Source: Rhodobacterales bacterium 52_120_T64
Lineage (GTDB): Bacteria > Pseudomonadota > Alphaproteobacteria > Rhodobacterales > Rhodobacteraceae
Length of the DNA stretch: 64,000 nucleotides
Assembly (NCBI GenBank): GCA_002162875.1
Contig: MABA01000004.1
Location: 248,001 to 312,000 of the forward strand
Direction of reading: 5' to 3'
A program made the position numbers and the translations under genes. Every line of letters begins with the position of its first letter. Positions within the stretch are counted from its first letter, which is position 1. Of the stretch, positions 1-64,000 are shown one piece after another. The notes under the pieces are model-generated. The model saw only the letters and a list, made by a program, of their open reading frames with translations, ran no database searches and was not told where the DNA came from.

Positions 1-103
1 CTAGCGGTAGATGCGGCAATTCAAGCGTACTTTTCCACGCACCGAGTCTTCCATCCCGCGTTCACCCGTATTAGGTGATGTAGGAACAATATTCGGAGCA
101 CAC

Positions 104-1120
104 ATGTCGTTTTTCTCAAAGATGAAAGACCGTTTGACCAGATCCTCGTCAAAGATTGATGAGGGGCTTCAAGCGATTGTCGAAGAAGAGGTTGCAGAGG
201 TTGCGGTTGAAGCCGTCGACAAAGTTGTCGAGGACGCTCCGACAGTCGGTATAGTTGGGCGCATGCTTGGTCGTGACACCGCACCGAAACGAGTGCTCGA
301 CGATGCAATGTTGGAAAGCCTTGAAGAATTGTTAATCACCGCCGACATGGGTGTCGAAACCGCGCTAAAGGTTTCGGCCAATATGGCAGAGGGGCGATTT
401 GGCAAGAAGCTTGGTGTCGATGAAATCAAGCGACTTTTGGCTGATGAACTGAAGACCATTTTGGAGCCCGTCGCCCGTCCGATGCCTCTGTATTCGAAGA
501 AGCCACAGGTGGTGCTGGTTGTCGGGGTTAACGGTTCGGGTAAAACAACAACGATTGGAAAACTGGCGAGCCAGTTCGATGCCGCTGGCAAATCTGTTGT
601 GATTGCGGCTTGCGATACATTTCGTGCGGCAGCGGTAGAGCAGTTGCAAGTGTGGGGGGAGCGGGCAGGGGTGCCGGTTTTGACTGCACCCGAGGGCACT
701 GATCCAGCTAGCCTTGCATATGAAGCGATGGTTCAGGCAGAAGCCGACGGGGCCGATTTGCTGATGATCGATACAGCAGGGCGTTTGCAAAACCGCGCGG
801 ATTTGATGGAAGAACTGGCCAAGATCGTTCGTGTGATCCGCAAGAAAGACCCGGATGCGCCGCATAACACTTTGTTAGTACTTGATGCTACGACTGGCCA
901 AAATGCGCTGTCGCAAGTGAAAGTGTTCACCGAAATTGCCGCTGTTAGCGGTTTGGTTATGACCAAACTGGACGGCACCGCCAAGGGTGGTGTGTTGGTG
1001 GCATTGGCAGATAAATACGGCCTACCAATCCACGCGATTGGTGTCGGCGAGAGCATTGAAGACCTTCAGGCCTTTGACCCGGATGAATTCGCACGTGCAC
1101 TGACGGGGGCTACATTGTGA
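104..1120 (+). CDS. ftsY: Signal recognition particle receptor FtsY
   Basis: GTPase that docks SRP-ribosome complexes at the inner membrane for co-translational insertion. The NG domain is complete: P-loop GVNGSGKTT near residue 140, DTFRAAAVEQL, DTAGR and TKLDGTAKGG. The N-terminus is a short acidic A domain. The open frame runs upstream to base 11, but I chose the ATG at 104: it has GGAG a few bases upstream and gives the typical MSFFSKMKDRL beginning (338 residues). The stop overlaps the next gene by four bases (GTGA), so the two are probably translationally coupled. The family assignment is certain; only the start is a choice. Confidence 0.97.
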   Translation: MSFFSKMKDRLTRSSSKIDEGLQAIVEEEVAEVAVEAVDKVVEDAPTVGIVGRMLGRDTAPKRVLDDAMLESLEELLITADMGVETALKVSANMAEGRFGKKLGVDEIKRLLADELKTILEPVARPMPLYSKKPQVVLVVGVNGSGKTTTIGKLASQFDAAGKSVVIAACDTFRAAAVEQLQVWGERAGVPVLTAPEGTDPASLAYEAMVQAEADGADLLMIDTAGRLQNRADLMEELAKIVRVIRKKDPDAPHNTLLVLDATTGQNALSQVKVFTEIAAVSGLVMTKLDGTAKGGVLVALADKYGLPIHAIGVGESIEDLQAFDPDEFARALTGATL

Positions 1121-2019
1121 GCGATTTTATCCTCTCGGTCGAGGGGACGGAATACGGTCAGTGGTTGGCGATGGTGTTGGCGCTGACTTCGGCGGTGGCG
1201 CACTCGGTATTCGGGGCATTGCAGAAAGGACGTTATGATCCTTGGTTGATGCGTGGCGCAATCGACGTTTTCTATTTCCTGATAGCTCTGCCAATCGCGA
1301 TATTTGTATTTCCGTTGCCGGAACCGCACGTTTGGCTGATTTTGGTTGTGGTCTGGATCATCCATGTGGCCTACAAATATTTCATGGCTATGGCCTATTC
1401 TCGCGGCGCATATACGGTTGTTTATCCGGTTGTTCGCGGAACTGGCCCATTGGTCACGGTTTTCGCCGCAGGATTTGTATTTGGTGAAACGTTCACCCCA
1501 ACACAATGGGGCGGCGTTTTGTTGCTATCGGGCGGAATATTTGCGTTGGCAGGCTGGAACCTTCACAAGACCAAAATTGGACGGAACGTCCTGATCTCGG
1601 CGCTTGGATTTGCGTTTTTATCTGGCGGGATCGTTGCCCTTTACACAATTGTTGATGCATTGGGTATGCGCTCCACACCGGATCCATTCACTTTTTTGGT
1701 CTGGTTTTTCGTGGTTGATGGTTGGACCTTCCCGATTATTTCCTATGTGCACTGGAAAAGAATGAAAAATAGGCCTAACCCCATCCCCTTGCTTCAACGT
1801 GGTTTTGTTGGCGCGCTAATTGCATTCGTCAGTTTTGGTGCGGTTATGTTGGCCACGCGCTTGGGTAAAGTCGGCGAGGCTGCGGTTTTGCGAGAAACAT
1901 CAACAGTTTTTGCGGCCCTGATTGGTTGGTTGTTCCTGAAAGAAACGGTGGGCCCCGTGCGGGCAGGCCTGATGGCAATCATCGCGGCAGGCGCCGTAGT
2001 AGTAGAATTCGGCGGATAG
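1117..2019 (+). CDS. EamA/DMT-family inner-membrane permease
   Basis: A 300-residue, very hydrophobic protein with about ten predicted membrane helices in two repeats, as expected for drug/metabolite (EamA) transporters. Motifs such as YSRGAYTVVYPVVRGTGPL in the first half and LRETSTVFAALIGWLFLKE in the second fit the two EamA repeats. The start is GTG, overlapping the ftsY stop as GTGA. The substrate cannot be read from sequence; small polar metabolites or amino acids are usual for the family. It lies in a + strand unit with ftsY and yciB. Confidence 0.9.
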   Translation: MSDFILSVEGTEYGQWLAMVLALTSAVAHSVFGALQKGRYDPWLMRGAIDVFYFLIALPIAIFVFPLPEPHVWLILVVVWIIHVAYKYFMAMAYSRGAYTVVYPVVRGTGPLVTVFAAGFVFGETFTPTQWGGVLLLSGGIFALAGWNLHKTKIGRNVLISALGFAFLSGGIVALYTIVDALGMRSTPDPFTFLVWFFVVDGWTFPIISYVHWKRMKNRPNPIPLLQRGFVGALIAFVSFGAVMLATRLGKVGEAAVLRETSTVFAALIGWLFLKETVGPVRAGLMAIIAAGAVVVEFGG

Positions 2020-2036
2020 AGAGGCTAAGAGGCATT

Positions 2037-2642
2037 ATGGAAAAGAAAAAGATACACCCGTTATTAAAGCTCGCCCTTGAGATTGGGCCGATTATGATAT
2101 TCTTCATATCGTATAAATTTGCTGTTGCACCGGATGGGGCCACCGACGAGGAGCGGCAATTGGCGCAGCTTCTGTTTGCGACGGGAATATTTATTCCGAC
2201 GATACTAATTTCGTTGGCCATCAGCTGGGTGTTGACCCGCAGCCTGCCGAAGATGGCCGTGATGACGGCGGTGGTTGTGGTAGTAATGGGTGGCCTGACG
2301 TTGTGGTTAAAGGATGACACGTTCATCAAAATGAAGCCTACAATTCTTTACGCCCTGTTTGCCGCAATCCTTGGATTCGGCTTGATGCGAGGGCAGAGCT
2401 ATTTGCAGTATGTTATGGAAGATTCCATGCCATTAAAGCCTGAGGGCTGGACAATTTTCACCACTCGGTTCGCGCTGTTTTTCGTTTGTTTAGCAATTGT
2501 TAACGAAATCGTTTGGCGCGGTTTTGGCACGGACATTTGGGTGAACTTCAAAACTTTCGCACTGCCTTTGGCCACGTTTGTGTTTATCTTTAGTCAAATG
2601 GGCGTGTTCAGCAAATACGCGATTGAAGAAGACGAAAGCTAA
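2037..2642 (+). CDS. yciB: Inner-membrane septation protein YciB/IspZ
   Basis: A 201-residue polytopic membrane protein of the intracellular septation (YciB/IspZ) family, implicated in envelope integrity and division. Family hallmarks are LALEIGPIMIFF near the N-terminus, FTTRFALFF, and NEIVWRGFGTDIWVNFK. The open frame extends upstream to 1926, but the ATG at 2037 is preceded by an AGAGG-type ribosome site and gives the normal MEKKKIHP start. It lies 17 bases after the permease stop, so it is probably in the same operon. Its end overlaps the convergent dehydrogenase gene by four bases. Confidence 0.93.
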   Translation: MEKKKIHPLLKLALEIGPIMIFFISYKFAVAPDGATDEERQLAQLLFATGIFIPTILISLAISWVLTRSLPKMAVMTAVVVVVMGGLTLWLKDDTFIKMKPTILYALFAAILGFGLMRGQSYLQYVMEDSMPLKPEGWTIFTTRFALFFVCLAIVNEIVWRGFGTDIWVNFKTFALPLATFVFIFSQMGVFSKYAIEEDES

Positions 2643-3445
2643 CGCGGGCGCAGTTTTTCAATCATCGCAATCAAGGTTGATGGCAGTTTAAGATCTGCGT
2701 TGTCGGGAGCGCCATCCATTGCGGCCTCCACATCTTTTTTGAGGATGCCGATGGTGTTTTCAGGGTCGAACCCGTCGCGGGCAAATTCGATATCGTTGAA
2801 GTTACTACCGAACCATGTTTGACCTGAGCTTGTGTGCATTAGATCAAGCAGCCGAGCTTCTTCAACCCCCAATTCATCGGCCCAGTCCAACACGAGCCGC
2901 GTAGCGACTGTGGAACTGGCGGCTAGTAAGTTGTTAAGCACCTTAGCTGCCATTCCCGCACCAAACGCACCCATCACGTGAAAATGTTTTCCGATGGCGT
3001 TCAAATAGGGTTGAATGTGCGCGATATCTTCAGCGTGACCTCCAAGCATAAAGGACAGCCGTTTTTCCTCAGCAGCGATTGCTGCGCCCGACATCGGTGC
3101 ATCGATCAGTTTGATTTGTTGCGGTATACGGCCCCGAAGTTCACGCACATATTTTGGTGAGAGGGTGGAACTGATGACAATATGGGTCAGTTTATCTGCC
3201 TTGGCGATCAGACCCTGGTCGTTGAACAACACATCATCAGTTTGCCGCTGGTCCCGTACAACGGTGAAAAGGGTTGTAAGTTCAGTGGTAAATTCAGTTA
3301 CGCTTCCGGCCATCGAAACTTGGAAATCTCCGAACTCTGCCAGAGGGCGCGTATCGAAACCTTGGGTATTAAACCCAGCTTCACTAATGGCTCTGGCCAT
3401 GGGCAGGCCCATGCGACCACAACCGGCGACTCCGAGTTTAGACAT
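2639..3445 (-). CDS. NAD(P)-dependent 3-hydroxyisobutyrate dehydrogenase-family protein
   Basis: A 268-residue beta-hydroxyacid dehydrogenase. The Rossmann dinucleotide motif GCGRMGLPMA is at the very N-terminus, the substrate loop DAPMSGA is present in the middle, and the catalytic lysine sits in GAGMAAKVLNN. Members reduce or oxidise short hydroxy acids such as 3-hydroxyisobutyrate, tartronate semialdehyde or glyoxylate; the substrate here is not determined. It starts 4 bases after the crotonase stop, so the two may form a short pathway unit, for example in branched-chain amino-acid degradation, but that is inference. Confidence 0.88.
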   Translation of the reverse strand: MSKLGVAGCGRMGLPMARAISEAGFNTQGFDTRPLAEFGDFQVSMAGSVTEFTTELTTLFTVVRDQRQTDDVLFNDQGLIAKADKLTHIVISSTLSPKYVRELRGRIPQQIKLIDAPMSGAAIAAEEKRLSFMLGGHAEDIAHIQPYLNAIGKHFHVMGAFGAGMAAKVLNNLLAASSTVATRLVLDWADELGVEEARLLDLMHTSSGQTWFGSNFNDIEFARDGFDPENTIGILKKDVEAAMDGAPDNADLKLPSTLIAMIEKLRPR

Positions 3446-3448
3446 ATG

Positions 3449-4246
3449 TTAGTCCTTGAAGATAGGGGGGCGTTTTTCGAAATTGGCCATCACCGCTTCC
3501 ATCTGGTTTTCACCGCCCAGCACCGATTTTTGAGCCTCGGATTCCGCCATTAGTGTATCCTTACGGTTAGCGCCCCAAGTATTCGATATCAACCGTTTGG
3601 AAACCTGAGTTCCGTCAGGGCTTCGTGCAGAGATCTGGGCGGCCAGTTCCATAGCACGGGCTAAAGGGTCTTCGGTAACTTCGGTCACGAACCCCCATTC
3701 CAACGCTTGTGCTGCATCAAATATTTCAGCTGTGTAACTCAGGCGCCGCACGATGTCTTGGCGTGCCAAGGCTGGCATCAAAGCCATACCGCCCATGTCT
3801 GGCACCAGCCCCCACTTGGCTTCCATGATCGAAAACTTGGTATGAGGCGCGGCCACGCGAATGTCTGCACCAAGCATAATCTGAAAGCCGCCGCCAAAGG
3901 CCACGCCGTGAAGCGCTGTAATAACCGGCATCGGTAAATCGCGCCAGCCTGTTGATACATGCTGAAACAGGTTGGCATCGCCATGTGATCGCGCAATGAA
4001 ATCGACACTTTCAGGGTTTTGTAACATCGCCGCGAAGCTCATGAAATCAAGGCCGGCGCAGAAGGCCGCTCCATCACCAGAAAGAACAACTGCACGTGTT
4101 CCCCCGGCGTTGGCTAGTTGTTCAATTGTTTCTGCGATCGCTTCAAGCATCGCCTGGTCAAGCGCGTTGCGTTTTTCTGCACGATTCAGGACAACATGGG
4201 CGATGGGGCCGTCATGCATAACCGTGACGCGCTTAGTCGTTGACAA
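3449..4246 (-). CDS. Crotonase / enoyl-CoA hydratase-family protein
   Basis: A crotonase-fold acyl-CoA enzyme. The family start pattern VVLNRAEKRNALD, the oxyanion-hole residues around FCAGLDF and GVAFGGGFQIML, and the second acidic residue in SIMEAKWGLVP are visible. The first catalytic glutamate of classical hydratases (GGGxE) is replaced by GGGFQ, so it may not be a true hydratase; this variant resembles a crotonase subgroup common in Rhodobacterales. The frame opens at a TTG at 4270, but I prefer the TTG at 4246: GGGAG lies seven bases upstream and the protein then begins MSTTKRVTV (265 residues), overlapping the end of the ATPase gene. Confidence 0.85.
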   Translation of the reverse strand: MSTTKRVTVMHDGPIAHVVLNRAEKRNALDQAMLEAIAETIEQLANAGGTRAVVLSGDGAAFCAGLDFMSFAAMLQNPESVDFIARSHGDANLFQHVSTGWRDLPMPVITALHGVAFGGGFQIMLGADIRVAAPHTKFSIMEAKWGLVPDMGGMALMPALARQDIVRRLSYTAEIFDAAQALEWGFVTEVTEDPLARAMELAAQISARSPDGTQVSKRLISNTWGANRKDTLMAESEAQKSVLGGENQMEAVMANFEKRPPIFKD

Positions 4247-5528
4247 ACAAATTCTCCCAAGCGCGGTCAATTAACTCAGGGCTCATATGTGGCTCGTAGC
4301 CTTCATAGTCGCAAATCGACAGGCTTTGGTCGATCAGAAAGGGGGCTTGATAAGACGCAAATTGGTTGTCCACCGACGGGTATTTTGTATTTAGCAAATA
4401 TTTCATAACTTCTTCGTCAGGGCGCAATTTGTAATGGCGGCATGTTTTCACGAAAATCTTAATGAAATCATCGCGACTTGGATTATCCACTTTGATTTTG
4501 TAGTAAATCCGCCGTAAAGCCGCCCCATCGAACATTTCGGTCGGGACCATGTTGGTGGAGAAAATCACGAGAGTATCAAATGGCACCATAAATTTCTGAC
4601 CCGACTGCAGCGTCAAAATATCGAAATGTTGCTCCATTGGAACAATCCAGCGGTTGATTAGCGCTTGTGGCGGTTCGGCTTGGCGACCAAGGTCATCCAC
4701 AATAAATACGCCGCCTGTGGCCTTAAGTTGTAAAGGCGCCTGATAGGTGCGCGACACAGGGTTATAGATCAAATCGAGCATGGAAAGCGTCAGCTCACCA
4801 CCGGTCATCACCGAGGGGCGACGGCACAGTGCATAGCGTTGGTCAAAGCTTGGCCCAAGACGGCGCAACGCCGTGGCGTCGAATGTTTCGGTTTTGGCCA
4901 ACGTGTGGATGATCGGGTCGTAAAGGGAAATTACCTGCCCGGAATATTCTAGGAACTTGGGAAGGAAAATATTGTCCCCTAGCGCATCTCGAATTCCGTT
5001 CGCAATTGAGGACTTACCATTTCCCGGAGGGCCGAATAGTAGTATGGACTTCCCAGAGTTAACCGCAGGTCCAAGCTGGTCAAGCATGCCTTCAGGCATA
5101 ACCATATGCGAAAGAGAGGTCTCCAGATCTTCACGACGGATATTTACGTCTTTAACCTTTTGGCGCTCCGTTTGCTGCCAGAAATCAGCCAACGGTACAG
5201 GAAGTGCCCCGTAGTATTCTGATTGTTGGAGCGCATCCAGCGCACGGGATTTACCGGAATCTGTAAGCTGATAACGCATCGTTGCCGTGGTGGAGGCCCC
5301 TCGGGCGCCTAGAGTTTCGATTAATCCGTTCACACGGATTTCATCGACGAGTTCCTGCGCGATTGGCACCGAAACGGAAAGAGCGTCAGCTATATCGATG
5401 ATGTCACTCAGGTTCCGTCGAAAAATCGTTTTCAACAAGATGCCGGTCATGAGCGTCAGCTCAAGGCCAATATCGGATAGTTTCAAAGGAACGGCCGGCT
5501 TAAAAGCCTCGTGCTTATGTCCATCCAT
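4233..5528 (-). CDS. AAA-family ATPase with N-terminal winged-helix-like domain
   Basis: A 431-residue P-loop ATPase. Walker A is FGPPGNGKSS near residue 170 and Walker B is FIVDDLGRQ near residue 275, followed by a sensor-1-like STNM and arginine-rich RRIYYKI, typical of AAA proteins. Residues 15-110 look like a winged-helix domain (alternating helices, then MRYQLTDSGKSRALDAL). An AAGGAGA ribosome site precedes the ATG. It lies about 170 bases downstream of the Tad prepilin peptidase and reads in the same direction, so a role linked to pili or regulation is possible but unproven. The substrate and partner are unknown. Confidence 0.8.
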   Translation of the reverse strand: MDGHKHEAFKPAVPLKLSDIGLELTLMTGILLKTIFRRNLSDIIDIADALSVSVPIAQELVDEIRVNGLIETLGARGASTTATMRYQLTDSGKSRALDALQQSEYYGALPVPLADFWQQTERQKVKDVNIRREDLETSLSHMVMPEGMLDQLGPAVNSGKSILLFGPPGNGKSSIANGIRDALGDNIFLPKFLEYSGQVISLYDPIIHTLAKTETFDATALRRLGPSFDQRYALCRRPSVMTGGELTLSMLDLIYNPVSRTYQAPLQLKATGGVFIVDDLGRQAEPPQALINRWIVPMEQHFDILTLQSGQKFMVPFDTLVIFSTNMVPTEMFDGAALRRIYYKIKVDNPSRDDFIKIFVKTCRHYKLRPDEEVMKYLLNTKYPSVDNQFASYQAPFLIDQSLSICDYEGYEPHMSPELIDRAWENLFVND

Positions 5529-5696
5529 AATGTCGTCTCCTTCGTGATCGAAAACTGTATCAAATTGATTTTAACGCACATTGCCGCTTTGACGCAATGC
5601 GGAGAATAAATAAACCAAACGCATACTACCGCCAGACAGCGCCCGAAATTAGAAATCTAGTGGATCGATTAGACAATCCACAGGCCCGGCGGCGGC

Positions 5697-6209
5697 TTAA
5701 ACGAGTCCGACGACGGATAGTTGGTAATATATTAACGTAGCGCTCATTCCCAAACCTAGCGGAAAATTCTTCACTTTGGAGGTCTTTTCAATCCGCCACG
5801 ATTCCCAGTTATCCGTGATTGGGTTCATGAAGCCGAGCTTCCCGATTATCTTATGTAGGACGACGCCAATAATGGCGAAGATTGACAACTCGAAGAGGAA
5901 GGAAGCGATGTGAGAATGATCGACGAACAGGGCCATGGCAGCGGCAAATTTAGCGTCTCCGCCACCTATTCCGCCAAAGGAAAATAGGGTGAAACCGACG
6001 GCCAGTACGATAAATCCACCAAGCAAGCGCCAGAGAAGCACATCAAACGGCAGTAAAATTGCACCGGAAATTACAAAAGCACCTGTCATCAGTAATACCA
6101 AAATATTGGGTATTTTCATGTACTTAAGGTCGCTCCATGCGGACCAAAGTGCAAATGGAGTGGCGACTGCAAGGAAAATGTAGTTTGCGAAGCTGATGTC
6201 AATATTCAT
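5697..6209 (-). CDS. cpaA: Tad prepilin peptidase CpaA/TadV
   Basis: Membrane aspartic protease that cleaves and matures Flp prepilin. At 170 residues it has several predicted membrane helices. Both catalytic aspartates are visible: D in AWSDLKYMKIPN near residue 27 and D in the GGGDAK motif near residue 85. The length fits the short TadV class, which lacks an N-methylation domain. The ATG overlaps the stop of the upstream TPR lipoprotein gene by four bases (ATGA), showing it belongs to the Tad operon. The Flp prepilin at 15748-15927 is the expected substrate. Confidence 0.93.
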   Translation of the reverse strand: MNIDISFANYIFLAVATPFALWSAWSDLKYMKIPNILVLLMTGAFVISGAILLPFDVLLWRLLGGFIVLAVGFTLFSFGGIGGGDAKFAAAMALFVDHSHIASFLFELSIFAIIGVVLHKIIGKLGFMNPITDNWESWRIEKTSKVKNFPLGLGMSATLIYYQLSVVGLV

Positions 6210-7051
6210 AGCGACGCCAGCAGTGATACAGCGGGTGCGAAGTGCTGTGGATGAATGTCGATTGCATCGGCCAAAAGCCCGCGGGCGACGTCAGTGTCTC
6301 CATTTTTGATAGCCTCTCGCGCGAGATTATACAGCAGGATAGCACGCTCTTTATCATTCATTGGAATGACCGGAAGTCGGTAAATCCCTTGTTTTCCCAA
6401 CGTGATTACAAGGTTATTCTTGGCCGTGAACATTTTGGAGTCCGCGGAAATGGCTTGTTTAAACAGTTTTTCGGCGGCTGAATACTGCATGCGTTCCAGC
6501 TTGGAAATACCCCAATTATTCAAAACCTGTGCGGGGCGAGTGGTTAGCCCGCGCGCGATATCATAGAAATTATCGGACTTTTCCCATTCGCTATTGTGGT
6601 CAGCAACCAGCGCTTCAAGGAAATACCGGTCAAACGTTTCAACCGTTGGCGGGATAGCGTTAAGTTGCACGCGCGCCTCATCCCATGCGCCGTTGCGAAC
6701 CAACGCGTCCGCGTATTTGAGCCGATCGTTGCTGTCAGCTTGCCCGTCTTCAATTAACATTTCGTAAACGAGAGCGGCTTCGGCGTATTGCCCATTTTGA
6801 ACAAGTGCCTGAGCGTATCCCTTTTTTAAGTCAACGCGCTCTGGCTCAGCGGCTAGTGACGCACGGAAAAATGCGACGGCCTCGGCTGGGTCGGCGAGGT
6901 TTAACATGATGTCGTTCAAGCCAGTCGCGTCGATAACGTTGATGGGACCAAGGTCCGCATTTTTCTCCTCTTCGGTCATTTGTGCGCAACCGGCAAGGAC
7001 AATACTTAAGGCAAGACCTGCGCCTATTGTTTGTAGAATTGTAAGGCTCAT
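6206..7051 (-). CDS. tadD: TadD-type TPR lipoprotein (Tad pilus assembly)
   Basis: A 281-residue outer-membrane lipoprotein candidate. The signal peptide ends in the lipobox LAGC near residue 22, followed by tetratricopeptide repeats from about residue 55 to the end (for example AQALVQNGQYAEAALVYEML and NNWGISKLERMQYSAAEKLF). TadD proteins act as pilotins or assembly factors for the RcpA secretin in other Tad systems. It is followed with a 4-base overlap by cpaA and preceded 14 bases upstream by a second, shorter TPR lipoprotein. Which of the two performs the classical TadD role cannot be told from sequence. Confidence 0.85.
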   Translation of the reverse strand: MSLTILQTIGAGLALSIVLAGCAQMTEEEKNADLGPINVIDATGLNDIMLNLADPAEAVAFFRASLAAEPERVDLKKGYAQALVQNGQYAEAALVYEMLIEDGQADSNDRLKYADALVRNGAWDEARVQLNAIPPTVETFDRYFLEALVADHNSEWEKSDNFYDIARGLTTRPAQVLNNWGISKLERMQYSAAEKLFKQAISADSKMFTAKNNLVITLGKQGIYRLPVIPMNDKERAILLYNLAREAIKNGDTDVARGLLADAIDIHPQHFAPAVSLLASL

Positions 7052-7065
7052 CTGCTCGCCCCTTC

Positions 7066-7632
7066 TTATTTGTTTCCTAATAAAAGATAGCTGCCGTTTC
7101 CGTATCGGACCAGTGAAAAGTCGTACTCTCGTGTGATTTCTGTGGATTGTTCGTAAATAAGGCGATTTGAGAGGATCAGGTTTTGGCGGATCAACTCAGA
7201 GTTTCCATTATTGACACCGAACGCGACGCGAAAAGCTTGTCGCGCCTGTTGGTAGTCACCAAGGCTTATCAGAACGACACCAAAATTGTTCCATGCAGAA
7301 GCTGACTCAGCATATTGCTGGACAGCTTTTTCCAAAAGTGTGTGGGCCTGCATTAGCCGTCCAAGGCGTAAGTTGGCTGATCCCATGCCGCTTAATACTT
7401 CGGCATTTACACCAGTCTCTGAAGCTGCGCGTTGGTAGGCGGATAAGGCGAGTTCAAATTCTTCAGCCTCCATCAGGCGATGAGCAACCGTGATAGCATC
7501 GACACGCGGTGTACGTTGAGTTCCAAATGGCACTGGCGGGCCGGAACGTTCATCCGGCGTTAACGCGAAATTGGTCGGCTGACATGCGCTCAGGGCTACC
7601 AATAGAATAGCTTTAACTGCGAGGCGAAGAAT
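7066..7632 (-). CDS. Second TPR lipoprotein of the Tad locus, probable ATT start
   Basis: A TPR protein of 188 residues if started at 7632. The only ATG/GTG/TTG start in frame near the N-terminus is TTG at 7602, which would leave just five residues before the lipobox LSAC, too short for a lipoprotein signal. An ATT codon at 7632-7630 shares one base with the tadC stop (TAATT, like the common TAATG coupling), has GGTGA just upstream, and gives MLRLAVKAILLVALSAC, a complete lipoprotein signal peptide. I therefore call ATT as the start, which is unusual. TPR repeats follow from about residue 55 onward. A sequencing error altering an ATG is the alternative. Confidence 0.78.
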   Translation of the reverse strand: MLRLAVKAILLVALSACQPTNFALTPDERSGPPVPFGTQRTPRVDAITVAHRLMEAEEFELALSAYQRAASETGVNAEVLSGMGSANLRLGRLMQAHTLLEKAVQQYAESASAWNNFGVVLISLGDYQQARQAFRVAFGVNNGNSELIRQNLILSNRLIYEQSTEITREYDFSLVRYGNGSYLLLGNK

Positions 7633-8624
7633 TAGAAGTCACCATTGCCGAGGAGGTTAACGTAAATGTCGTAAATCGACGGGCCAACCATAATGATCAG
7701 CAACGGAGGAACTGTAAACAACATGGTGCCGATGGTAAGTTTCGTGGGCAACACGTTGGCTTTTTCTTCGGCACGCAGCACACGTTTGTCACGCATCTCG
7801 TCAGCATAAACACGCAGAGCATCCGAAATGGACGTACCAAAGTTAGCGGATTGTACCAACACAGTAACAAAAGAGCTGATATCATTAACGCCGCAGCGTT
7901 CTGACATATCACGCAGCACCGTTACGCGGTCTTTACCAGCACGCATCTCGTTCGCAACCACTTCGAATTCCTCTGCAAGTGTCGGCGAGGACTTCCTGGT
8001 TTCTTTGGCTACGCGCAAAATGGCCTGGTCGAGGGATTGTCCTGCCTCGACACAAACCAACATCAAATCGAGTGAGTCCGGGAAGCCGTTGGTTACATCT
8101 TCTTGACGTTGTTGCAAACGCCGCTCCACCCAATAAGAAGGCAACATGTATCCAATACCGCCCGGGATCAAGATTGTAAGCAACATGCTGGACATCGTCG
8201 GTTCGCCCGGTTGAATGAGAACATAAAGAACACCGACCGCAAGAAACCCGACGCCCATCATCATTTTGGCGAAATTCATGGTTTGAACTGCCGAGGGGGA
8301 ACGATATCCGGCCTGAATAAGTTTTAGGCGAGCCGCTGATAGTTCTTCTTCACCCTGAGGTTCTAGATATTCGGAGAATTTATCAAGCATCTCCCCTTTG
8401 CCAGCATCAAAGCGTAGCTTGTTGGATTGGTCAGGTCCACCCGTTGCAGTCGCGGATGGTCCGCGCCGTGTTGGCAGTCTTGAGAATTGATCAACCTCTT
8501 TCTTGAACAGAACAGGGAGGGCGACAAGTATAAAAAACACTCCGAAATAACCGATTACGAAAAACGGTGCACTTGGGCCAATCATGGCGCTCAAGAATTC
8601 CCAAATCTGCAAAACCATTTCCAT
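7632..8624 (-). CDS. tadC: Tad pilus inner-membrane platform protein TadC
   Basis: A 330-residue inner-membrane protein with a type II secretion F (T2SSF) domain: DSLDLMLVCVEAGQSLDQAI near the middle and membrane helices before and after it. It forms the Tad assembly platform with TadB. The family pairing is clear because tadB lies immediately upstream in the same direction. The gene starts 20 bases after the tadB stop; its own stop overlaps the ATT of the following lipoprotein gene by one base. The length is usual for TadC. Confidence 0.94.
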   Translation of the reverse strand: MEMVLQIWEFLSAMIGPSAPFFVIGYFGVFFILVALPVLFKKEVDQFSRLPTRRGPSATATGGPDQSNKLRFDAGKGEMLDKFSEYLEPQGEEELSAARLKLIQAGYRSPSAVQTMNFAKMMMGVGFLAVGVLYVLIQPGEPTMSSMLLTILIPGGIGYMLPSYWVERRLQQRQEDVTNGFPDSLDLMLVCVEAGQSLDQAILRVAKETRKSSPTLAEEFEVVANEMRAGKDRVTVLRDMSERCGVNDISSFVTVLVQSANFGTSISDALRVYADEMRDKRVLRAEEKANVLPTKLTIGTMLFTVPPLLIIMVGPSIYDIYVNLLGNGDF

Positions 8625-8644
8625 AACGTGCCCCCAAAGACATC

Positions 8645-9607
8645 TTAAACTTTAATATCGACCATGATTTTCATGAATATAATGTTCACGAGCAGAAAGA
8701 TGCCAACCACAATCGCCGCTGGCACGAATACTGGAGTCGACATGACGCCATCATAATATCCGGGCTGCGATACGTTAATCATTACAAGTGCCAAAATCGG
8801 GAATATCGACAGGAACCATCCCGACCATTTAGCTTCAGCGGTGATCGCGTCAACGCGCCGGAACAACTTGAACCGTGACCGGATAACTTTGGCCAAACCG
8901 GCAAGAATCTCTGCAAGGTTACCACCGGCCTGACTTTGAATTTTCACAGCAACAGCAAGAAACCGCAAATCTTGGAGATCAATACGTTCGGCCATTTTAT
9001 CCAGTGATTCAGTGATATCCATACCGTAGGTCGATTCATCCGCAAGAACGCCAAATTCGGTTCCTAGCGGGTCTGGCATTTCAGAGGCTACGTTGGCGAT
9101 CGCGCTAGAAAAGGGATGACCAACTTTGAGCGCTCGCACAATCAACTCCACCGCATCGGGCAGCTGTTCCTGAAATAAATCCAGTCGCTTTTTTGCCTTG
9201 TTGCGAAGCCACGTGTAAACTGCGCCGTACCCCATTACGACAGAAATACCGATGCGAAGCTGCATGCCGGTGCCAGTGAAAAGCGTCAACCCGACGAAGG
9301 CCATAAAGCCCACAAAAATCATTACTAGAATCAAGGCCGTCGGCGTAAACGCAATGTTAGCTTGTGCGGCTTTTTCCGACAACGGTGCAATGAGCGGAAT
9401 TCTTTTGGCGTCGCGGTGCTGTTCACGCTCTTTACGCAAATTTTCCATGACTTCTTCGGGGTTTTCACCGGTTTGCAACATTTGCAAACGGCGGTTAACC
9501 TTGGATTCTAGGCGGACGGATTTTCCGAAGAAAGCCAGATAGATGCCTTCAATCATGAAAAACACACCGACGAAGATCAACGCGTAAATAAGTGGTTGTA
9601 AACTCAT
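8645..9607 (-). CDS. tadB: Tad pilus inner-membrane platform protein TadB
   Basis: A 320-residue T2SSF-domain membrane protein. An N-terminal membrane helix is followed by a basic cytosolic stretch, then two helices and the domain motif LPDAVELIVRALKVGHPFSSA, with two C-terminal helices. It is expected to partner TadC and the TadA ATPase at the inner membrane. The gene begins 15 bases after the tadA stop. Length and gene order match TadB in other Tad loci. Confidence 0.94.
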   Translation of the reverse strand: MSLQPLIYALIFVGVFFMIEGIYLAFFGKSVRLESKVNRRLQMLQTGENPEEVMENLRKEREQHRDAKRIPLIAPLSEKAAQANIAFTPTALILVMIFVGFMAFVGLTLFTGTGMQLRIGISVVMGYGAVYTWLRNKAKKRLDLFQEQLPDAVELIVRALKVGHPFSSAIANVASEMPDPLGTEFGVLADESTYGMDITESLDKMAERIDLQDLRFLAVAVKIQSQAGGNLAEILAGLAKVIRSRFKLFRRVDAITAEAKWSGWFLSIFPILALVMINVSQPGYYDGVMSTPVFVPAAIVVGIFLLVNIIFMKIMVDIKV

Positions 9608-9622
9608 ATTAATTACCTCTTT

Positions 9623-11092
9623 TTACTGATCAGCATCAGTATAAATACTGCTTGGCAAATCGTAACCCCATTGACGGAAACGCTCCGTGAAGTGCGATCG
9701 AAGCCCACCGGATACAAATTTCCCCTGAATTTTGCCATCTTCATCCATCCCCGTACGCTGGAATTTGAAGATTTCCTGCATGGAAATGATTTCTCCTTCC
9801 ATCCCGGTGATCTCGGTGATGGATACCATTCGACGTGAGCCATCGGGTAGGCGGCTGATCTGTACCATTAAATCAACAGCCGAGGAAATCTGCGCGCGAC
9901 TGGCAACCAGTGGCAGTTCCACACCTGTCATCGCGATCATATTTTCCAGACGGGAAACAGCGTCACGTGCGGAGTTAGCGTGGATCGTCGTCATCGACCC
10001 ATCGTGACCGGTATTCATGGCCTGCAACATGTCGATAACTTCGTCGCCACGCGTTTCTCCTACGATAATGCGGTCCGGCCGCATACGAAGGGCATTTCGA
10101 AGCAAATCGCGTTGACTGACCTCGCCTTTCCCCTCGACGTTAGGGGGGCGGCTTTCCATTCGACCAATATGCACCTGCTGCAATTGAAGCTCGGCGGTGT
10201 CTTCGATGGTAACAATTCGCTCTTCATCGCCAATAAAACCCGAGAGAGCGTTCAAAGTCGTTGTTTTACCAGAACCAGTACCACCGGAAACGATGATGTT
10301 CAGACGGGTGGCCACAGCAGCTTGAAGATAGGTCGCCATTGCCTCGGTAAAGGCACCAAACTTGATCAATTGATCGATCGACAGCTTTTCTTTGGTAAAT
10401 TTACGAATAGAAACAAGTGATCCATCAACAGCACAGGGGGGAACCATCGCGTTGAAACGCGAACCGTCCGCAAGACGCGCATCCACATACGGAGAACTTT
10501 CATCGACGCGGCGGCCAACGGCCGAAACGATTTTGTCGATGATCCGCATCAAGTGCTTCTCGTCTTTGAATTTAACGGTTGTCAGTTCGAGAACACCTGC
10601 GCGTTCGACAAAAATCTGCTGGCTGCCATTAATAAGGATATCGTTGACTGTATCATCGCGCAACAAAACCTCGATAGGGCCAAGTCCGGTGACTTCGTCC
10701 AATAGGTCAATATTGAGCTGCTTTTGATCGGCCGAATTAAGCACAATATCCATATCGCGTAGACCTTCACGCGATATAAGGGCAATTTCGTGTTTCAAAT
10801 CTTCTTCCGAAGCTTTGTCGAGAGCCGCCAAATTCAAGCTTTCCAGTAGACGCTTGTGCAGATCCATTCGAATTTCAAGCAGACGATCCATCCGCTTGGT
10901 TTCTTTAGGGTCAACGGTGACAGATTTTGGTGCAGCTGGTTTGACTTTATCACTTTTTGCCTTTTTATCAGGCTTCGGAGCCGCAGGTGCCTGGGTCTTG
11001 TCAGCTGGTGCGGCTTTTGCCGAAGGCACTAGCGACGGGGCAGCGGCCGGAGCACCGTTCGATGACTCTTGTTTGTTAAACCGTTTGAACAT
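9623..11092 (-). CDS. tadA: Tad secretion ATPase TadA/CpaF
   Basis: A 489-residue hexameric secretion ATPase that powers Flp pilus extension and retraction. Walker A is [16 protein letters not shown] near residue 275; the Asp box and the His box ([18 protein letters not shown]) are intact, as is [14 protein letters not shown]. The N-terminal 60 residues are alanine/proline/lysine rich, as is common in CpaF. It lies between tadZ and tadB in the expected order. All motifs needed for ATP hydrolysis are present. Confidence 0.96.
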
Positions 11093-11102
11093 CTGTAGCT
11101 CC

Positions 11103-12323
11103 TTAGGCTATTGCAGCCTTCTGTTCTTCTGCCATTGAGACCATGGAGGCAGCAATTTTGCGAATTTCTTTGCGCAACGGGTTCTTTGGGATCGCATCAG
11201 CGAGTGGACGCCCCTGATCATTTGCTGCCAGAACTTGCTTGCCGCCGTCTGGCAATAGAATGTTAATGTCGATCCCTAAACTTTCCGAGAACCGTTTTGC
11301 GCGTGCCTTGCCGTTCAAATCAGTGAAAGCCGGGGCGAAGTTCAGAACAAACTGCAATTTGTCCTCGGGGAGTTCTTCCGATTTAAGAACCCGCAGGAAT
11401 CGCATCATATTTTGGGCAGAACGCATATCCAGCTCCATTATCGCGAAGTATGTCTCTGCCATTTGCAGCACATTCGCAGTCCAATCCACCAAGGTCGTCG
11501 GCATATCGACGATCACGAAATCATAAGACTCGCGCGCATAGGATAGGATATTTTCGATGTCATTTCCACTGATGATATCTAGCGGGAAAATTTCGGGTGG
11601 CGCCGTCAGCACCGCCATACGTGATTTGAAAGATGTCAGGCTTTCCGCAAACATGTCAGCATCTAGGTTTTCGATGTGCGTGAGCATTTCTGATACCGCA
11701 TCGCGGAACCCTAAGTCGAGGTACGTAGAAACGGATCCAGATTGAAAGTTTAGATCTAGTATGCAAACTTTCAACGATGACTTTTTATCCAGCGTTGCCA
11801 TCTCCCAGGCAAGATTGACCGCGAAAGTCGACGTTCCAACACCACCGGCAACACCATAGACAGGCAACACAATCCCGCGGCGGCGTTTTTTTGTTTTCTT
11901 CTGTTCGGTTTCAACGTTGATCGCGTCAGCTCGTAAACGAGCAAGCGCATCGCCGAACGCGTCCTTTGGAGCGGGGCAGGGAACGAAATCGTCTGCGCCA
12001 TGACGCATAATTTGATGCAAGCTTGTAGGGGAGATATCGCTCGCAACCAGTACAACTTTCAACCGACGCGCTTTCACGGCTTTGATAAAAGTGGTTACTA
12101 CGCCGAGATTGTCTTCGTCATTTTTGTCCACACAGACGAATATTACTTCTAGCGCATCAAGCGAGCCACGCTCAAGCGACTCCATTGCTTCCTTATAAGA
12201 CCCAACTGCCCAGTTCTTAGAAAAATGCTCGGACAACTCACCTGACAGCTCAGGGAACTTTTTGATATCGCGTGTTGCGGCGAACGCTTCGATTACACGT
12301 TCTTTTAGCTTTAGTAGTGCCAT
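11103..12323 (-). CDS. cpaE: Tad pilus polar localisation ATPase TadZ/CpaE
   Basis: A 406-residue protein with an N-terminal receiver-like domain (about residues 50-140) and a C-terminal ParA/MinD-type domain. The P-loop region reads GVAGGVGTSTFAVNLAWE, the atypical Walker A seen in CpaE proteins, and VIVDMPTTLVDWT supplies the later conserved acidic motif. CpaE/TadZ targets the pilus machine to a cell pole in Caulobacter and relatives. The upstream region contains an exact TTAA-N7-TTAA box at 12370-12384, and an OmpA-gene terminator lies before it, so this gene probably begins a separate transcript covering tadZ to cpaA. Confidence 0.92.
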   Translation of the reverse strand: MALLKLKERVIEAFAATRDIKKFPELSGELSEHFSKNWAVGSYKEAMESLERGSLDALEVIFVCVDKNDEDNLGVVTTFIKAVKARRLKVVLVASDISPTSLHQIMRHGADDFVPCPAPKDAFGDALARLRADAINVETEQKKTKKRRRGIVLPVYGVAGGVGTSTFAVNLAWEMATLDKKSSLKVCILDLNFQSGSVSTYLDLGFRDAVSEMLTHIENLDADMFAESLTSFKSRMAVLTAPPEIFPLDIISGNDIENILSYARESYDFVIVDMPTTLVDWTANVLQMAETYFAIMELDMRSAQNMMRFLRVLKSEELPEDKLQFVLNFAPAFTDLNGKARAKRFSESLGIDINILLPDGGKQVLAANDQGRPLADAIPKNPLRKEIRKIAASMVSMAEEQKAAIA

Positions 12324-12369
12324 AAAATGCCCCCAGACTACCTTCAGAAGTGATATTCTTTATAAAACT

Positions 12370-12384
12370 TTAATCAATTGTTAA
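12370..12384. promoter_or_regulatory. CtrA-type box upstream of tadZ
   Basis: An exact TTAA-N7-TTAA motif (TTAA at 12370-12373 and 12381-12384) lies 47 bases upstream of the tadZ ATG. This is the full-site consensus for the cell-cycle regulator CtrA in alphaproteobacteria, which controls pilus genes in Caulobacter and motility genes in several Rhodobacterales. Binding is inferred from the motif only. Confidence 0.6.
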
Positions 12385-12497
12385 TGTCTACTACACAAAT
12401 GTGTCAAAATCATAACGCTGATACAACAGCAAAGACGTCGCGTACAGGACAGAAATATTTACGTTTTGGGCGATTTTGAGAGTCTTCGCCTAGTCCC

Positions 12498-12527
12498 AAA
12501 AAAAGGCCCCGAAATTACGGAGCCTTC
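12498..12527 (-). terminator. Rho-independent terminator after the OmpA-like gene
   Basis: On the minus strand a nine-base stem (AAGGCTCCG with CGGGGCCTT, one mismatch) and a six-base AT-rich loop are followed by seven T residues. It sits about 30 bases after the OmpA-like gene stop and separates it from tadZ. Confidence 0.85.
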
Positions 12528-12553
12528 TATAGCAAAAGGCATTCTCAAAAGAG

Positions 12554-13150
12554 CTAGTTTCCGACGCTCACATATGCGTTGTAGACATTGACCGCAACTT
12601 TGCCGTCAAAATCATCGCCAATGTAGCCTTTAACAAACCCGGATACTGCGGTTACAGTACGACGGTTCAGGCGTTCGCGATCTTGTGTATTAATCAGAGG
12701 CTCGGATTCCCCTTTGGATACAACCGCAATCAGGTTTTTACGTGGAACCCCTTGCGAAACAAGATAGTTAACGGCTGCCTGTGCACGACGTTGGCCCAAA
12801 CTGTTGTTGTAGCTGTTGGAACCAACCAAGTCTGTGTGCCCATACACGGTAAAGCGTACATGCGGGAAGCCCTTCATCCAGCCAGCTTGCCCACGCAAGA
12901 TCGATTTCGCTTCAGCGTCCAGAACGGAACGGTTGAACTCGAAATTAATCATTGTCGGGGTGGCCCGGCGGAATTGTTCGTCCAGACTTTGCAGCGCGGC
13001 ACCAGGTTCAAGGTATGCCGTTTGGGCAAACTGGTTGCTAGTTGCGGCGCCTGCGAAGGAACCTTCGTTCAGCATGGTCCCTGCTGGATCAAGACACCCA
13101 GCAGTTAGAAGAACGGAAGCAGCGGCGGTTATTTTAAGAGTGTTTTTCAT
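12554..13150 (-). CDS. OmpA-family peptidoglycan-binding lipoprotein of the Tad locus
   Basis: A 198-residue envelope protein. The signal peptide ends in a lipobox (LLTAGC near residue 19). The C-terminal 110 residues form an OmpA-like domain: VYGHTDLVGSNSYNNSLGQR holds the conserved Asp, and RERLNRRT the conserved Arg that contacts meso-diaminopimelate. It probably anchors the outer-membrane secretin ring to the cell wall. It lies directly after rcpA in the same direction (5-base gap) and is followed by a strong terminator, so it ends the cpaB-rcpA transcript. OmpA-like genes are common in Rhodobacterales Tad loci. Confidence 0.9.
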   Translation of the reverse strand: MKNTLKITAAASVLLTAGCLDPAGTMLNEGSFAGAATSNQFAQTAYLEPGAALQSLDEQFRRATPTMINFEFNRSVLDAEAKSILRGQAGWMKGFPHVRFTVYGHTDLVGSNSYNNSLGQRRAQAAVNYLVSQGVPRKNLIAVVSKGESEPLINTQDRERLNRRTVTAVSGFVKGYIGDDFDGKVAVNVYNAYVSVGN

Positions 13151-13155
13151 TTGCC

Positions 13156-14502
13156 TTACTCCAACACATAGCCAAAGGAACCTTGAATACTCTGAGAACT
13201 AGAGCCATCAAGGGACGAAGAGCCTTCAACCGCTCCCAGCAGGAACAGTTCCTCTTCAGTAGGGACGCGCATACGGTCTGTCGGCATGCTTAATGCTTCG
13301 CCTGAAACCGCTCTTACCAAATGCGGAGTGATGATGATCACTAATTCCGTTTGTTTGCGAGTGAATTCAGAACTTCTGAACAAAGCACCCAAAATCGGTA
13401 CGTCACCAAGCCAAGGAACTTGTCCGACCACATCGTTGAAGTCGTCTTGCAGCAGGCCAGCAATCGCAAAGCTTTGCCCGTCTCTCATTTCAACTGTGGT
13501 TGAAGTGCTTCTGGTTGTGAACCCCGGAACGGATGTAGTTGCGTTATCCTCTGCATTCGTGCTGACACCGACAACTGCGGTATCTATCGCATTCACCACA
13601 GTGTTAAGATTCAGGCTGATCATATTGTCGTCAATAACGGTGGGCGTAAATATCAACTCGACACCGAATTGCTTAAATACGTATCCTCCGTCGGCATCCG
13701 GTACAGGGTACTCGCCACCTGCAAAGAAGCTGGCTTGTTTACCGGAAATGGCAACAACGTTTGGCTCGGCAAGCGTTCGAACCATACCTTTGGATTCAAG
13801 CGCTTCAATCAAAACATCGACCGCCAATCCGCCCGCGCCGAACGAGAACGCTGCTTCTCCAGTGGCACTATCGAAAAAGCGCTCACCAGTAGGAGAAGAT
13901 AACCTAGTAAGACCAACTGCACTACTTAAAGATTTGCTGGTGGAGCGCGACATCTCGGCAAAGCGGACTTTCAGCAGAACTTGCTGACTTCCGCCAACCA
14001 TCATTAGGTTTGTAACCTGATCGCCAGCATATCTGCTGGCCAATTCCATTGCACGTGCAACCTTACGTGCGCCTGAAACTGTACCACTTAGAACAATACC
14101 GCCACCTGCTGTACGAACCTCGATTGGTTCACCAGGAAGAATTTCGGCTAGACGTTCTTTGAATTCCGCAATATCGGGAACAACCCGCACGTCGACGTTT
14201 GCAATCAGATCGCCATCAACACCAAACAACGTGAGCGTTGTGCGCCCCGGAGCTTTGCCTAGAACGTAAATTGTGCTCTCGGACAATGTCGCGATATCTG
14301 CAATGCCGGGATTGGCGACGGATATTTCAGCAAACGGTTGATCGCTCTGAACAACAATCGCGCGGTTTGTCGCCACGGTGATGTTACTTGAAACAGAACC
14401 ACGCATAACGGACAGGCCAGACTGTGCTGACACCGGCGATACGGTCGGTAAAGTTAATGCGAGTCCAAATAGACTCGCTTTAATTAGGTCATTAAATTTC
14501 AT
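13156..14502 (-). CDS. cpaC: Tad outer-membrane secretin RcpA/CpaC
   Basis: A 448-residue secretin of the type II/III family. It has a signal peptide ending in SPVSA, an N-terminal BON/pilus-type domain, and the C-terminal secretin domain with VPWLGDVPILGALF and the terminal TELVIIITPHLV signature. It forms the outer-membrane channel through which the Flp pilus passes. The frame opens eight codons upstream; I chose the ATG at 14502 because AGGA lies five bases before it and the signal peptide then has the normal length. It is followed by the OmpA-like gene. Confidence 0.94.
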   Translation of the reverse strand: MKFNDLIKASLFGLALTLPTVSPVSAQSGLSVMRGSVSSNITVATNRAIVVQSDQPFAEISVANPGIADIATLSESTIYVLGKAPGRTTLTLFGVDGDLIANVDVRVVPDIAEFKERLAEILPGEPIEVRTAGGGIVLSGTVSGARKVARAMELASRYAGDQVTNLMMVGGSQQVLLKVRFAEMSRSTSKSLSSAVGLTRLSSPTGERFFDSATGEAAFSFGAGGLAVDVLIEALESKGMVRTLAEPNVVAISGKQASFFAGGEYPVPDADGGYVFKQFGVELIFTPTVIDDNMISLNLNTVVNAIDTAVVGVSTNAEDNATTSVPGFTTRSTSTTVEMRDGQSFAIAGLLQDDFNDVVGQVPWLGDVPILGALFRSSEFTRKQTELVIIITPHLVRAVSGEALSMPTDRMRVPTEEELFLLGAVEGSSSLDGSSSQSIQGSFGYVLE

Positions 14503-14698
14503 TGTGATCCTGCCTCTCAAAATCACCAGTTTGAATTAATGGTCCTGCCTCACAAAACCATAGCAAATAGTAAGTTGCGCATTTAGGTGCGTCTGTGCGG
14601 GCAGAATGCGCGAAGTCAAATATAGAATCAACAGTCTTTTACGAATCGAATCGCCAACACGTTGATAATGGACGACTCAATTCAATTTTGTAAAGAAA

Positions 14699-15529
14699 TT
14701 ACTCTTGCGGGCAGGGAACCTCGACCACAACCACTTCAGCCCCTTTTCGGGTTCGCAATGTGCAGACGGGTTTGGCTTCTACCGCTATGGTTTCATTGCC
14801 AATAATGTCTGTTTGGTCAACTGCAAAAACGCCTGTGAGAACGTCGTCTTCTGCGCCGCGAAGTGACAGCGTCAGTCGTCCAGTTTGTTGGGCCTGTGTC
14901 AACTCTGCAACAACTTGTGGAGAAACTTCTACTGTAACGTTCCTCGCCAAAATCGTACGCGAAATGTCCGAATTTTCCACTTGGTCGACCGCAATCAGAC
15001 GCACACCTTCTAGAATAAGGCGTGTGATTGTTCGCCCGCCGTCGTCACCCGTCCAATAAACATCAACCCGATCATTGGGTTGCAAGAAGCCCGAAACGCC
15101 GGTGCTAACGTTAATGTTAATTGTAAAAGCGCGCATGCCTGGCGCAAGTCGGGAGCGAACACCTGCATCTTCGCCAAAGGCCGTCACTTTATGTGGCAGG
15201 ATTGGCTCGTCTTTAACAATACCAATCAAAATGGCGCGCGGCTCCGCGCCTTCACCGCCTATAATTTTTTCGAGATCTGTAAATGCACCACTTGGTACAT
15301 TGTCTTTCGGCCAGCCAATCAGTTTAACATCGCCTGGTCTAAGGAAACTTCCGAAATTCAGTTCGCGTGTCGCAACAGCAACGCCTACCAGTTCGATGGA
15401 CGGCATATTATTTCTGCGCGCCTGCGCCAAGTCTGCCTCAAGTTCACCAAATGTTTGCTGCGCGAGATACGCTGCTGCCCCTGCAAGGCCAATTCCAATG
15501 AGCAAAACTAAAGCAAAAACAATACGCAT
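14699..15529 (-). CDS. cpaB: Tad pilus assembly protein CpaB/RcpC
   Basis: A 276-residue periplasmic/inner-membrane protein. An N-terminal membrane anchor (FALVLLIGIGLAGAAAYLAQ) is followed by an SAF domain (ATRELNFGSFLRPGDVKLI, residues 52-70) and an RcpC-type domain with VSGFLQPNDRVDVYWTGD. CpaB/RcpC is thought to guide or modify pilin in the periplasm. It lies 196 bases upstream of rcpA in the same direction and is separated from flp by a terminator, so it may have its own promoter or depend on readthrough. Confidence 0.92.
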   Translation of the reverse strand: MRIVFALVLLIGIGLAGAAAYLAQQTFGELEADLAQARRNNMPSIELVGVAVATRELNFGSFLRPGDVKLIGWPKDNVPSGAFTDLEKIIGGEGAEPRAILIGIVKDEPILPHKVTAFGEDAGVRSRLAPGMRAFTININVSTGVSGFLQPNDRVDVYWTGDDGGRTITRLILEGVRLIAVDQVENSDISRTILARNVTVEVSPQVVAELTQAQQTGRLTLSLRGAEDDVLTGVFAVDQTDIIGNETIAVEAKPVCTLRTRKGAEVVVVEVPCPQE

Positions 15530-15683
15530 GTTGTATCCTTACGAAAAATTTTGGCCCTGCGTCTGCTAATTTGAAACATTTAAAGCGGGCATATCATTGG
15601 CATCGATAAGCTACCGGACGTAGATATTCAATTGGTTTGTCGGCAATAAGTGCTCTGCTAGCCCAACGAGCGGTAACGGGCAC

Positions 15684-15713
15684 AAAAAAACCGGGGTGAA
15701 TGAACACCCCGGT
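15684..15713 (-). terminator. Rho-independent terminator after flp
   Basis: On the minus strand a perfect nine-base stem (ACCGGGGTG with CACCCCGGT) and a six-base loop are followed by seven T residues, 35 bases after the flp stop. It would limit readthrough from the abundant pilin transcript into cpaB. Confidence 0.9.
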
Positions 15714-15747
15714 CTGTATTAAGATGCGTTAGCACGCATATTATCTT

Positions 15748-15927
15748 TTATGGGTATGTCGACTGAGTAGCTAGCTCGTCATTGATGTTGTTTGCCGCGG
15801 TATTGATGCCGCCCTGAATTAGCGAGATAACAGCGATCGCGATACCAACAACAGCAGCAGTTAGAACAACCCAGTCTACAGTTACAGCACCGGACTCGTC
15901 GTTTGCGAATTTTGTGAACAATTTCAT
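15748..15927 (-). CDS. flp: Flp-type major pilin
   Basis: A 59-residue prepilin. A short basic leader, MKLFTKFANDESG, is followed by the hydrophobic pilin helix AVTVDWVVLTAAVVGIAIAV and a polar tail. Cleavage by CpaA is expected after the glycine (SG|AVTVDW). The fifth and sixth mature residues are Asp-Trp in place of the Glu-Tyr of classical Flp pilins, a variant I associate with Rhodobacterales. A strong GGAAGGGG ribosome site precedes the ATG. It is the first gene of the Tad locus and has its own terminator, consistent with high, separate expression. Confidence 0.92.
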   Translation of the reverse strand: MKLFTKFANDESGAVTVDWVVLTAAVVGIAIAVISLIQGGINTAANNINDELATQSTYP

Positions 15928-16695
15928 AATGTGTCCCCTTCCAAGGGTGAATAGGTTAATAATTTGGCTCCAAATGAACCGGTACTAGAATGGCCGCTTG
16001 GCCTCACTACTCCAGAACCCTAGAGCTTAATTCATGATCCTCAGTGAAACGCTGCGAACCAATTGCCCTGATATATGCAGGCAAATCGGGCGAAAATTGG
16101 GCAGCTTTTAGAAAAACATCAAAATTTTTAATATTTTTTTAACAATCAAGTATTCGAGTTTTCCATAGGGTTACACCAATAAATAAAGGAAAATGCACAA
16201 CAATAGTTGTATTCTTCGACGGTGTCCGACAACTTTTGTCGAATAAATTCGTCAGAATAAGGCAGCTGTGCCTAGATTTATTCGGTGAAAACGATGACAT
16301 CGTAGGCTATTCGCGATTCTAACGAAATGGATCGCGGCCAGTTAGAATTTCGATTAAAAGTTGTTGAAGCCCTCGTCTCTAACATCGTTGAATGCTCGAC
16401 ATGCTATCAATCGTGTATTTGTTTTAAAACGCGAGAAAAATGTTACATCTAGCTGTTTGATTTTTTTGGAGTGCAATATCTAAACTGATGGAATGTGATG
16501 TCATTTGTGCGTGAAGCATTGCGAAACACAATGCGAACGTGCATCTGGGCAATGAGCGTCGCTGGAGCGGGAAACGTTGCGACCACTACGTGTATGAAGT
16601 TTTTCCGGGGGGCAAATCAAAGCAGGCTGAGAAAACGCCAGATTACCTAAAGGCTCCTGCATGCATAGATCATTGGGACTCATTTATCAGATTTA
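15928..16695. other. Long intergenic region upstream of flp
   Basis: About 770 bases without a recognisable gene. It must hold the flp promoter on the minus strand and contains a CtrA-type box at 16128-16142 within a very AT-rich stretch. A 60-codon minus-strand frame at 16501-16683 shows no family resemblance and I do not call it. Part of the region could encode a small RNA, but no clear terminator hairpin supports one. Confidence 0.5.
16128..16142. promoter_or_regulatory. CtrA-type box upstream of flp
   Basis: An exact TTAA-N7-TTAA motif lies about 200 bases upstream of the flp ATG, in an AT-rich stretch, with TTAA at 16128-16131 and 16139-16142. It is the second such box in this Tad locus. 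The AT-rich context makes a chance match more likely than for the tadZ box. Confidence 0.5.
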
Positions 16696-17166
16696 TCAAA
16701 GGACGCCTTCCTTAACCGCTTCCATAGCGACGAAAGTCGAAGTGCTGGCCACGTTTGGGAGCGAGGAAATTCTTTCCCCCATCACGCGGCGATATTCGGT
16801 GATGCTTTGCGTGCGAACTTTTAACAAATAGTCGAACCCGCCGGCGATCATATGGCATTGTTCGATTTCTTTAATTTGCATAACTTTCGCGTTGAAGTCC
16901 CTAAGCGCCCGCTCGTTTGTCTTGGTTAGCTTTACTTCGACAAATGCAACGTGATCCAGTCCAAGCTTGATAGGGTCAAGCAGCGCACGATATCCCGTGA
17001 TGAATCCGTCGGCCTCCAGACGTTTGACACGTGTTTGGCACGGCGTTTTCGACAAACCAATATTGTGCGACAACTCCGTTATGGTAATTCGACCGTTGGT
17101 GGATAGCTGATCCAGTATCGCTTTGTCGAATGAGTCTATTGTCTCTGTGGTCATCTTGGTTGCCAT
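16696..17166 (-). CDS. putR: Lrp/AsnC-family regulator of proline use (PutR)
   Basis: A 156-residue Lrp/AsnC regulator. The N-terminal helix-turn-helix (ITITELSHNIGLSKTPCQTR, residues 27-46) is followed by a RAM ligand-binding domain containing IEQCHMIAGGFDYLLKV. It is divergent from putA across 110 bases. In Rhodobacter capsulatus the Lrp-type PutR activates putA in response to proline; the same arrangement and the lack of a DNA-binding domain in this PutA support the same role here. An inverted repeat at 17218-17243 is a candidate operator. Confidence 0.9.
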   Translation of the reverse strand: MATKMTTETIDSFDKAILDQLSTNGRITITELSHNIGLSKTPCQTRVKRLEADGFITGYRALLDPIKLGLDHVAFVEVKLTKTNERALRDFNAKVMQIKEIEQCHMIAGGFDYLLKVRTQSITEYRRVMGERISSLPNVASTSTFVAMEAVKEGVL

Positions 17167-17217
17167 GTTTGAACTGTAATTGTGACTGTTTATAGAGAGT
17201 ATGCCTTAAAAAGATAA

Positions 17218-17243
17218 GATAAAAGGTAATATCACTTTTTATC
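17218..17243. promoter_or_regulatory. Inverted repeat in the putR-putA intergenic region
   Basis: GATAAAA (17218-17224) and TTTTATC (17237-17243) form a perfect seven-base inverted repeat spaced by 12 bases, 34 bases before the putA ATG. Its place and symmetry suit a PutR operator. Binding is inference. Confidence 0.5.
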
Positions 17244-17276
17244 ATGCAGTAGAGTCCTTGAAACAGGAGTGCAAAA

Positions 17277-20200
17277 ATGAAACCCCAGTTTCCGAAATTC
17301 CATGCTGAAAACTTACCGGACGAAGGATCGGTCCTTTCGCGCTTGATCGAGGAAGCGGGTATCGGAGTAGCTACAAGACAAGAAATTTCGATCCAAGCAA
17401 CCGATCTTGTTGAGAAGATCCGTTCAGCTACGAAACCCGGCGTGATGGAATCCTTCTTGGCCGAATACGGTCTTTCCACAAACGAAGGTGTGGCCTTGAT
17501 GTGTTTGGCCGAAGCACTGTTGCGCGTGCCCGATGCCAAAACAATTGACGCACTAATCGAGGATAAAATCGCACCCTCGAATTGGCGGCAACATCTGGGG
17601 CATTCCACTTCTGCGTTGGTTAACGCATCAACATGGGGGCTAATGTTGACCGGAAAGGTCTTGGACGATGGTGATGCGCGGGTGCTGGGGGCGATGAAGA
17701 CTGTGGTGAAACGGTTAGGGGAACCGGTTATTCGCAAAGCCGTGGCACAGGCCATGCGCGAAATGGGACGACAGTTTGTTTTGGGTGAAACAATTGAAAA
17801 AGCGCTTGCGAACGCTAAAACCGATGAGGGTGCTGGATATACGTACTCCTACGACATGCTTGGCGAAGCCGCACGGACCGAGGCAGACGCGAAGCGCTAT
17901 CATCTATCTTATTCAGCTGCGATCTCAGCAATGGCCAGCGCTTGCACATCTACCGACATTCGAGAAAATCCGGGAATTTCGGTGAAGCTGTCGGCTTTGC
18001 ATCCACGTTACGAGGTTGGGCAACGAGATCGTGTTATGGCGGAACTTGTCCCTCGCGTTCGCGCTTTGGCGCTGTTGGCGAAATCTGCAGGTATGGGGTT
18101 CAACATTGATGCCGAGGAAGCCGACCGACTGGAGTTGTCTTGTGAAGTTATTTACGAAGTACTTCAAGATCCTGCGCTGGCGAAATGGGACGGGTTTGGC
18201 GTAGTTGTACAGGCTTACGGTTTGCGCGCAGGACCAATGCTCGACTGGTTGTACGGTTTGGCTGAAACATTGGATCGCAAGATAATGGTGCGGCTTGTGA
18301 AGGGAGCCTATTGGGACACCGAGATCAAGTTGGCGCAGAGCTCGGGTCTGGACGGGTTTCCTGTTTTCACGCGAAAAGCGGCCACCGACGTTTCCTATAT
18401 CGCCAATGCCCGAAAACTGTTGAACATGCGGGACCGAATTTATCCGCAGTTTGCCACGCATAATGCTCATACTGTTGCCGCTGTTCTTGCAATGGCGGGC
18501 GACACGCAGGATTTTGAATTTCAGCGTCTCCACGGTATGGGGGAAAACCTTCACAGCGTGGTGATGGCGCAGGCACAAACCCGGTGCCGTATTTATGCCC
18601 CTGTCGGGGAGCACCGCGATTTGCTGGCCTATCTTGTGCGGCGTTTATTGGAAAACGGCGCGAACAGCTCGTTCGTGAACCAGATTGTGGATGAAAGTGT
18701 TCCCGCTGCCGAGGTGGCGACCGATCCTTTTTTACAGGTCGAGAAAGATCGTGATGCTGTGCAAAATCCGGCTATAGCAAAGCCTTCGGACTTATTCGGC
18801 GTCAAGCGCAAGAATGCCAAAGGGTGGGATTTGACCGACACCGAGGACTTGGCCAGTATAGAGGCCGCGCGCGCCCCCCATCGGAATAACCGTTTCCATG
18901 CTGGGCCAATGCTGTCTGGGGCGCCGGTCGGTGGAGAAGTCACGAATATCTGCAGCCCGTATGATCCTACCGATATTGTAGGCACAGTTACATCCGCCGC
19001 AGCAGAAGATATCGAAAATGCATTGGCAAACGCAAAGCCGTGGGGGGCAGATGCGAACACCCGTGCTGCAATTCTGCAAGCAGCGTCTGACCTATATGAA
19101 GAGCATTGCGGCGAGTTTTTTGCACTGTCGGCGCGAGAGGCGGGGAAAATACTGCCTGATGCGGTTTCGGAACTACGCGAGGCTGTCGATTTTCTGCGCT
19201 ATTACGGTGACCAGGCTCAGCTGCTGACCGGGCCAGCATGCGGGACTATTGCGTGTATATCCCCTTGGAACTTCCCGTTGGCAATCTTTACAGGTCAGAT
19301 TGCCGGAGCACTTGCCGCTGGCAACGCAGTTATCGCAAAACCTGCTGAACAAACCCCACTGATTGCCGCACAAGCCGTAGCTCTCTTGCATAAGGCCGGC
19401 GTTCCTCGCGACGCGCTGCAACTGTTACCCGGGGCGGGGCGCACTGTGGGTGCTGCGCTGTCTAGTGACCCGCGAATTGATGGTGTGTGTTTCACTGGAT
19501 CAACGCCAACTGCGCAACACATCAACCGTAACATGGCACAGAACCTTTCACCTTCCGCACCGCTTATTGCGGAAACTGGCGGATTGAACGCCATGATCGT
19601 CGATTCAACGGCGCTGCCCGAACAAGCCGTTCGCGATATATTGGTAAGTGCGTTCCAAAGCGCAGGGCAACGGTGCTCGTCTTTGCGGGTGTTGTATCTT
19701 CAGGAAGACATCGCCGCAGGGGTTTCCAAGATGTTATTCGGGGCGATGGATGAACTTCGTGCGGGAAACCCGTGGGAAATTTCTACGGATACGGGACCGA
19801 TCATTGATCAGTCTGCCGAGCGCAGATTTGCCAGATACATCGACGCGGCGCGGGGCGAAGGGCGGTTGTTGAAACAACTTGAGGCGCACGGGCGTGGTTA
19901 TTACATCCCGCCAACCGTTTTGAAAATCAACGGAATTGGTGATTTGGGGGAAGAAGTTTTCGGACCAGTTCTTCATATTGCAACTTTTGCGGCGGGCGAT
20001 ATCGACCAAGTCATTGCCGACATCAACGCTAGCGGTTTTGGTCTAACATTTGGAGTGCACAGCCGAATTGATGACCGTGTGCAGGGGTTTATCGACAAGT
20101 TGAACGTTGGAAATATTTACGTTAACCGTAATCAAGTCGGCGCGGTAGTTGGATCACAACCTTTCGGTGGGGAGGGGTTGTCAGGGACTGGACCCAAAGC

Positions 20201-20735
20201 TGGTGGGTCAGAATATCTGAGCAGATTAACAAAGTCGAAACACCACGTTTTTGCAGATTCCAAAAACCGACCAGCATTGTTGAAAGATGTTCAACGGGCG
20301 CTGGATGGGCTGACAGTGTCAGCGCTTGTTCCGCTATCCGTTGAAATTCTGCCTGGCCCAACCGGAGAATCCAACCGATTAAGCACGTTCGCAAGGGGCA
20401 AAGTATTATGTCTCGGGCCTACGCTCGCGGCTGCCGACGCACAAAAAACTGTTGCAAAAACCGCGGGATGCACCGCATTGCGTCTGGTTGTTGGTGGCGA
20501 CGTGTCGGGCATAGCGACGGCTGAGATTCTGCAAGATCTGTCAGATATAAATGCCGTTGTTTATTGGGGGGACGACGAAACTGCTCGTAAATTCAAAATT
20601 GCGCTCGCCGAACGTCCAGGCCCATTGCTGCCACTGATCATGGATACTGAACGATCGCGTTTCACAATAGAAAGGCATGTTTGCATCGATACAACAGCGT
20701 CTGGTGGCAATGCAGAACTGCTAGCCTCGGTGTAG
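17277..20735 (+). CDS. putA: Bifunctional proline dehydrogenase / P5C dehydrogenase PutA
   Basis: A 1152-residue enzyme oxidising proline to glutamate in two steps. The FAD proline-dehydrogenase barrel covers about residues 190-480 (VKLSALHPRYE, RLVKGAYWDTEI, YAPVGEHRDLLAYLVRRLLE). The aldehyde-dehydrogenase half covers about 540-1000, with the catalytic glutamate in AETGGLNAM and the catalytic cysteine near residue 800 in GQRCSSLRVL. There is no N-terminal ribbon-helix-helix domain, so this is the non-DNA-binding class, matching regulation by the divergent PutR. A CAGGAG ribosome site precedes the ATG. Confidence 0.97.
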   Translation: MKPQFPKFHAENLPDEGSVLSRLIEEAGIGVATRQEISIQATDLVEKIRSATKPGVMESFLAEYGLSTNEGVALMCLAEALLRVPDAKTIDALIEDKIAPSNWRQHLGHSTSALVNASTWGLMLTGKVLDDGDARVLGAMKTVVKRLGEPVIRKAVAQAMREMGRQFVLGETIEKALANAKTDEGAGYTYSYDMLGEAARTEADAKRYHLSYSAAISAMASACTSTDIRENPGISVKLSALHPRYEVGQRDRVMAELVPRVRALALLAKSAGMGFNIDAEEADRLELSCEVIYEVLQDPALAKWDGFGVVVQAYGLRAGPMLDWLYGLAETLDRKIMVRLVKGAYWDTEIKLAQSSGLDGFPVFTRKAATDVSYIANARKLLNMRDRIYPQFATHNAHTVAAVLAMAGDTQDFEFQRLHGMGENLHSVVMAQAQTRCRIYAPVGEHRDLLAYLVRRLLENGANSSFVNQIVDESVPAAEVATDPFLQVEKDRDAVQNPAIAKPSDLFGVKRKNAKGWDLTDTEDLASIEAARAPHRNNRFHAGPMLSGAPVGGEVTNICSPYDPTDIVGTVTSAAAEDIENALANAKPWGADANTRAAILQAASDLYEEHCGEFFALSAREAGKILPDAVSELREAVDFLRYYGDQAQLLTGPACGTIACISPWNFPLAIFTGQIAGALAAGNAVIAKPAEQTPLIAAQAVALLHKAGVPRDALQLLPGAGRTVGAALSSDPRIDGVCFTGSTPTAQHINRNMAQNLSPSAPLIAETGGLNAMIVDSTALPEQAVRDILVSAFQSAGQRCSSLRVLYLQEDIAAGVSKMLFGAMDELRAGNPWEISTDTGPIIDQSAERRFARYIDAARGEGRLLKQLEAHGRGYYIPPTVLKINGIGDLGEEVFGPVLHIATFAAGDIDQVIADINASGFGLTFGVHSRIDDRVQGFIDKLNVGNIYVNRNQVGAVVGSQPFGGEGLSGTGPKAGGSEYLSRLTKSKHHVFADSKNRPALLKDVQRALDGLTVSALVPLSVEILPGPTGESNRLSTFARGKVLCLGPTLAAADAQKTVAKTAGCTALRLVVGGDVSGIATAEILQDLSDINAVVYWGDDETARKFKIALAERPGPLLPLIMDTERSRFTIERHVCIDTTASGGNAELLASV

Positions 20736-20909
20736 AAAAAAACCGGCTAACGTGGAATTGTGGAATATGGCTGCTTGACCATGAAAACATTTGGTGAGTA
20801 CTGAACGCAATGTTAGGCGCTGCCTAGCGTAGTTGGGTTGATTTTTCGTCATGTTAATACTTCGATAAGATGAGTGCGGAAAGGGTAACGGTTTTCTGGG
20901 TACTAGACA

Positions 20910-21660
20910 TTACGTTTCGTTAAAGTTTATACCGACACAATAGGCCAGATTAATCCCGATGGTTGAGCGGTTCAGTTTTCCCAGCGGCGGTTTTACCGGA
21001 TAGTTTTCAACCGAACCCACGTCGCAGTTATTGGCTTGCGCCAGTATATATCGGCCCAAAACTTGGGGATTAAGGAATAAACTATTTGGCGAGTTCCCTA
21101 GAGTAGGACAATCAAAACCGTAGCGCCGCACGGTTTTTGTAACTTCTTTTGGGTGGTTTCATCGCACGTAAACACCTTGTTTTTTGTAAGAACCATCTTT
21201 CTTAAATTGGTATTCGAACTGCTCTGTCACTATCCTGTCTTGAAACGATACGACATCGTTGTGGTCGAGGGGGTATCAAGCCAGTGTAACACCGATAGCT
21301 TGAGGCTGTGCGCGGAAAAGGTCGCTCACGCGACCGTAGCTGACTTTGATATTAACAAACTTGTCAACATCTGAGCCGTGAATCGCGTTAAATTCTTGTT
21401 TGACCCGTTGGGTAGCTGCGGTTGAAAACATCCACCATTGCACCTTTTTTCATTAAGTGGAAGGTTTGGAGTACGGGTGTTTCCACCCATTTCGTGCTGT
21501 CGGTCCCGAAAATTGTCGACGTCACCTTTGCAGCTGTTCGAATAGATTCGTGGTTCCAATGCCTTGATGTTGGTGCGTCATTCTATGAAAAACGGCCCGT
21601 TGTTGAGCATATGGGTCAGGATCAGGATGTGCGTATTTGAGGCTTGTGCCGTGAGTGAGT
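20910..21660 (-). pseudogene. Unrecognised gene broken by frameshifts and stops
   Basis: No single frame is long, but on the minus strand protein-like sequence continues from about 21660 to 20910 across frames: GTDSTKWVETPVLQTFHLMK, then a shift, then EFNAIHGSDVDKFVNIKVSY, a TGA near 21284, VVSFQDRIVTEQFEYQFKKD, a TGA at 21159-21161, then TVRRYGFDCPTLGNSPNSLF and AYCVGINFNET before the final stop. The last three pieces share one frame over about 500 bases. Together they look like one degraded protein of some 230 residues or more, possibly exported. I do not recognise the family. It is probably a dead gene rather than a gene with sequencing errors, because at least three disruptions are needed. 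Confidence 0.55.
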
Positions 21661-21699
21661 AAAACTGAATGCTACATGTTAAAACTGAATGCTACATGT
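21660..21699. repeat. Two tandem copies of a 20-base unit
   Basis: The unit TAAAACTGAATGCTACATGT occurs twice with no gap (21660-21679 and 21680-21699). It lies at the edge of the pseudogene next to the glycosyltransferase gene. It is a recent tandem duplication, perhaps from slippage or a mobile-element scar. Confidence 0.9.
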
Positions 21700-21883
21700 A
21701 TCGTCAAACTCAAATTCCCTTTTTTGCAGTTAATGATAATGCAATCGGGGGGCTGAATCGCCTTGTTGGTTCGATAGTGTATAATTTTTGGTGGTGTATG
21801 GGTGTTTTGTGACAGCCAATAATTTTGGTTTTATTCTCTAATGAGGATCTTAGGGCGGGCAAAGGATGTGTTGCATGTGAATA

Positions 21884-24094
21884 TTACCCAAGCGCGCGCA
21901 TTCCAAGGCGTACGGCTCGGTTTGGGTTCAATTTCAGAATATGTTCGCCCAAAGATAGTGCGAGATCCTTGTGGCCTTTGTTTACCGCGCGATTAAACAA
22001 TTCGCGTTGGTAGCGTGGTGAATCTTTGCGCGTGCGCAACAGCTTGTAATATTCTTGGCTGGTCAAAGAACCATCCAGCGCGCCGAGAATGATCGGTGAC
22101 AGGATGCCCATTTGATTTAGCGAACTTCCAAGTCGATGACCCAAAAGCGGGGCGCGCAAATATTGTACGTTGTTGCCGGTGAAGCGTGCGGCGTGTTGGG
22201 CGTCGAGTGGCTCGTAAGGATCATACAGGATTGACACGCGATTGGCAGCTTGGCTGACCTTGGATGCATCGCCATATTTCCCGCTGAAATCACGATTCCA
22301 CACAACCTTATAGCGGCTCTCCCATGGGACCACCTTTTTATCAACGGTGCTTTGCGGTGAGATGGCCACAACATCGCAGCCCGGCGCAGCTGAAGAAAAG
22401 GCGCAGGCCGCGTATCCCCCCATGGAGGCGCCATAAAAAACTACACGATCGAACTGCTTGAAAAAGCCTTCGTCCTTGAGCTGGTCAAACTGATCCGAAA
22501 CCCATTGTTCACGATACCATGTCCAGCCGCCAGCTAGTACGCCTAGCATGGACCAGCCTTGATCCTTTATGAATTTATAGCCCCATGGGCGACGATCCTC
22601 GCGTTTGGTCATGGCGATGTCTAGGTTATCAAAGGTCACGACCAGCGTATCAGAGCTGCGCGGCATGTAGAGGAAGCTGTGGCCATTGGTGCCCTGACGA
22701 TACCAGCCCTCATCGCCAGCCAGTTCCTTGGCAATTCGATCCCACGATCCTTCGGCGTCACTTATCTCGGGGGGGGTGGGCTGAACGCGAATGCGCGTGA
22801 TCTCTTGGTCGTCTTCCGTGCGGGTAGAAAGAGCCGTGTTGGTGCCGTATTTCTTTAGGAAGGGAAACGCTCCAGAACCTTTACGCACGTCCATAAACAC
22901 GCGGGTTTCCGAGTGCAGGCATTTTTCCAAAAATTTGTCGAGGAATGGCGTTTTGAATCGATCGCCAAATCCGGACAAGTTGCACAGCACATCAACAGCG
23001 CACAGGTCTTTCTCAGATCGGATCACGGTGATGCGATCGGGGTCCACATCGTTGTCGGTCAGAAATTTGGTATAATCGGCCAACCAGGTTTCGTCTTCTT
23101 CTTTAAACTTGCCGCGTCGGTTGGTGTTGATCAGCTGAATGCTGCAATCGAACTTGTGGTAGAGAGCGAGCACAAAACTGCGCGCGTTGCCTGTTAGATC
23201 AGCGACAGTCTGGACCTCTGTTAGGTCAAGATCATCAATCAAAGCGCCATCAAATGTGATATTGCCGCGACTCTTGATCGGGGCGAGCGCAGGGATGATG
23301 CCGTGTTCTTGCACCAACTTTTGCAGATAGCTGCCTTTGGGTGGTAGGCCGTCGTGAATGTTGCCAAGTTGACGTTTGTTCGAGGCCCACAGATGCATGG
23401 CTGTCGTTTCATCGCCGATCAACTCCTCGACCAATTCGGCGCGGCGCATGAATTTGAAACGTTCGCGAAAGGTGATCGGGTAGAAAGCGCTCAGTGGCAG
23501 CACATGCTCTTCCATCGCGAGCGCATGCGCGTAATGCGTGACCATCATCGGGCCCCATACGCCCCAAGGCTGGTGAGTTATGTGGACGGGTTTGCCCTTT
23601 TCGGCGGCTTTGCGCATGATCTCCTGGCGCTTACGTGGCAAAAAAGAAGCTATTGAATAACGATCATTTGTAAATTCAATCATTTGTCGCAGCATTACGC
23701 TATTAGCGGGTAGGCCCAGCACTGCATTGTTTACGCGGTACTCTCCTGGCAATTCATACCCAAACACGTAATCGCTTTCGTAGTTCATTGGGCGGTGGCA
23801 ATACACATCCGTGTCGACCCAAATCATGCCGGAGCATTTATGGATCATGTGCAAACGGAACCAATCGGCGAACAAAGCAAAGCTGTTTTTCTGTTCGTAT
23901 TTGATGAAGTCATCCGTGTCGATAATCTCGCGCCCGTCGCAGCGGATGACGCCATCCGGGACGTTGGGAATATCTTCATAGCTGAACAGCGTGATTTTTT
24001 GGCCCTTATCCACGAAAGACTTGAGGCACAATTGCTCCATCCAGCTGAGTGGACCACCGATCCAAAGCGTGCCGACCTCGCGCGTGCGTGCCAT
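21884..24094 (-). CDS. Three-domain glycosyltransferase / methyltransferase-like / alpha-beta hydrolase protein
   Basis: A 736-residue protein with three apparent domains. Residues 1-260 look like a GT32/capsule-type glycosyltransferase with the DXD motif WVDTDVYCHRP and an acceptor loop GYELPGEYRVNNAVLG. Residues about 285-470 resemble a class I methyltransferase core (DVLCNLSGFGD, RVFMDVRKGSGAFPFLKKYG) but lack a clear SAM glycine motif. Residues about 500-690 look like a serine hydrolase: nucleophile elbow GASMGGYAA, an Asp in ILYDPYEPLD and a His in LLGHRLGSS. It probably makes and modifies a surface glycan; the exact reaction is unknown. It is divergent from a GT2 glycosyltransferase. 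Confidence 0.75.
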   Translation of the reverse strand: MARTREVGTLWIGGPLSWMEQLCLKSFVDKGQKITLFSYEDIPNVPDGVIRCDGREIIDTDDFIKYEQKNSFALFADWFRLHMIHKCSGMIWVDTDVYCHRPMNYESDYVFGYELPGEYRVNNAVLGLPANSVMLRQMIEFTNDRYSIASFLPRKRQEIMRKAAEKGKPVHITHQPWGVWGPMMVTHYAHALAMEEHVLPLSAFYPITFRERFKFMRRAELVEELIGDETTAMHLWASNKRQLGNIHDGLPPKGSYLQKLVQEHGIIPALAPIKSRGNITFDGALIDDLDLTEVQTVADLTGNARSFVLALYHKFDCSIQLINTNRRGKFKEEDETWLADYTKFLTDNDVDPDRITVIRSEKDLCAVDVLCNLSGFGDRFKTPFLDKFLEKCLHSETRVFMDVRKGSGAFPFLKKYGTNTALSTRTEDDQEITRIRVQPTPPEISDAEGSWDRIAKELAGDEGWYRQGTNGHSFLYMPRSSDTLVVTFDNLDIAMTKREDRRPWGYKFIKDQGWSMLGVLAGGWTWYREQWVSDQFDQLKDEGFFKQFDRVVFYGASMGGYAACAFSSAAPGCDVVAISPQSTVDKKVVPWESRYKVVWNRDFSGKYGDASKVSQAANRVSILYDPYEPLDAQHAARFTGNNVQYLRAPLLGHRLGSSLNQMGILSPIILGALDGSLTSQEYYKLLRTRKDSPRYQRELFNRAVNKGHKDLALSLGEHILKLNPNRAVRLGMRALG

Positions 24095-24334
24095 CTACTG
24101 TTCCTTTTACCTGCGAGAGTCTTTGTAGCTGCGTCATTTTTCGACACTGTAGGGCTCCAAAAGGTGTTTGTGTACCACCAGATTGATAATTGCCCGTAAA
24201 TTTCCCAGCGCGTGGTTAGCACATCGACCAATTTGATGTACAAGGTTTGCGCGCTTGCGCGGGGCAATGGTGCTGCGTTATTGTTGACGAAATAGTAATA
24301 ATGACTGGATAAATCAGTCGGACTGCGAGGCACA

Positions 24335-25309
24335 ATGAGTAAAGAGACCTACACTGTCGTCTCGACCATGAAGAATGAAGGTCCCTATATCATTGATTGG
24401 GTAGCGCATTATCGAACGCTTGGGTTTGATAATATCCTAGTGTGCACCAATGATTGCACCGACCCGACTGTTGATATTTTGCTGCGCTTGCAAGAACTGG
24501 GACTGGTCACCCAACACAACACGATTGTGCGCAGGGCGGGCATTCATCGCAGCGCTTTGCGGCAAGCCTCGCGGCGCTATGATATCGTGATGAACGCCAC
24601 ATGGGTGTTTGTGTGCGATGTAGATGAATATTTGAACGTGCATTTAGGTGATGGCTCGGTTCAGGCGCTGGTCGAAGGGTCTGGTGCGGACGCGGACGTG
24701 ATTTCAGTGCCTTGGCGGATTTTCGGGCCCGATGGCATCGAGAAAATGGTTGATACGCCAGTAACAGAGCAGTTTACCAAGGGAGAGTTTGAATGGGATG
24801 GTGAGGCGCGCCCGCAAACCGGTAAATTCGTCAAATCCCTCTATACGAACCAGCACAAATTCCAGCGTATGGGATTGCATGCGCCAGTCAGCTTGCAAGA
24901 TCATGTGAGTGACACCAAACGCGTGTTGCCGGGCGGAGTTGATTATGTGGTGGATGGCGAGCGCACAGAAAACCCGCCGCTGTTTATCCATGCGCAAGTG
25001 AACCACTATGCGCTGCGTTCTATGGATAGTTTCCTGATCAAGCGGGCACGGGGCAGGGCGAACCATTCGCATCATGTGTTGGGGTTGGATTATTGGACCA
25101 AGTTTAACCTGAATGATCAAGCCGATACGTCGATAAAACGGTATAGCGCGGCCAGCGCGAAACTGGCCGAGGACTTGAAAAACGATCCGGTTTTGGGTGA
25201 GTTGCATGCGCGTGCAGTGGATTGGCACATGCGCAAAGCAGATTCGTTGAAAATGGATCCTGAGATGGATGGTCTGGTGGACGGGTTGAGAGCCGACATG
25301 ACATCATAA
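24335..25309 (+). CDS. GT2-type glycosyltransferase (Glyco_tranf_2_4-like)
   Basis: A 324-residue cytosolic glycosyltransferase. The start VVSTMKNEGPYIIDWVAHYR and the metal-binding DVDEY near residue 92 are typical of the GT2-like family that begins with a kinase-like MKNEG motif. The second half (VNHYALRSMDSFLIKRARGR) matches the conserved acceptor region. It is divergent from the three-domain glycosyltransferase across 240 bases and upstream of methyltransferase genes, so it likely acts in synthesis of an extracellular or capsular polysaccharide. The sugar is not known. Confidence 0.85.
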   Translation: MSKETYTVVSTMKNEGPYIIDWVAHYRTLGFDNILVCTNDCTDPTVDILLRLQELGLVTQHNTIVRRAGIHRSALRQASRRYDIVMNATWVFVCDVDEYLNVHLGDGSVQALVEGSGADADVISVPWRIFGPDGIEKMVDTPVTEQFTKGEFEWDGEARPQTGKFVKSLYTNQHKFQRMGLHAPVSLQDHVSDTKRVLPGGVDYVVDGERTENPPLFIHAQVNHYALRSMDSFLIKRARGRANHSHHVLGLDYWTKFNLNDQADTSIKRYSAASAKLAEDLKNDPVLGELHARAVDWHMRKADSLKMDPEMDGLVDGLRADMTS

Positions 25310-25345
25310 TGTAAAAGTAAACCGCTTGGCGACAATGCGGGAAAA

Positions 25346-25665
25346 ACTTGGACTGTTGCTGAAATCTGGAAACATAGGTTAAGCAGTAGAAATCTGAAAG
25401 ACGACGCACTGGCGATGGACCGCTCCGAGCTGACATTCATCCCCGAAGTCGGTGATTTGGTTCGGGCGCATTTACGAGAAAGCCAATGTTATTATGGGAT
25501 TTGGCAGTGGTGATCGACCGTTAGGGCCTCCGAGATGCCGAGCAAGATGATCTACTCAGTTGAAGGCAGCCGAGTTTGGACTAAAGTGATGCCGCGCTGG
25601 GCAGATAGCTCGAAGCGGAGGCCGCGCCGATATGCGTGGCACACGCTCTCTGGAAGTTGATTTAG
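25346..25665 (+). pseudogene. Relic of a methyltransferase-like gene
   Basis: Joined frames on the + strand give ALAMDRSELTFIPEVGDLVR, then after a +1 shift ANVIMGFGSG, then after another shift ASEMPSKMIYSVEGSRVWTK. This follows the order of a roseobacter methyltransferase-like family in which a GSGGST motif is followed by a short helix and FSVES. The frame breaks lie near 25480 and 25520 and the C-terminal half is missing. It lies between a glycosyltransferase and an intact methyltransferase gene, so it was probably a member of the same glycan cluster. Confidence 0.55.
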
Positions 25666-25683
25666 CAAAACAATGAGCTAATT

Positions 25684-26424
25684 TTAGTCGTTGTTCCAGC
25701 GGTTCATATAGTCTGTTTGAAAGACTTTTCCGCCCGATTTCACGCGATGCTTCGGTTTACGTACAGCGTAGTTAAGGATGATTCCGCCACTGGTGAGCGC
25801 CCCAGATAGTCGTGGGCGCTTGCCGGTGATATTCGGGTTGGTCGTGGTGACCACCTTGTTTGCGTACATGGGCATCAAAGGCTGCAGCGAGCAGTGCAGC
25901 ACCTCGTAGCCCAGCGCTTTTTCCCAGAAACCGTACACCATTTCTGGGTTAATTTGGTAGAAGGAGTGATTCACCCAATTGTTGCAGGGGGAATGGCCAA
26001 TCAACACCCCGCCTGCTTTTAGCATTTTGTGTATATTGCGGTAGGCCGTCGGCAGATCGAAGATGTGCTCGCAGGTCCCGCCGTCGTAGATCACATCAAA
26101 TTTGTTTTCGAGTGCCTTGGGTAGTTCTGCGCTAAGGTCTTGGATGATACTCGCGTCCTCGAAGTCAGAGAAATCGATTGAGTCCACAGACGAAAAACCA
26201 AGCTTTTCAAAGAAGGTTTCTGAATATTGATTATCAGGGTTGGCCAACTCTTTTTCAGTAACGCCAGGCAGGTATTTTTCTAGTACGGCCTCGAACAGCG
26301 CAGCAGAGCGTTTGCGCCTTTTCCCGACCCAGCGTTGGCGCCCAAGCATTGCAAATTTACCGCTAAGTTCATTGTCTTTGACCGTCTCAATAAGACGGGC
26401 GGCAAGGGTGTCGGGAATGGCCAT
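25684..26424 (-). CDS. Class I SAM-dependent methyltransferase
   Basis: A 246-residue protein. FDVIYDGGTCEHIFDLPTAY near residue 110 and HKMLKAGGVLIGHSPCNNW near residue 130 match the acidic motif and post-motif strand of class I methyltransferases linked to polysaccharide biosynthesis. The usual N-terminal GxGxG is not clear, so SAM binding is likely but not shown by motif. It lies in the glycan-related region, convergent with the GT2 gene and the methyltransferase relic. Confidence 0.72.
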   Translation of the reverse strand: MAIPDTLAARLIETVKDNELSGKFAMLGRQRWVGKRRKRSAALFEAVLEKYLPGVTEKELANPDNQYSETFFEKLGFSSVDSIDFSDFEDASIIQDLSAELPKALENKFDVIYDGGTCEHIFDLPTAYRNIHKMLKAGGVLIGHSPCNNWVNHSFYQINPEMVYGFWEKALGYEVLHCSLQPLMPMYANKVVTTTNPNITGKRPRLSGALTSGGIILNYAVRKPKHRVKSGGKVFQTDYMNRWNND

Positions 26425-26457
26425 TGAACTGCTCTTCTGATATTGACGCTGTGCGCC

Positions 26458-26726
26458 TTAAAGTGTTTTCGCGATCATAACCCGATCAGCCCGGTGAGTT
26501 GGTGTCTCGATTCCCAAACGGTTGATCATTTTGCGAATAGGGGCATCACTGCCTTGTTTTTAGAGATTGACAAGCGGTTAATACGAGGTTGGTCCCGGGT
26601 CTTCCGAGCGTTGCAGGGGCGGGTTGACATGTCTTTTCCGTCAAGCGGGGACACGTTCAAAACGGTGATTGCGTTTGTTTCGAGTGCTTTCACCGCTTCA
26701 TATAATAAAATCATTTTGTCTGCCAT
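26458..26726 (-). pseudogene. Possible relic of a gene upstream of the methyltransferase
   Basis: A 66-codon frame (MADKMILLYEAVKALETN to VMPLFAK) ends in a TGA that overlaps ATGATC; in the next frame the sequence continues as MINRLGIETPTHRADRVMIA up to a TAA at 26458, 34 bases before the methyltransferase ATG. The two pieces read as one C-terminal region broken by a single shift. The family is not recognised. The rest of the stretch 26727-27124 shows nothing I can identify. Confidence 0.3.
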
Positions 26727-27124
26727 CTGGTTATTACTTCAAATGCGGGAATTCTGTAAACATAGCCTTAAGTTTGGATGGCAGTGTTTATTAATTTGCA
26801 GTATTAGCAAGCAAAAAAGATCATCGTGTACCTGAGAGAGAGTTGTGGTGAGTATCTCGCCTTTAGGTCACATGCTATTAGTCTCATTTGAGCGAATTGG
26901 ATTGATCGGAAAACTATATTCCCTTTCGTCACCTAGCAGCGATTCTACTGGCCTTTGCCGCATTGGCGTCACCATATTTTATCTGCACTGGGACCAAATT
27001 GGTGGACCAGACTGAAAATTTTTCGAGCATCACGGCCAGAGTGACAAACTAATTAAACACCGTAGGCGATGGTGGTACTGTCACGCTTTAGTGCCGCTCC
27101 GGTTACTCATTTAAGTGACTATCC

Positions 27125-28061
27125 TTCCGAATGCCAAGGGACTTTTCCAACCTAATGACGAGTGCTTGCGGCGCGGAAACGTGCAAATCTGACTGTGCGC
27201 ACAGCCGCACAGGTGGCAAGAATCGTAACTGAAAAGGGAAGGGCTGTCGGGGTTGAACTTAAGGGGCGAAATGGCCCGCAAGCAGTGCGAGCGGAAGCCG
27301 AAGTTATTCTGTCCTCCGGCGCTATCGGGTCGCCACGTATGCTGATGCCGTCGGGTATCGGACCGGCAGACCACCTTGACCTGTTCACAATATCCGAGTG
27401 CACTGGCGATCATACTTATGACAAATATGCTAAACCGCACTGGTCGGCCGTGGCTGGCTTGCAATACCTTCTTACCAAAAAAAGCTGACCCGTTGCTTCC
27501 AGCCTTTTTGAAACCGATGGATTTTGGTATGCTGAGGAGGGCTAGGTTCGGGCATCGAAACTGGAGTTGACAAGATAAAAACTCCGGCGTGACGTTGAAT
27601 TCAGCATATTTTCGGCCGCGTTCCTGCGGTACGGTGCGTTTGGCAAGTAACGATATTGATGCCGCACCGTTGATCAATCCGAACTACTGGGCGGACCCAC
27701 ATGATCACACGATGTCGATCCGTGGGTTGAAGCTGGCGCAGGAAATCCTGCGTCAGGATGCCCTTAAATCCTTCATTCAACGCGAACGCAAGCTCCATGG
27801 CCGGACGTGTAAACGGATGAGGACTATTTTGATTTGCCTGCGCGCATTCCAAGACTAATCATCATCCAGCGGGCACTTGCCGAATGGGGGGCGACGATGC
27901 CTCCGTGGTCGACCCCAGGCTTAATTTCCGCGGCATAAAGGGGCTACGTGTTGCAGATGCTTCGATCATGCCGTCACTCGTTTCATCCAACACCGACGCA
28001 CCCACGATCATGATTGCGGAAAAAAGCCGCCGATATGATCCGCGTGGATCATAATATCTAA
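27125..28061 (+). pseudogene. Broken GMC-family oxidoreductase (choline dehydrogenase-like)
   Basis: Fragments in order along the family: AEVILSSGAIGSPRMLMPSG (the conserved GMC signature) in 27162-27396, RPRSCGTVRLASNDIDAAPL and INPNYWADPHD in 27589-27720, and the C-terminal [20 protein letters not shown] near 27950. Complete GMC enzymes have about 530 residues with an N-terminal FAD-binding GAGSAG motif. Here the whole N-terminal domain and part of the middle are gone and several frameshifts separate the rest. It oxidised an alcohol or sugar-like substrate. The stop at 28061 lies ten bases before the DUF993 relic, showing a former operon. Confidence 0.85.
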
Positions 28062-28070
28062 GGAAAACCG

Positions 28071-29185
28071 ATGCTATTACCTACCTACTGCGGAACTATT
28101 GAAGATTATCAATTAGTTGGTGATCCTTTAACGCCACGACCCCAGCGTGTGCCGTTGACGCAAACTGCTTTTTGCGGCTGCCCATGTGCTTTCCGATCCG
28201 TTAGCGGAGCGTGATCCGTGGCTGGGCCGCCCCTCAATTGATTGGGACACTACGCTAAAGTTTCGGCATTCCCTCTGGGATCAAGGCATGCATCTTGCTG
28301 AGGCTATGGATACGGCACAACGTGGTATGGGCGTGGATTGGGAAGCAGCCAAAGAATTGATCAATCGCACTATGCGCGAAGCTAAAGCCCACCCGCTTAA
28401 ACCGCGGGTTGCTTGGGGCGCGGGAACGGATCAGTTAACTCTGGACCAGCCGACAAGTGATGTCGCCATCATCGCTGCCTATAGCGAGCAGATGGAAGCG
28501 ATCGAGGCAGCTGGTGGCCAAAGTATCATAATGGCAAGCCGCGCGATGATAGCTGCGGGAAAAGGTCCGAATTTTTATGCGCGGGTGTATGCGAAGCTAA
28601 TCGAACAAGCGGCTGAACCGGTGATTTTGCATTGGTTGGGGGACATGTTTGATCCAGCTATAAAAGGCTATTGGGGGAGCGATGATCTAGATGAGGCGGC
28701 GGACTCGGTGTTGACGATCATCAATCAGCACACCGACAAAATCGTTGGCATAAAGGTATCATTGCTTGAACAGGAGCAGGAGAAAAAAATCCGCGCTCGC
28801 TTACCGGACGAGGGTACGCCTCTATACTGGAGACGACTTTAACTATGCCTCCCAGATCGAGGGGGACGGAGAAAGGTACTCGCATGCGTTACTTGGAGTA
28901 TTCGCCGCCATAGCACCTGCTGCATCTCAAGCGTTGGAGGCACTTGCTTTGGGGGACAACGTAACCTTCAATACACTGTTAGAACCCACGGTCCCATTAT
29001 CTCGCGAGATATTCAAATCTCCGACACCGTACTATAAGGCTGGAATAGCGTTCTTGGCTTAACGATGCACAAAGCCATTTCATCATGCCAGCGGGTTTCC
29101 AGTAATCGCGTGAAATTAGTCATTATTCCGAAGTTTTCCGCCTCGCTGACCAAGCAAGATTATTAGCAAAACCTGACCTTGCAAT
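28071..29185 (+). pseudogene. Broken DUF993 (dihydrodipicolinate synthase-like) gene
   Basis: Begins with AGGA and an ATG at 28071 (MLLPTYCGTIEDYQ). A one-base insertion near 28170 shifts to the long frame 28186-28842 (LSDPLAERDPWLGRPSIDWD, PVILHWLGDMFDPAIKGYWG). A second break near 28815 leads to the frame with VRLYTGDDFNYASQIEGDGE and a third near 29060 to WLNDAQSHFIMPAGFQ. This order matches DUF993 proteins (TIM-barrel aldolase-like, about 380 residues) that accompany sugar or polyol catabolic genes. At least three frameshifts and one stop make it inactive. Confidence 0.8.
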
Positions 29186-29201
29186 GTGCCGGAGGCCACC
29201 G

Positions 29202-30115
29202 ATGGACAAACGCCCAACGATAATTGACGTCGCGCGCCATGCGGGGGGCAAATCGACGGTTGCGTTGGTTTTACAAAATAGCAGTTTGTTAAAAGTGAAA
29301 CGCGCGCCGCGGTCGAGGAGTCGATCAAATTTTTGGGCTATGTTTATAATCGCGCAGCCGCCAAACTGCGGGGTTCCGGTGTTGGGTTAATTGGATTGGT
29401 GATCAACGATCTTCGCAATCCGCTTTTCGCGGAATTCGCAATCACCGCCCAGATGACTTTTTCCAAGCATGGATATGCCACAGTGATCGCAACCACAGAC
29501 GAAAATCCGGATATTCAGAATCAGGTGATTTCGTCGATGCTGGAACACGACGTTTCGGCGCTGTTGATCTCACCGTGTTATGGTGGGGACGTAAAAATAA
29601 TTTTTCATATCGAGCGCTCTAACACTCCAGCCATGTAAGTGCGCCGACGGGTTTACAGCCGAACGGATTTGTTCCCGTTTTACTCGATGGATTACGAAAC
29701 CGGTGGGCGCCGAACATCTGATCGATAAAGGGGCCTGCAACATCGCTTTTGTTGGCGGCGTCGAAGACGGTGCTATTGAGCTGGAACGGATGTCTGGCTA
29801 TCTGCAGGTTATGCAAGAACATAAGATAGTTCCAACGATGCATTACGGACGCGCGACCAGAAAAATAGGCCGCGCCGCCGCCGTCAAGTTTTCAGAGACC
29901 AATCAGAATATTGATGCTGTGATATGTTTCAATGAGGTCGTAGGATTGGGAATGTTGTCCGGTTTTGCCCAGACCGGTAGCATTGTCGGGCGTGATATTT
30001 TACTTGTCGGGTTCGATGATATTGAGGAGTACCAACAAGTATACCCGAGTTAAGTTATGTGCGGTGTGATGTTGAAAAGTTTGGAAAAACATGGCGGAAC
30101 TTGTCGTTACCCGCT
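29202..30115 (+). pseudogene. Broken LacI-family transcriptional regulator
   Basis: The helix-turn-helix is visible as MDKRPTIIDVARHAG then KSTVALVLQNS, with residues missing between them, followed by a frameshift into VKSETRAAVEESIKFLGYVY and GLIGLVINDLRNPLFAEFAI. Further shifts near 29635 and 29700 lead to LIDKGACNIAFVGGVEDGAI and the ligand-binding end ILLVGFDDIEEYQQVYPS. The tail continues in another frame as VRCDVEKFGKT and then runs into glycerate-kinase sequence. It was the local repressor of the catabolic operon and is now dead. Confidence 0.85.
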
Positions 30116-30119
30116 ATGG

Positions 30120-30865
30120 GTATTTCGACCGGTCGCTGGTGTTGAAATTAGTGAATCTGCTCATCCAGTGCCCGACGAAAATGGTCTGAAGGCACCCGAA
30201 CGAATTTAGGACATACTGCGAAAACTTGGACCAGAAGATTTCGTTCTGGCGTTGATTTCCGGTGGTGCTCGGTGCTGATGACTGCACCAGCAGGCGACAT
30301 CAGTAACAAAGAAAAACAAGAATTAAATGCGGCTCTTTTTGCATCGGGTGCGCCTATAGGTCAGATGAATATTGCGCGTCAACATTTGTCGCGCGTCAAA
30401 GGGGGGCAGTTGGCAGCGGTCTCTTATCCAGCGCGGATGTTGTCGTTATTGATCTCGGATGTGCCTGGAGGTGATCCTGCTGGCATACCCTCCGGCCCAA
30501 CGGTTGGCGGCAGCAGCACGCATAAACAGGCACGACTCGCATTGTCTATCGGCGCGGCACTAAAATCTGGCGATGATCCAGTTCTGCTTTTGTCTGGCGG
30601 AGAATGTACTTTGACGCGTCGAGCGGATGGGTGTGGCGGTCCAAATGCCGAGTTCTTGTTGGCTGCCGCCATCTCTCTTGGTGGCGCAGAAGGCATTTAC
30701 GCTATCGCTTGTGACGCCGATGGAGTGGACGCTGGAGAATACCTAAAGGGAAACGATAGTCATGAATTTTTCGCTGCGGTCGAAGATCAAGGCATAACAG
30801 GTCCAACTTTTACGAATGTTAACGACTTTCGAGCAAGTCTGATCACCCCAAATAAGGGAATTTGA
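30120..30865 (+). pseudogene. Broken glycerate 2-kinase (MOFRL family)
   Basis: VEISESAHPVPDENGLKAPE near 30145 and ILRKLGPEDFVLALISGG near 30212, with a stop between them, are followed after a frameshift by the long frame 30272-30865: GAPIGQMNIARQHLSRVKGG, SLLISDVPGGDPAGIPSGPT and LLSGGECTLTRRADGCGGPN, ending in TNVNDFRASLI. The N-terminus is missing and the middle segment (normally about 70 residues between the two conserved blocks) is deleted. Intact enzymes phosphorylate D-glycerate. It closes the decayed catabolic block. Confidence 0.85.
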
Positions 30866-30866
30866 C

Positions 30867-31073
30867 ATGTTGAAACATTGTGTATTTCTTAATTTCAAAC
30901 CCGAGTTCACGATTGCTGAACCTGCAGAAGTATTCGGGCGTCTCTCTGGTCTGGTTAAAGAAATAGACGGTTTACAATCCTTCGAATATGGAGGAAACCT
31001 CGATTTCGAGAACAAATCCTCAGACTATTCAGAAGGCTTCATCGCAACTTTCCCTCTATTGAGCATCGCGTAA
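30867..31073 (+). pseudogene. Truncated Dabb (stress-responsive A/B barrel) protein
   Basis: The frame begins MLKHCVFLNFKPEF and continues to SDYSEGFIATF, the start of a Dabb-domain protein, then ends after six unrelated residues. Full members have about 95-100 residues. The lost C-terminal third coincides with the junction to nadB, whose stop overlaps this frame, so a deletion probably fused the decayed region to the nadB end. Confidence 0.65.
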
Positions 31074-32597
31074 CACGAGGGCCTCGGGCAGTGTAAGGAA
31101 CGACCGTCGGGCTTGATTGGTGTGGGGTGCTGGGAAGTCGTTGCGGTAATGTCCACCTCGGGACTCGGTCCGCAGTAGGGCGGCGGCGGTAACTACTGTG
31201 GCTGCCGCCAGCATATTCGCAAAATCTGCAGATTTATTTTTGTGCTTTTGATCCAAACTACGAATAACGCGCAAAGCTTCGGATAAACCCTTCTCGTCGC
31301 GAAGTACGCTGACATTGTCTGACATCGTCTGTCGCAGTATCTGCAAATCTTCTGGGTAGAAAACCCCATCATTATCTCTTGCGACGTGCTTTGGAGTATT
31401 TATCGAAAGTCCTGAGGTTAACTTTTGCGAAATGCTTTCGGCACATATAGCGGCAAATACCAATGCCTCCAGCAGTCCATTTGAGGCCAACCGGTTGGCC
31501 CCGTGCAAGCCTGTTGACGCCGCTTCGCCCGCCACCCAGAGGCCTGAAATCGAGCTTTGACCAGACGCATCGCAAGCGACTCCACCCATATGGTAGTGGG
31601 CGGCTGGTATCACTGGAATAACCTCGGTCACCGGATCAATACCGTTGGATTTACATATTTCGGAAACGGTGGGGAAGTCTTTCAGGATATGCGCGCCGAT
31701 TGCCTTGCGGGTATCGAGTGCGGGGCGATTTCCGTTGCGATACTCCGTAAAAATAGCACGGGCAACAATATCGCGAGGTGCCAGTTCGGCGTCGGGATGC
31801 AGCGCTGTCATAAACCTCTCACCCATACTGTTTACCAAGACTGCCCCTTCGCCCCGCAAAGCTTCGGTGGCAAGGGGTACTGGATCGCAATCCAAGTCAA
31901 TCGCAGTAGGGTGGAACTGGACAAATTCAGCATCGGCAATAACCGCTCCTGCCCGCGCCGCCATCCCGATAGCCAAGCCACGCACATTTGGTGGGTTGGT
32001 GGTTTTTGCATAAAGGCTTCCGATTCCACCCGCGGCAAGAAGATACGCCTGTGCTTTCAGCACTTCATGGCGTCCGTCAGGGCTGACCGCCAACACCCCG
32101 CATATGCCATCGTCATCTGTAAGCAGATCCACTGCAGACCAACTTTCGTGTACAGTTATCGAGGGAGTCTGGCGAACTGCCTCGATCAAAGAAGTCATTA
32201 TTGCCTTCCCAGCCTGGTCACCCTTGACGCGCACGATGCGTGGCCAACCATGTGCGGCTTCGCGGGATAGTACATATTCACCCTCGTCAGTTCGATCAAA
32301 CGGTGTGCCGAGCGCAGACAAACCCGCAATGTGTTTTTGGGCGGCTTCCGTCACTAGTTTGGCAATCTCGGGAAGTACAGTTCCCGCACCGGCCGAGATA
32401 GTATCCGTGGCGTGAGCAGCAGGCGTATCATTTTTGTCCATTGCGGCTGCCACACCGCCTTGTGCCCAAGTAGACGAGGCACCGTCACCCAATGGACAAG
32501 GCGACAACACCGTGACAGGGTGCGGCGCAAAGCTTAATGCCGCATAAAGACCGGCAAGGCCCGCCCCGATAATGAGAACTTCGGATGGTTCTGCCAC
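31056..32597 (-). CDS. nadB: L-aspartate oxidase NadB
   Basis: Flavoenzyme oxidising L-aspartate to iminoaspartate, the first step of de novo NAD synthesis. The FAD motif GAGLAGLYAAL is at the N-terminus; SSTWAQGGVAAA, the catalytic region EFVQFHPTAI and GEAASTGLHGANRLASNGLL are all typical. The frame opens at a TTG at 32618, but GAAGGA nine bases before the GTG at 32597 supports that start (513 residues). The usual partners nadA and nadC are not adjacent, so this copy is isolated in the window. Confidence 0.93.
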   Translation of the reverse strand: MAEPSEVLIIGAGLAGLYAALSFAPHPVTVLSPCPLGDGASSTWAQGGVAAAMDKNDTPAAHATDTISAGAGTVLPEIAKLVTEAAQKHIAGLSALGTPFDRTDEGEYVLSREAAHGWPRIVRVKGDQAGKAIMTSLIEAVRQTPSITVHESWSAVDLLTDDDGICGVLAVSPDGRHEVLKAQAYLLAAGGIGSLYAKTTNPPNVRGLAIGMAARAGAVIADAEFVQFHPTAIDLDCDPVPLATEALRGEGAVLVNSMGERFMTALHPDAELAPRDIVARAIFTEYRNGNRPALDTRKAIGAHILKDFPTVSEICKSNGIDPVTEVIPVIPAAHYHMGGVACDASGQSSISGLWVAGEAASTGLHGANRLASNGLLEALVFAAICAESISQKLTSGLSINTPKHVARDNDGVFYPEDLQILRQTMSDNVSVLRDEKGLSEALRVIRSLDQKHKNKSADFANMLAAATVVTAAALLRTESRGGHYRNDFPAPHTNQARRSFLTLPEALVLRDAQ

Positions 32598-32618
32598 TTG
32601 TGTTGGTCCTTCAAACAA

Positions 32619-33229
32619 TCAACTATGTCTCATAAGTGCTGGCTTCCCACAGTGCAACTACGCACGGGGATAATAGTACCCCCTCTAGTCCAGGATTTAC
32701 TACCATCCTTTGTTTGTATCTATCGCAGTCTGATGCTGTTTTAGCTCTTCATAAAACACGAGTCGGGGTCGTGTGCTGAAGGCAGTCAGATCAGAAACGG
32801 CGCATTCATTACTTTGATGGATCAACTGGATGAGTCGAATTATCTCTATTAGACAACGCCGTGCCGGAGACGCTGCAGAGCTTTGACGCTGAAGATGCCC
32901 GTCTAAGTTTTGGCTCTCCCAAACGCATAACTATCGGAATGAATGAGTACTGACAGGTAGAAGCAATTAGGCAACAAGACTTAATTCCGATGTCAACCAA
33001 TATGTTACAAGCTAGAACACCAGTAATAGCGGTGTAGTCGTTTTTTTTGAACCTCGAATAATTGCCCAATTAGTTTCTTGAACAAATCCCAACTCTCAAT
33101 GTGAGCGTTAGTTTGTGGGGAATAGGTTGAAATCGCAGAGGTGTGAGTGCGAACCGTTAGGGGGAAATATTGGGGGGAAATTTGAGAAATACTAAAAACA
33201 CAACTATAATAAATACTTATAATTATAAG
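32619..33229. other. Intergenic stretch between nadB and tRNA-Ser
   Basis: About 610 bases with no gene I can support. It should contain the nadB promoter. On the + strand two short frames (around 32846-32965 and 32970-33035) have a coding-like look but no family resemblance, so a relic is possible. A minus-strand 86-codon frame is probably chance. No integrase or repeat of the tRNA end was found. Confidence 0.4.
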
Positions 33230-33319
33230 TGGCGGAGAGACAGGGATTCGAACCCTGGGAACCCGTGAAGGCTCAACGGTTTTCGAGACCGCCCCATTCG
33301 ACCACTCTGGCACCTCTCC
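33230..33319 (-). tRNA. tRNA-Ser (anticodon CGA)
   Basis: A 90-nucleotide class II tRNA on the minus strand. Its 5' end is GGAGAGGTGCCAGAGTGG, the anticodon stem-loop has CGA between T and AA, a long variable arm follows, the T loop reads GGTTCGAATCC, and the 3' end carries an encoded CCA. It reads UCG serine codons. It lies alone between nadB and a class II aldolase gene. Confidence 0.96.
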
Positions 33320-33454
33320 GCAGGGGTGTATCCGGTCATTTTAAGTGGCGCGATAATTATGCCGGGAAGCAGCATTGCGCAAGAGGGAAAATTGCGATTG
33401 CCCGAAATAGATATTTGGAATAGCTCTGAACACAATAACTGACGGAGAAGCCCC

Positions 33455-34207
33455 ATGCAGAACACGAACAAGTCCAACATTGAACACTGGAATGAACGCA
33501 TCGATCTGGCAGTAGCGTTTCGCTGGACGGCGCGCCTCGATATGAACGAGGCGGTTTCAAACCATTTCAGCTTGGCTGTTAACGAAGACGGTACGCAATT
33601 CTTGATGAACCCAAATCAGGCGCATTTTTCGCGTATTCGTGCATCCGACATGCTGTTGCTGGATGCCAATGATTCAGAAACGATGAATGCTCCGAATGCC
33701 CCTGATCCAACAGCTTGGGGCCTGCACGCTTCGATTCACAGGGCCTGTCCGCACGCGCGCTGCCTTATGCATGTTCATTCGATTTTTGCGACGGTTCTGG
33801 CTAGCCTTACGGATTCCTCCATGCCGCCAATCGACCAGAATACAGCGACGTTTTTCAACCGTATGGTTATCGATAATGAGTTCGGTGGTCTAGCGTTTGA
33901 GGAAGAAGGGCAGCGATGTGCGGCCGCGCTTGACGATCCTAGCAAGAAGGTATTGGTGATGGGTAACCACGGGGTTCTCGTTACTGGCGACAGCGTGGCG
34001 GACACGTTTAACCGGTTGTATTATTTCGAGCGCGCAGCCGAGACCTATATTCGTGCTTTGCAGACCGGGCAGAAATTACGAATTCTGTCGGATGAAATAG
34101 CCGAAAAGACGGCGCAGGAAGTTGAGGGATACCCTGAACAAGCAGACCGACATTTTGCCGAACTGAAGGCTATTCTGGACGATGAAGGTGTTAATTACGC
34201 CGATTGA
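33455..34207 (+). CDS. Class II aldolase/adducin-family protein
   Basis: A 250-residue protein of the class II aldolase/adducin fold. The zinc ligands are visible: two histidines in CLMHVHSIF near residue 108 and a third in VMGNHGVLV near residue 170. Members include fuculose-phosphate aldolase and sugar epimerases, but the short N-terminus and SNHFSLAV region fit the poorly defined subgroup common in roseobacters. The substrate is unknown. It is monocistronic, upstream of rplU by 186 bases. Confidence 0.88.
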   Translation: MQNTNKSNIEHWNERIDLAVAFRWTARLDMNEAVSNHFSLAVNEDGTQFLMNPNQAHFSRIRASDMLLLDANDSETMNAPNAPDPTAWGLHASIHRACPHARCLMHVHSIFATVLASLTDSSMPPIDQNTATFFNRMVIDNEFGGLAFEEEGQRCAAALDDPSKKVLVMGNHGVLVTGDSVADTFNRLYYFERAAETYIRALQTGQKLRILSDEIAEKTAQEVEGYPEQADRHFAELKAILDDEGVNYAD

Positions 34208-34393
34208 CTGATCGCGGGCGTTTGATGTTGACTTATCCAAGTAACTAAAGGATAACGCGCGCTTGTTGCAGGAAGAGATTCCTGCGCAATTTGTGCAATT
34301 GTCCCAAACGGGGCACGCAGTCCGAGGTGCAGATGATCTGCAAAACACCGCTCTAGCGGGACCACACGACGCGAATGATGAAGGAATGCGCGT

Positions 34394-35050
34394 ATGTTCG
34401 CGGTTATAAAAACTGGTGGCAAGCAGTATAAAGTTGCTACAGGCGATATTTTTAAAGTTGAAAAACTGGCCGCCGACGCAGGCGAGACAGTTCAGTTCAA
34501 CGAAGTTCTTATGCTGGGTGGCGACAACGTAACTGTTGGTTCTCCGGTTGTAGAAGGCGCTGGTGTTCAGGCAGAAGTTCTGGACCAGATGAAAGGCAAG
34601 AAGACAATTCACTTTGTGAAACGTCGTCGTAAGCACTCGTCCCAACGCAAAAAAGGCCACCGTCAACAACTGACAGTGATCAAAATCACAGACATCTTGG
34701 CCAGCGGCGCTGAGAAATCCGGTATCAAAGCTGCCATTGGCTCTGGTTCGGTTAGCGCGGCTGTTGCTGCGGTTGCAAAACCTGCTGCTAAAGCTAAGGC
34801 TGCTCCGAAAGCTGCCGCCAAAGTTGAAGCTGCTCCGGTTGCTGCCGGTTCCGATGATCTGAAAAAGCTGACTGGTGTTGGCCCCGCGCTCGAGAAAAAA
34901 CTAATCGCCGGTGGCGTTACTAGTTTCGCTCAGATCGCTGGCTGGTCCGATGCCGATGCTGCCACATTTGACGAAGCTATTTCGCTCAAAGGCAAGATCG
35001 AAAAAGAAGGCTGGATCGAACAGGCGAAAACACTCGCCGCAGACGCTTAA
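34394..35050 (+). CDS. rplU: 50S ribosomal protein L21 with C-terminal helix-hairpin-helix extension
   Basis: The first 103 residues are ordinary L21 ([14 protein letters not shown] to [13 protein letters not shown]). An alanine/lysine-rich linker of about 45 residues leads to a domain of about 65 residues, [19 protein letters not shown] and onward, that has a helix-hairpin-helix look. The total of 218 residues is twice the usual L21. Similar extensions occur in other Rhodobacterales, so this is lineage-specific rather than a sequencing artefact. It is followed by rpmA after 17 bases. Confidence 0.96.
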
Positions 35051-35067
35051 GTTAAGGAGAGAACGAC

Positions 35068-35337
35068 ATGGCACATAAAAAAGCAGGCGGCTCAACCCGC
35101 AACGGTCGCGACTCCGCTGGACGTCGCTTAGGCATTAAGAAATATGGCGGAGAATCCGTAATTTCCGGAAACATTATCTGTCGTCAGCGCGGTACTAAAT
35201 GGTATCCGGGCACAGGTGTTGGAATGGGTAAAGATCACACGATCTTTGCTGTGCAAGAAGGTAATGTTACTTTCAAAAAAGGCTTCAAAGGCCGCACGTT
35301 CATTTCCGTTCTTCCGGCAGCTGAGGCCGCAGAATAA
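35068..35337 (+). CDS. rpmA: 50S ribosomal protein L27
   Basis: An 89-residue basic ribosomal protein. It begins [20 protein letters not shown], the typical L27 N-terminus that reaches the peptidyl transferase centre, without a cleavable Firmicutes-type leader. A TAAGGAGAG site precedes the ATG. It forms the usual rplU-rpmA operon and is followed by a strong terminator at 35368-35396. Confidence 0.98.
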
Positions 35338-35367
35338 CCGAACCCTCGGTATGAAAAAACTTATGAG

Positions 35368-35396
35368 GGGCTCGGTGGAAACACCGGGCCCTTTTT
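35368..35396 (+). terminator. Rho-independent terminator after rpmA
   Basis: A ten-base stem (GGGCTCGGTG with CACCGGGCCC, one wobble pair), a GAAA tetraloop and five T residues, 30 bases after the rpmA stop. Confidence 0.92.
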
Positions 35397-35415
35397 CTAT
35401 GTTACGGAGGCGACA

Positions 35416-36012
35416 ATGGGTGTCGAAGTATTAGGGTTCCTTATTTTCGCAGCAGCGATGGTTGGCACACCCGGACCGGCGAATATGGTTCTGCTATCGG
35501 CAGGGGCACGGTTTGGCCTGCGCCGCGCGTTACCATTCGTAACCGGCGTGCTTTTGGGCAAACAATTGATCATTTGGCCCATCGGTTTTGGCTTGATCGA
35601 GTTGGCCGATCGCGTACCGTCAGCGTTCGCGGCACTTAAATGGGCGTCAGTTGCCTATATCCTTTGGCTGGCGTGGCGGATTGCTGGCAGCAGTATTAAC
35701 ACGGCGAGACAAACCAAAGTACCGGGCTTCTTTGCAGGATTGATCGTACACCCGCTAAACCCGAAAGCTTGGGCGATGATTATGGTTGGTTTCACCAGTT
35801 TTGTCGCTGAAGGAACGTCAGCACTTATCGCAACAACCGTGATTGCACTGTCGCTAATGTCGGTACAACTCGTATTGCATCCATTATGGACACTCGGAGG
35901 GCGGGCGATCGCAGCACGGATGGCGGGCCAGAGGTCCGAAAAATATTTGATGAGGGTGCTGGCAGGGCTGACCGTCGCCAGCGTTCTGCTTGTATTGATG
36001 AAAGAAGGTTGA
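35416..36012 (+). CDS. LysE/RhtB-family amino-acid exporter
   Basis: A 198-residue inner-membrane protein with about six helices. The family signature MVGTPGPANMVLLSAGARFG lies near the N-terminus and LIVHPLNPKAWAMIM in the middle. LysE/RhtB proteins export amino acids such as lysine, homoserine or threonine; the substrate here is not evident. It begins 20 bases after the rpmA terminator and is followed one base later by an acetyltransferase gene. Confidence 0.92.
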   Translation: MGVEVLGFLIFAAAMVGTPGPANMVLLSAGARFGLRRALPFVTGVLLGKQLIIWPIGFGLIELADRVPSAFAALKWASVAYILWLAWRIAGSSINTARQTKVPGFFAGLIVHPLNPKAWAMIMVGFTSFVAEGTSALIATTVIALSLMSVQLVLHPLWTLGGRAIAARMAGQRSEKYLMRVLAGLTVASVLLVLMKEG

Positions 36013-36013
36013 G

Positions 36014-36544
36014 ATGAATATTCAACGCACTTCGACAACTATTAAAACCGAACGCTTGATCCTTCGCTCATTGCAGGACAGTGATGCAGGATTAATCGCA
36101 CTTTATGTCGGTGACGAGCGGGTCGCGATGAACCTTGCGGTTGTACCGCACCCATATCCTGCGGGCGCGGCGGAGGCGTATATTGAATACTCGCGCAAAG
36201 AGGATACCGATGAAATCATCTGGGTGATCGAGCTGAACGGCGAGTTGATCGGGGTGATTTCGATCTCACCCCGAGACTCGGGGCGTGGCAACATTGGCTA
36301 TTGGCTGGCACCACAGTTCTGGGGCGCAGGGTTCACACCCGAAGCGCTTGAGGCTGCGATCAAACACGCCCGCGAAGCAGGATTCAAAGGGTTGAATGCA
36401 AGCGTGCACCAAGGCAACCAAGGTTCTGCGCGTGTGTTGATCAAGGAAGCGTTCGAGTATTGCGGGGACTCCGAAACCCACTCCATCGCTCGCGGTGGTA
36501 TCGTGCAATCGTGGAATTATACTCTGGATTTCAACGATGGATAA
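36014..36544 (+). CDS. GNAT-family N-acetyltransferase (RimJ/RimL-like)
   Basis: A 176-residue acetyltransferase of the Acetyltransf_3 type. It begins TERLILRSLQDSDAGLI and has the acetyl-CoA binding region around GRGNIGYWLAPQFWGAGFTP and LNASVHQGNQGSARVL. Such enzymes acetylate ribosomal protein termini or small amines; the target is unknown. It starts one base after the lysE stop and overlaps the next GNAT gene by eight bases, so the three form an operon. Confidence 0.9.
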   Translation: MNIQRTSTTIKTERLILRSLQDSDAGLIALYVGDERVAMNLAVVPHPYPAGAAEAYIEYSRKEDTDEIIWVIELNGELIGVISISPRDSGRGNIGYWLAPQFWGAGFTPEALEAAIKHAREAGFKGLNASVHQGNQGSARVLIKEAFEYCGDSETHSIARGGIVQSWNYTLDFNDG

Positions 36545-37070
36545 CGCAAGACTCTTTCCGATTGAAACGGCGAGGCTTGTAATTTGTCCGTTTGGGTCGA
36601 GTGAGGGGGATGCCCTTGCAGGGCTGATGAATGATCCCTACATCGCCAGGATGATGACTAGTATTCGGTATCCGTTCGGGCAGCAAACGGCGGAAGAGTG
36701 GATTTGCGAACGGCAGTTCCACGGAACCCTCGGGTTTTGTGTCAAAGTGACGTTGAAGGATGGCACGATGATCGGCTTTATTGGCATCGGGGGCGATCCG
36801 GTGGACACGGCTTATGCGTTCGGGCGCGAGTTTTGGGGCAATGGGTATGCAACCGAGGCGATGCGCGGTTTTCTGAGCACAGTTATGCCAGCGTTTGGCT
36901 TGAACGAAATTACGGCCGGGGCGATGTTTGATAATGCGGCCTCACAGAGCGTGTTGAGAAAGTTGGGTTTTGTGAAAACCGGCGAAGATATGCATAAAAC
37001 GTCTGGTCGGGTTGAGGAAGCACCTCTGTTCCTGTATCGCTTGCGCAACGCCAAAATCGGCACCAGTTAG
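36537..37070 (+). CDS. GNAT-family N-acetyltransferase, second copy
   Basis: A 177-residue RimJ/RimL-like acetyltransferase, beginning PIETARLVICPFGSSEGDAL. AYAFGREFWGNGYATEAMRG and FDNAASQSVLRKLGFVKTGE are typical of the cofactor-binding half. The frame opens upstream at 36495, but the ATG at 36537 overlaps the preceding GNAT stop in the manner of coupled genes and aligns with that gene's start, so I chose it. The two proteins are distant paralogues rather than a recent duplication. obgE follows nine bases later. Confidence 0.88.
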   Translation: MDNARLFPIETARLVICPFGSSEGDALAGLMNDPYIARMMTSIRYPFGQQTAEEWICERQFHGTLGFCVKVTLKDGTMIGFIGIGGDPVDTAYAFGREFWGNGYATEAMRGFLSTVMPAFGLNEITAGAMFDNAASQSVLRKLGFVKTGEDMHKTSGRVEEAPLFLYRLRNAKIGTS

Positions 37071-39229
<2,159 letters not shown>

Positions 39230-39235
39230 GGGATT

Positions 39236-40489
39236 ATGGACGTTAAAGAAATCATGGCTGGGATCGGTAAAAAAGCAAAGGCGGCCAGCGCGCAGTTGGC
39301 GTTTGCGACATCGGAAAGTAAAGCAGCCGCGCTGACAGGTGCAGCTGATGCAGTTTGGGCGCGCCGCGCAGAAATTATCGCGGCGAATGCTAAGGATATG
39401 GATTATGGCCGCGAAAAGGGGCTGTCAGGCGCGATGATGGATCGGCTGATGTTAGACGAGTCCCGCATACAGGGCATCATGGATGGTCTGCGCTCGGTTG
39501 CAAAGCTGCCAGATCCTGTGGGTGTCGTGACAGCGGACTGGGATATGCCCTCAGGGCTGAATATTCGGCGTGTCCGCACACCTTTGGGCGTAATCGGGGT
39601 GATTTATGAAAGTCGCCCGAACGTTACAGCCGATGCCGGAGGGTTGTGCTTGAAAGCTGGGAACGCGTCGATTTTGCGCGGCGGATCCGAAAGTTTCCAC
39701 AGCTCCACCGTGATTCATTCTTGTCTTGTTGACGGTTTGGAGGTCGCACGGTTGCCAGCGGATTCCATTCAACTAGTGCCCACACGAGATCGCGCCGCTG
39801 TTAGCGAAATGCTAACGATGACCGACTATATCGACGTGATCGTGCCGCGTGGTGGCAAGGGTTTGGTTGGACTTGTGCAGCGAGAGGCACGGGTGCCCGT
39901 TTTCGCTCATCTTGAAGGCATTGTGCACGTTTACGTCGATGTCGACGCCAATGTTGAAAAAGCACGCGAGGTCATTGTGAACGCCAAGACACGGCGTACA
40001 GGGATTTGCGGTTCTGCAGAGTGTTTGCTGATTGACCGAGCGTTTTTCGATGCGCACGGTGCGCCTTTCGTTGAAGATTTGGTTAACGCTGGTGTCGAAG
40101 TGCGAGTTGGTGACGGTTTGCAGGGCATCGAGGGCACTATTCCAGCCACGGCGGATGATTGGGGGAACGAATACCTAGACATGATCATTGCTGTGACACT
40201 TGTAGACGGCATTGACGGCGCGATTGCGCATATCGGCAAGTACAGCTCCAACCACACGGATGCGATTTTGACAGAAAACGATGCGACGGCTGACCGGTTC
40301 TTCCAACGTGTCGATAGTGCAATCCTTATGCGCAACGCGTCCACCCAGTTCGCCGATGGTGGCGAATTTGGTATGGGTGCTGAAATAGGGATCGCTACCG
40401 GTAAAATGCATGCACGCGGTCCAGTAGGGGCCGAACAATTAACCAGTTTCAAGTATCTGGTGGTTGGCGACGGAACAACGCGCCCCTAA
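39236..40489 (+). CDS. proA: Gamma-glutamyl phosphate reductase ProA
   Basis: A 417-residue NADPH-dependent reductase making glutamate-5-semialdehyde. Visible motifs are [42 protein letters not shown] and the catalytic cysteine in [19 protein letters not shown]. ProA and the upstream ProB build proline, while PutA elsewhere in the window degrades it. A hairpin follows the stop. Confidence 0.97.
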
Positions 40490-40498
40490 AACAATAAA

Positions 40499-40516
40499 GC
40501 CCGCCGAAAGGCGGGC
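40499..40516 (+). terminator. Hairpin after proA
   Basis: A perfect seven-base GC stem (GCCCGCC with GGCGGGC) with a GAAA loop, nine bases after the proA stop. It has no run of T on the + strand, so termination efficiency is uncertain. It lies between convergent genes. Confidence 0.6.
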
Positions 40517-40540
40517 CGTTGCTCTAATATTAGTGCTTAT

Positions 40541-41110
40541 TTAGCCGCGCCAACTGCGGATGGGTCCACAATCCATGTGAACAAAATTCGAGCGATTGTA
40601 TTTTCCAACGCCACCCGAATTACAGGCCTTACCGGCTGCCGTCATTTGCGATACACTACGAGACGCAAGGCGCACGTCGGCAGCCATACCTCTCATGTGA
40701 TAAGAATTTGATGCAACACCGCCATTGCTTGAACGTAGCATCGCGTTTGTCTGTGGACTGCGATAGCCGGATAGCAATGTATAAGGTTCGGTCGTTTCCA
40801 TCAGTCGATGAGATGCCGCAAGGATGTCGATGTTACGTCGATCATATCCAATAACCTCATCACGGCGCCAATCGCGCATGAAATAGCTGATTTCATTTAG
40901 CGCAGGGGTTATGTATTTCCCTTCGATCCAATAAATCGTGTCAATGGATTCACCGGTACGTTTGTTGTTCATGCTGATCCGCCGCACATCGCCTGCGTTA
41001 CGCAAAAAGCCTGCAGCACTAGCATAAACCGGAGCTGCTGAAATGACTGCGACACCTGCAAACGCGCCCAAAAGCTGCCGCCGGGATGTACCAACATCAT
41101 TAAATTTCAT
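40541..41110 (-). CDS. DUF882/YcbK-family cell-wall protein with Tat signal
   Basis: A 189-residue exported protein. The N-terminus has a twin-arginine signal (SRRQLLGAFAG, then a hydrophobic stretch ending ASA). The peptidase M15-like core retains the zinc-site pattern SYHMRGMAADVRL and NFVHMDCGPIRSW, as in YcbK and related D-Ala-D-Ala carboxypeptidase-like proteins. It probably binds or trims peptidoglycan. It is divergent from an L,D-transpeptidase, and the two are often neighbours in Rhodobacteraceae. Confidence 0.88.
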   Translation of the reverse strand: MKFNDVGTSRRQLLGAFAGVAVISAAPVYASAAGFLRNAGDVRRISMNNKRTGESIDTIYWIEGKYITPALNEISYFMRDWRRDEVIGYDRRNIDILAASHRLMETTEPYTLLSGYRSPQTNAMLRSSNGGVASNSYHMRGMAADVRLASRSVSQMTAAGKACNSGGVGKYNRSNFVHMDCGPIRSWRG

Positions 41111-41425
41111 AGTGGACTGCCTCGTCTCAATTTCTCTTGGACCGTTTGTCGATCTTTTTTATATCTGCTTAACCTAATAAGGTTATGCCACAAAACGACT
41201 CACAGGCCAAGTGGCAGTTTTGTCCCGTTATTTCAGCAAGCAAAAATCCGCGTAGATGACACAACTGTGAACAACATCTGGTTGGTCTCGTTCTGTTCTG
41301 CTGATATGTAACTAATATCCCACAATGGGCGATATTTTGCCGAGAAAGTGGGATTTTTCTCGATACCGTCACGCAGTCCGTGTAGGTAGCGTCGAACCAT
41401 GATTTTTATGTGATTTAGAGGCAAC
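41111..41425. other. Intergenic region between two cell-wall genes
   Basis: About 315 bases holding the divergent promoters of the DUF882 protein and the L,D-transpeptidase. No small gene, hairpin or clear operator was seen. Confidence 0.4.
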
Positions 41426-43084
41426 ATGTATCATTTTAGCAACACCAATATTTTTCGAAATACATTTTTCGCCATTTCTATTGCTGCGTTAAGTGTCACA
41501 GTACCTGTATTCGCACAGGATACGGCCGTAGAAACGGTTGTTGAACTAACATCCGAGGAACGCTTTGCCGCAACATTACAAGGCGTGCTCGCAAAGGGTG
41601 GCCGTGACCTGAAAGATATAGCCGAATTCTACACTGCACGAGACAACCAGCCTATCTGGGCAGATGGCAATTCCAAAACGATGTTGGCTTTGATCACTGC
41701 GATTGAACAAGCGCCAAATCACGGCATGGCTGTGGGGCGGTACAATTTGGCCGAACTTGAGGCGCTTTGGATGTCAGGGAATTCTCCTGAAGATCTGGCC
41801 GCACTCGAAGCAGCAGCGGCGCAGTCTTATGTGTCGTTTGCTAAAGAAATTTCGTCCGGCATCTTGGACCCGAGATCGATTCACGAGGAAATGAACGCCA
41901 CGCGATATGTACCGGAAACCGGCGATGTCTTGGCTGATATTTCCAGTGCTGAAAATAAGTCTGAGCATTATCAGTCACTGCCGCCGTCAAATGTCGAGTA
42001 TACGCGACTGCTGGATCTGAAAAAAGACTTGGAAGCGTTGATTTCGTCTGAAGGTTGGGGGCCGCTTGTTCCGACTGGTCGAACGTTGCGACCCGGCAAC
42101 ACGAGTGACCGTGTCGCGTCTCTGCGTGTCCGTCTGAACCAACGTGGTTATACTTTAGACGATTTGACGTCACATATTGTCGATGAAGCGGTGGTGGGCG
42201 CTGTAAAACAATTCCAGACCGATTTCGGACTGAATGCTGACGGGCTTGTTGGGCCTCAAACATTGTCGTCAATCAACGCGCAACCAGATGGTCGCCTAAA
42301 ACAGGTTATCGTCAATCTGGAACGTGCGCGCTGGATGAATTATGATTTGGGTGCGCGCCACATCTATGTGAATATCCCAGATTTCACGGCTTCGGTCATG
42401 GATTACGATGTGGCTACACTTAGTTTTCGGGTAGTGGTTGGAACCGGCAAAAATCAGACGGCCGAGTTCTCGGATTCAATGACACATATGATAGCGAACC
42501 CGAAATGGAACGTGCCTTACAGCATTGCTTCGGAAGAATATTTGCCAAAACTTCGTGCCGATCCAACAATTTTGGGACGTGAAAATATCCTGATGTCGGT
42601 GCGGGGCTCGGGGCAATTAGTTGATCCGTCGGCAATCGATTTTTCGTATTTCGATGAAGATAATTTTCCGTTTTTCCTTCAACAGCAATCCGGTGGTGGA
42701 AATGCGTTGGGACGTGTGAAGTTTATGTTCCCGAACCGGTTCAACATCTACCTACATGATACACCGTCGAAAAGCTTGTTCTCGAGAGACGCGCGGGCGT
42801 TTAGCCACGGTTGTGTGCGTGTGCAAAAACCAATGGAATTCGCGTATGCGCTGCTATCATTGCAGGAAGATAATCCCGAGACTACGTTTAACCGTGCTTT
42901 GAATTCCGGCGAGGAAACGCAAATCAATCTTGCTAAGCCTGTTCCTGTTCACATCGTTTATCGCACCGTCTGGATTGATAGTGCTGGTGATGTTCAGTAT
43001 CGCCACGATGTCTACAGCCGCGATAGTATGGTGTTTGATGCTTTGGTGAATGCTGGGGTTACATTGCCCGCCCTTGATAGCTAA
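41426..43084 (+). CDS. YcbB-type L,D-transpeptidase
   Basis: A 552-residue periplasmic enzyme that cross-links peptidoglycan between diaminopimelate residues. It has a signal peptide ending VPVFA, a peptidoglycan-binding domain near residues 220-290 (VASLRVRLNQRGYTLDD, VGAVKQFQTDFGLNADGLVG), and the YkuD domain with the catalytic cysteine in FSHGCVRVQKPMEFA near residue 470. Length and domain order match the YcbB class. It is divergent from a DUF882 protein; lpxD follows 48 bases later. Confidence 0.93.
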   Translation: MYHFSNTNIFRNTFFAISIAALSVTVPVFAQDTAVETVVELTSEERFAATLQGVLAKGGRDLKDIAEFYTARDNQPIWADGNSKTMLALITAIEQAPNHGMAVGRYNLAELEALWMSGNSPEDLAALEAAAAQSYVSFAKEISSGILDPRSIHEEMNATRYVPETGDVLADISSAENKSEHYQSLPPSNVEYTRLLDLKKDLEALISSEGWGPLVPTGRTLRPGNTSDRVASLRVRLNQRGYTLDDLTSHIVDEAVVGAVKQFQTDFGLNADGLVGPQTLSSINAQPDGRLKQVIVNLERARWMNYDLGARHIYVNIPDFTASVMDYDVATLSFRVVVGTGKNQTAEFSDSMTHMIANPKWNVPYSIASEEYLPKLRADPTILGRENILMSVRGSGQLVDPSAIDFSYFDEDNFPFFLQQQSGGGNALGRVKFMFPNRFNIYLHDTPSKSLFSRDARAFSHGCVRVQKPMEFAYALLSLQEDNPETTFNRALNSGEETQINLAKPVPVHIVYRTVWIDSAGDVQYRHDVYSRDSMVFDALVNAGVTLPALDS

Positions 43085-43132
43085 AAGTGAGTCAAGCGGT
43101 CGGATTGACCGATTGATCCACTCGGAGGCTCT

Positions 43133-44221
43133 ATGCAGATTACCGTAGCAGAACTGGCGCAAGCGTTAGGGGCGAAGGCCGTTGGCGATGTGGATCATAT
43201 CGTGTCCGGTCCATGCGAGCCAACTGTTGCCGTTGATGGGCTAATAGCATTGGCAATGGATGAATCCTATGCCGAGGCATTACAGCAGAGCAATGCGAGC
43301 GCCGCCATTTTGTGGCAGGGTGCAGACTGGCAAGGATTGGGTCTTAGGGCCGCGATCTTTGTACCGCGCCCTCGGTATGCCCTGTCAGGGATCACAACAG
43401 TATTTGACATCGAACCAGAGATTCCCAAAGGCATCCACCCGAGCGCAATTGTAGACGCGTCCGCGATTATCGGTAAGAACCCATCTGTCGGTCCATTTGT
43501 CGTTATAGGCAAAGGAGCGAGGATCGGGGCGAACGCGCGAATTTTGGCACATGCGAGTATCGCCGAGAACGCCCAGATTGGGGCGAATGCTTTGATCTTT
43601 GAAGGGGTTCGTATACGGGCGCGGGTGGTGATCGGTAATGATTTCATTTGCCAGCCCAATGCTGTGATCGGCGGGGACGGATTTTCTTTTGTTACGCCCG
43701 AAGCTGGAGCGATTGAAGAAGCGCGTAGCATGTCGCAAGAATTAACCGGTGGCACCGACGAATATGCGCGGATCAATTCACTTGGGACCGTAGTAATCGG
43801 GGATCGAGTTGAGGTCGGCGCGAACACAACAATAGATCGCGGTACAATTTCAAATACGGTGATCGGGACAGGCACGAAAATTGATAACCTCGTGCAGGTT
43901 GGGCATAATGTCAAAGTTGGCAAACATTGTCTGTTGTGTGGCATGGCCGGAATTGCAGGCAGTGCGGTTTTACATGATCGTGTTATTCTTGGTGGAAACG
44001 CAGGGGTTATGGATCATGTGATCGTCGGCGCAAATTCGATCGCGACGGGCAAAGCTGCTATTTTGTCGAACGTGCCGCCAAATCGGGTGATGATGGGTAA
44101 TCCGGCGGTTCCCATGAAGGCCAGCATCGAAAGCTACAAAGCGCTGCGCCGATTGCCGCGCTTGGCACGAAAACTCGCCGAGTTGCAAAAACAGGTTTCA
44201 AAACTGGATACGACCAAGTAG
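43133..44221 (+). CDS. lpxD: UDP-3-O-acylglucosamine N-acyltransferase LpxD
   Basis: A 362-residue lipid A enzyme adding the second hydroxyacyl chain from acyl-ACP. The C-terminal two thirds are hexapeptide repeats of the left-handed beta helix (IGKNPSVGPFVVIGKGARIG, IGDRVEVGANTTIDRGTISN), and the catalytic histidine region is VQVGHNVKVGKHCLLCGMAG. The C-terminal LARKLAELQKQVSKL helix is typical. It is not in the usual bamA-fabZ-lpxA cluster but begins a unit with an ACP and a ketosynthase. Confidence 0.93.
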   Translation: MQITVAELAQALGAKAVGDVDHIVSGPCEPTVAVDGLIALAMDESYAEALQQSNASAAILWQGADWQGLGLRAAIFVPRPRYALSGITTVFDIEPEIPKGIHPSAIVDASAIIGKNPSVGPFVVIGKGARIGANARILAHASIAENAQIGANALIFEGVRIRARVVIGNDFICQPNAVIGGDGFSFVTPEAGAIEEARSMSQELTGGTDEYARINSLGTVVIGDRVEVGANTTIDRGTISNTVIGTGTKIDNLVQVGHNVKVGKHCLLCGMAGIAGSAVLHDRVILGGNAGVMDHVIVGANSIATGKAAILSNVPPNRVMMGNPAVPMKASIESYKALRRLPRLARKLAELQKQVSKLDTTK

Positions 44222-44252
44222 ACGAATACGTAGATCATAAGGGGAAAATCCG

Positions 44253-44519
44253 ATGGCACAGAGTGTGCAGACTAGGGTTATTGCAATATTGGCTGAACAA
44301 GCTCTTATGAACGTGTCCGAGGTGAATCTGGAAGCAACGCTTGAAGAACTTGGGATCGACTCCCTTGGTTTGGTCGAGGCGGTGTTTGCGATTGAGGAAA
44401 CTTTTGACGTACAAGTGCCATTCAATGCGAATGATCCTTCGGATTCCAAATTTGATATTTCCAATGTGCAATCTATGATCAAGGCCGTCGACGGTCTCGT
44501 TGCGGCGGCTGGCAATTAA
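44253..44519 (+). CDS. Specialised acyl carrier protein
   Basis: An 88-residue acyl carrier protein. The phosphopantetheine serine lies in ELGIDSLGLVEAVFAIEETF near residue 37. It is slightly longer than AcpP, and FNANDPSDSKFDISNVQSMI differs clearly from housekeeping ACPs. An AAGGGG site precedes the ATG. Set between lpxD and a ketosynthase, it may carry an unusual acyl chain for a surface lipid, in the way AcpXL does in rhizobia. That role is inferred from context. Confidence 0.87.
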   Translation: MAQSVQTRVIAILAEQALMNVSEVNLEATLEELGIDSLGLVEAVFAIEETFDVQVPFNANDPSDSKFDISNVQSMIKAVDGLVAAAGN

Positions 44520-44524
44520 GCCTC

Positions 44525-45733
44525 ATGAAGCGCGTTGTCATCACCGGCCAAGGCGCCATTAGTTCACTAGGTATGAGTGCAACCGCCACGATGGAAGGCA
44601 TGCGCGAGGGCCGCCTGGGTATTTCGGACTTGGTGATACAAGACGTTGAGCGGCTGTCAGTCAAGATAGGTGGGCAGGTTCACGGCTATGAGGGAGCGGA
44701 CTACTTCAGCCGTCAGGAGCTGGTGCTTTACGATAAGTTTACACAATTTGCGCTGCTCTCGGCCAAAGAGGCGATGGAGCAGAGCGGATTAGAGATAGAC
44801 GAGCGTCTGTCGCTGCGTTCCGGCGTTATTCTGGGAACAGCTGGCGGTGGGTTGCATACACAAGACGAAAATTATCGAAACGTTTACGAGGCTGGCAAAA
44901 ACCGTGTGCATCCGTTCGTCGTGCCGCGTCTGATGAATAATGCAGCCGCTAGCCATGTATCCATGACGCACCGCATGCAAGGGCCGACTTACACGGTGGC
45001 CACAGCTTGCGCTTCATCGAACCATGCGATGGGACAGGCATTCCAAATGATCCGCTCGGGTGCGACTGATGTCATGTTGACGGGTGGAAGTGAAAGCATG
45101 CTGGTATTTGGCGGGATCAAGGCCTGGGAAGGCCTACGCGTTATGTCCAAGGATGCATGCCGACCATTTTCGGCTACCCGAAACGGCATGGTTCAGGGCG
45201 AAGGGGCCGCAGTTTTCGTATTCGAGGAATATGAACATGCCAAAAGGCGTGGCGCAGAAATTTTGGCGGAAGTTATCGGTTTTGCCATGACATCGGACGC
45301 TTCCGATATCGTGACGCCAAATAAAAACGGAGCTGCGCGGGCAATAAAGGGGGCGCTGCTGGATGCTGGCCTAAATGGCGACGAAGTTGGGTACATCAAT
45401 GCGCACGGAACGGGTACCACAGCGAATGACAAAACAGAGTGTGCTGCTGTGCGCGAAGTTTTCAGGGCGCATGCGGACGAGCTGATGATGTCTTCCACCA
45501 AATCCATGCACGGTCATCTGATCGGTGGCACGGGTGCTGTGGAATTACTGGCCTGCGTGATGGCGCTTCGTGACGGGGTGATCGCACCTACAATCAGTTA
45601 CGAACAACCCGATCCCGCCTGCGATCTGGACATAGTTCCGAACATTGCCCGAGATGCGAAAGTTAACGTTACGTTAAGCAACGCATTTGCCTTCGGTGGT
45701 TTGAACGCAGTATTGGCACTGCGTTCAATTTAG
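44525..45733 (+). CDS. Beta-ketoacyl-ACP synthase (KAS II/FabF-like)
   Basis: A 402-residue condensing enzyme. The Cys-His-His triad is complete: VATACASSNHAMG near residue 163, NAHGTGTTANDKTE near residue 298 and KSMHGHLIGGTGAVE near residue 335. It elongates an acyl chain bound to the adjacent ACP, whose stop lies five bases upstream. It differs from housekeeping FabF and its pairing with a private ACP suggests a dedicated lipid. It converges with an IalB-like gene, with one base between the stops. Confidence 0.9.
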   Translation: MKRVVITGQGAISSLGMSATATMEGMREGRLGISDLVIQDVERLSVKIGGQVHGYEGADYFSRQELVLYDKFTQFALLSAKEAMEQSGLEIDERLSLRSGVILGTAGGGLHTQDENYRNVYEAGKNRVHPFVVPRLMNNAAASHVSMTHRMQGPTYTVATACASSNHAMGQAFQMIRSGATDVMLTGGSESMLVFGGIKAWEGLRVMSKDACRPFSATRNGMVQGEGAAVFVFEEYEHAKRRGAEILAEVIGFAMTSDASDIVTPNKNGAARAIKGALLDAGLNGDEVGYINAHGTGTTANDKTECAAVREVFRAHADELMMSSTKSMHGHLIGGTGAVELLACVMALRDGVIAPTISYEQPDPACDLDIVPNIARDAKVNVTLSNAFAFGGLNAVLALRSI

Positions 45734-45734
45734 C

Positions 45735-46283
45735 TTACTGTGAACGGTTTTCTAAAGCATCGAACGCTGAAGTAAACCCGTTCAAAGACGCAGTGACAGG
45801 GATACCTACTTGTGCATTTCCAATTGAGTAGAGCGTGATGTTCACGTCAGATCCAGTTTTCATGTCAGCAATCAAAAGGTCCGTCAATCCGAAGCGCGAG
45901 AAACAGCCAGGGCGTGTACACCAGCTGAACGGATACTGAACCGGGGATGCATCATCCACAGCAAAGATTACACCGCGTGTCAGCAATGTGCCCAGCGGAG
46001 CAACAATGGTTGCGCCTGCGACGGCCTCGCTACCTAGAGGTAATTTAATAATGCTGAATTCTGCAACAGGTGTGCCTTGGTCGTTCAACATCAGTTGATA
46101 TAAAAAGCAGGCATCTGTTGCCGTCGTGCAGCGAATTTCCCAGTCACCATGGGTTTCACGTACAATTTCCTGCGGTTGTTCTTCGGCAGCTGCGGCACCG
46201 GCGACAGGATAGTTGTCGGCGCTTTGTGCATGGGCAGAAAATCCTGCGAGGACAAATATTGCGGCTAATTTGAGTATACGCAT
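45735..46283 (-). CDS. Invasion-associated locus B (IalB)-family protein
   Basis: A 182-residue exported protein with a signal peptide ending FSAHA. The IalB domain is recognised from THGDWEIRCTTATDACFLYQ, VAGATIVAPLGTLLTRGVIF and YPFSWCTRPGCFSRFG, with four cysteines able to form two disulfides. In Bartonella IalB affects host-cell entry, but the family is widespread in free-living alphaproteobacteria and its role is unknown there. It converges with the ketosynthase gene. Confidence 0.9.
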   Translation of the reverse strand: MRILKLAAIFVLAGFSAHAQSADNYPVAGAAAAEEQPQEIVRETHGDWEIRCTTATDACFLYQLMLNDQGTPVAEFSIIKLPLGSEAVAGATIVAPLGTLLTRGVIFAVDDASPVQYPFSWCTRPGCFSRFGLTDLLIADMKTGSDVNITLYSIGNAQVGIPVTASLNGFTSAFDALENRSQ

Positions 46284-46415
46284 ACGGCCAGTTATTCCTT
46301 TTATTGCTCGAATTTATTATTGAATTATAGGTGTCAGGAACTGCGTTGCAAGTCAACTAATGCACGAATATGATCGGCAATAAACTGCGCGTCCGGTTAA
46401 GTAAATGTTTGATAA

Positions 46416-46490
46416 TGGCTCCGGCGGTAGGGGTCGAACCTACGACAAATTGATTAACAGTCAACTGCTCTACCACTGAGCTACGCCGGA
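46416..46490 (-). tRNA. tRNA-Asn (anticodon GTT)
   Basis: A 75-nucleotide tRNA on the minus strand. The acceptor TCCGGCG pairs with CGCCGGA, the D arm reads GCTCAGTGGTAGAGC, the anticodon loop is CTGTTAA, the T loop is GGTTCGAACC, and CCA is encoded at the 3' end. It reads AAC and AAU codons. Confidence 0.97.
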
Positions 46491-46671
46491 ACAGGCTACG
46501 CTTGCGCGTCGGTGAGGGCCGTATAGCAAAGCGGATTGGGGGCGGCAAGTGAAATAATAGCCAAAAATATGCTTTCTGAAAGATAATCAATTTTCTGTTT
46601 TTACAATCTAAGGATTATCGTTTTACATGGTGCAAAGCTCGTGTATTTTCCCCATAACAGGAGGCCAGCTT

Positions 46672-47466
46672 ATGCAATTAGCGACGATAAACGACATAAA
46701 GGTACACTACAACGTGGAGGGGCCTGAAGATGGCTTCCCAATCGTGTTTTCCAATTCTCTTGGTACCGACTTTAGGGTGTGGGATGCACTATTGATGCAT
46801 TTGCCGCAAAGTTTGCGTTTCATACGTTACGATATGCGCGGTCATGGCCTGAGTGAAGTGCCTAAAGCGCCGTATTTTATGGGGGATTTGGTGCAGGATG
46901 CAGCAGCGCTGATGGATTTTTTGGGTATAAATAATGCGCTGTTTGTCGGCCTTTCTATTGGTGGAGTGATCGCGCAGGGGCTTGCTGCAGAACGACCTGA
47001 TTTGGTGCGTGCAATGGTTTTGTCTGACACAGCGGCCAAAATCGGTACTGAACAAATTTGGGCGGATCGAGTGGATGCTGTTCGCAAAGGTGGAATCGCC
47101 GCATTGGCGGAGCCAACGCTGCAACGTTGGTTTTCCAAAGCGTTCCATACGGATAAGCAGGACGAACTGGCGGGATGGCGGCACATGTTAACCCGCACCC
47201 CGGTCGAGGGATACATAGGGTGCTCGCAAGCGGTTGCCGAGACGGACCTTTATGTCAGCACGTCGGGCTTAACGTTGCCCACACTGGCACTCGTCGGTTC
47301 GGAGGATGGATCAACCCCGCCAGATATGGTGCGCGAAACGGCGGAATTGATCGCTGGATGTAAGTTTAAAGTCATTCGAAAAGCCGGGCATTTGCCTTGT
47401 GTGGAACAGCCGTTAGAGATGGCAACATTGATCACTGCGTTTATGAAGGACAACGATCTTGGCTGA
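46672..47466 (+). CDS. pcaD: 3-oxoadipate enol-lactonase-like hydrolase PcaD
   Basis: A 264-residue alpha/beta hydrolase. The nucleophile serine lies in FVGLSIGGVIAQGLA, the acid in ALVGSEDGSTPPDM and the histidine in RKAGHLPCVEQP; the family pattern FSNSLGTDFRVWDALL matches enol-lactonases of the beta-ketoadipate pathway. The frame opens at 46627, but an AGGAGG site precedes the ATG at 46672, which I prefer. It heads a compact operon with three further genes. pcaC, pcaH and pcaG are not present nearby, so the pathway step is inferred from the family. Confidence 0.87.
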   Translation: MQLATINDIKVHYNVEGPEDGFPIVFSNSLGTDFRVWDALLMHLPQSLRFIRYDMRGHGLSEVPKAPYFMGDLVQDAAALMDFLGINNALFVGLSIGGVIAQGLAAERPDLVRAMVLSDTAAKIGTEQIWADRVDAVRKGGIAALAEPTLQRWFSKAFHTDKQDELAGWRHMLTRTPVEGYIGCSQAVAETDLYVSTSGLTLPTLALVGSEDGSTPPDMVRETAELIAGCKFKVIRKAGHLPCVEQPLEMATLITAFMKDNDLG

Positions 47467-48175
47467 TGATGTTCGCTACATTCTAGTGCACGGCTCTTGT
47501 CATGGCGCATGGTGTTGGCGAGATGTGTTACCACTGCTCGAAAATGCCGTGGCGATTGATTTGCCGAGTCACGGCGAAGATACGACACAGATTCTCGACG
47601 TAACGCTAGATCTGTATGTTGAAGCTGTGATTGCAGAGATTATAAAATACTCCAAACCTATTGTTCTTGTGGGACATTCGGCTGCTGGCGTTACTATTGC
47701 GTCGGTCGCGGAGCGTATTCCAGAAAGAATTTCACGCCTGATTTACCTGTGTGCATACGCGCCATGTGATGGAGATGCGTTGCATTCTATGCGAAAACGG
47801 GCGAAGCGGCAGTTGGTCTTACCAGCCGTTTTGCGTTCGGATGACGGTTTAAGTTATACTGTGGATGCGGCGAAAGCTGCAGGGATATTCTATCATGACT
47901 GTTCCGCTGAAAGTGTTGAATATGCGTTGACGAAACTGGGTCCACAGCCAACTTTACCGCAAGAAACACCTGTCAAACTTGGTGCGAATTATGAAACGGT
48001 ACCACGGAGCTTTATTCTAGGCGAAGACGACCACACAATCCCGCCTGAGGAACAAGAAAACATGGTTGCGGACTGGCCCGCAGCAGACGTGCATCGCATG
48101 AACTGCGGGCATTCACCATTTTTTAGCCGGCCCGATGCATTGGCGAGACTTATTGAATATATAGTAGGGGAGTAA
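47459..48175 (+). CDS. Alpha/beta hydrolase (methylesterase / hydroxynitrile-lyase-like)
   Basis: A 238-residue hydrolase of the group resembling plant methylesterases. The pattern YILVHGSCHGAWCWRDVLPL at the start, the nucleophile in VLVGHSAAGVTIASVAERIP near residue 75 and the C-terminal histidine in RMNCGHSPFFSRPDAL are present; the acid is in ILGEDDHTIPPEEQ. The start is TTG with AAGGA eight bases upstream, overlapping the pcaD stop by eight bases. It may open an ester or lactone in the same pathway. Confidence 0.85.
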   Translation: MADDVRYILVHGSCHGAWCWRDVLPLLENAVAIDLPSHGEDTTQILDVTLDLYVEAVIAEIIKYSKPIVLVGHSAAGVTIASVAERIPERISRLIYLCAYAPCDGDALHSMRKRAKRQLVLPAVLRSDDGLSYTVDAAKAAGIFYHDCSAESVEYALTKLGPQPTLPQETPVKLGANYETVPRSFILGEDDHTIPPEEQENMVADWPAADVHRMNCGHSPFFSRPDALARLIEYIVGE

Positions 48176-48176
48176 C

Positions 48177-49007
48177 ATGACGAATCCTTGTATAATATGC
48201 GTGGCAATCACCGGGTCTGTGCCCAAAAAGGCGAATAATTCGGCAGTCCCGATTTCGGTTAACGAACAAATTGAAAGTACACATGCTGCATTCGATGCAG
48301 GGGCTAGCATCGCGCATTGTCACGTTCGTAATGATGATGAATCACCTTCATCGGACCCCGAAAAGTTTGCTCTTCTTCAGCTGGGTATTGCCAAACATTG
48401 CCCCGGAATGATCATGCAAATGTCGACGGGTGGTCGATCGGGCGCAGGTCCTGCGCGCGGGGGGATGTTGTCGCTGTCACCTGACATGGCGTCTCTGTCG
48501 GTTGGATCGAATAACTTCCCCACACGTGTCTATGAAAATCCGCCTGAACTGATTGATTGGCTGGCGAGCGAAATGCGCACATACAACGTAAAGCCAGAGG
48601 TTGAAGCCTTTGATCTTAGCCATATTTTCCAGGCAGCAGCAATGAATCGAGATGGACGAATTTCCGGCAAGTTGTACGTTCAATTTGTGATGGGTGTGAA
48701 AAATGCGATGCCCGTAGATAAGGAAGTTTTTGACTTCTACATCAGTACGGTTAACCGGCTTGTTCCAGATGCCCAATGGTGTGCGGCAGGTGTCGGTCCA
48801 GGGCAAATAATCGTCAACGAATGGGCAATAGCGGCTGGTGGCCACACGCGAACCGGATTAGAGGACAACATGCGACTAAACCACAACACGCTTGCGCCAT
48901 CTAACGCGGCATTAGTCAAGCGCGCGGCGGATCTGTGCGGGAAGTATGAGCGCCCAGTCGCAACTTGGGAGCAGGCCCGACAAATTCTTGAAATTCCGCT
49001 AAAATAA
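48177..49007 (+). CDS. BKACE-family beta-keto acid cleavage enzyme (DUF849)
   Basis: A 276-residue zinc enzyme of the DUF849/BKACE family, which condenses a beta-keto acid with acetyl-CoA to release acetoacetate and a new CoA ester. The metal ligands are suggested by SIAHCHVRNDDESPSSDP near residue 47 and the conserved NEWAIAAGGHTRTGLEDNMR near residue 223; PEVEAFDLSH carries the conserved glutamate. The substrate varies widely across BKACE members. It begins one base after the hydrolase stop, so the operon may process a keto acid related to 3-oxoadipate. Confidence 0.9.
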   Translation: MTNPCIICVAITGSVPKKANNSAVPISVNEQIESTHAAFDAGASIAHCHVRNDDESPSSDPEKFALLQLGIAKHCPGMIMQMSTGGRSGAGPARGGMLSLSPDMASLSVGSNNFPTRVYENPPELIDWLASEMRTYNVKPEVEAFDLSHIFQAAAMNRDGRISGKLYVQFVMGVKNAMPVDKEVFDFYISTVNRLVPDAQWCAAGVGPGQIIVNEWAIAAGGHTRTGLEDNMRLNHNTLAPSNAALVKRAADLCGKYERPVATWEQARQILEIPLK

Positions 49008-49016
49008 GGCCGATAC

Positions 49017-49865
49017 ATGACGTTCTCTCCCTTCGATAGCCCGATTTACAGCACGCTTTATGGCGACCCCGAAGTGCGCACCCTGTTCACCGACAGCGCC
49101 GAAGTCCGTGCTATGTTGTTGGTGGAGGGCACCCTCGCCAAAGTTCAAGGAGAATTGGGACTTATCCCACTTGATTCCGCGCTTTATATTCATCGAGCCT
49201 CGATGGAGGTGCAGGTTGATCCGGCGGGGTTGGCGACCGGTATGGCAGAATCAGGCAATCCTGTTCAGGCTTTGGTCGCAGCCTTTGGCAAAGCGATGGA
49301 AGCGCCTGATCACGCAAAATACATCCATTGGGAGGCGCGTTCGCAAGATATTTTGGACACGGCACTGGTGCTGCGTCTGCGTCAGTTTTTACGGTTGGTT
49401 GGCGCACGACTAGATGCTTTAGTTGAGATAAACAAATTTGCTGGTTTAGAGCAGATTGTGGCGCAATTGCAGATGGTTCAGGACAAGTTATTGGTCGTCC
49501 GGTTTACTGGCGATGCTACCTTTGCCAGCGCGGACGAAGTTGAAGCCGTTTTGGCTGAAGCACTGAAGCTTTCGCTACCATCAGACCCGCCAATCTCCGT
49601 TCGTGATACTGTAATCGAACTGGCGTCCGTGCTCTCGCAGATCACAGATATACTCGCCGAAGTCGCACTGGGATTTCCACCATCTATACATTCCGAAGTG
49701 TTGGCAACAATGGCGCTGTTCACAAACGGCCAACTTAGCCAAATGCAGTTAAAGCACGCACAAACCGGTGTCGAGATCGCGGTGGAAAAGTTGGCACTGG
49801 CACAAACTTGCATCGCTTGTAGTGTCGCATTGAAACATGCGCAGATGGTGGTGGGTAAGTACTAG
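49017..49865 (+). CDS. Short PcaB-like lyase-superfamily protein lacking catalytic motifs
   Basis: The first 130 residues align with 3-carboxy-cis,cis-muconate cycloisomerase (FTDSAEVRAMLLVEGTLAKV, AKYIHWEARSQDILDTALVL). Where the family has HWGATSQD it has HWEARSQD, the segment carrying TYGQHATP is missing, and the superfamily signature GSSxMPxKxNP is absent. It has 282 residues against the usual 350-450. The frame is intact, so it is either an inactive regulatory relative or a newly specialised protein rather than a plain pseudogene. It ends the operon and overlaps the convergent MBL gene by four bases. Confidence 0.7.
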   Translation: MTFSPFDSPIYSTLYGDPEVRTLFTDSAEVRAMLLVEGTLAKVQGELGLIPLDSALYIHRASMEVQVDPAGLATGMAESGNPVQALVAAFGKAMEAPDHAKYIHWEARSQDILDTALVLRLRQFLRLVGARLDALVEINKFAGLEQIVAQLQMVQDKLLVVRFTGDATFASADEVEAVLAEALKLSLPSDPPISVRDTVIELASVLSQITDILAEVALGFPPSIHSEVLATMALFTNGQLSQMQLKHAQTGVEIAVEKLALAQTCIACSVALKHAQMVVGKY

Positions 49866-50782
49866 AGCTGCATAAATCGTGTTTCCGCATTGAATGCGCC
49901 TTCTGGTGCAACAAGCTTACGCTCAAACAAGTCTACCAAATGTGCCAAAACATTTCGCGATGCTGCGCCATGCAATAGCGGGTTAACATCTGCGTACATA
50001 TCAGCCGTTAGCTCCGCCACCGTGCGCGGTGCGGTTTGCAGTCGTGCCATAATTTGATCTTCGCGTCCTAATCGATGTGCCAATAGATAGTCCAACATGT
50101 TGTGCGCCTCGTACAAAGGTGCGCCGTGGCCCGCATAATATGTGTGCTCGGTGCGGTTTTGCAGGATTTTCAGGCTCGCCATAAACGCAGTTAAATCCCC
50201 ATCAGGAGGGGATATCAGTGTAGAGGCCCAACCCATCACATGATCTCCGGAAAACAAGCTGTCATTACCTTGCCATGCAAAACACAGGTGGTTTGAAAGG
50301 TGACCGGGGGTGTGGGTTGCACTTAGCGCCCACTCTGCGCTTTTGATTTCATCACCATCGGCGACTAAAATATCGGGTGTAAAGCTCAAATCTATCCCTT
50401 CGGCTCCACCAATATTTCCGTCCACGGCTAACTGGCTCATCAGCTTGGATCTCGCCGCATTGGCTGGGCCAAACCCGTATATTGGGGCGCCTGTCTTGGC
50501 CGATAGAACCGCGGCCAGGGGCGAGTGATCCACGTGCGAGTGCGTCACGATAATATGGCTCAGCAATTGACCTTCCAGCGCCCTTTCAATTGCCGCTAGA
50601 TGTGCTGGGTCGTTGGGTCCCGGATCGATTACCGCAATTTCACGTTCGCCAAGCAGATATGTCTGAGTGCCCGTGAATGTCATCGGACTTGCATTCCCAC
50701 AGGTTATCACGCGTAAACCTTCGATCAACGGTAGTGGGACGCCGATATTTGGTGTGTGATCAGTTCGGAATGGTGGTTTCAA
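49862..50782 (-). CDS. MBL-fold metallohydrolase (LACTB2-like)
   Basis: A 306-residue metallo-beta-lactamase-fold protein. The zinc motif is VTHSHVDHSPLAA near residue 82, with further ligands in ATHTPGHLSNH and FSGDHVMGW and the final histidine in YAGHGAPLYEAH. A C-terminal winged-helix-like tail (TVAELTADMYADVNPLLHGA) is characteristic of the LACTB2 group. Substrates range from RNA to thioesters, so none is assigned. It is divergent from the histidine kinase across 50 bases. Confidence 0.88.
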   Translation of the reverse strand: MKPPFRTDHTPNIGVPLPLIEGLRVITCGNASPMTFTGTQTYLLGEREIAVIDPGPNDPAHLAAIERALEGQLLSHIIVTHSHVDHSPLAAVLSAKTGAPIYGFGPANAARSKLMSQLAVDGNIGGAEGIDLSFTPDILVADGDEIKSAEWALSATHTPGHLSNHLCFAWQGNDSLFSGDHVMGWASTLISPPDGDLTAFMASLKILQNRTEHTYYAGHGAPLYEAHNMLDYLLAHRLGREDQIMARLQTAPRTVAELTADMYADVNPLLHGAASRNVLAHLVDLFERKLVAPEGAFNAETRFMQL

Positions 50783-50832
50783 CGGCTTCTCCCTTGCCAG
50801 TCAGCAATCATGCGCGTAACCCTGTTTAGGAT

Positions 50833-52167
50833 ATGAACTTCCAGTGGATCAAGTCTTATATGCCGCGGAGCCTGTTCGGGCGCTCGTTGCTGATGATATT
50901 ATTTCCCATCGTTGTGCTGCAACTGGTGGTTGGTTTCGTATTTATTCAACGCCATTACGCACAGGTCACCACCCAAATGGCGTCTTCGGTCGCGTTGGAG
51001 TTGAATTACGCTGCCGACCTCATTGAGGAAGTGGATAGCGTAGAGGAGGCGAGGGCTGTTCTGATTTCCCTTGAGCACCCGTTTAACATTGAGTTGCGGC
51101 TGGATCTGGGCGAAACGGTGCCTCCAACGACTAGGTTTTATTTTTATGATGTATCGGGCCGTGCGTTAATAAAAAGCCTACGTGGCGATATTGATCGTAC
51201 AATCTCCATCGACTTGACCAAGGCAAACCGGGTGGTTGAAGTAAAGATACAAACGGTACTTGGTGTGCTCAGTGCGAACCTCCCGCGTGGACGTGTTAGT
51301 GCTAGAAACCCGCACCAATTGCTATTGTGGATGCTGCTGACAGCAATCATTCTTTCGATTATTTCTGCGCTATTCCTGCGTAATCAAGTGCGTCCGATCC
51401 GAAGGTTGGCCGAAGCCTCAGAAGCGTTTGGCAAAGGACGCGTGATGCCCCTCCATCCAACTGGAGCAACCGAGGTCCGACGCGCCGGGATATCTTTTCT
51501 TGCGATGCGTGGGCGTCTAGAACGCCAAATCGAACAGCGCACTCAATTGTTGTCCTCCGTAAGTCACGATTTGCGAACTCCGCTTACCCGACTGAAATTA
51601 TCGCTGGAATTGATGGAGGAGGGTGAAGAAGTGCAACACATGCAGCAAGATGTTGAGGATATGGAGCAGATGCTGAACGGTTTCCTATCGTTTGCCCGCG
51701 GTGATTCCCTTGAAGATACGGTAACAGTGAACCCTCAGCTTTTGCTGGATAAGGTAGTGGCGAATTGCCAGCGATCGGGGCGTGATATCCAGTTCGAGTT
51801 TAGCAACAAAACGCCAAAATTAAGCAATATAGCCTTACGGTCCGGCGCTGTATCTCGTGCGGTTACGAACCTTCTTACCAACGCGTTGAAATACGGAGAA
51901 GTGGTCGCATTAAGTGGCATACTCTCGGAAAGAAGCTTGAAAGTTATTGTTGAGGATAACGGACCCGGGATCCCTAAGGCAGAACGTAAAAACGCTTTGA
52001 AACCATTTGTGCGGCTAGACCAATCCCGCAATCAAGATAATAGTGGCGGCGTTGGTCTGGGGCTGGCAATTGTTGCTGATGTGGCTCGAAGCCATGGTGG
52101 CATCGTTCAACTATCCGATAGTAATAAACTAGGCGGGTTGAAGGTGATCTTCACAATTCCCCGTTAG
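50833..52167 (+). CDS. EnvZ-like sensor histidine kinase
   Basis: A 444-residue membrane sensor kinase. Two membrane helices (about residues 18-38 and 158-178) flank a periplasmic sensor domain. A HAMP domain begins NQVRPIRRLAEASEAFGKGR. The phosphorylated histidine lies in SSVSHDLRTPLTRLKLS near residue 245, and the ATPase domain has NLLTNALKYGE, VEDNGPGIP and GGVGLGLAIV. No response regulator is adjacent, so its partner must be elsewhere. Its end overlaps the convergent kinase-like gene by 17 bases. Confidence 0.92.
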   Translation: MNFQWIKSYMPRSLFGRSLLMILFPIVVLQLVVGFVFIQRHYAQVTTQMASSVALELNYAADLIEEVDSVEEARAVLISLEHPFNIELRLDLGETVPPTTRFYFYDVSGRALIKSLRGDIDRTISIDLTKANRVVEVKIQTVLGVLSANLPRGRVSARNPHQLLLWMLLTAIILSIISALFLRNQVRPIRRLAEASEAFGKGRVMPLHPTGATEVRRAGISFLAMRGRLERQIEQRTQLLSSVSHDLRTPLTRLKLSLELMEEGEEVQHMQQDVEDMEQMLNGFLSFARGDSLEDTVTVNPQLLLDKVVANCQRSGRDIQFEFSNKTPKLSNIALRSGAVSRAVTNLLTNALKYGEVVALSGILSERSLKVIVEDNGPGIPKAERKNALKPFVRLDQSRNQDNSGGVGLGLAIVADVARSHGGIVQLSDSNKLGGLKVIFTIPR

Positions 52168-53176
52168 CAGTTTGTAAACCTTTGTTTGCAAACACAGACA
52201 CTAGTGCTCCAAGTCTAAGCCCTTGTTCTGGGTTGGAGGCGTTGCCATCAAGTGCGCGCTTCTTAACCCCTTGCAAAATCGCAGCCATACGGAAAAAGCT
52301 GAACGCAACGTAAAAGTCCATTTCGGGCACGTCGCTTGATCCGGATCGTTTTGCGTAAAGCTCCACATATTCGCGTTGCTCGGGAATGCCCAGCGCGCGG
52401 CGATCGACTTTGTCCAAGCCGCGCCCCTCTGGCCCAACTGGCATCGCCCATTGCATCAATTGTGCACCAAGATCGGCCAAAGGGTGGCCAAGCGTTGATA
52501 GCTCCCAATCAAGTACGGCGACAAGTTCCGGTCCGTCAGGAGCGAAAAGAAGATTGTCGATCCGCCAATCGCCATGTACCAAAGCCGTCTTGTCGTCGCC
52601 GTCAGGGATGTTCTCGCCCAGCCAATCGACCAGTAGATCCATCTCCGGTATTATATCTGTTTCAGTTGCTCGATATTGCGCGGACCAGCGTGAAATCTGG
52701 CGGGTGAAGTAATTTCCGGGTTTGCCGTAGGTCGACAACCCGATCGCATCGACATCAACTGAATGTAATGCAGCGAGACTAGCATTCATGGCGTCGTACA
52801 TCCCGCGGCGTTCTTCAATTGTTACGTCTAGAATGCGTGGATCAACGAAGTTGCGCCCGTCGATATATTCCATAACGTAAAACATACTGCCTATAATGTC
52901 TTCGTCCTCGCACAGAAAGTACGTTCTCGGAACAGGGACGCCGGTATCCGCCAGCGCTGACATTACACGAAATTCCCGATCGACCGCATGAGCTGATTTT
53001 AACAAAACCCCTGGTGGCTTGTGTCGCAAAACGAATTTACCGGTAGAAGACGTTAAAATAAACGTCGGGTTGGACTGGCCCGTTGCGGTTTTTTCGGCAC
53101 GAATCTGCCCAGTAAACCCGTCGATACGACCCGACATGTATTTGGCAACAATATCAAGATCGAGAAGGTCGCTCAT
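52151..53176 (-). CDS. Aminoglycoside-phosphotransferase-fold kinase (ACAD10/11-type)
   Basis: A 341-residue APH-fold kinase. The ATP loop region FILTSSTGKFVLRHKPPG, the catalytic ALVHGDWRIDNLLFAP and the metal-binding VAVLDWELSTLGHPLADL are complete. It begins one base after the stop of an acyl-CoA dehydrogenase. The same two domains are fused in human ACAD10 and ACAD11, which degrade 4-hydroxy acids by phosphorylation and elimination; bacterial pairs act similarly in levulinate use. The start was chosen at the ATG at 53176, not the upstream 53212. Confidence 0.88.
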   Translation of the reverse strand: MSDLLDLDIVAKYMSGRIDGFTGQIRAEKTATGQSNPTFILTSSTGKFVLRHKPPGVLLKSAHAVDREFRVMSALADTGVPVPRTYFLCEDEDIIGSMFYVMEYIDGRNFVDPRILDVTIEERRGMYDAMNASLAALHSVDVDAIGLSTYGKPGNYFTRQISRWSAQYRATETDIIPEMDLLVDWLGENIPDGDDKTALVHGDWRIDNLLFAPDGPELVAVLDWELSTLGHPLADLGAQLMQWAMPVGPEGRGLDKVDRRALGIPEQREYVELYAKRSGSSDVPEMDFYVAFSFFRMAAILQGVKKRALDGNASNPEQGLRLGALVSVFANKGLQTANGEL

Positions 53177-53177
53177 A

Positions 53178-54410
53178 TTAAACTTTCTCGTTTGTGTATT
53201 TCCGCAACTCAACTCTTGCTACTTGGCGACGATGAACGGAATCAGGACCGTCGGCCAATCGCAATGTTCGAACGTGTGTCCAACTGGCGGCGAGGCTCGT
53301 GTCTTGACTGATACCGGCGGCTCCATGCATCTGCACAGCCTCGTCGACGACTTTCAGCGCAACCCGCGGTGCTGCAACTTTAATCTGACTTATCCAAGGC
53401 GCTGCAGCGCGGGCATCCCCTTGATCCATCATCCAAGCGGCTTTTAGGCACAACAACCGCACCTGCTCAATCTCCATGCGGCATTCTGCAATAATGTCGT
53501 AATTTGCGCCCAGTTGTGAAAGTTTTTTGCCAAAAGCCTCTCGTTCCAGAGACCGTTTGCACATCAGTTCCAACGCGGCTTCGGCATGTCCGATGGCGCG
53601 CATGCAGTGGTGTATTCGGCCAGGTCCAAGCCGGCCTTGTGAAATTTCAAACCCGCGACCTTCGCCGACGAGCAGGTCCGACACCGGAATGCGTACATCA
53701 GTAAACCGAATATGCATATGCCCGTGTGGCGCGTCGTCATGGCCATAAACCTCCATAGCGCGCACAATCTCAACACCCGTCGCAGCAGCGGGTACGAGCA
53801 CCATGGAGTGCCGCTGATGCTTCGCGTCCGCGTTCGATCCGGTTTTCACCATCACAATATAGATCGCACAACGCGGATCACCCGCACCCGAAGCCCACCA
53901 TTTTTCGCCGTTAAGAACATATTCGTCGCCATCGCGAACACACGTCATCGACATGTTCGTCGCATCCGAAGAGGCAACATCAGGTTCTGTCATCAAATAT
54001 GCTGACCGGATTTCACCCGCGAGCAGGGGCTTCAACCAGCGTTCTTTATGTTCGTCCGTTCCGTACCGTTCAAACACTTCCATGTTGCCGGTATCAGGGG
54101 CAGAACAATTGAATACTTCTGCGCCCAATCGGGTTTTGCCCATTTCTTCAGCCAGATACGCATATTCAACTGTGCTCAAGCCAAAGCCACGCTCACTGTC
54201 TGTCAACCAAAAATTCCACAGACCTTTGGCCTTCGCATCGTCTTTCAAACCCTCAAGGATTTCCGTCATACGCTCAGTATATTCAAAACGGTTACCGGAT
54301 TTGCCGACCTCGTTATGAAACTCCTCGTCCAGCGGAGCGATTTGGTGGGTTACCATTTCCCTGACTTGCTTTATTAGTGGGCGGACGTTGTCGCTAATTC
54401 CCAAATTCAT
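53178..54410 (-). CDS. Acyl-CoA dehydrogenase (ACAD10/11-type)
   Basis: A 410-residue flavoprotein. SAYLMTEPDVASSDATNMSM near residue 135 and GEKWWASGAGDPRC are the FAD/substrate motifs; GRLGPGRIHHCMRAIGHAEA and DEAVQMHGAAGISQDTSLAA belong to the C-terminal helical domain. GGAGA precedes the ATG at 54410, which I prefer to the frame opening at 54482. Together with the kinase gene directly after it, it likely handles a hydroxyacyl-CoA substrate. Confidence 0.9.
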   Translation of the reverse strand: MNLGISDNVRPLIKQVREMVTHQIAPLDEEFHNEVGKSGNRFEYTERMTEILEGLKDDAKAKGLWNFWLTDSERGFGLSTVEYAYLAEEMGKTRLGAEVFNCSAPDTGNMEVFERYGTDEHKERWLKPLLAGEIRSAYLMTEPDVASSDATNMSMTCVRDGDEYVLNGEKWWASGAGDPRCAIYIVMVKTGSNADAKHQRHSMVLVPAAATGVEIVRAMEVYGHDDAPHGHMHIRFTDVRIPVSDLLVGEGRGFEISQGRLGPGRIHHCMRAIGHAEAALELMCKRSLEREAFGKKLSQLGANYDIIAECRMEIEQVRLLCLKAAWMMDQGDARAAAPWISQIKVAAPRVALKVVDEAVQMHGAAGISQDTSLAASWTHVRTLRLADGPDSVHRRQVARVELRKYTNEKV

Positions 54411-54521
54411 AACCGTCTCCTTTGTTGCGTTTGCACACAGTGTGGACAAGTTTTCCGGTGAACCGCAAGTGGTTGCCGCCAAATTACGCAGCGGAATTTG
54501 CGTTCACTGAGCAACGCAAGT

Positions 54522-55457
54522 TTAGAACAACGCATACTCCTCGTGCGGGAGGTGGGTAATTTTGAACGCCTTGTGTGTTTTCAAAGCGCCCAGGTGCCCC
54601 GTGAATATCGTTTTAGGTCCATTGTGTGTTCGCCCTTCCAACGACAGACTGGTTAGCGAGCCGTTGGCCAACTCAAATATGTCTCCGGTTTTTAAGTCCA
54701 AAATTCGCCCTAACGAAACTTCCGTTCTGCTGACAATGGTATCTAGCTCAATAGGGGCGTTGATCGCAATTTGAGACATCGCACTGCGCCATGCGTCATG
54801 TTCCTGCATCATCGAATCCCGTTGTTCCATAGCCGAGATTTTTTCCATGCAGCTTAACGATATCGCCAACTCGAACTGTCCCAGTGCTACAGATTCAACA
54901 TCGCTGATTTTAATACGCAGCAGAGCATACTGCTTTTCAGCAAGTAAAAACATCAATGGTGCTTTTTCCCGCTCGTATCCCTGCATGCTCACTTCAGTTT
55001 GTACTATTTCGGGAAATTCAAACGCCAGCCCAAAAATTTTGTTGATGATCAATTTGAAGATCGCAGCATCAGTATTCGTAACCGGGCGATCCTCATTCGC
55101 GCTAGGAGCGCCGCCTGCCAAATGCGTGACGGCGGTGTTAATGAAGCGTGAATCGAAACCGGTCAGACCGACCTCATCGCCAAAATTGACAATTCCGAAA
55201 AGGCGCGAAGTCATTGCCTCAATCGTTCGGGTGTGTGAGTTGATCGCTCGCTCCGAGACCTTGACCACAACTTCAAGATCCAAGAAATCGAGAAATACTT
55301 TGGTTGTCGCTTTTTCGATATTTTGAACCAGCGAGTTTTGTAACGAAGCCTCGGTCTGCCGAACCGACGCTGCCTTTATTTTTCGCTTCAAGATACTTGT
55401 GTCAGAGCTAGCCAAAGAAAAATCGCCTTTTTGATTAAAACAAGGCAGTTTTGGCAT
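54522..55457 (-). CDS. FliM-like SpoA-domain protein (flagellar motor switch family)
   Basis: A 311-residue cytosolic protein. The middle (about residues 75-215) has the FliM CheC-like fold pattern (RAINSHTRTIEAMTSRLFGI), and the C-terminal 70 residues are a SpoA domain (INAPIELDTIVSRTEVSLGR, ILDLKTGDIFEL). It lacks the N-terminal CheY-binding motif of classical FliM. No other flagellar gene is in the window. Isolated FliM-like genes of this kind occur in Rhodobacterales and may serve as the motor switch from a remote locus. Confidence 0.8.
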   Translation of the reverse strand: MPKLPCFNQKGDFSLASSDTSILKRKIKAASVRQTEASLQNSLVQNIEKATTKVFLDFLDLEVVVKVSERAINSHTRTIEAMTSRLFGIVNFGDEVGLTGFDSRFINTAVTHLAGGAPSANEDRPVTNTDAAIFKLIINKIFGLAFEFPEIVQTEVSMQGYEREKAPLMFLLAEKQYALLRIKISDVESVALGQFELAISLSCMEKISAMEQRDSMMQEHDAWRSAMSQIAINAPIELDTIVSRTEVSLGRILDLKTGDIFELANGSLTSLSLEGRTHNGPKTIFTGHLGALKTHKAFKITHLPHEEYALF

Positions 55458-55475
55458 TTAAAGATTTATAGCGAG

Positions 55476-55754
55476 TTAACGTTGTTCGATAACTTCGACA
55501 TGCGCCCCGGCGCCGACGAACTGGAAAAAATACAGCGTCTCGACACCGCTGCCGTTTTCATGTTCCGTGCACAATATATTGAAAGCGCGGGGTTCTTCGC
55601 GCATATCGACGGTCAGAATATTAGCACACTCATACCCTTGCAGGTGCAAAAATAATTTCAACCCGCTGCGCAATTGTTCCTCCGTATACGCCGATGCGCT
55701 TGATACGGTGGACAACAGCACCGCAAAAAGCAGGAATAAGCGGGAGATTTTCAT
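55476..55754 (-). CDS. Small secreted protein of unknown function
   Basis: A 92-residue protein with a clear signal peptide (MKISRLFLLFAVLLSTV, cleavage after ASA). The mature part of about 70 residues has two cysteines (YECANIL and FNILCTEH) that may form one disulfide. GGAG lies six bases before the ATG at 55754; the frame also opens four codons earlier. It precedes the FliM-like gene by 18 bases in the same direction. The family is not recognised. Confidence 0.75.
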   Translation of the reverse strand: MKISRLFLLFAVLLSTVSSASAYTEEQLRSGLKLFLHLQGYECANILTVDMREEPRAFNILCTEHENGSGVETLYFFQFVGAGAHVEVIEQR

Positions 55755-55913
55755 CGGGAACTCCATAACAAACTAAACTAGAACTCTATATACAGTCAGT
55801 GTGAGGCATTTGGAATTGGCATTGCAGGTTGGCTGGATAATTGGGCTGTTTCCCGCTTAACGCTGCTCCAATTTCGTCACATTTACTGCTATTGCAGGGC
55901 AGGGAGAAGGTTT

Positions 55914-55943
55914 CCTATAAGGTGGTAACGCAACGCTTATAGG
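55914..55943. promoter_or_regulatory. Inverted repeat over the ribosome site of the 77-residue membrane protein gene
   Basis: CCTATAAG (55914-55921) and CTTATAGG (55936-55943) form a perfect eight-base inverted repeat with a 14-base spacer. It ends six bases before the ATG at 55950, overlapping the AGGTG ribosome site. It could be a protein operator or an RNA hairpin that hides the ribosome site. Confidence 0.55.
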
Positions 55944-55949
55944 TGAACC

Positions 55950-56183
55950 ATGAAAATTCTCGACAAGATCCCGTTTCGCACGGCAATCATCATGACCATA
56001 TTTTTGGGATTTGCTCCGTTTGTTCCAGAACCCCACGTGTGGCAGAAACTGAAAATGTTGGTGGCTGGTGATTTGGGAAAACCTATCGATCTCTTTGATT
56101 TGTTGTTCCACTTGGCCCCCGCCATGGTGCTGCTTGCCAAAGTTTATCGGCATAAAACCGGCGCAAATCAAAGCGAGGGTTAA
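55950..56183 (+). CDS. Small conserved two-helix membrane protein
   Basis: A 77-residue protein with a membrane helix at residues 10-28 (AIIMTIFLGFAPFVPEPH), a short loop with VAGDLGKPIDLFDLLFHL, and a second helix at 50-66. Rhodobacterales genomes carry similar small proteins sometimes labelled RND transporter, but the size rules out a real RND pump. It lies two bases before the malonyl-CoA synthetase gene. Its function is unknown. Confidence 0.72.
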   Translation: MKILDKIPFRTAIIMTIFLGFAPFVPEPHVWQKLKMLVAGDLGKPIDLFDLLFHLAPAMVLLAKVYRHKTGANQSEG

Positions 56184-56185
56184 CT

Positions 56186-57697
56186 ATGTGCGAAGACAAC
56201 TATCTCGTAGCGCGGTTGCGATCTGCATCTGCTGGCCGTGAAGACGACGTTTTTGTTAAAGGGCAGGCCGGTCGTACGTTTGGCACATTCTTTGCGAATG
56301 CTGAGCGGTATGCCGCGGTGCTTGCCTCAAAAGGGGTCGCACCGGGTGATCGCGTGGCGGTCCAAGTTAACAAGTCGTTAGCTGCGTTGGAGCTTTATGT
56401 AGGTGCTGTTATGGCTGGCGCGGTGTTCTTGCCGCTCAACCCTGATTACACAGCGTCCGAGATTACGTATTTCTTACAAGATGCAACGCCACGTATGTTT
56501 GTGGTTGATCCTTCGTATGCATCCGAAATGCAACTCGCCGCTAAGTCTGGCGGTGTACGCCACATGATGACGCTGGATGCGGCAGGCGGTGGCACGCTGG
56601 GTGATGCAGTGTCGCAGGCGCCATCGGGGTTCACGCCCGTTCTACGGGCCGCTGACGATTTGGCTGCAATCCTTTATACCTCCGGTACAACCGGGCGCTC
56701 CAAAGGGGCGATGCTGACCCATCGTGCGCTGGCCTCCAACGCGGCTACCTTGGTTGACTACTGGCGATTTACGCCCGACGACATCTTGATTCACGCGCTG
56801 CCGATTTTTCATACTCATGGGCTGTTTGTCGCAACAAATGTAGCGCTTATGTCGGGGGCTACGATGGTGTTTCTGCCAAATTTCAATCTGGGTTCGATAT
56901 TTGCAGCGATGCCGAATGCGACTGCTATGATGGGCGTCCCGACCTTCTATACCCGCTTGCTGGATGATCCACGACTAACCAAGGATAGCACGCGGAACAT
57001 GCGGTTATTCGTCTCGGGTTCGGCTCCGCTTTTAGCGGAAACGCATACGCGTTGGACGGAGCGTACGGGGCACAAAATCCTGGAGCGCTACGGGATGACG
57101 GAAACCAATATGAACACATCCAACCCCTACGAAGGGTCGCGTAAACCTGGCACAGTCGGCCTTCCGTTACCCGGCGTTGAAGTGAGGATTGTGGATGGGA
57201 ACCGATCGACAATTGGTGTCGAGCAAATCGGTTCTATCGAAGTGCGAGGCGAGAACGTATTTGCCGGATATTGGCAGATGCCAGAAAAAACAGCGGAGGA
57301 GCTGCGCGAAGACGGGTGGTTCATAACCGGTGATTTGGGAGTGGAAGACAGTGAGGGGTATATATCCATCGTTGGGCGATCGAAGGATCTGATCATTTCG
57401 GGCGGCTTCAACGTTTATCCAAAAGAGGTCGAGGCCATAATAGACGACCTCCCTGAAGTGTTGGAAAGTGCTGTGATCGGGTTGCCACACCCAGATTTCG
57501 GAGAAGCGGTCGTCGCAATCGTTGTGTTGGTCGACCCCGCTCTTACGGCTCAGGAGATTAGCACAGCTACGGCCAATAAACTTGCGCGCTTCAAGTGTCC
57601 GAAGAGCATACTGTTCGTTGACGCCTTGCCGCGCAACACTATGGGTAAGGTTCAGAAAAAAGCTCTGCGCGAGGAATATGAAAACTTGTTCCGCTAA
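56186..57697 (+). CDS. matB: Malonyl-CoA synthetase MatB-like
   Basis: A 503-residue acyl-CoA synthetase of the ANL superfamily. The AMP-binding motif LYTSGTTGRSKGAML is near residue 165, with ALPIFHTHGLFVATNV, ERYGMTETNMN, and the C-terminal PRNTMGKVQKKAL carrying the adenylation lysine. The HTHGLF pattern and overall length are those of MatB, which makes malonyl-CoA from malonate. It is read with the small upstream membrane protein and converges with the LpxL-like gene. Confidence 0.88.
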   Translation: MCEDNYLVARLRSASAGREDDVFVKGQAGRTFGTFFANAERYAAVLASKGVAPGDRVAVQVNKSLAALELYVGAVMAGAVFLPLNPDYTASEITYFLQDATPRMFVVDPSYASEMQLAAKSGGVRHMMTLDAAGGGTLGDAVSQAPSGFTPVLRAADDLAAILYTSGTTGRSKGAMLTHRALASNAATLVDYWRFTPDDILIHALPIFHTHGLFVATNVALMSGATMVFLPNFNLGSIFAAMPNATAMMGVPTFYTRLLDDPRLTKDSTRNMRLFVSGSAPLLAETHTRWTERTGHKILERYGMTETNMNTSNPYEGSRKPGTVGLPLPGVEVRIVDGNRSTIGVEQIGSIEVRGENVFAGYWQMPEKTAEELREDGWFITGDLGVEDSEGYISIVGRSKDLIISGGFNVYPKEVEAIIDDLPEVLESAVIGLPHPDFGEAVVAIVVLVDPALTAQEISTATANKLARFKCPKSILFVDALPRNTMGKVQKKALREEYENLFR

Positions 57698-57706
57698 GCT
57701 TACACC

Positions 57707-58576
57707 TTAGCTCCAACGGTTGTGTAGCCAGTACCATTGCTCTGGATTACGCAGCACTTGCACTTTCAGGCTATCGTTTGCCGCTTGGGTCATAGTTGTG
57801 GCGTCTGTGTGAGGAATAGGGGCTTCGAACACAATGTCCACATGTAGCGACCCAGCGCGCCGCGTCCCATAAACCGGTATCATCGGTAGATCATACTTCA
57901 ATGCAATGCTTGCCGCTGCCGTTGAGGTCAGGGCCGGTTGACCCATAAAATCTAGTGATTCGCCTTTACCAAATCGCTGATCCAGCAAGATGGCGACCAT
58001 ACCGCCGGCGCGAACATGACGCACCATTTCTGTTGTTCCGCGCCGTCCGCTGGGGAAGGCGGGCTTGCCAGCGTGTTCTATCTGGGGAACGAATATGCGG
58101 TCAAAGTAACGGTTGTTGCTTGGTCTATAGATTGCGCCGACCTCGATCCCTTCGGATTTTAGGTAAAGCCGCGCGGCATCCCACTGTCCGAAATGTCCGG
58201 AAACGATGATCGCGCCAGTTCCAGCGACCGCTACGTCACGTAGAATTTGTAAGCCGGGGCCTGAGGGATGCCGTAAGTCCGGAAATTTCTTGCTAAGGTC
58301 GTTATTAAGGATTTCGACGAATGTGCGTCCAAAGTTCACGCCCACGCGTTTGGTTATTCTACGGATTTCGTCGCGGTTCATATCTGGGTGAATGTTATGT
58401 AAATTGTCTTCAATACGTTGCCGCGCGGGCTTAACGTTGGCCATTAGCATACCCAGAACTGCACCACCGCGTTCAACGCGTTGTTTGTATGGAAAAATAC
58501 TGATGGCACCAAGAAAGATTCGCATCAAAGAATACTCAACGGCATATCGTATGTTTTTAATGCGTTTCCTGAGCAT
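57707..58576 (-). CDS. LpxL/HtrB-type lipid A acyltransferase
   Basis: A 289-residue membrane-bound acyltransferase. An N-terminal helix (SLMRIFLGAISIFPY) is followed by the HX4D motif in IVSGHFGQWDAARLYL near residue 128, then IYRPSNNRYFD and MVAILLDQRFGKGES. It adds a secondary acyl chain to lipid A or a related lipid. It sits 13 kb from the lpxD-ACP-ketosynthase cluster and is probably monocistronic. Confidence 0.88.
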   Translation of the reverse strand: MLRKRIKNIRYAVEYSLMRIFLGAISIFPYKQRVERGGAVLGMLMANVKPARQRIEDNLHNIHPDMNRDEIRRITKRVGVNFGRTFVEILNNDLSKKFPDLRHPSGPGLQILRDVAVAGTGAIIVSGHFGQWDAARLYLKSEGIEVGAIYRPSNNRYFDRIFVPQIEHAGKPAFPSGRRGTTEMVRHVRAGGMVAILLDQRFGKGESLDFMGQPALTSTAAASIALKYDLPMIPVYGTRRAGSLHVDIVFEAPIPHTDATTMTQAANDSLKVQVLRNPEQWYWLHNRWS

Positions 58577-58623
58577 TCAATATTTCTCGATCTTGTAATC
58601 TTGTTCGATGGGCAATTTGACAC

Positions 58624-58651
58624 AAAAAAGGCGGGTGATATACCCGCCTTT
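58624..58651 (-). terminator. Rho-independent terminator after infC
   Basis: On the minus strand a ten-base stem (AAAGGCGGGT with ACCCGCCTTT), a five-base loop and six T residues, about 15 bases after the infC stop. Confidence 0.88.
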
Positions 58652-58665
58652 ATAATTCTAGATGA

Positions 58666-59214
58666 TTACTGCTGCTTGAGCGGGTTAATCATCATCACCA
58701 TCTGGCGACCTTCCATCTTGGGCATCATATCAACTTTGCCCAGTTCCGTGATGTCACCAGCAACGCGGTGCAACAACTTGCGACCTAAGTCCTGATGCGC
58801 CATTTCGCGGCCACGGAAACGCAGAGTTATTTTCACTTTGTCGCCGTTTTCAAGGAACTTGAACACGTTGCGCATTTTTACGTCGTAATCGTGCGTATCG
58901 GTGTTCGGGCGAAATTTCACTTCCTTAACCTCGATAATCTTTTGCTTCTTGCGCGCCTCGGAATCACGTTTCTGCTGTTCGTATTTGAACTTGCCGAAAT
59001 CCATGATTTTCACGACGGGCGGTTTCGCATTTGGGGAAATTTCCACCAAATCGAGTCCAACCTCTTGCGCCATTTCCATCCCTTGAGCGGGGGAAACAAC
59101 GCCTACATTTTCGCCTTCGGCGCCAATTAGTCGAATTTCTGCGGATGTAATGCGTTCATTGACGCGGGGTCCGGTGTCGCGCTGCGGTGGCGCGTTATGT
59201 GGTCTACGGGCTAT
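58666..59214 (-). CDS. infC: Translation initiation factor IF-3, ATA start
   Basis: IF-3 checks start codons on the 30S subunit. The N-domain ([20 protein letters not shown]) and C-domain ([20 protein letters not shown]) are typical. Between an in-frame TGA and the first ATG (at 59079, inside the N-domain) there is no ATG, GTG or TTG, so that ATG is too late. The frame opens as ATA at 59214 with AAGGA about ten bases upstream, giving 182 residues beginning with (M)[11 protein letters not shown] as in relatives. Non-AUG starts are the known basis of infC self-regulation, seen as ATT in E. coli. Confidence 0.92.
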
Positions 59215-59547
59215 GGCCTTCGAGTCCTTGTGTCATTTTCAACAACGGGCACGGGATTCCGCACCGATATTTGATAAGTGGATAAGTTTACGTCGTTCGT
59301 CAATAGTTTCCACCAAAATTTGAGTAATTAAGATGAATTTGCCGCAAGTTAACGGAGTTATTCAGCTAGGAAGTGCATTAATGAACTTTACAACTCCATT
59401 TCATTTGAATCATTTTTGGGAAACAATTTATTGCAACAATTAATATATGCAGCATTTAACCGATTAATCTGATATAAACCATTTGTGGTCCTCAGCGATT
59501 CTAACGGTGCCACATGTAGTATGTAATAATTAGTATAGGGCTTAGTT
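59215..59547. other. AT-rich intergenic region between infC and a small + strand gene
   Basis: About 330 bases that must carry the infC promoter on the minus strand and the promoter of the small gene at 59548. It is rich in TTAA tetramers but has no properly spaced CtrA pair and no recognisable gene or RNA. Confidence 0.4.
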
Positions 59548-59724
59548 ATGGCTTTTGAATTAAAAACGACTTTGGCTTTGATAAGCTTTTTGGTTATAGC
59601 GTTGCTTGTCTACCCGATGGTAGCAACGACGCAGTGGGATAAATTAGAATTCAATTCATCACGATTTGAAGCTTCACAGACACAATCGGCGCCTGTTGAT
59701 TGGCGAGCGTTGATATCGGATTGA
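59548..59724 (+). CDS. 58-residue single-span membrane peptide
   Basis: An ATG frame of 58 codons preceded by GGG seven bases upstream. Residues 8-26 form one membrane helix (LALISFLVIALLVYPMVAT), followed by a polar tail containing TTQWDKLEFNSSRF. A bidirectional terminator begins eight bases after the stop, which supports a real transcript. No family is recognised. It lies between infC and the pyruvate dehydrogenase operon. Confidence 0.6.
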   Translation: MAFELKTTLALISFLVIALLVYPMVATTQWDKLEFNSSRFEASQTQSAPVDWRALISD

Positions 59725-59732
59725 TTAAAAAA

Positions 59733-59757
59733 GGCTGGGAAATGACCCAGCCATTTT
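59733..59757. terminator. Bidirectional terminator
   Basis: A perfect seven-base stem (GGCTGGG with CCCAGCC) with a six-base loop. On the + strand it is followed by ATTTTT, serving the small membrane peptide; on the minus strand by six T residues, serving the pyruvate dehydrogenase operon. Confidence 0.88.
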
Positions 59758-59760
59758 TAT

Positions 59761-61044
59761 TTATACTAACATGCTTAGTGGGTCTTCAAGATACCCTTTG
59801 ATGGCCGCGAGGAACGTCGCACCAAGTGCTCCATCAATTACGCGGTGATCTACCGAAAGCGTAACCGACATTACGGTCGCAACTCCCAACTCGCCATCCG
59901 CATTTACGACAGGTTTTTTCGCTCCAGCACCCACAGCCAAAATCGAGGCCTGTGGTGGATTAATAACAGCGTCAAAGTTGTCGATGCCCATCATACCCAA
60001 GTTCGAAATCGCAAAGCTGCCACCCTGATATTCCTGAGGCATCAATTTGCGGGCTTTCGCGCGTCCGGCTAGGTCTTTCATCTCGGCGGATAAGGCCGAT
60101 AGGGTTTTAATATGGCTGTCACGTAACACTGGCGTGAACAGACCTCCCTCGATAGCGACAGCGACGGCCACGTCAGACGGTGCGAGCTTCAAAATCCGAT
60201 CGCCGGCCCAAACCGCATTACATTCAGGCACGTCTTGCAGCGCAAGCGCAGACGCTTTGATGATGAAATCGTTTACCGAAATCTTAACGCCTTTGGATTC
60301 CAGTGTTTTGTTCAACTTCGAGCGGAATGCAAGTAAGGCATCTAGGTGAATATCGCGACGCAGGTAGAAATGCGGCACGGTCTGCTTGGCTTCTGTCAGA
60401 CGAGCCGCAATGATTTTACGCATCCCGTCGAGTTTGACTTCCTCGTACTCACGATCCGCGTACATGTTCTTGACGGCGTCTGCATCCGCACTTTGGGGCA
60501 TTACGGCAGGCACGCTGGCGCTCGGCGACTGTGGGGCTGTTGCAGGTGCTGCGGTTGCGTTTTCAACGTCGGCTTTGACAATACGGCCCTTGGGGCCGGA
60601 ACCAGCGATATTTGCCAGATCCAAACCCTTGTCGGCCGCAATGCGACGGGCGAGGGGGGACGCAAATACACGAGAACCATCGGTAGCTGCAGGTGCTTTT
60701 GGCGCAGGCGCAGCGGCTGGCGCAACGTCCACTACAACTTCTTCTGTAGCTGCTGGGGCAGGTGCCGCAGCGGGAGCGTCCGAGATTGCTGAAGCATCTT
60801 CGCCTTCTTCAAGCAGCACGGCAATCACAGCGTTAACTTTAACACCTTCGGTGCCCTCAGCTATCACGATTTTACCGATCACGCCTTCATCAACGGCTTC
60901 GAATTCCATCGTGGCTTTGTCGGTTTCGATTTCAGCCATCACGTCACCGGATTGAACCGTATCACCTTCTTTTACCAGCCATTTAGCCAGCGTGCCTTCT
61001 TCCATTGTCGGGGAAAGCGCGGGCATCATTATGTTGATAGGCAT
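59761..61044 (-). CDS. pdhC: Pyruvate dehydrogenase E2 (dihydrolipoamide acetyltransferase)
   Basis: A 427-residue E2 core protein. The lipoyl domain (residues 1-78) has the lipoylated lysine in [11 protein letters not shown]; an alanine/proline linker leads to a peripheral subunit-binding domain ([20 protein letters not shown]) near residue 130 and the catalytic domain ending [14 protein letters not shown] with the active histidine. It acts with the two E1 genes just upstream; E3 is not in the window. It ends at a bidirectional terminator. Confidence 0.96.
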
Positions 61045-61055
61045 GTCTGCTCTCC

Positions 61056-62414
61056 TTAACGATAAGTTACTGATTTAACGGCGGCGATAACCTCATCCGT
61101 CGTAATCAAGGCAAGTTTTTCGAGGTTTGCGGCATACGGCATAGGTACATTTTTACCCGTGCAGTTGACGACTGGCGCGTCGAGATAGTCGAACGCCTGT
61201 TCCATCAGAACCGCCGAAATATGATTGCCGATTGAGGCCACAGGGAACCCTTCTTCGACCGTCACGCATCGGTTGGTTTTCTTAACGGAGTTGATGATTG
61301 TTTCTGTATCCATCGGGCGCAATGTGCGCAGGTCGATAACCTCGGCGCTGATGCCTTCTTCGGCCAGCTTGTCAGCAGCCTCAAGTGCATACTGCATACC
61401 AATGCTGAAGCTGACGATTGTCACATCCGTGCCCTCGCGCCAGATTTTGGCCTTGCCGATTGGAACTGTGTAGTCCTCGATTTCAGGCACATCAAAACTG
61501 CGACCGTACAAGATCTCGTTTTCAAGGAACACGACAGGGTTTTGGTCGCGAATAGCCGATTTCAACAAGCCTTTTGCATCTGCCGCCGAATATGGTGACA
61601 AAACCTTAAGCCCGGGAACTTGTGCATACCAAGCCGAAAAATCGTGGCTGTGTTGCGCTGCCACCCTCGCCGCAGCGCCATTGGCACCGCGGAAAACGAT
61701 AGGGCAGTTCATCTGGCCGCCGGACATGTACAGCGTCTTGGCGGCGGAGTTGATGATATGGTCCATCGCCTGCAAAGCAAAGTTAAAGGTCATAAATTCA
61801 ACGATTGGATTTAGACCAGCAAATGCTGCACCAACGGCCAGACCGGTAAATCCGTGTTCGGTGATCGGGGTGTCGATCACTCGTTTAGTGCCGAATTCAT
61901 CCAACATACCTTGGCTGATTTTATATGCACCCTGATACTCGGCCACTTCTTCGCCCATCAGGAATACGTTTTCGTTAGCGCGCATTTCTTCGGACATTGC
62001 CTCGCGAAGTGCCTCGCGTACAGTCATCGATTTGAACGTTGTGCCTTCGGGCAGGTCATCCTCGACCGGAATAACCACTGCAACAGGCGCTGCGGCAATC
62101 GCAGTTGTTTCTGCCGCTGCTTCTGTTTGCACGACGGGTGCTGCAACGACTTCAGCCGCTGATGCGTCCTCGCCATCTTCCAGCAGAACCGCGATCACGT
62201 CATTAACTTTAACGCCCTCGGTGCCTTCAGGAATAACCAGTTGCCCGATTACACCTTCGTCAACGGCTTCGAATTCCATCGTCGCCTTGTCTGTTTCTAT
62301 CTCGGCCATAATATCGCCAGACGATACAGTGTCGCCTTCTTTGACCAACCATTTAGCAAGCGTACCTTCTTCCATGGTCGGGGAAAGTGCGGGCATTAGA
62401 ATTTGAATTGCCAT
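61056..62414 (-). CDS. pdhB: Pyruvate dehydrogenase E1 beta with N-terminal lipoyl domain
   Basis: A 452-residue E1 beta subunit. Residues 1-78 are a lipoyl domain nearly identical to that of the adjacent E2, with the same [11 protein letters not shown] lysine site. After a linker, the E1 beta fold begins [20 protein letters not shown] and shows [34 protein letters not shown] and [18 protein letters not shown]. The extra lipoyl domain is a known trait of alphaproteobacterial E1 beta. It lies 11 bases upstream of the E2 gene. Confidence 0.95.
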
Positions 62415-62426
62415 TATATATTTCCC

Positions 62427-63404
62427 TTACACGTATACATCTGTCCAAAGCTCGGAAAGATCCGGCTCCGGGCTGTCGGTGGCAAACTGAGCGGCTTCGG
62501 AAACCACAGCTTTGATCTTTTTATCGATGGCTTTCAGCGCATCTTCATCGGCATGGCCACTCGATAGCAGCATTTCACGAACGTGTTCGATCGGATCGCG
62601 TTCCGTTTTGACTTTTTGCACTTCCTCGCGCGTACGGTATTTAGCCGGGTCGGACATGGAATGCCCACGGTAGCGATAAGTGTTCATTTCCAAGATGTAG
62701 GGTCCATCACCAGCGCGACAATGTGCGATAGCCTTGGCGCCTGCGGCCTTCACGGCCAACACATCCATGCCGTCAACCTCTTCGCCCGGAATGCCGAACG
62801 CTTCGCCGCGTGTATAAATCGCGGGGGTCGAAGACGAGCGTGCCTGACTGGTGCCCATTGCATAATGGTTGTTTTCGATCACAAACACGACGGGAAGTTT
62901 CCACAGAGCTGCCATATTGAACGTTTCGTACACTTGCCCCTGGTTGGATGCACCGTCACCAAAATACGCAAAGCTGACGTTATCATTGCCACGATACTGA
63001 TTGGCGAATGCCAAGCCAGCGCCGATAGGCACCTGTGCGGCCACAATACCGTTTCCACCGTAAAACTCTTTTTCCTTGGAGAACATGTGCATGGAGCCGC
63101 CCTTACCGCCGGAATAACCACCCTCACGGCCGGTCAATTCCGCCATCACCCCTTTGGGGTCCATCCCACAAGCCAACATGTGGCCGTGGTCGCGATAAGA
63201 TGTCACGCGCTGATCGCCTTCTTTCGTGCCCGCTTCAAGCCCAACGACGATTGCTTCTTGGCCGATATACAAATGGCAGAAACCGCCGATCAAGCCCATG
63301 CCGTACAATTGGCCTGCCTTTTCTTCGAATCTTCGGATCATCAACATCTCTCGATAATGGCCTAAAAGCTCTTCTTTTGAGACGTTTGGCTTCTTGGCTG
63401 CCAT
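62427..63404 (-). CDS. pdhA: Pyruvate dehydrogenase E1 alpha
   Basis: A 325-residue thiamine-diphosphate subunit. The cofactor motif runs from GDGASNQGQVYETFNMA to VIENNHYAMGTSQ near residue 165, and RYRGHSMSDPAKYRTREE is the loop that closes the active site. GGGAG lies about nine bases before the ATG at 63404; the frame opens five codons earlier at a second ATG. It heads the E1 alpha-E1 beta-E2 operon, 12 bases before E1 beta. Confidence 0.96.
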   Translation of the reverse strand: MAAKKPNVSKEELLGHYREMLMIRRFEEKAGQLYGMGLIGGFCHLYIGQEAIVVGLEAGTKEGDQRVTSYRDHGHMLACGMDPKGVMAELTGREGGYSGGKGGSMHMFSKEKEFYGGNGIVAAQVPIGAGLAFANQYRGNDNVSFAYFGDGASNQGQVYETFNMAALWKLPVVFVIENNHYAMGTSQARSSSTPAIYTRGEAFGIPGEEVDGMDVLAVKAAGAKAIAHCRAGDGPYILEMNTYRYRGHSMSDPAKYRTREEVQKVKTERDPIEHVREMLLSSGHADEDALKAIDKKIKAVVSEAAQFATDSPEPDLSELWTDVYV

Positions 63405-63430
63405 GTATATTTCTCCCATTACGAATGAAG

Positions 63431-63450
63431 GTAGTTTAATGTTGAACTAC
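63431..63450. promoter_or_regulatory. Inverted repeat upstream of the pyruvate dehydrogenase operon
   Basis: GTAGTT (63431-63436) and AACTAC (63445-63450) form a perfect six-base inverted repeat with an eight-base spacer, 27 bases before the pdhA ATG. It is a candidate operator, but the arms are short and no regulator is known from the window. Confidence 0.35.
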
Positions 63451-63529
63451 ATCTTACTCTAAGCGAGCAAAAAAAACACCCATTATTTTTGGGACGGGGG
63501 AATGCAGCAACAAAATTGACGGAAAACGC

Positions 63530-63868
63530 TTAACGGACGACGATTTCATCACCGCGCGCAAGCCCCAAAACTTTACGAGCTTGCTCGTCTAGCAGGTCAA
63601 GATCGAGGTATTCATTCGACAATCGGTGTGTCCGGTTTTGGAGACGGTTATGACTGTCGGATAGTACTTCCCGCTCGGCCAATAGGCGGCTTTCTTGTGC
63701 TTGGACTTGGAACAGACGGAACATGCCGTATTCCCCCTGTAGGGCGGCATAGGTGAAAAAAGCAACGCCGGCGATAATTCCGACGGATGCCAGAACACCA
63801 GTAAATCCGTTTTTGATGGATACCTGTTCCACAGTGACTGCCTCAAAAAATGTGCGCTTGCTGCGCAT
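63530..63868 (-). CDS. FtsB/DivIC-like septum formation initiator
   Basis: A 112-residue bitopic membrane protein. A basic N-terminus and a membrane helix at about residues 22-43 (GFTGVLASVGIIAGVAFFTY) are followed by a coiled coil (AQESRLLAEREVLSDSHNRL) and a tail LDEQARKVLGLARGDEIVVR typical of FtsB. It links early and late divisome proteins. The start codon could be a little further downstream. It is read in the same direction as the pyruvate dehydrogenase genes, 125 bases before them, but is probably separate. Confidence 0.85.
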   Translation of the reverse strand: MRSKRTFFEAVTVEQVSIKNGFTGVLASVGIIAGVAFFTYAALQGEYGMFRLFQVQAQESRLLAEREVLSDSHNRLQNRTHRLSNEYLDLDLLDEQARKVLGLARGDEIVVR

Positions 63869-64000
63869 CTACTCGAATCATGCCACAAGTGATTCTCTAT
63901 GGGAATCCCTAAAATGATAATGAGTCGATTTAGGCGAGTTTATATTGCGAGAACTACCGCGGGCAAAATTGGGGCTATATCCTGCGCCAGAAGGCCAGCC

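Follow-up and report, generated by a model that had tools for sequence, protein, structure and literature searches.

From which codon is a lipoprotein gene translated when its reading frame offers no ordinary start ahead of a complete signal peptide? The window analysed here (the whole stretch of 64,000 nucleotides) carries such a gene on the minus strand, directly after tadC. The initial annotation proposed that it starts at an ATT overlapping the tadC stop, that it is coupled to tadC, and that its output may follow the level of IF-3.

An ATT codon at the junction of tadC and the lipoprotein gene

The features of the junction and of its neighbourhood are as follows.

7632..8624, minus strand: tadC (T2SSF domain, PF00482, E 9.5e-20), the upstream partner
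7639..7643, minus strand: GGTGA, Shine-Dalgarno (SD)-like, within the last tadC codons, spacer to ATT 6 nt
7632..7634, minus strand: tadC stop codon TAA, base 7632 shared with ATT (TAATT)
7630..7632, minus strand: ATT, the putative start of the TPR lipoprotein gene (TadD-like) and the sole one leaving a full lipoprotein signal; ATT or ATC in 8/8 species of the clade
7582..7632, minus strand: predicted lipoprotein signal MLRLAVKAILLVALSA-C with lipobox LSAC, Cys codon 7584-7582
7066..7632, minus strand: TPR lipoprotein gene (TadD-like), 188 aa from ATT, matching Pfam TPR families
6206..7051, minus strand: the next TPR lipoprotein gene, which begins with ATG and served as control; its start was canonical at all related loci that could be resolved

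On the minus strand the junction reads ..CAATGGTGACTTC[TAA]TTCTTCGC..., and tadC ends in GGT GAC TTC TAA. An in-frame TGA two codons upstream of ATT closes the lipoprotein frame, and only one ATG, GTG or TTG lies in that frame ahead of the lipobox Cys, namely the TTG at 7602-7600. Its product would begin MVALSAC, in which three residues (MVA) precede LSAC and six precede Cys; the count of five residues before LSAC in the initial annotation was therefore slightly off. The product initiated at ATT would begin MLRLAVKAILLVALSAC and place 16 residues ahead of Cys. Both the single base shared with the tadC stop and the GGTGA ahead of it (7643-7639, 6-nt spacer) were borne out, and reading of the frame together with conservation in the clade described below confirmed that ATT gives a full lipoprotein signal where no usable ATG, GTG or TTG does. 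The predicted duplex of GGTGA with the 16S tail is of moderate energy (-7.2 kcal/mol). Folds of the junction RNA were no more stable than those of shuffled sequences, and a structure hiding the start was rejected on that ground. By our reading of the ORF scan, the lipoprotein gene and infC are the only genes in the 64,000-nt window lacking a canonical start.

The position directly after tadC, the lipobox and the TPRs fit TadD, which in P. aeruginosa is a TPR lipoprotein acting as pilotin of the Tad secretin (PMC10499894). The gene here likewise encodes a predicted TPR lipoprotein of a Tad locus. A TadD is expected to be needed for assembly of the secretin and to bind the secretin C-terminus; neither the sequence nor a low-confidence model singles out TadD here. 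The match to TIGR02521 (type_IV_pilW) was partial (43.5 bits against a cut-off of 154), and the PDB matches listed included a weak one to PilF (E 0.005) and no TadD chain. The AlphaFold model of the lipoprotein was of low confidence (pLDDT 55) and was set aside.

Elsewhere in the window, at 29333-30865 on the plus strand, three ORFs in different frames, each preceded by a long open stretch, look like the fragments of a single LacI-type regulator; either a pseudogene or assembly indels would account for the split.

Conservation of the start within the genus

The lipoprotein gene was present in 12 of the 13 genomes of the genus. In the remaining one (G010, 98% complete) no match to either tadC or the lipoprotein gene was found, and its Tad locus seems to have been lost. 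Eight species form a supported clade in the tree, and their junctions read CTAATT or CTGATT/CTGATC, with ATT as the start in seven and ATC in one. In all eight the last base of the tadC stop (TAA or TGA) is at the same time the A of the start, and an SD-like stretch is present. The spacing from start to Cys is 16 residues, or 18 in one species with a 2-residue insertion. Arg at residue 3 and the lipobox Cys are invariant across the clade, and from this Cys onward 113 of 172 alignment columns are invariant. The four other species of the genus that carry the gene have ATG, at a -4 or -1 overlap. In one genome (G011, locus L004) tadC falls into two frames that overlap, probably through a frameshift in the assembly.

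The eight species are well diverged. Only 12 of 165 fourfold-degenerate columns of tadC and the lipoprotein gene are invariant among them, and mean pairwise fourfold identity is 0.46 for tadC and 0.51 for the lipoprotein gene, which is near saturation. Therefore, too little time since divergence is no explanation for the kept ATT/ATC codon. ATT or ATC would also result if an Ile codon were conserved, a caution offset by L001, L003 and L005, in which an in-frame stop two to four codons upstream leaves no canonical start ahead. Taken together, conservation lends strong support to ATT as the start and to the base that it shares with the tadC stop, and the near-cognate start is, as read from these sequences, a conserved feature of the lipoprotein gene.

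These comparisons bear on two simpler accounts of the ATT. An error in the sequence, or an ATG that mutated to ATT only recently in this strain, would be suggested by the rarity of ATT starts and by nothing further. Its probability is now virtually negligible, since assemblies of seven other close species have ATT or ATC, and not ATG, at this codon; an error at the ATT is excluded by them. The initial annotation had named ATG at this codon in relatives as part of what would refute it, and for the near relatives this check went in favour of ATT. In the second account the protein would begin at an internal TTG, GTG or ATG, or would arise as a fusion by a -1 frameshift from tadC. The TTG at 7602 is indeed present, and in some species the frame of the lipoprotein continues without a stop into tadC. 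Against an internal start, the open frame of L003, L006 and L008 is free of ATG, GTG and TTG up to Cys, and where other clade species do have one it leaves only 4-13 residues. Against a frameshift, the in-frame stop lies just two codons before ATT in L001 and L003, leaving almost no room, and the overlap (TTC TAA or TTC TGA) lacks a slippery heptamer. It seems very improbable, then, that either operates, and both the start at TTG 7602 and the frameshift fusion were rejected on the clade frames and the overlap sequence.

Near-cognate starts in other genera

In a survey of the family, one genome per genus was taken and 109 further junctions were read; genera followed up in addition were picked for their codons, so that the counts are not frequencies. 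Outside the genus of the window, three genera had no canonical start at least 14 residues before Cys, those of G081 (ATT), G194 (CTG) and G060 (CTG). In the genus of G081, a second species (G308) also has ATT, and in both the codon lies 9 nt past the tadC stop, just behind AGGTG; a third species recovered in the follow-up of that genus, G310, has ATG, unlike these two. In the genus of G194, CTG stands at the same place in 7/7 species. In four of them (L027, L177, L179, L182) the frame ahead of Cys contains no canonical start, L180 has unusable late ones only, and L178 and L181 also offer GTG or ATG. G060, the sole member of its genus, has a CTG overlapping the tadC stop. In the nine species with ATT (two) or CTG (seven) from the genera of G081 and G194, the near-cognate start is found some 9-12 nt past the tadC stop, which indicates that strict overlap is not required.

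A FastTree phylogeny of 144 tadC plus lipoprotein rows gave five changes between canonical and near-cognate starts, one of them an ambiguous pair. L045 (G122) and L124 were doubtful cases and were left out of the near-cognate count. In genus g121, L044 and L192 (G132 with ATA, G343 with ATT) have the codon one base past the tadC stop, with N-termini MKTT.. and MVKP..; as an additional lineage this pair was set aside as ambiguous, since an ATG within tadC, 30 codons before Cys, may serve instead, and the SD is weak. From these sequences, near-cognate starts seem to have arisen in this gene, by drift or by selection, on at least four separate occasions within the family (ATT/ATC, ATT, CTG and CTG).

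Control gene and SD strength

The next TPR lipoprotein gene of the operon was put through the same test at 62 loci, including those of the near-cognate clades. A canonical start at a fitting place was found at 58. At the other four, two genes have ATG when inspected by eye (an early Cys had been picked) and two had been read in the wrong frame.

The median SD duplex energy was -8.3 kcal/mol at 19 near-cognate sites and -4.2 kcal/mol at 100 ATG sites (Mann-Whitney p 8e-6, a value that is uncorrected for kinship and overstated, the sequences being related). Energies ranged from -6.4 to -14.1 kcal/mol in the clade and from +0.1 to -3.7 in those species of the genus that have ATG. For GUG and UUG, the SD is known to compensate for a weak start (PMC5622118).

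These values are relevant to the possibility that coupling is strong enough to make the start codon nearly irrelevant, the near-cognate codons being neutral accidents of relaxed drift without regulatory meaning. Several unrelated near-cognate codons in one gene would be expected on that account, and the ATG species of the same genus, with their poor SDs, presumably rely on coupling. But a one-base reversion to ATG should then recur, and 8/8 clade species keep ATT or ATC despite near-saturated synonymous divergence. Furthermore, weaker codons go with stronger SDs, which suggests that the codon is not irrelevant. We regard drift of this kind as a real possibility, though not the favoured one. 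On the favoured reading, the gene is translated from the ATT, which would be kept working by coupling to tadC and by the SD; we hold this to be very probably the case, with the coupling itself suggested by geometry.

infC and a possible role of IF-3

The second gene of the window lacking a canonical start is the following.

58666..59214, minus strand: infC (IF-3), ATA start at about 59214-59212; ATA in all 11 genus members with the infC start recovered

The initial annotation had drawn a parallel between this ATA, which was found as described, and the ATT of the lipoprotein gene. ATA was found in infC at 11 of the 12 loci of the genus, the twelfth (L056) being cut off at the infC start. It was also found in L051, L060 and L061 (genomes G007, G008 and G004), whose lipoprotein gene starts with ATG. 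An ATA in infC is therefore no predictor of an ATT lipoprotein start, and it was rejected as a specific marker of the trait.

The ATT might be kept so that lipoprotein output, and hence pilus assembly, follows the IF-3 level in parallel with the ATA of infC. In E. coli, IF-3 disfavours AUU generally, with infC and pcnB as cases and with infC autoregulated in this way (PMC9410913), so some IF-3 sensitivity is to be expected of any such codon. In one study the efficiency of coupling was lowered by overexpression of IF-3 (reviewed in PMC12548453). In S. aureus, the conserved AUU of cvfC1 and AUA of ccpN, shown to be starts by ribosome profiling and reporters, give about 10% of the output of AUG, and one of them varies with the medium (PMC13009471). 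Against such a sensor stand the ATA of infC throughout the genus (recovered starts), including the three species with an ATG lipoprotein gene, the use of CTG in other lineages, and comparative data in which no tie of pilus genes to the IF-3 level appears. A regulatory role of IF-3 for the lipoprotein is possible on general grounds, and retention of the ATT for that purpose appears quite unlikely.

Discussion

The favoured reading, translation from a coupled weak start, would work as follows. Translation of tadC would bring ribosomes to the tadC stop, where the SD-like purine stretch in the last tadC codons may hold or recruit a 30S subunit; initiator tRNA would then pair with the overlapping AUU and start the lipoprotein. 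The overlap would tie translation of the lipoprotein to that of tadC, coupling and SD would make up for the poor ATT codon, and as a net effect the lipoprotein may be made in small amounts that follow tadC. Of the coupling claimed at the outset, what stands is the geometry, that is, the 1-nt overlap conserved in all eight clade species.

Overlapping gene pairs are translationally coupled, often in an SD-dependent manner (PMC6728339, PMC12548453). The junction resembles termination-reinitiation pairs of the trpE/trpD type (-1 nt), which likewise have a 1-nt overlap of stop and start and an SD inside the upstream gene. However, these studies concern NTG starts, unlike the ATT here; the common overlap is NTGA (PMC12548453), and no mention of an AUU or near-cognate start was found in PMC12548453. 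cvfC1 and ccpN, which like the lipoprotein gene are distinct from infC, also combine a conserved near-cognate start and a strong SD, but they are other genes in another phylum, with starts seen in experiments and not, like the putative ones described here, read from sequence. Moreover, cvfC1 opens its operon, while the lipoprotein start sits on or shortly behind the stop of the gene before it. A near-cognate codon disfavoured by IF-3 (PMC9410913) is common to the lipoprotein gene, E. coli pcnB (AUU) and infC (AUU in E. coli, ATA in this genus); in contrast to the lipoprotein, which has no known link to IF-3, infC controls itself, and unlike the lipoprotein gene, infC here does not overlap an upstream stop.

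In genome-wide reconstructions, a switch from AUG to AUU was recorded for 1 of 61,358 ancestral AUG starts (PMC5622118), although such codons tend to go unseen in reconstructions that, like these, are built on annotated starts. Annotation limited to ATG, GTG and TTG removes the signal peptide from this lipoprotein in the genomes concerned. A nearly absent type of switch has seemingly been made by one gene in at least four lineages, beside an overlapping or adjacent upstream stop. Read from the sequences, the recurrence suggests that at the coupled junction the identity of the start codon counts for less than usual, or that a weak codon is preferred. A more far-reaching proposal, which we put forward only tentatively and consider rather unlikely, is that start codons switch recurrently at the junction between tadC and the lipoprotein gene in Rhodobacteraceae, codons rejected by IF-3 having repeatedly been selected there together with strong SDs, setting a low lipoprotein dose that would depend on translation of tadC and on initiation-factor levels. 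The sister species with ATT and with ATG provide a natural set for asking whether a coupled gene can escape the start-codon rule.
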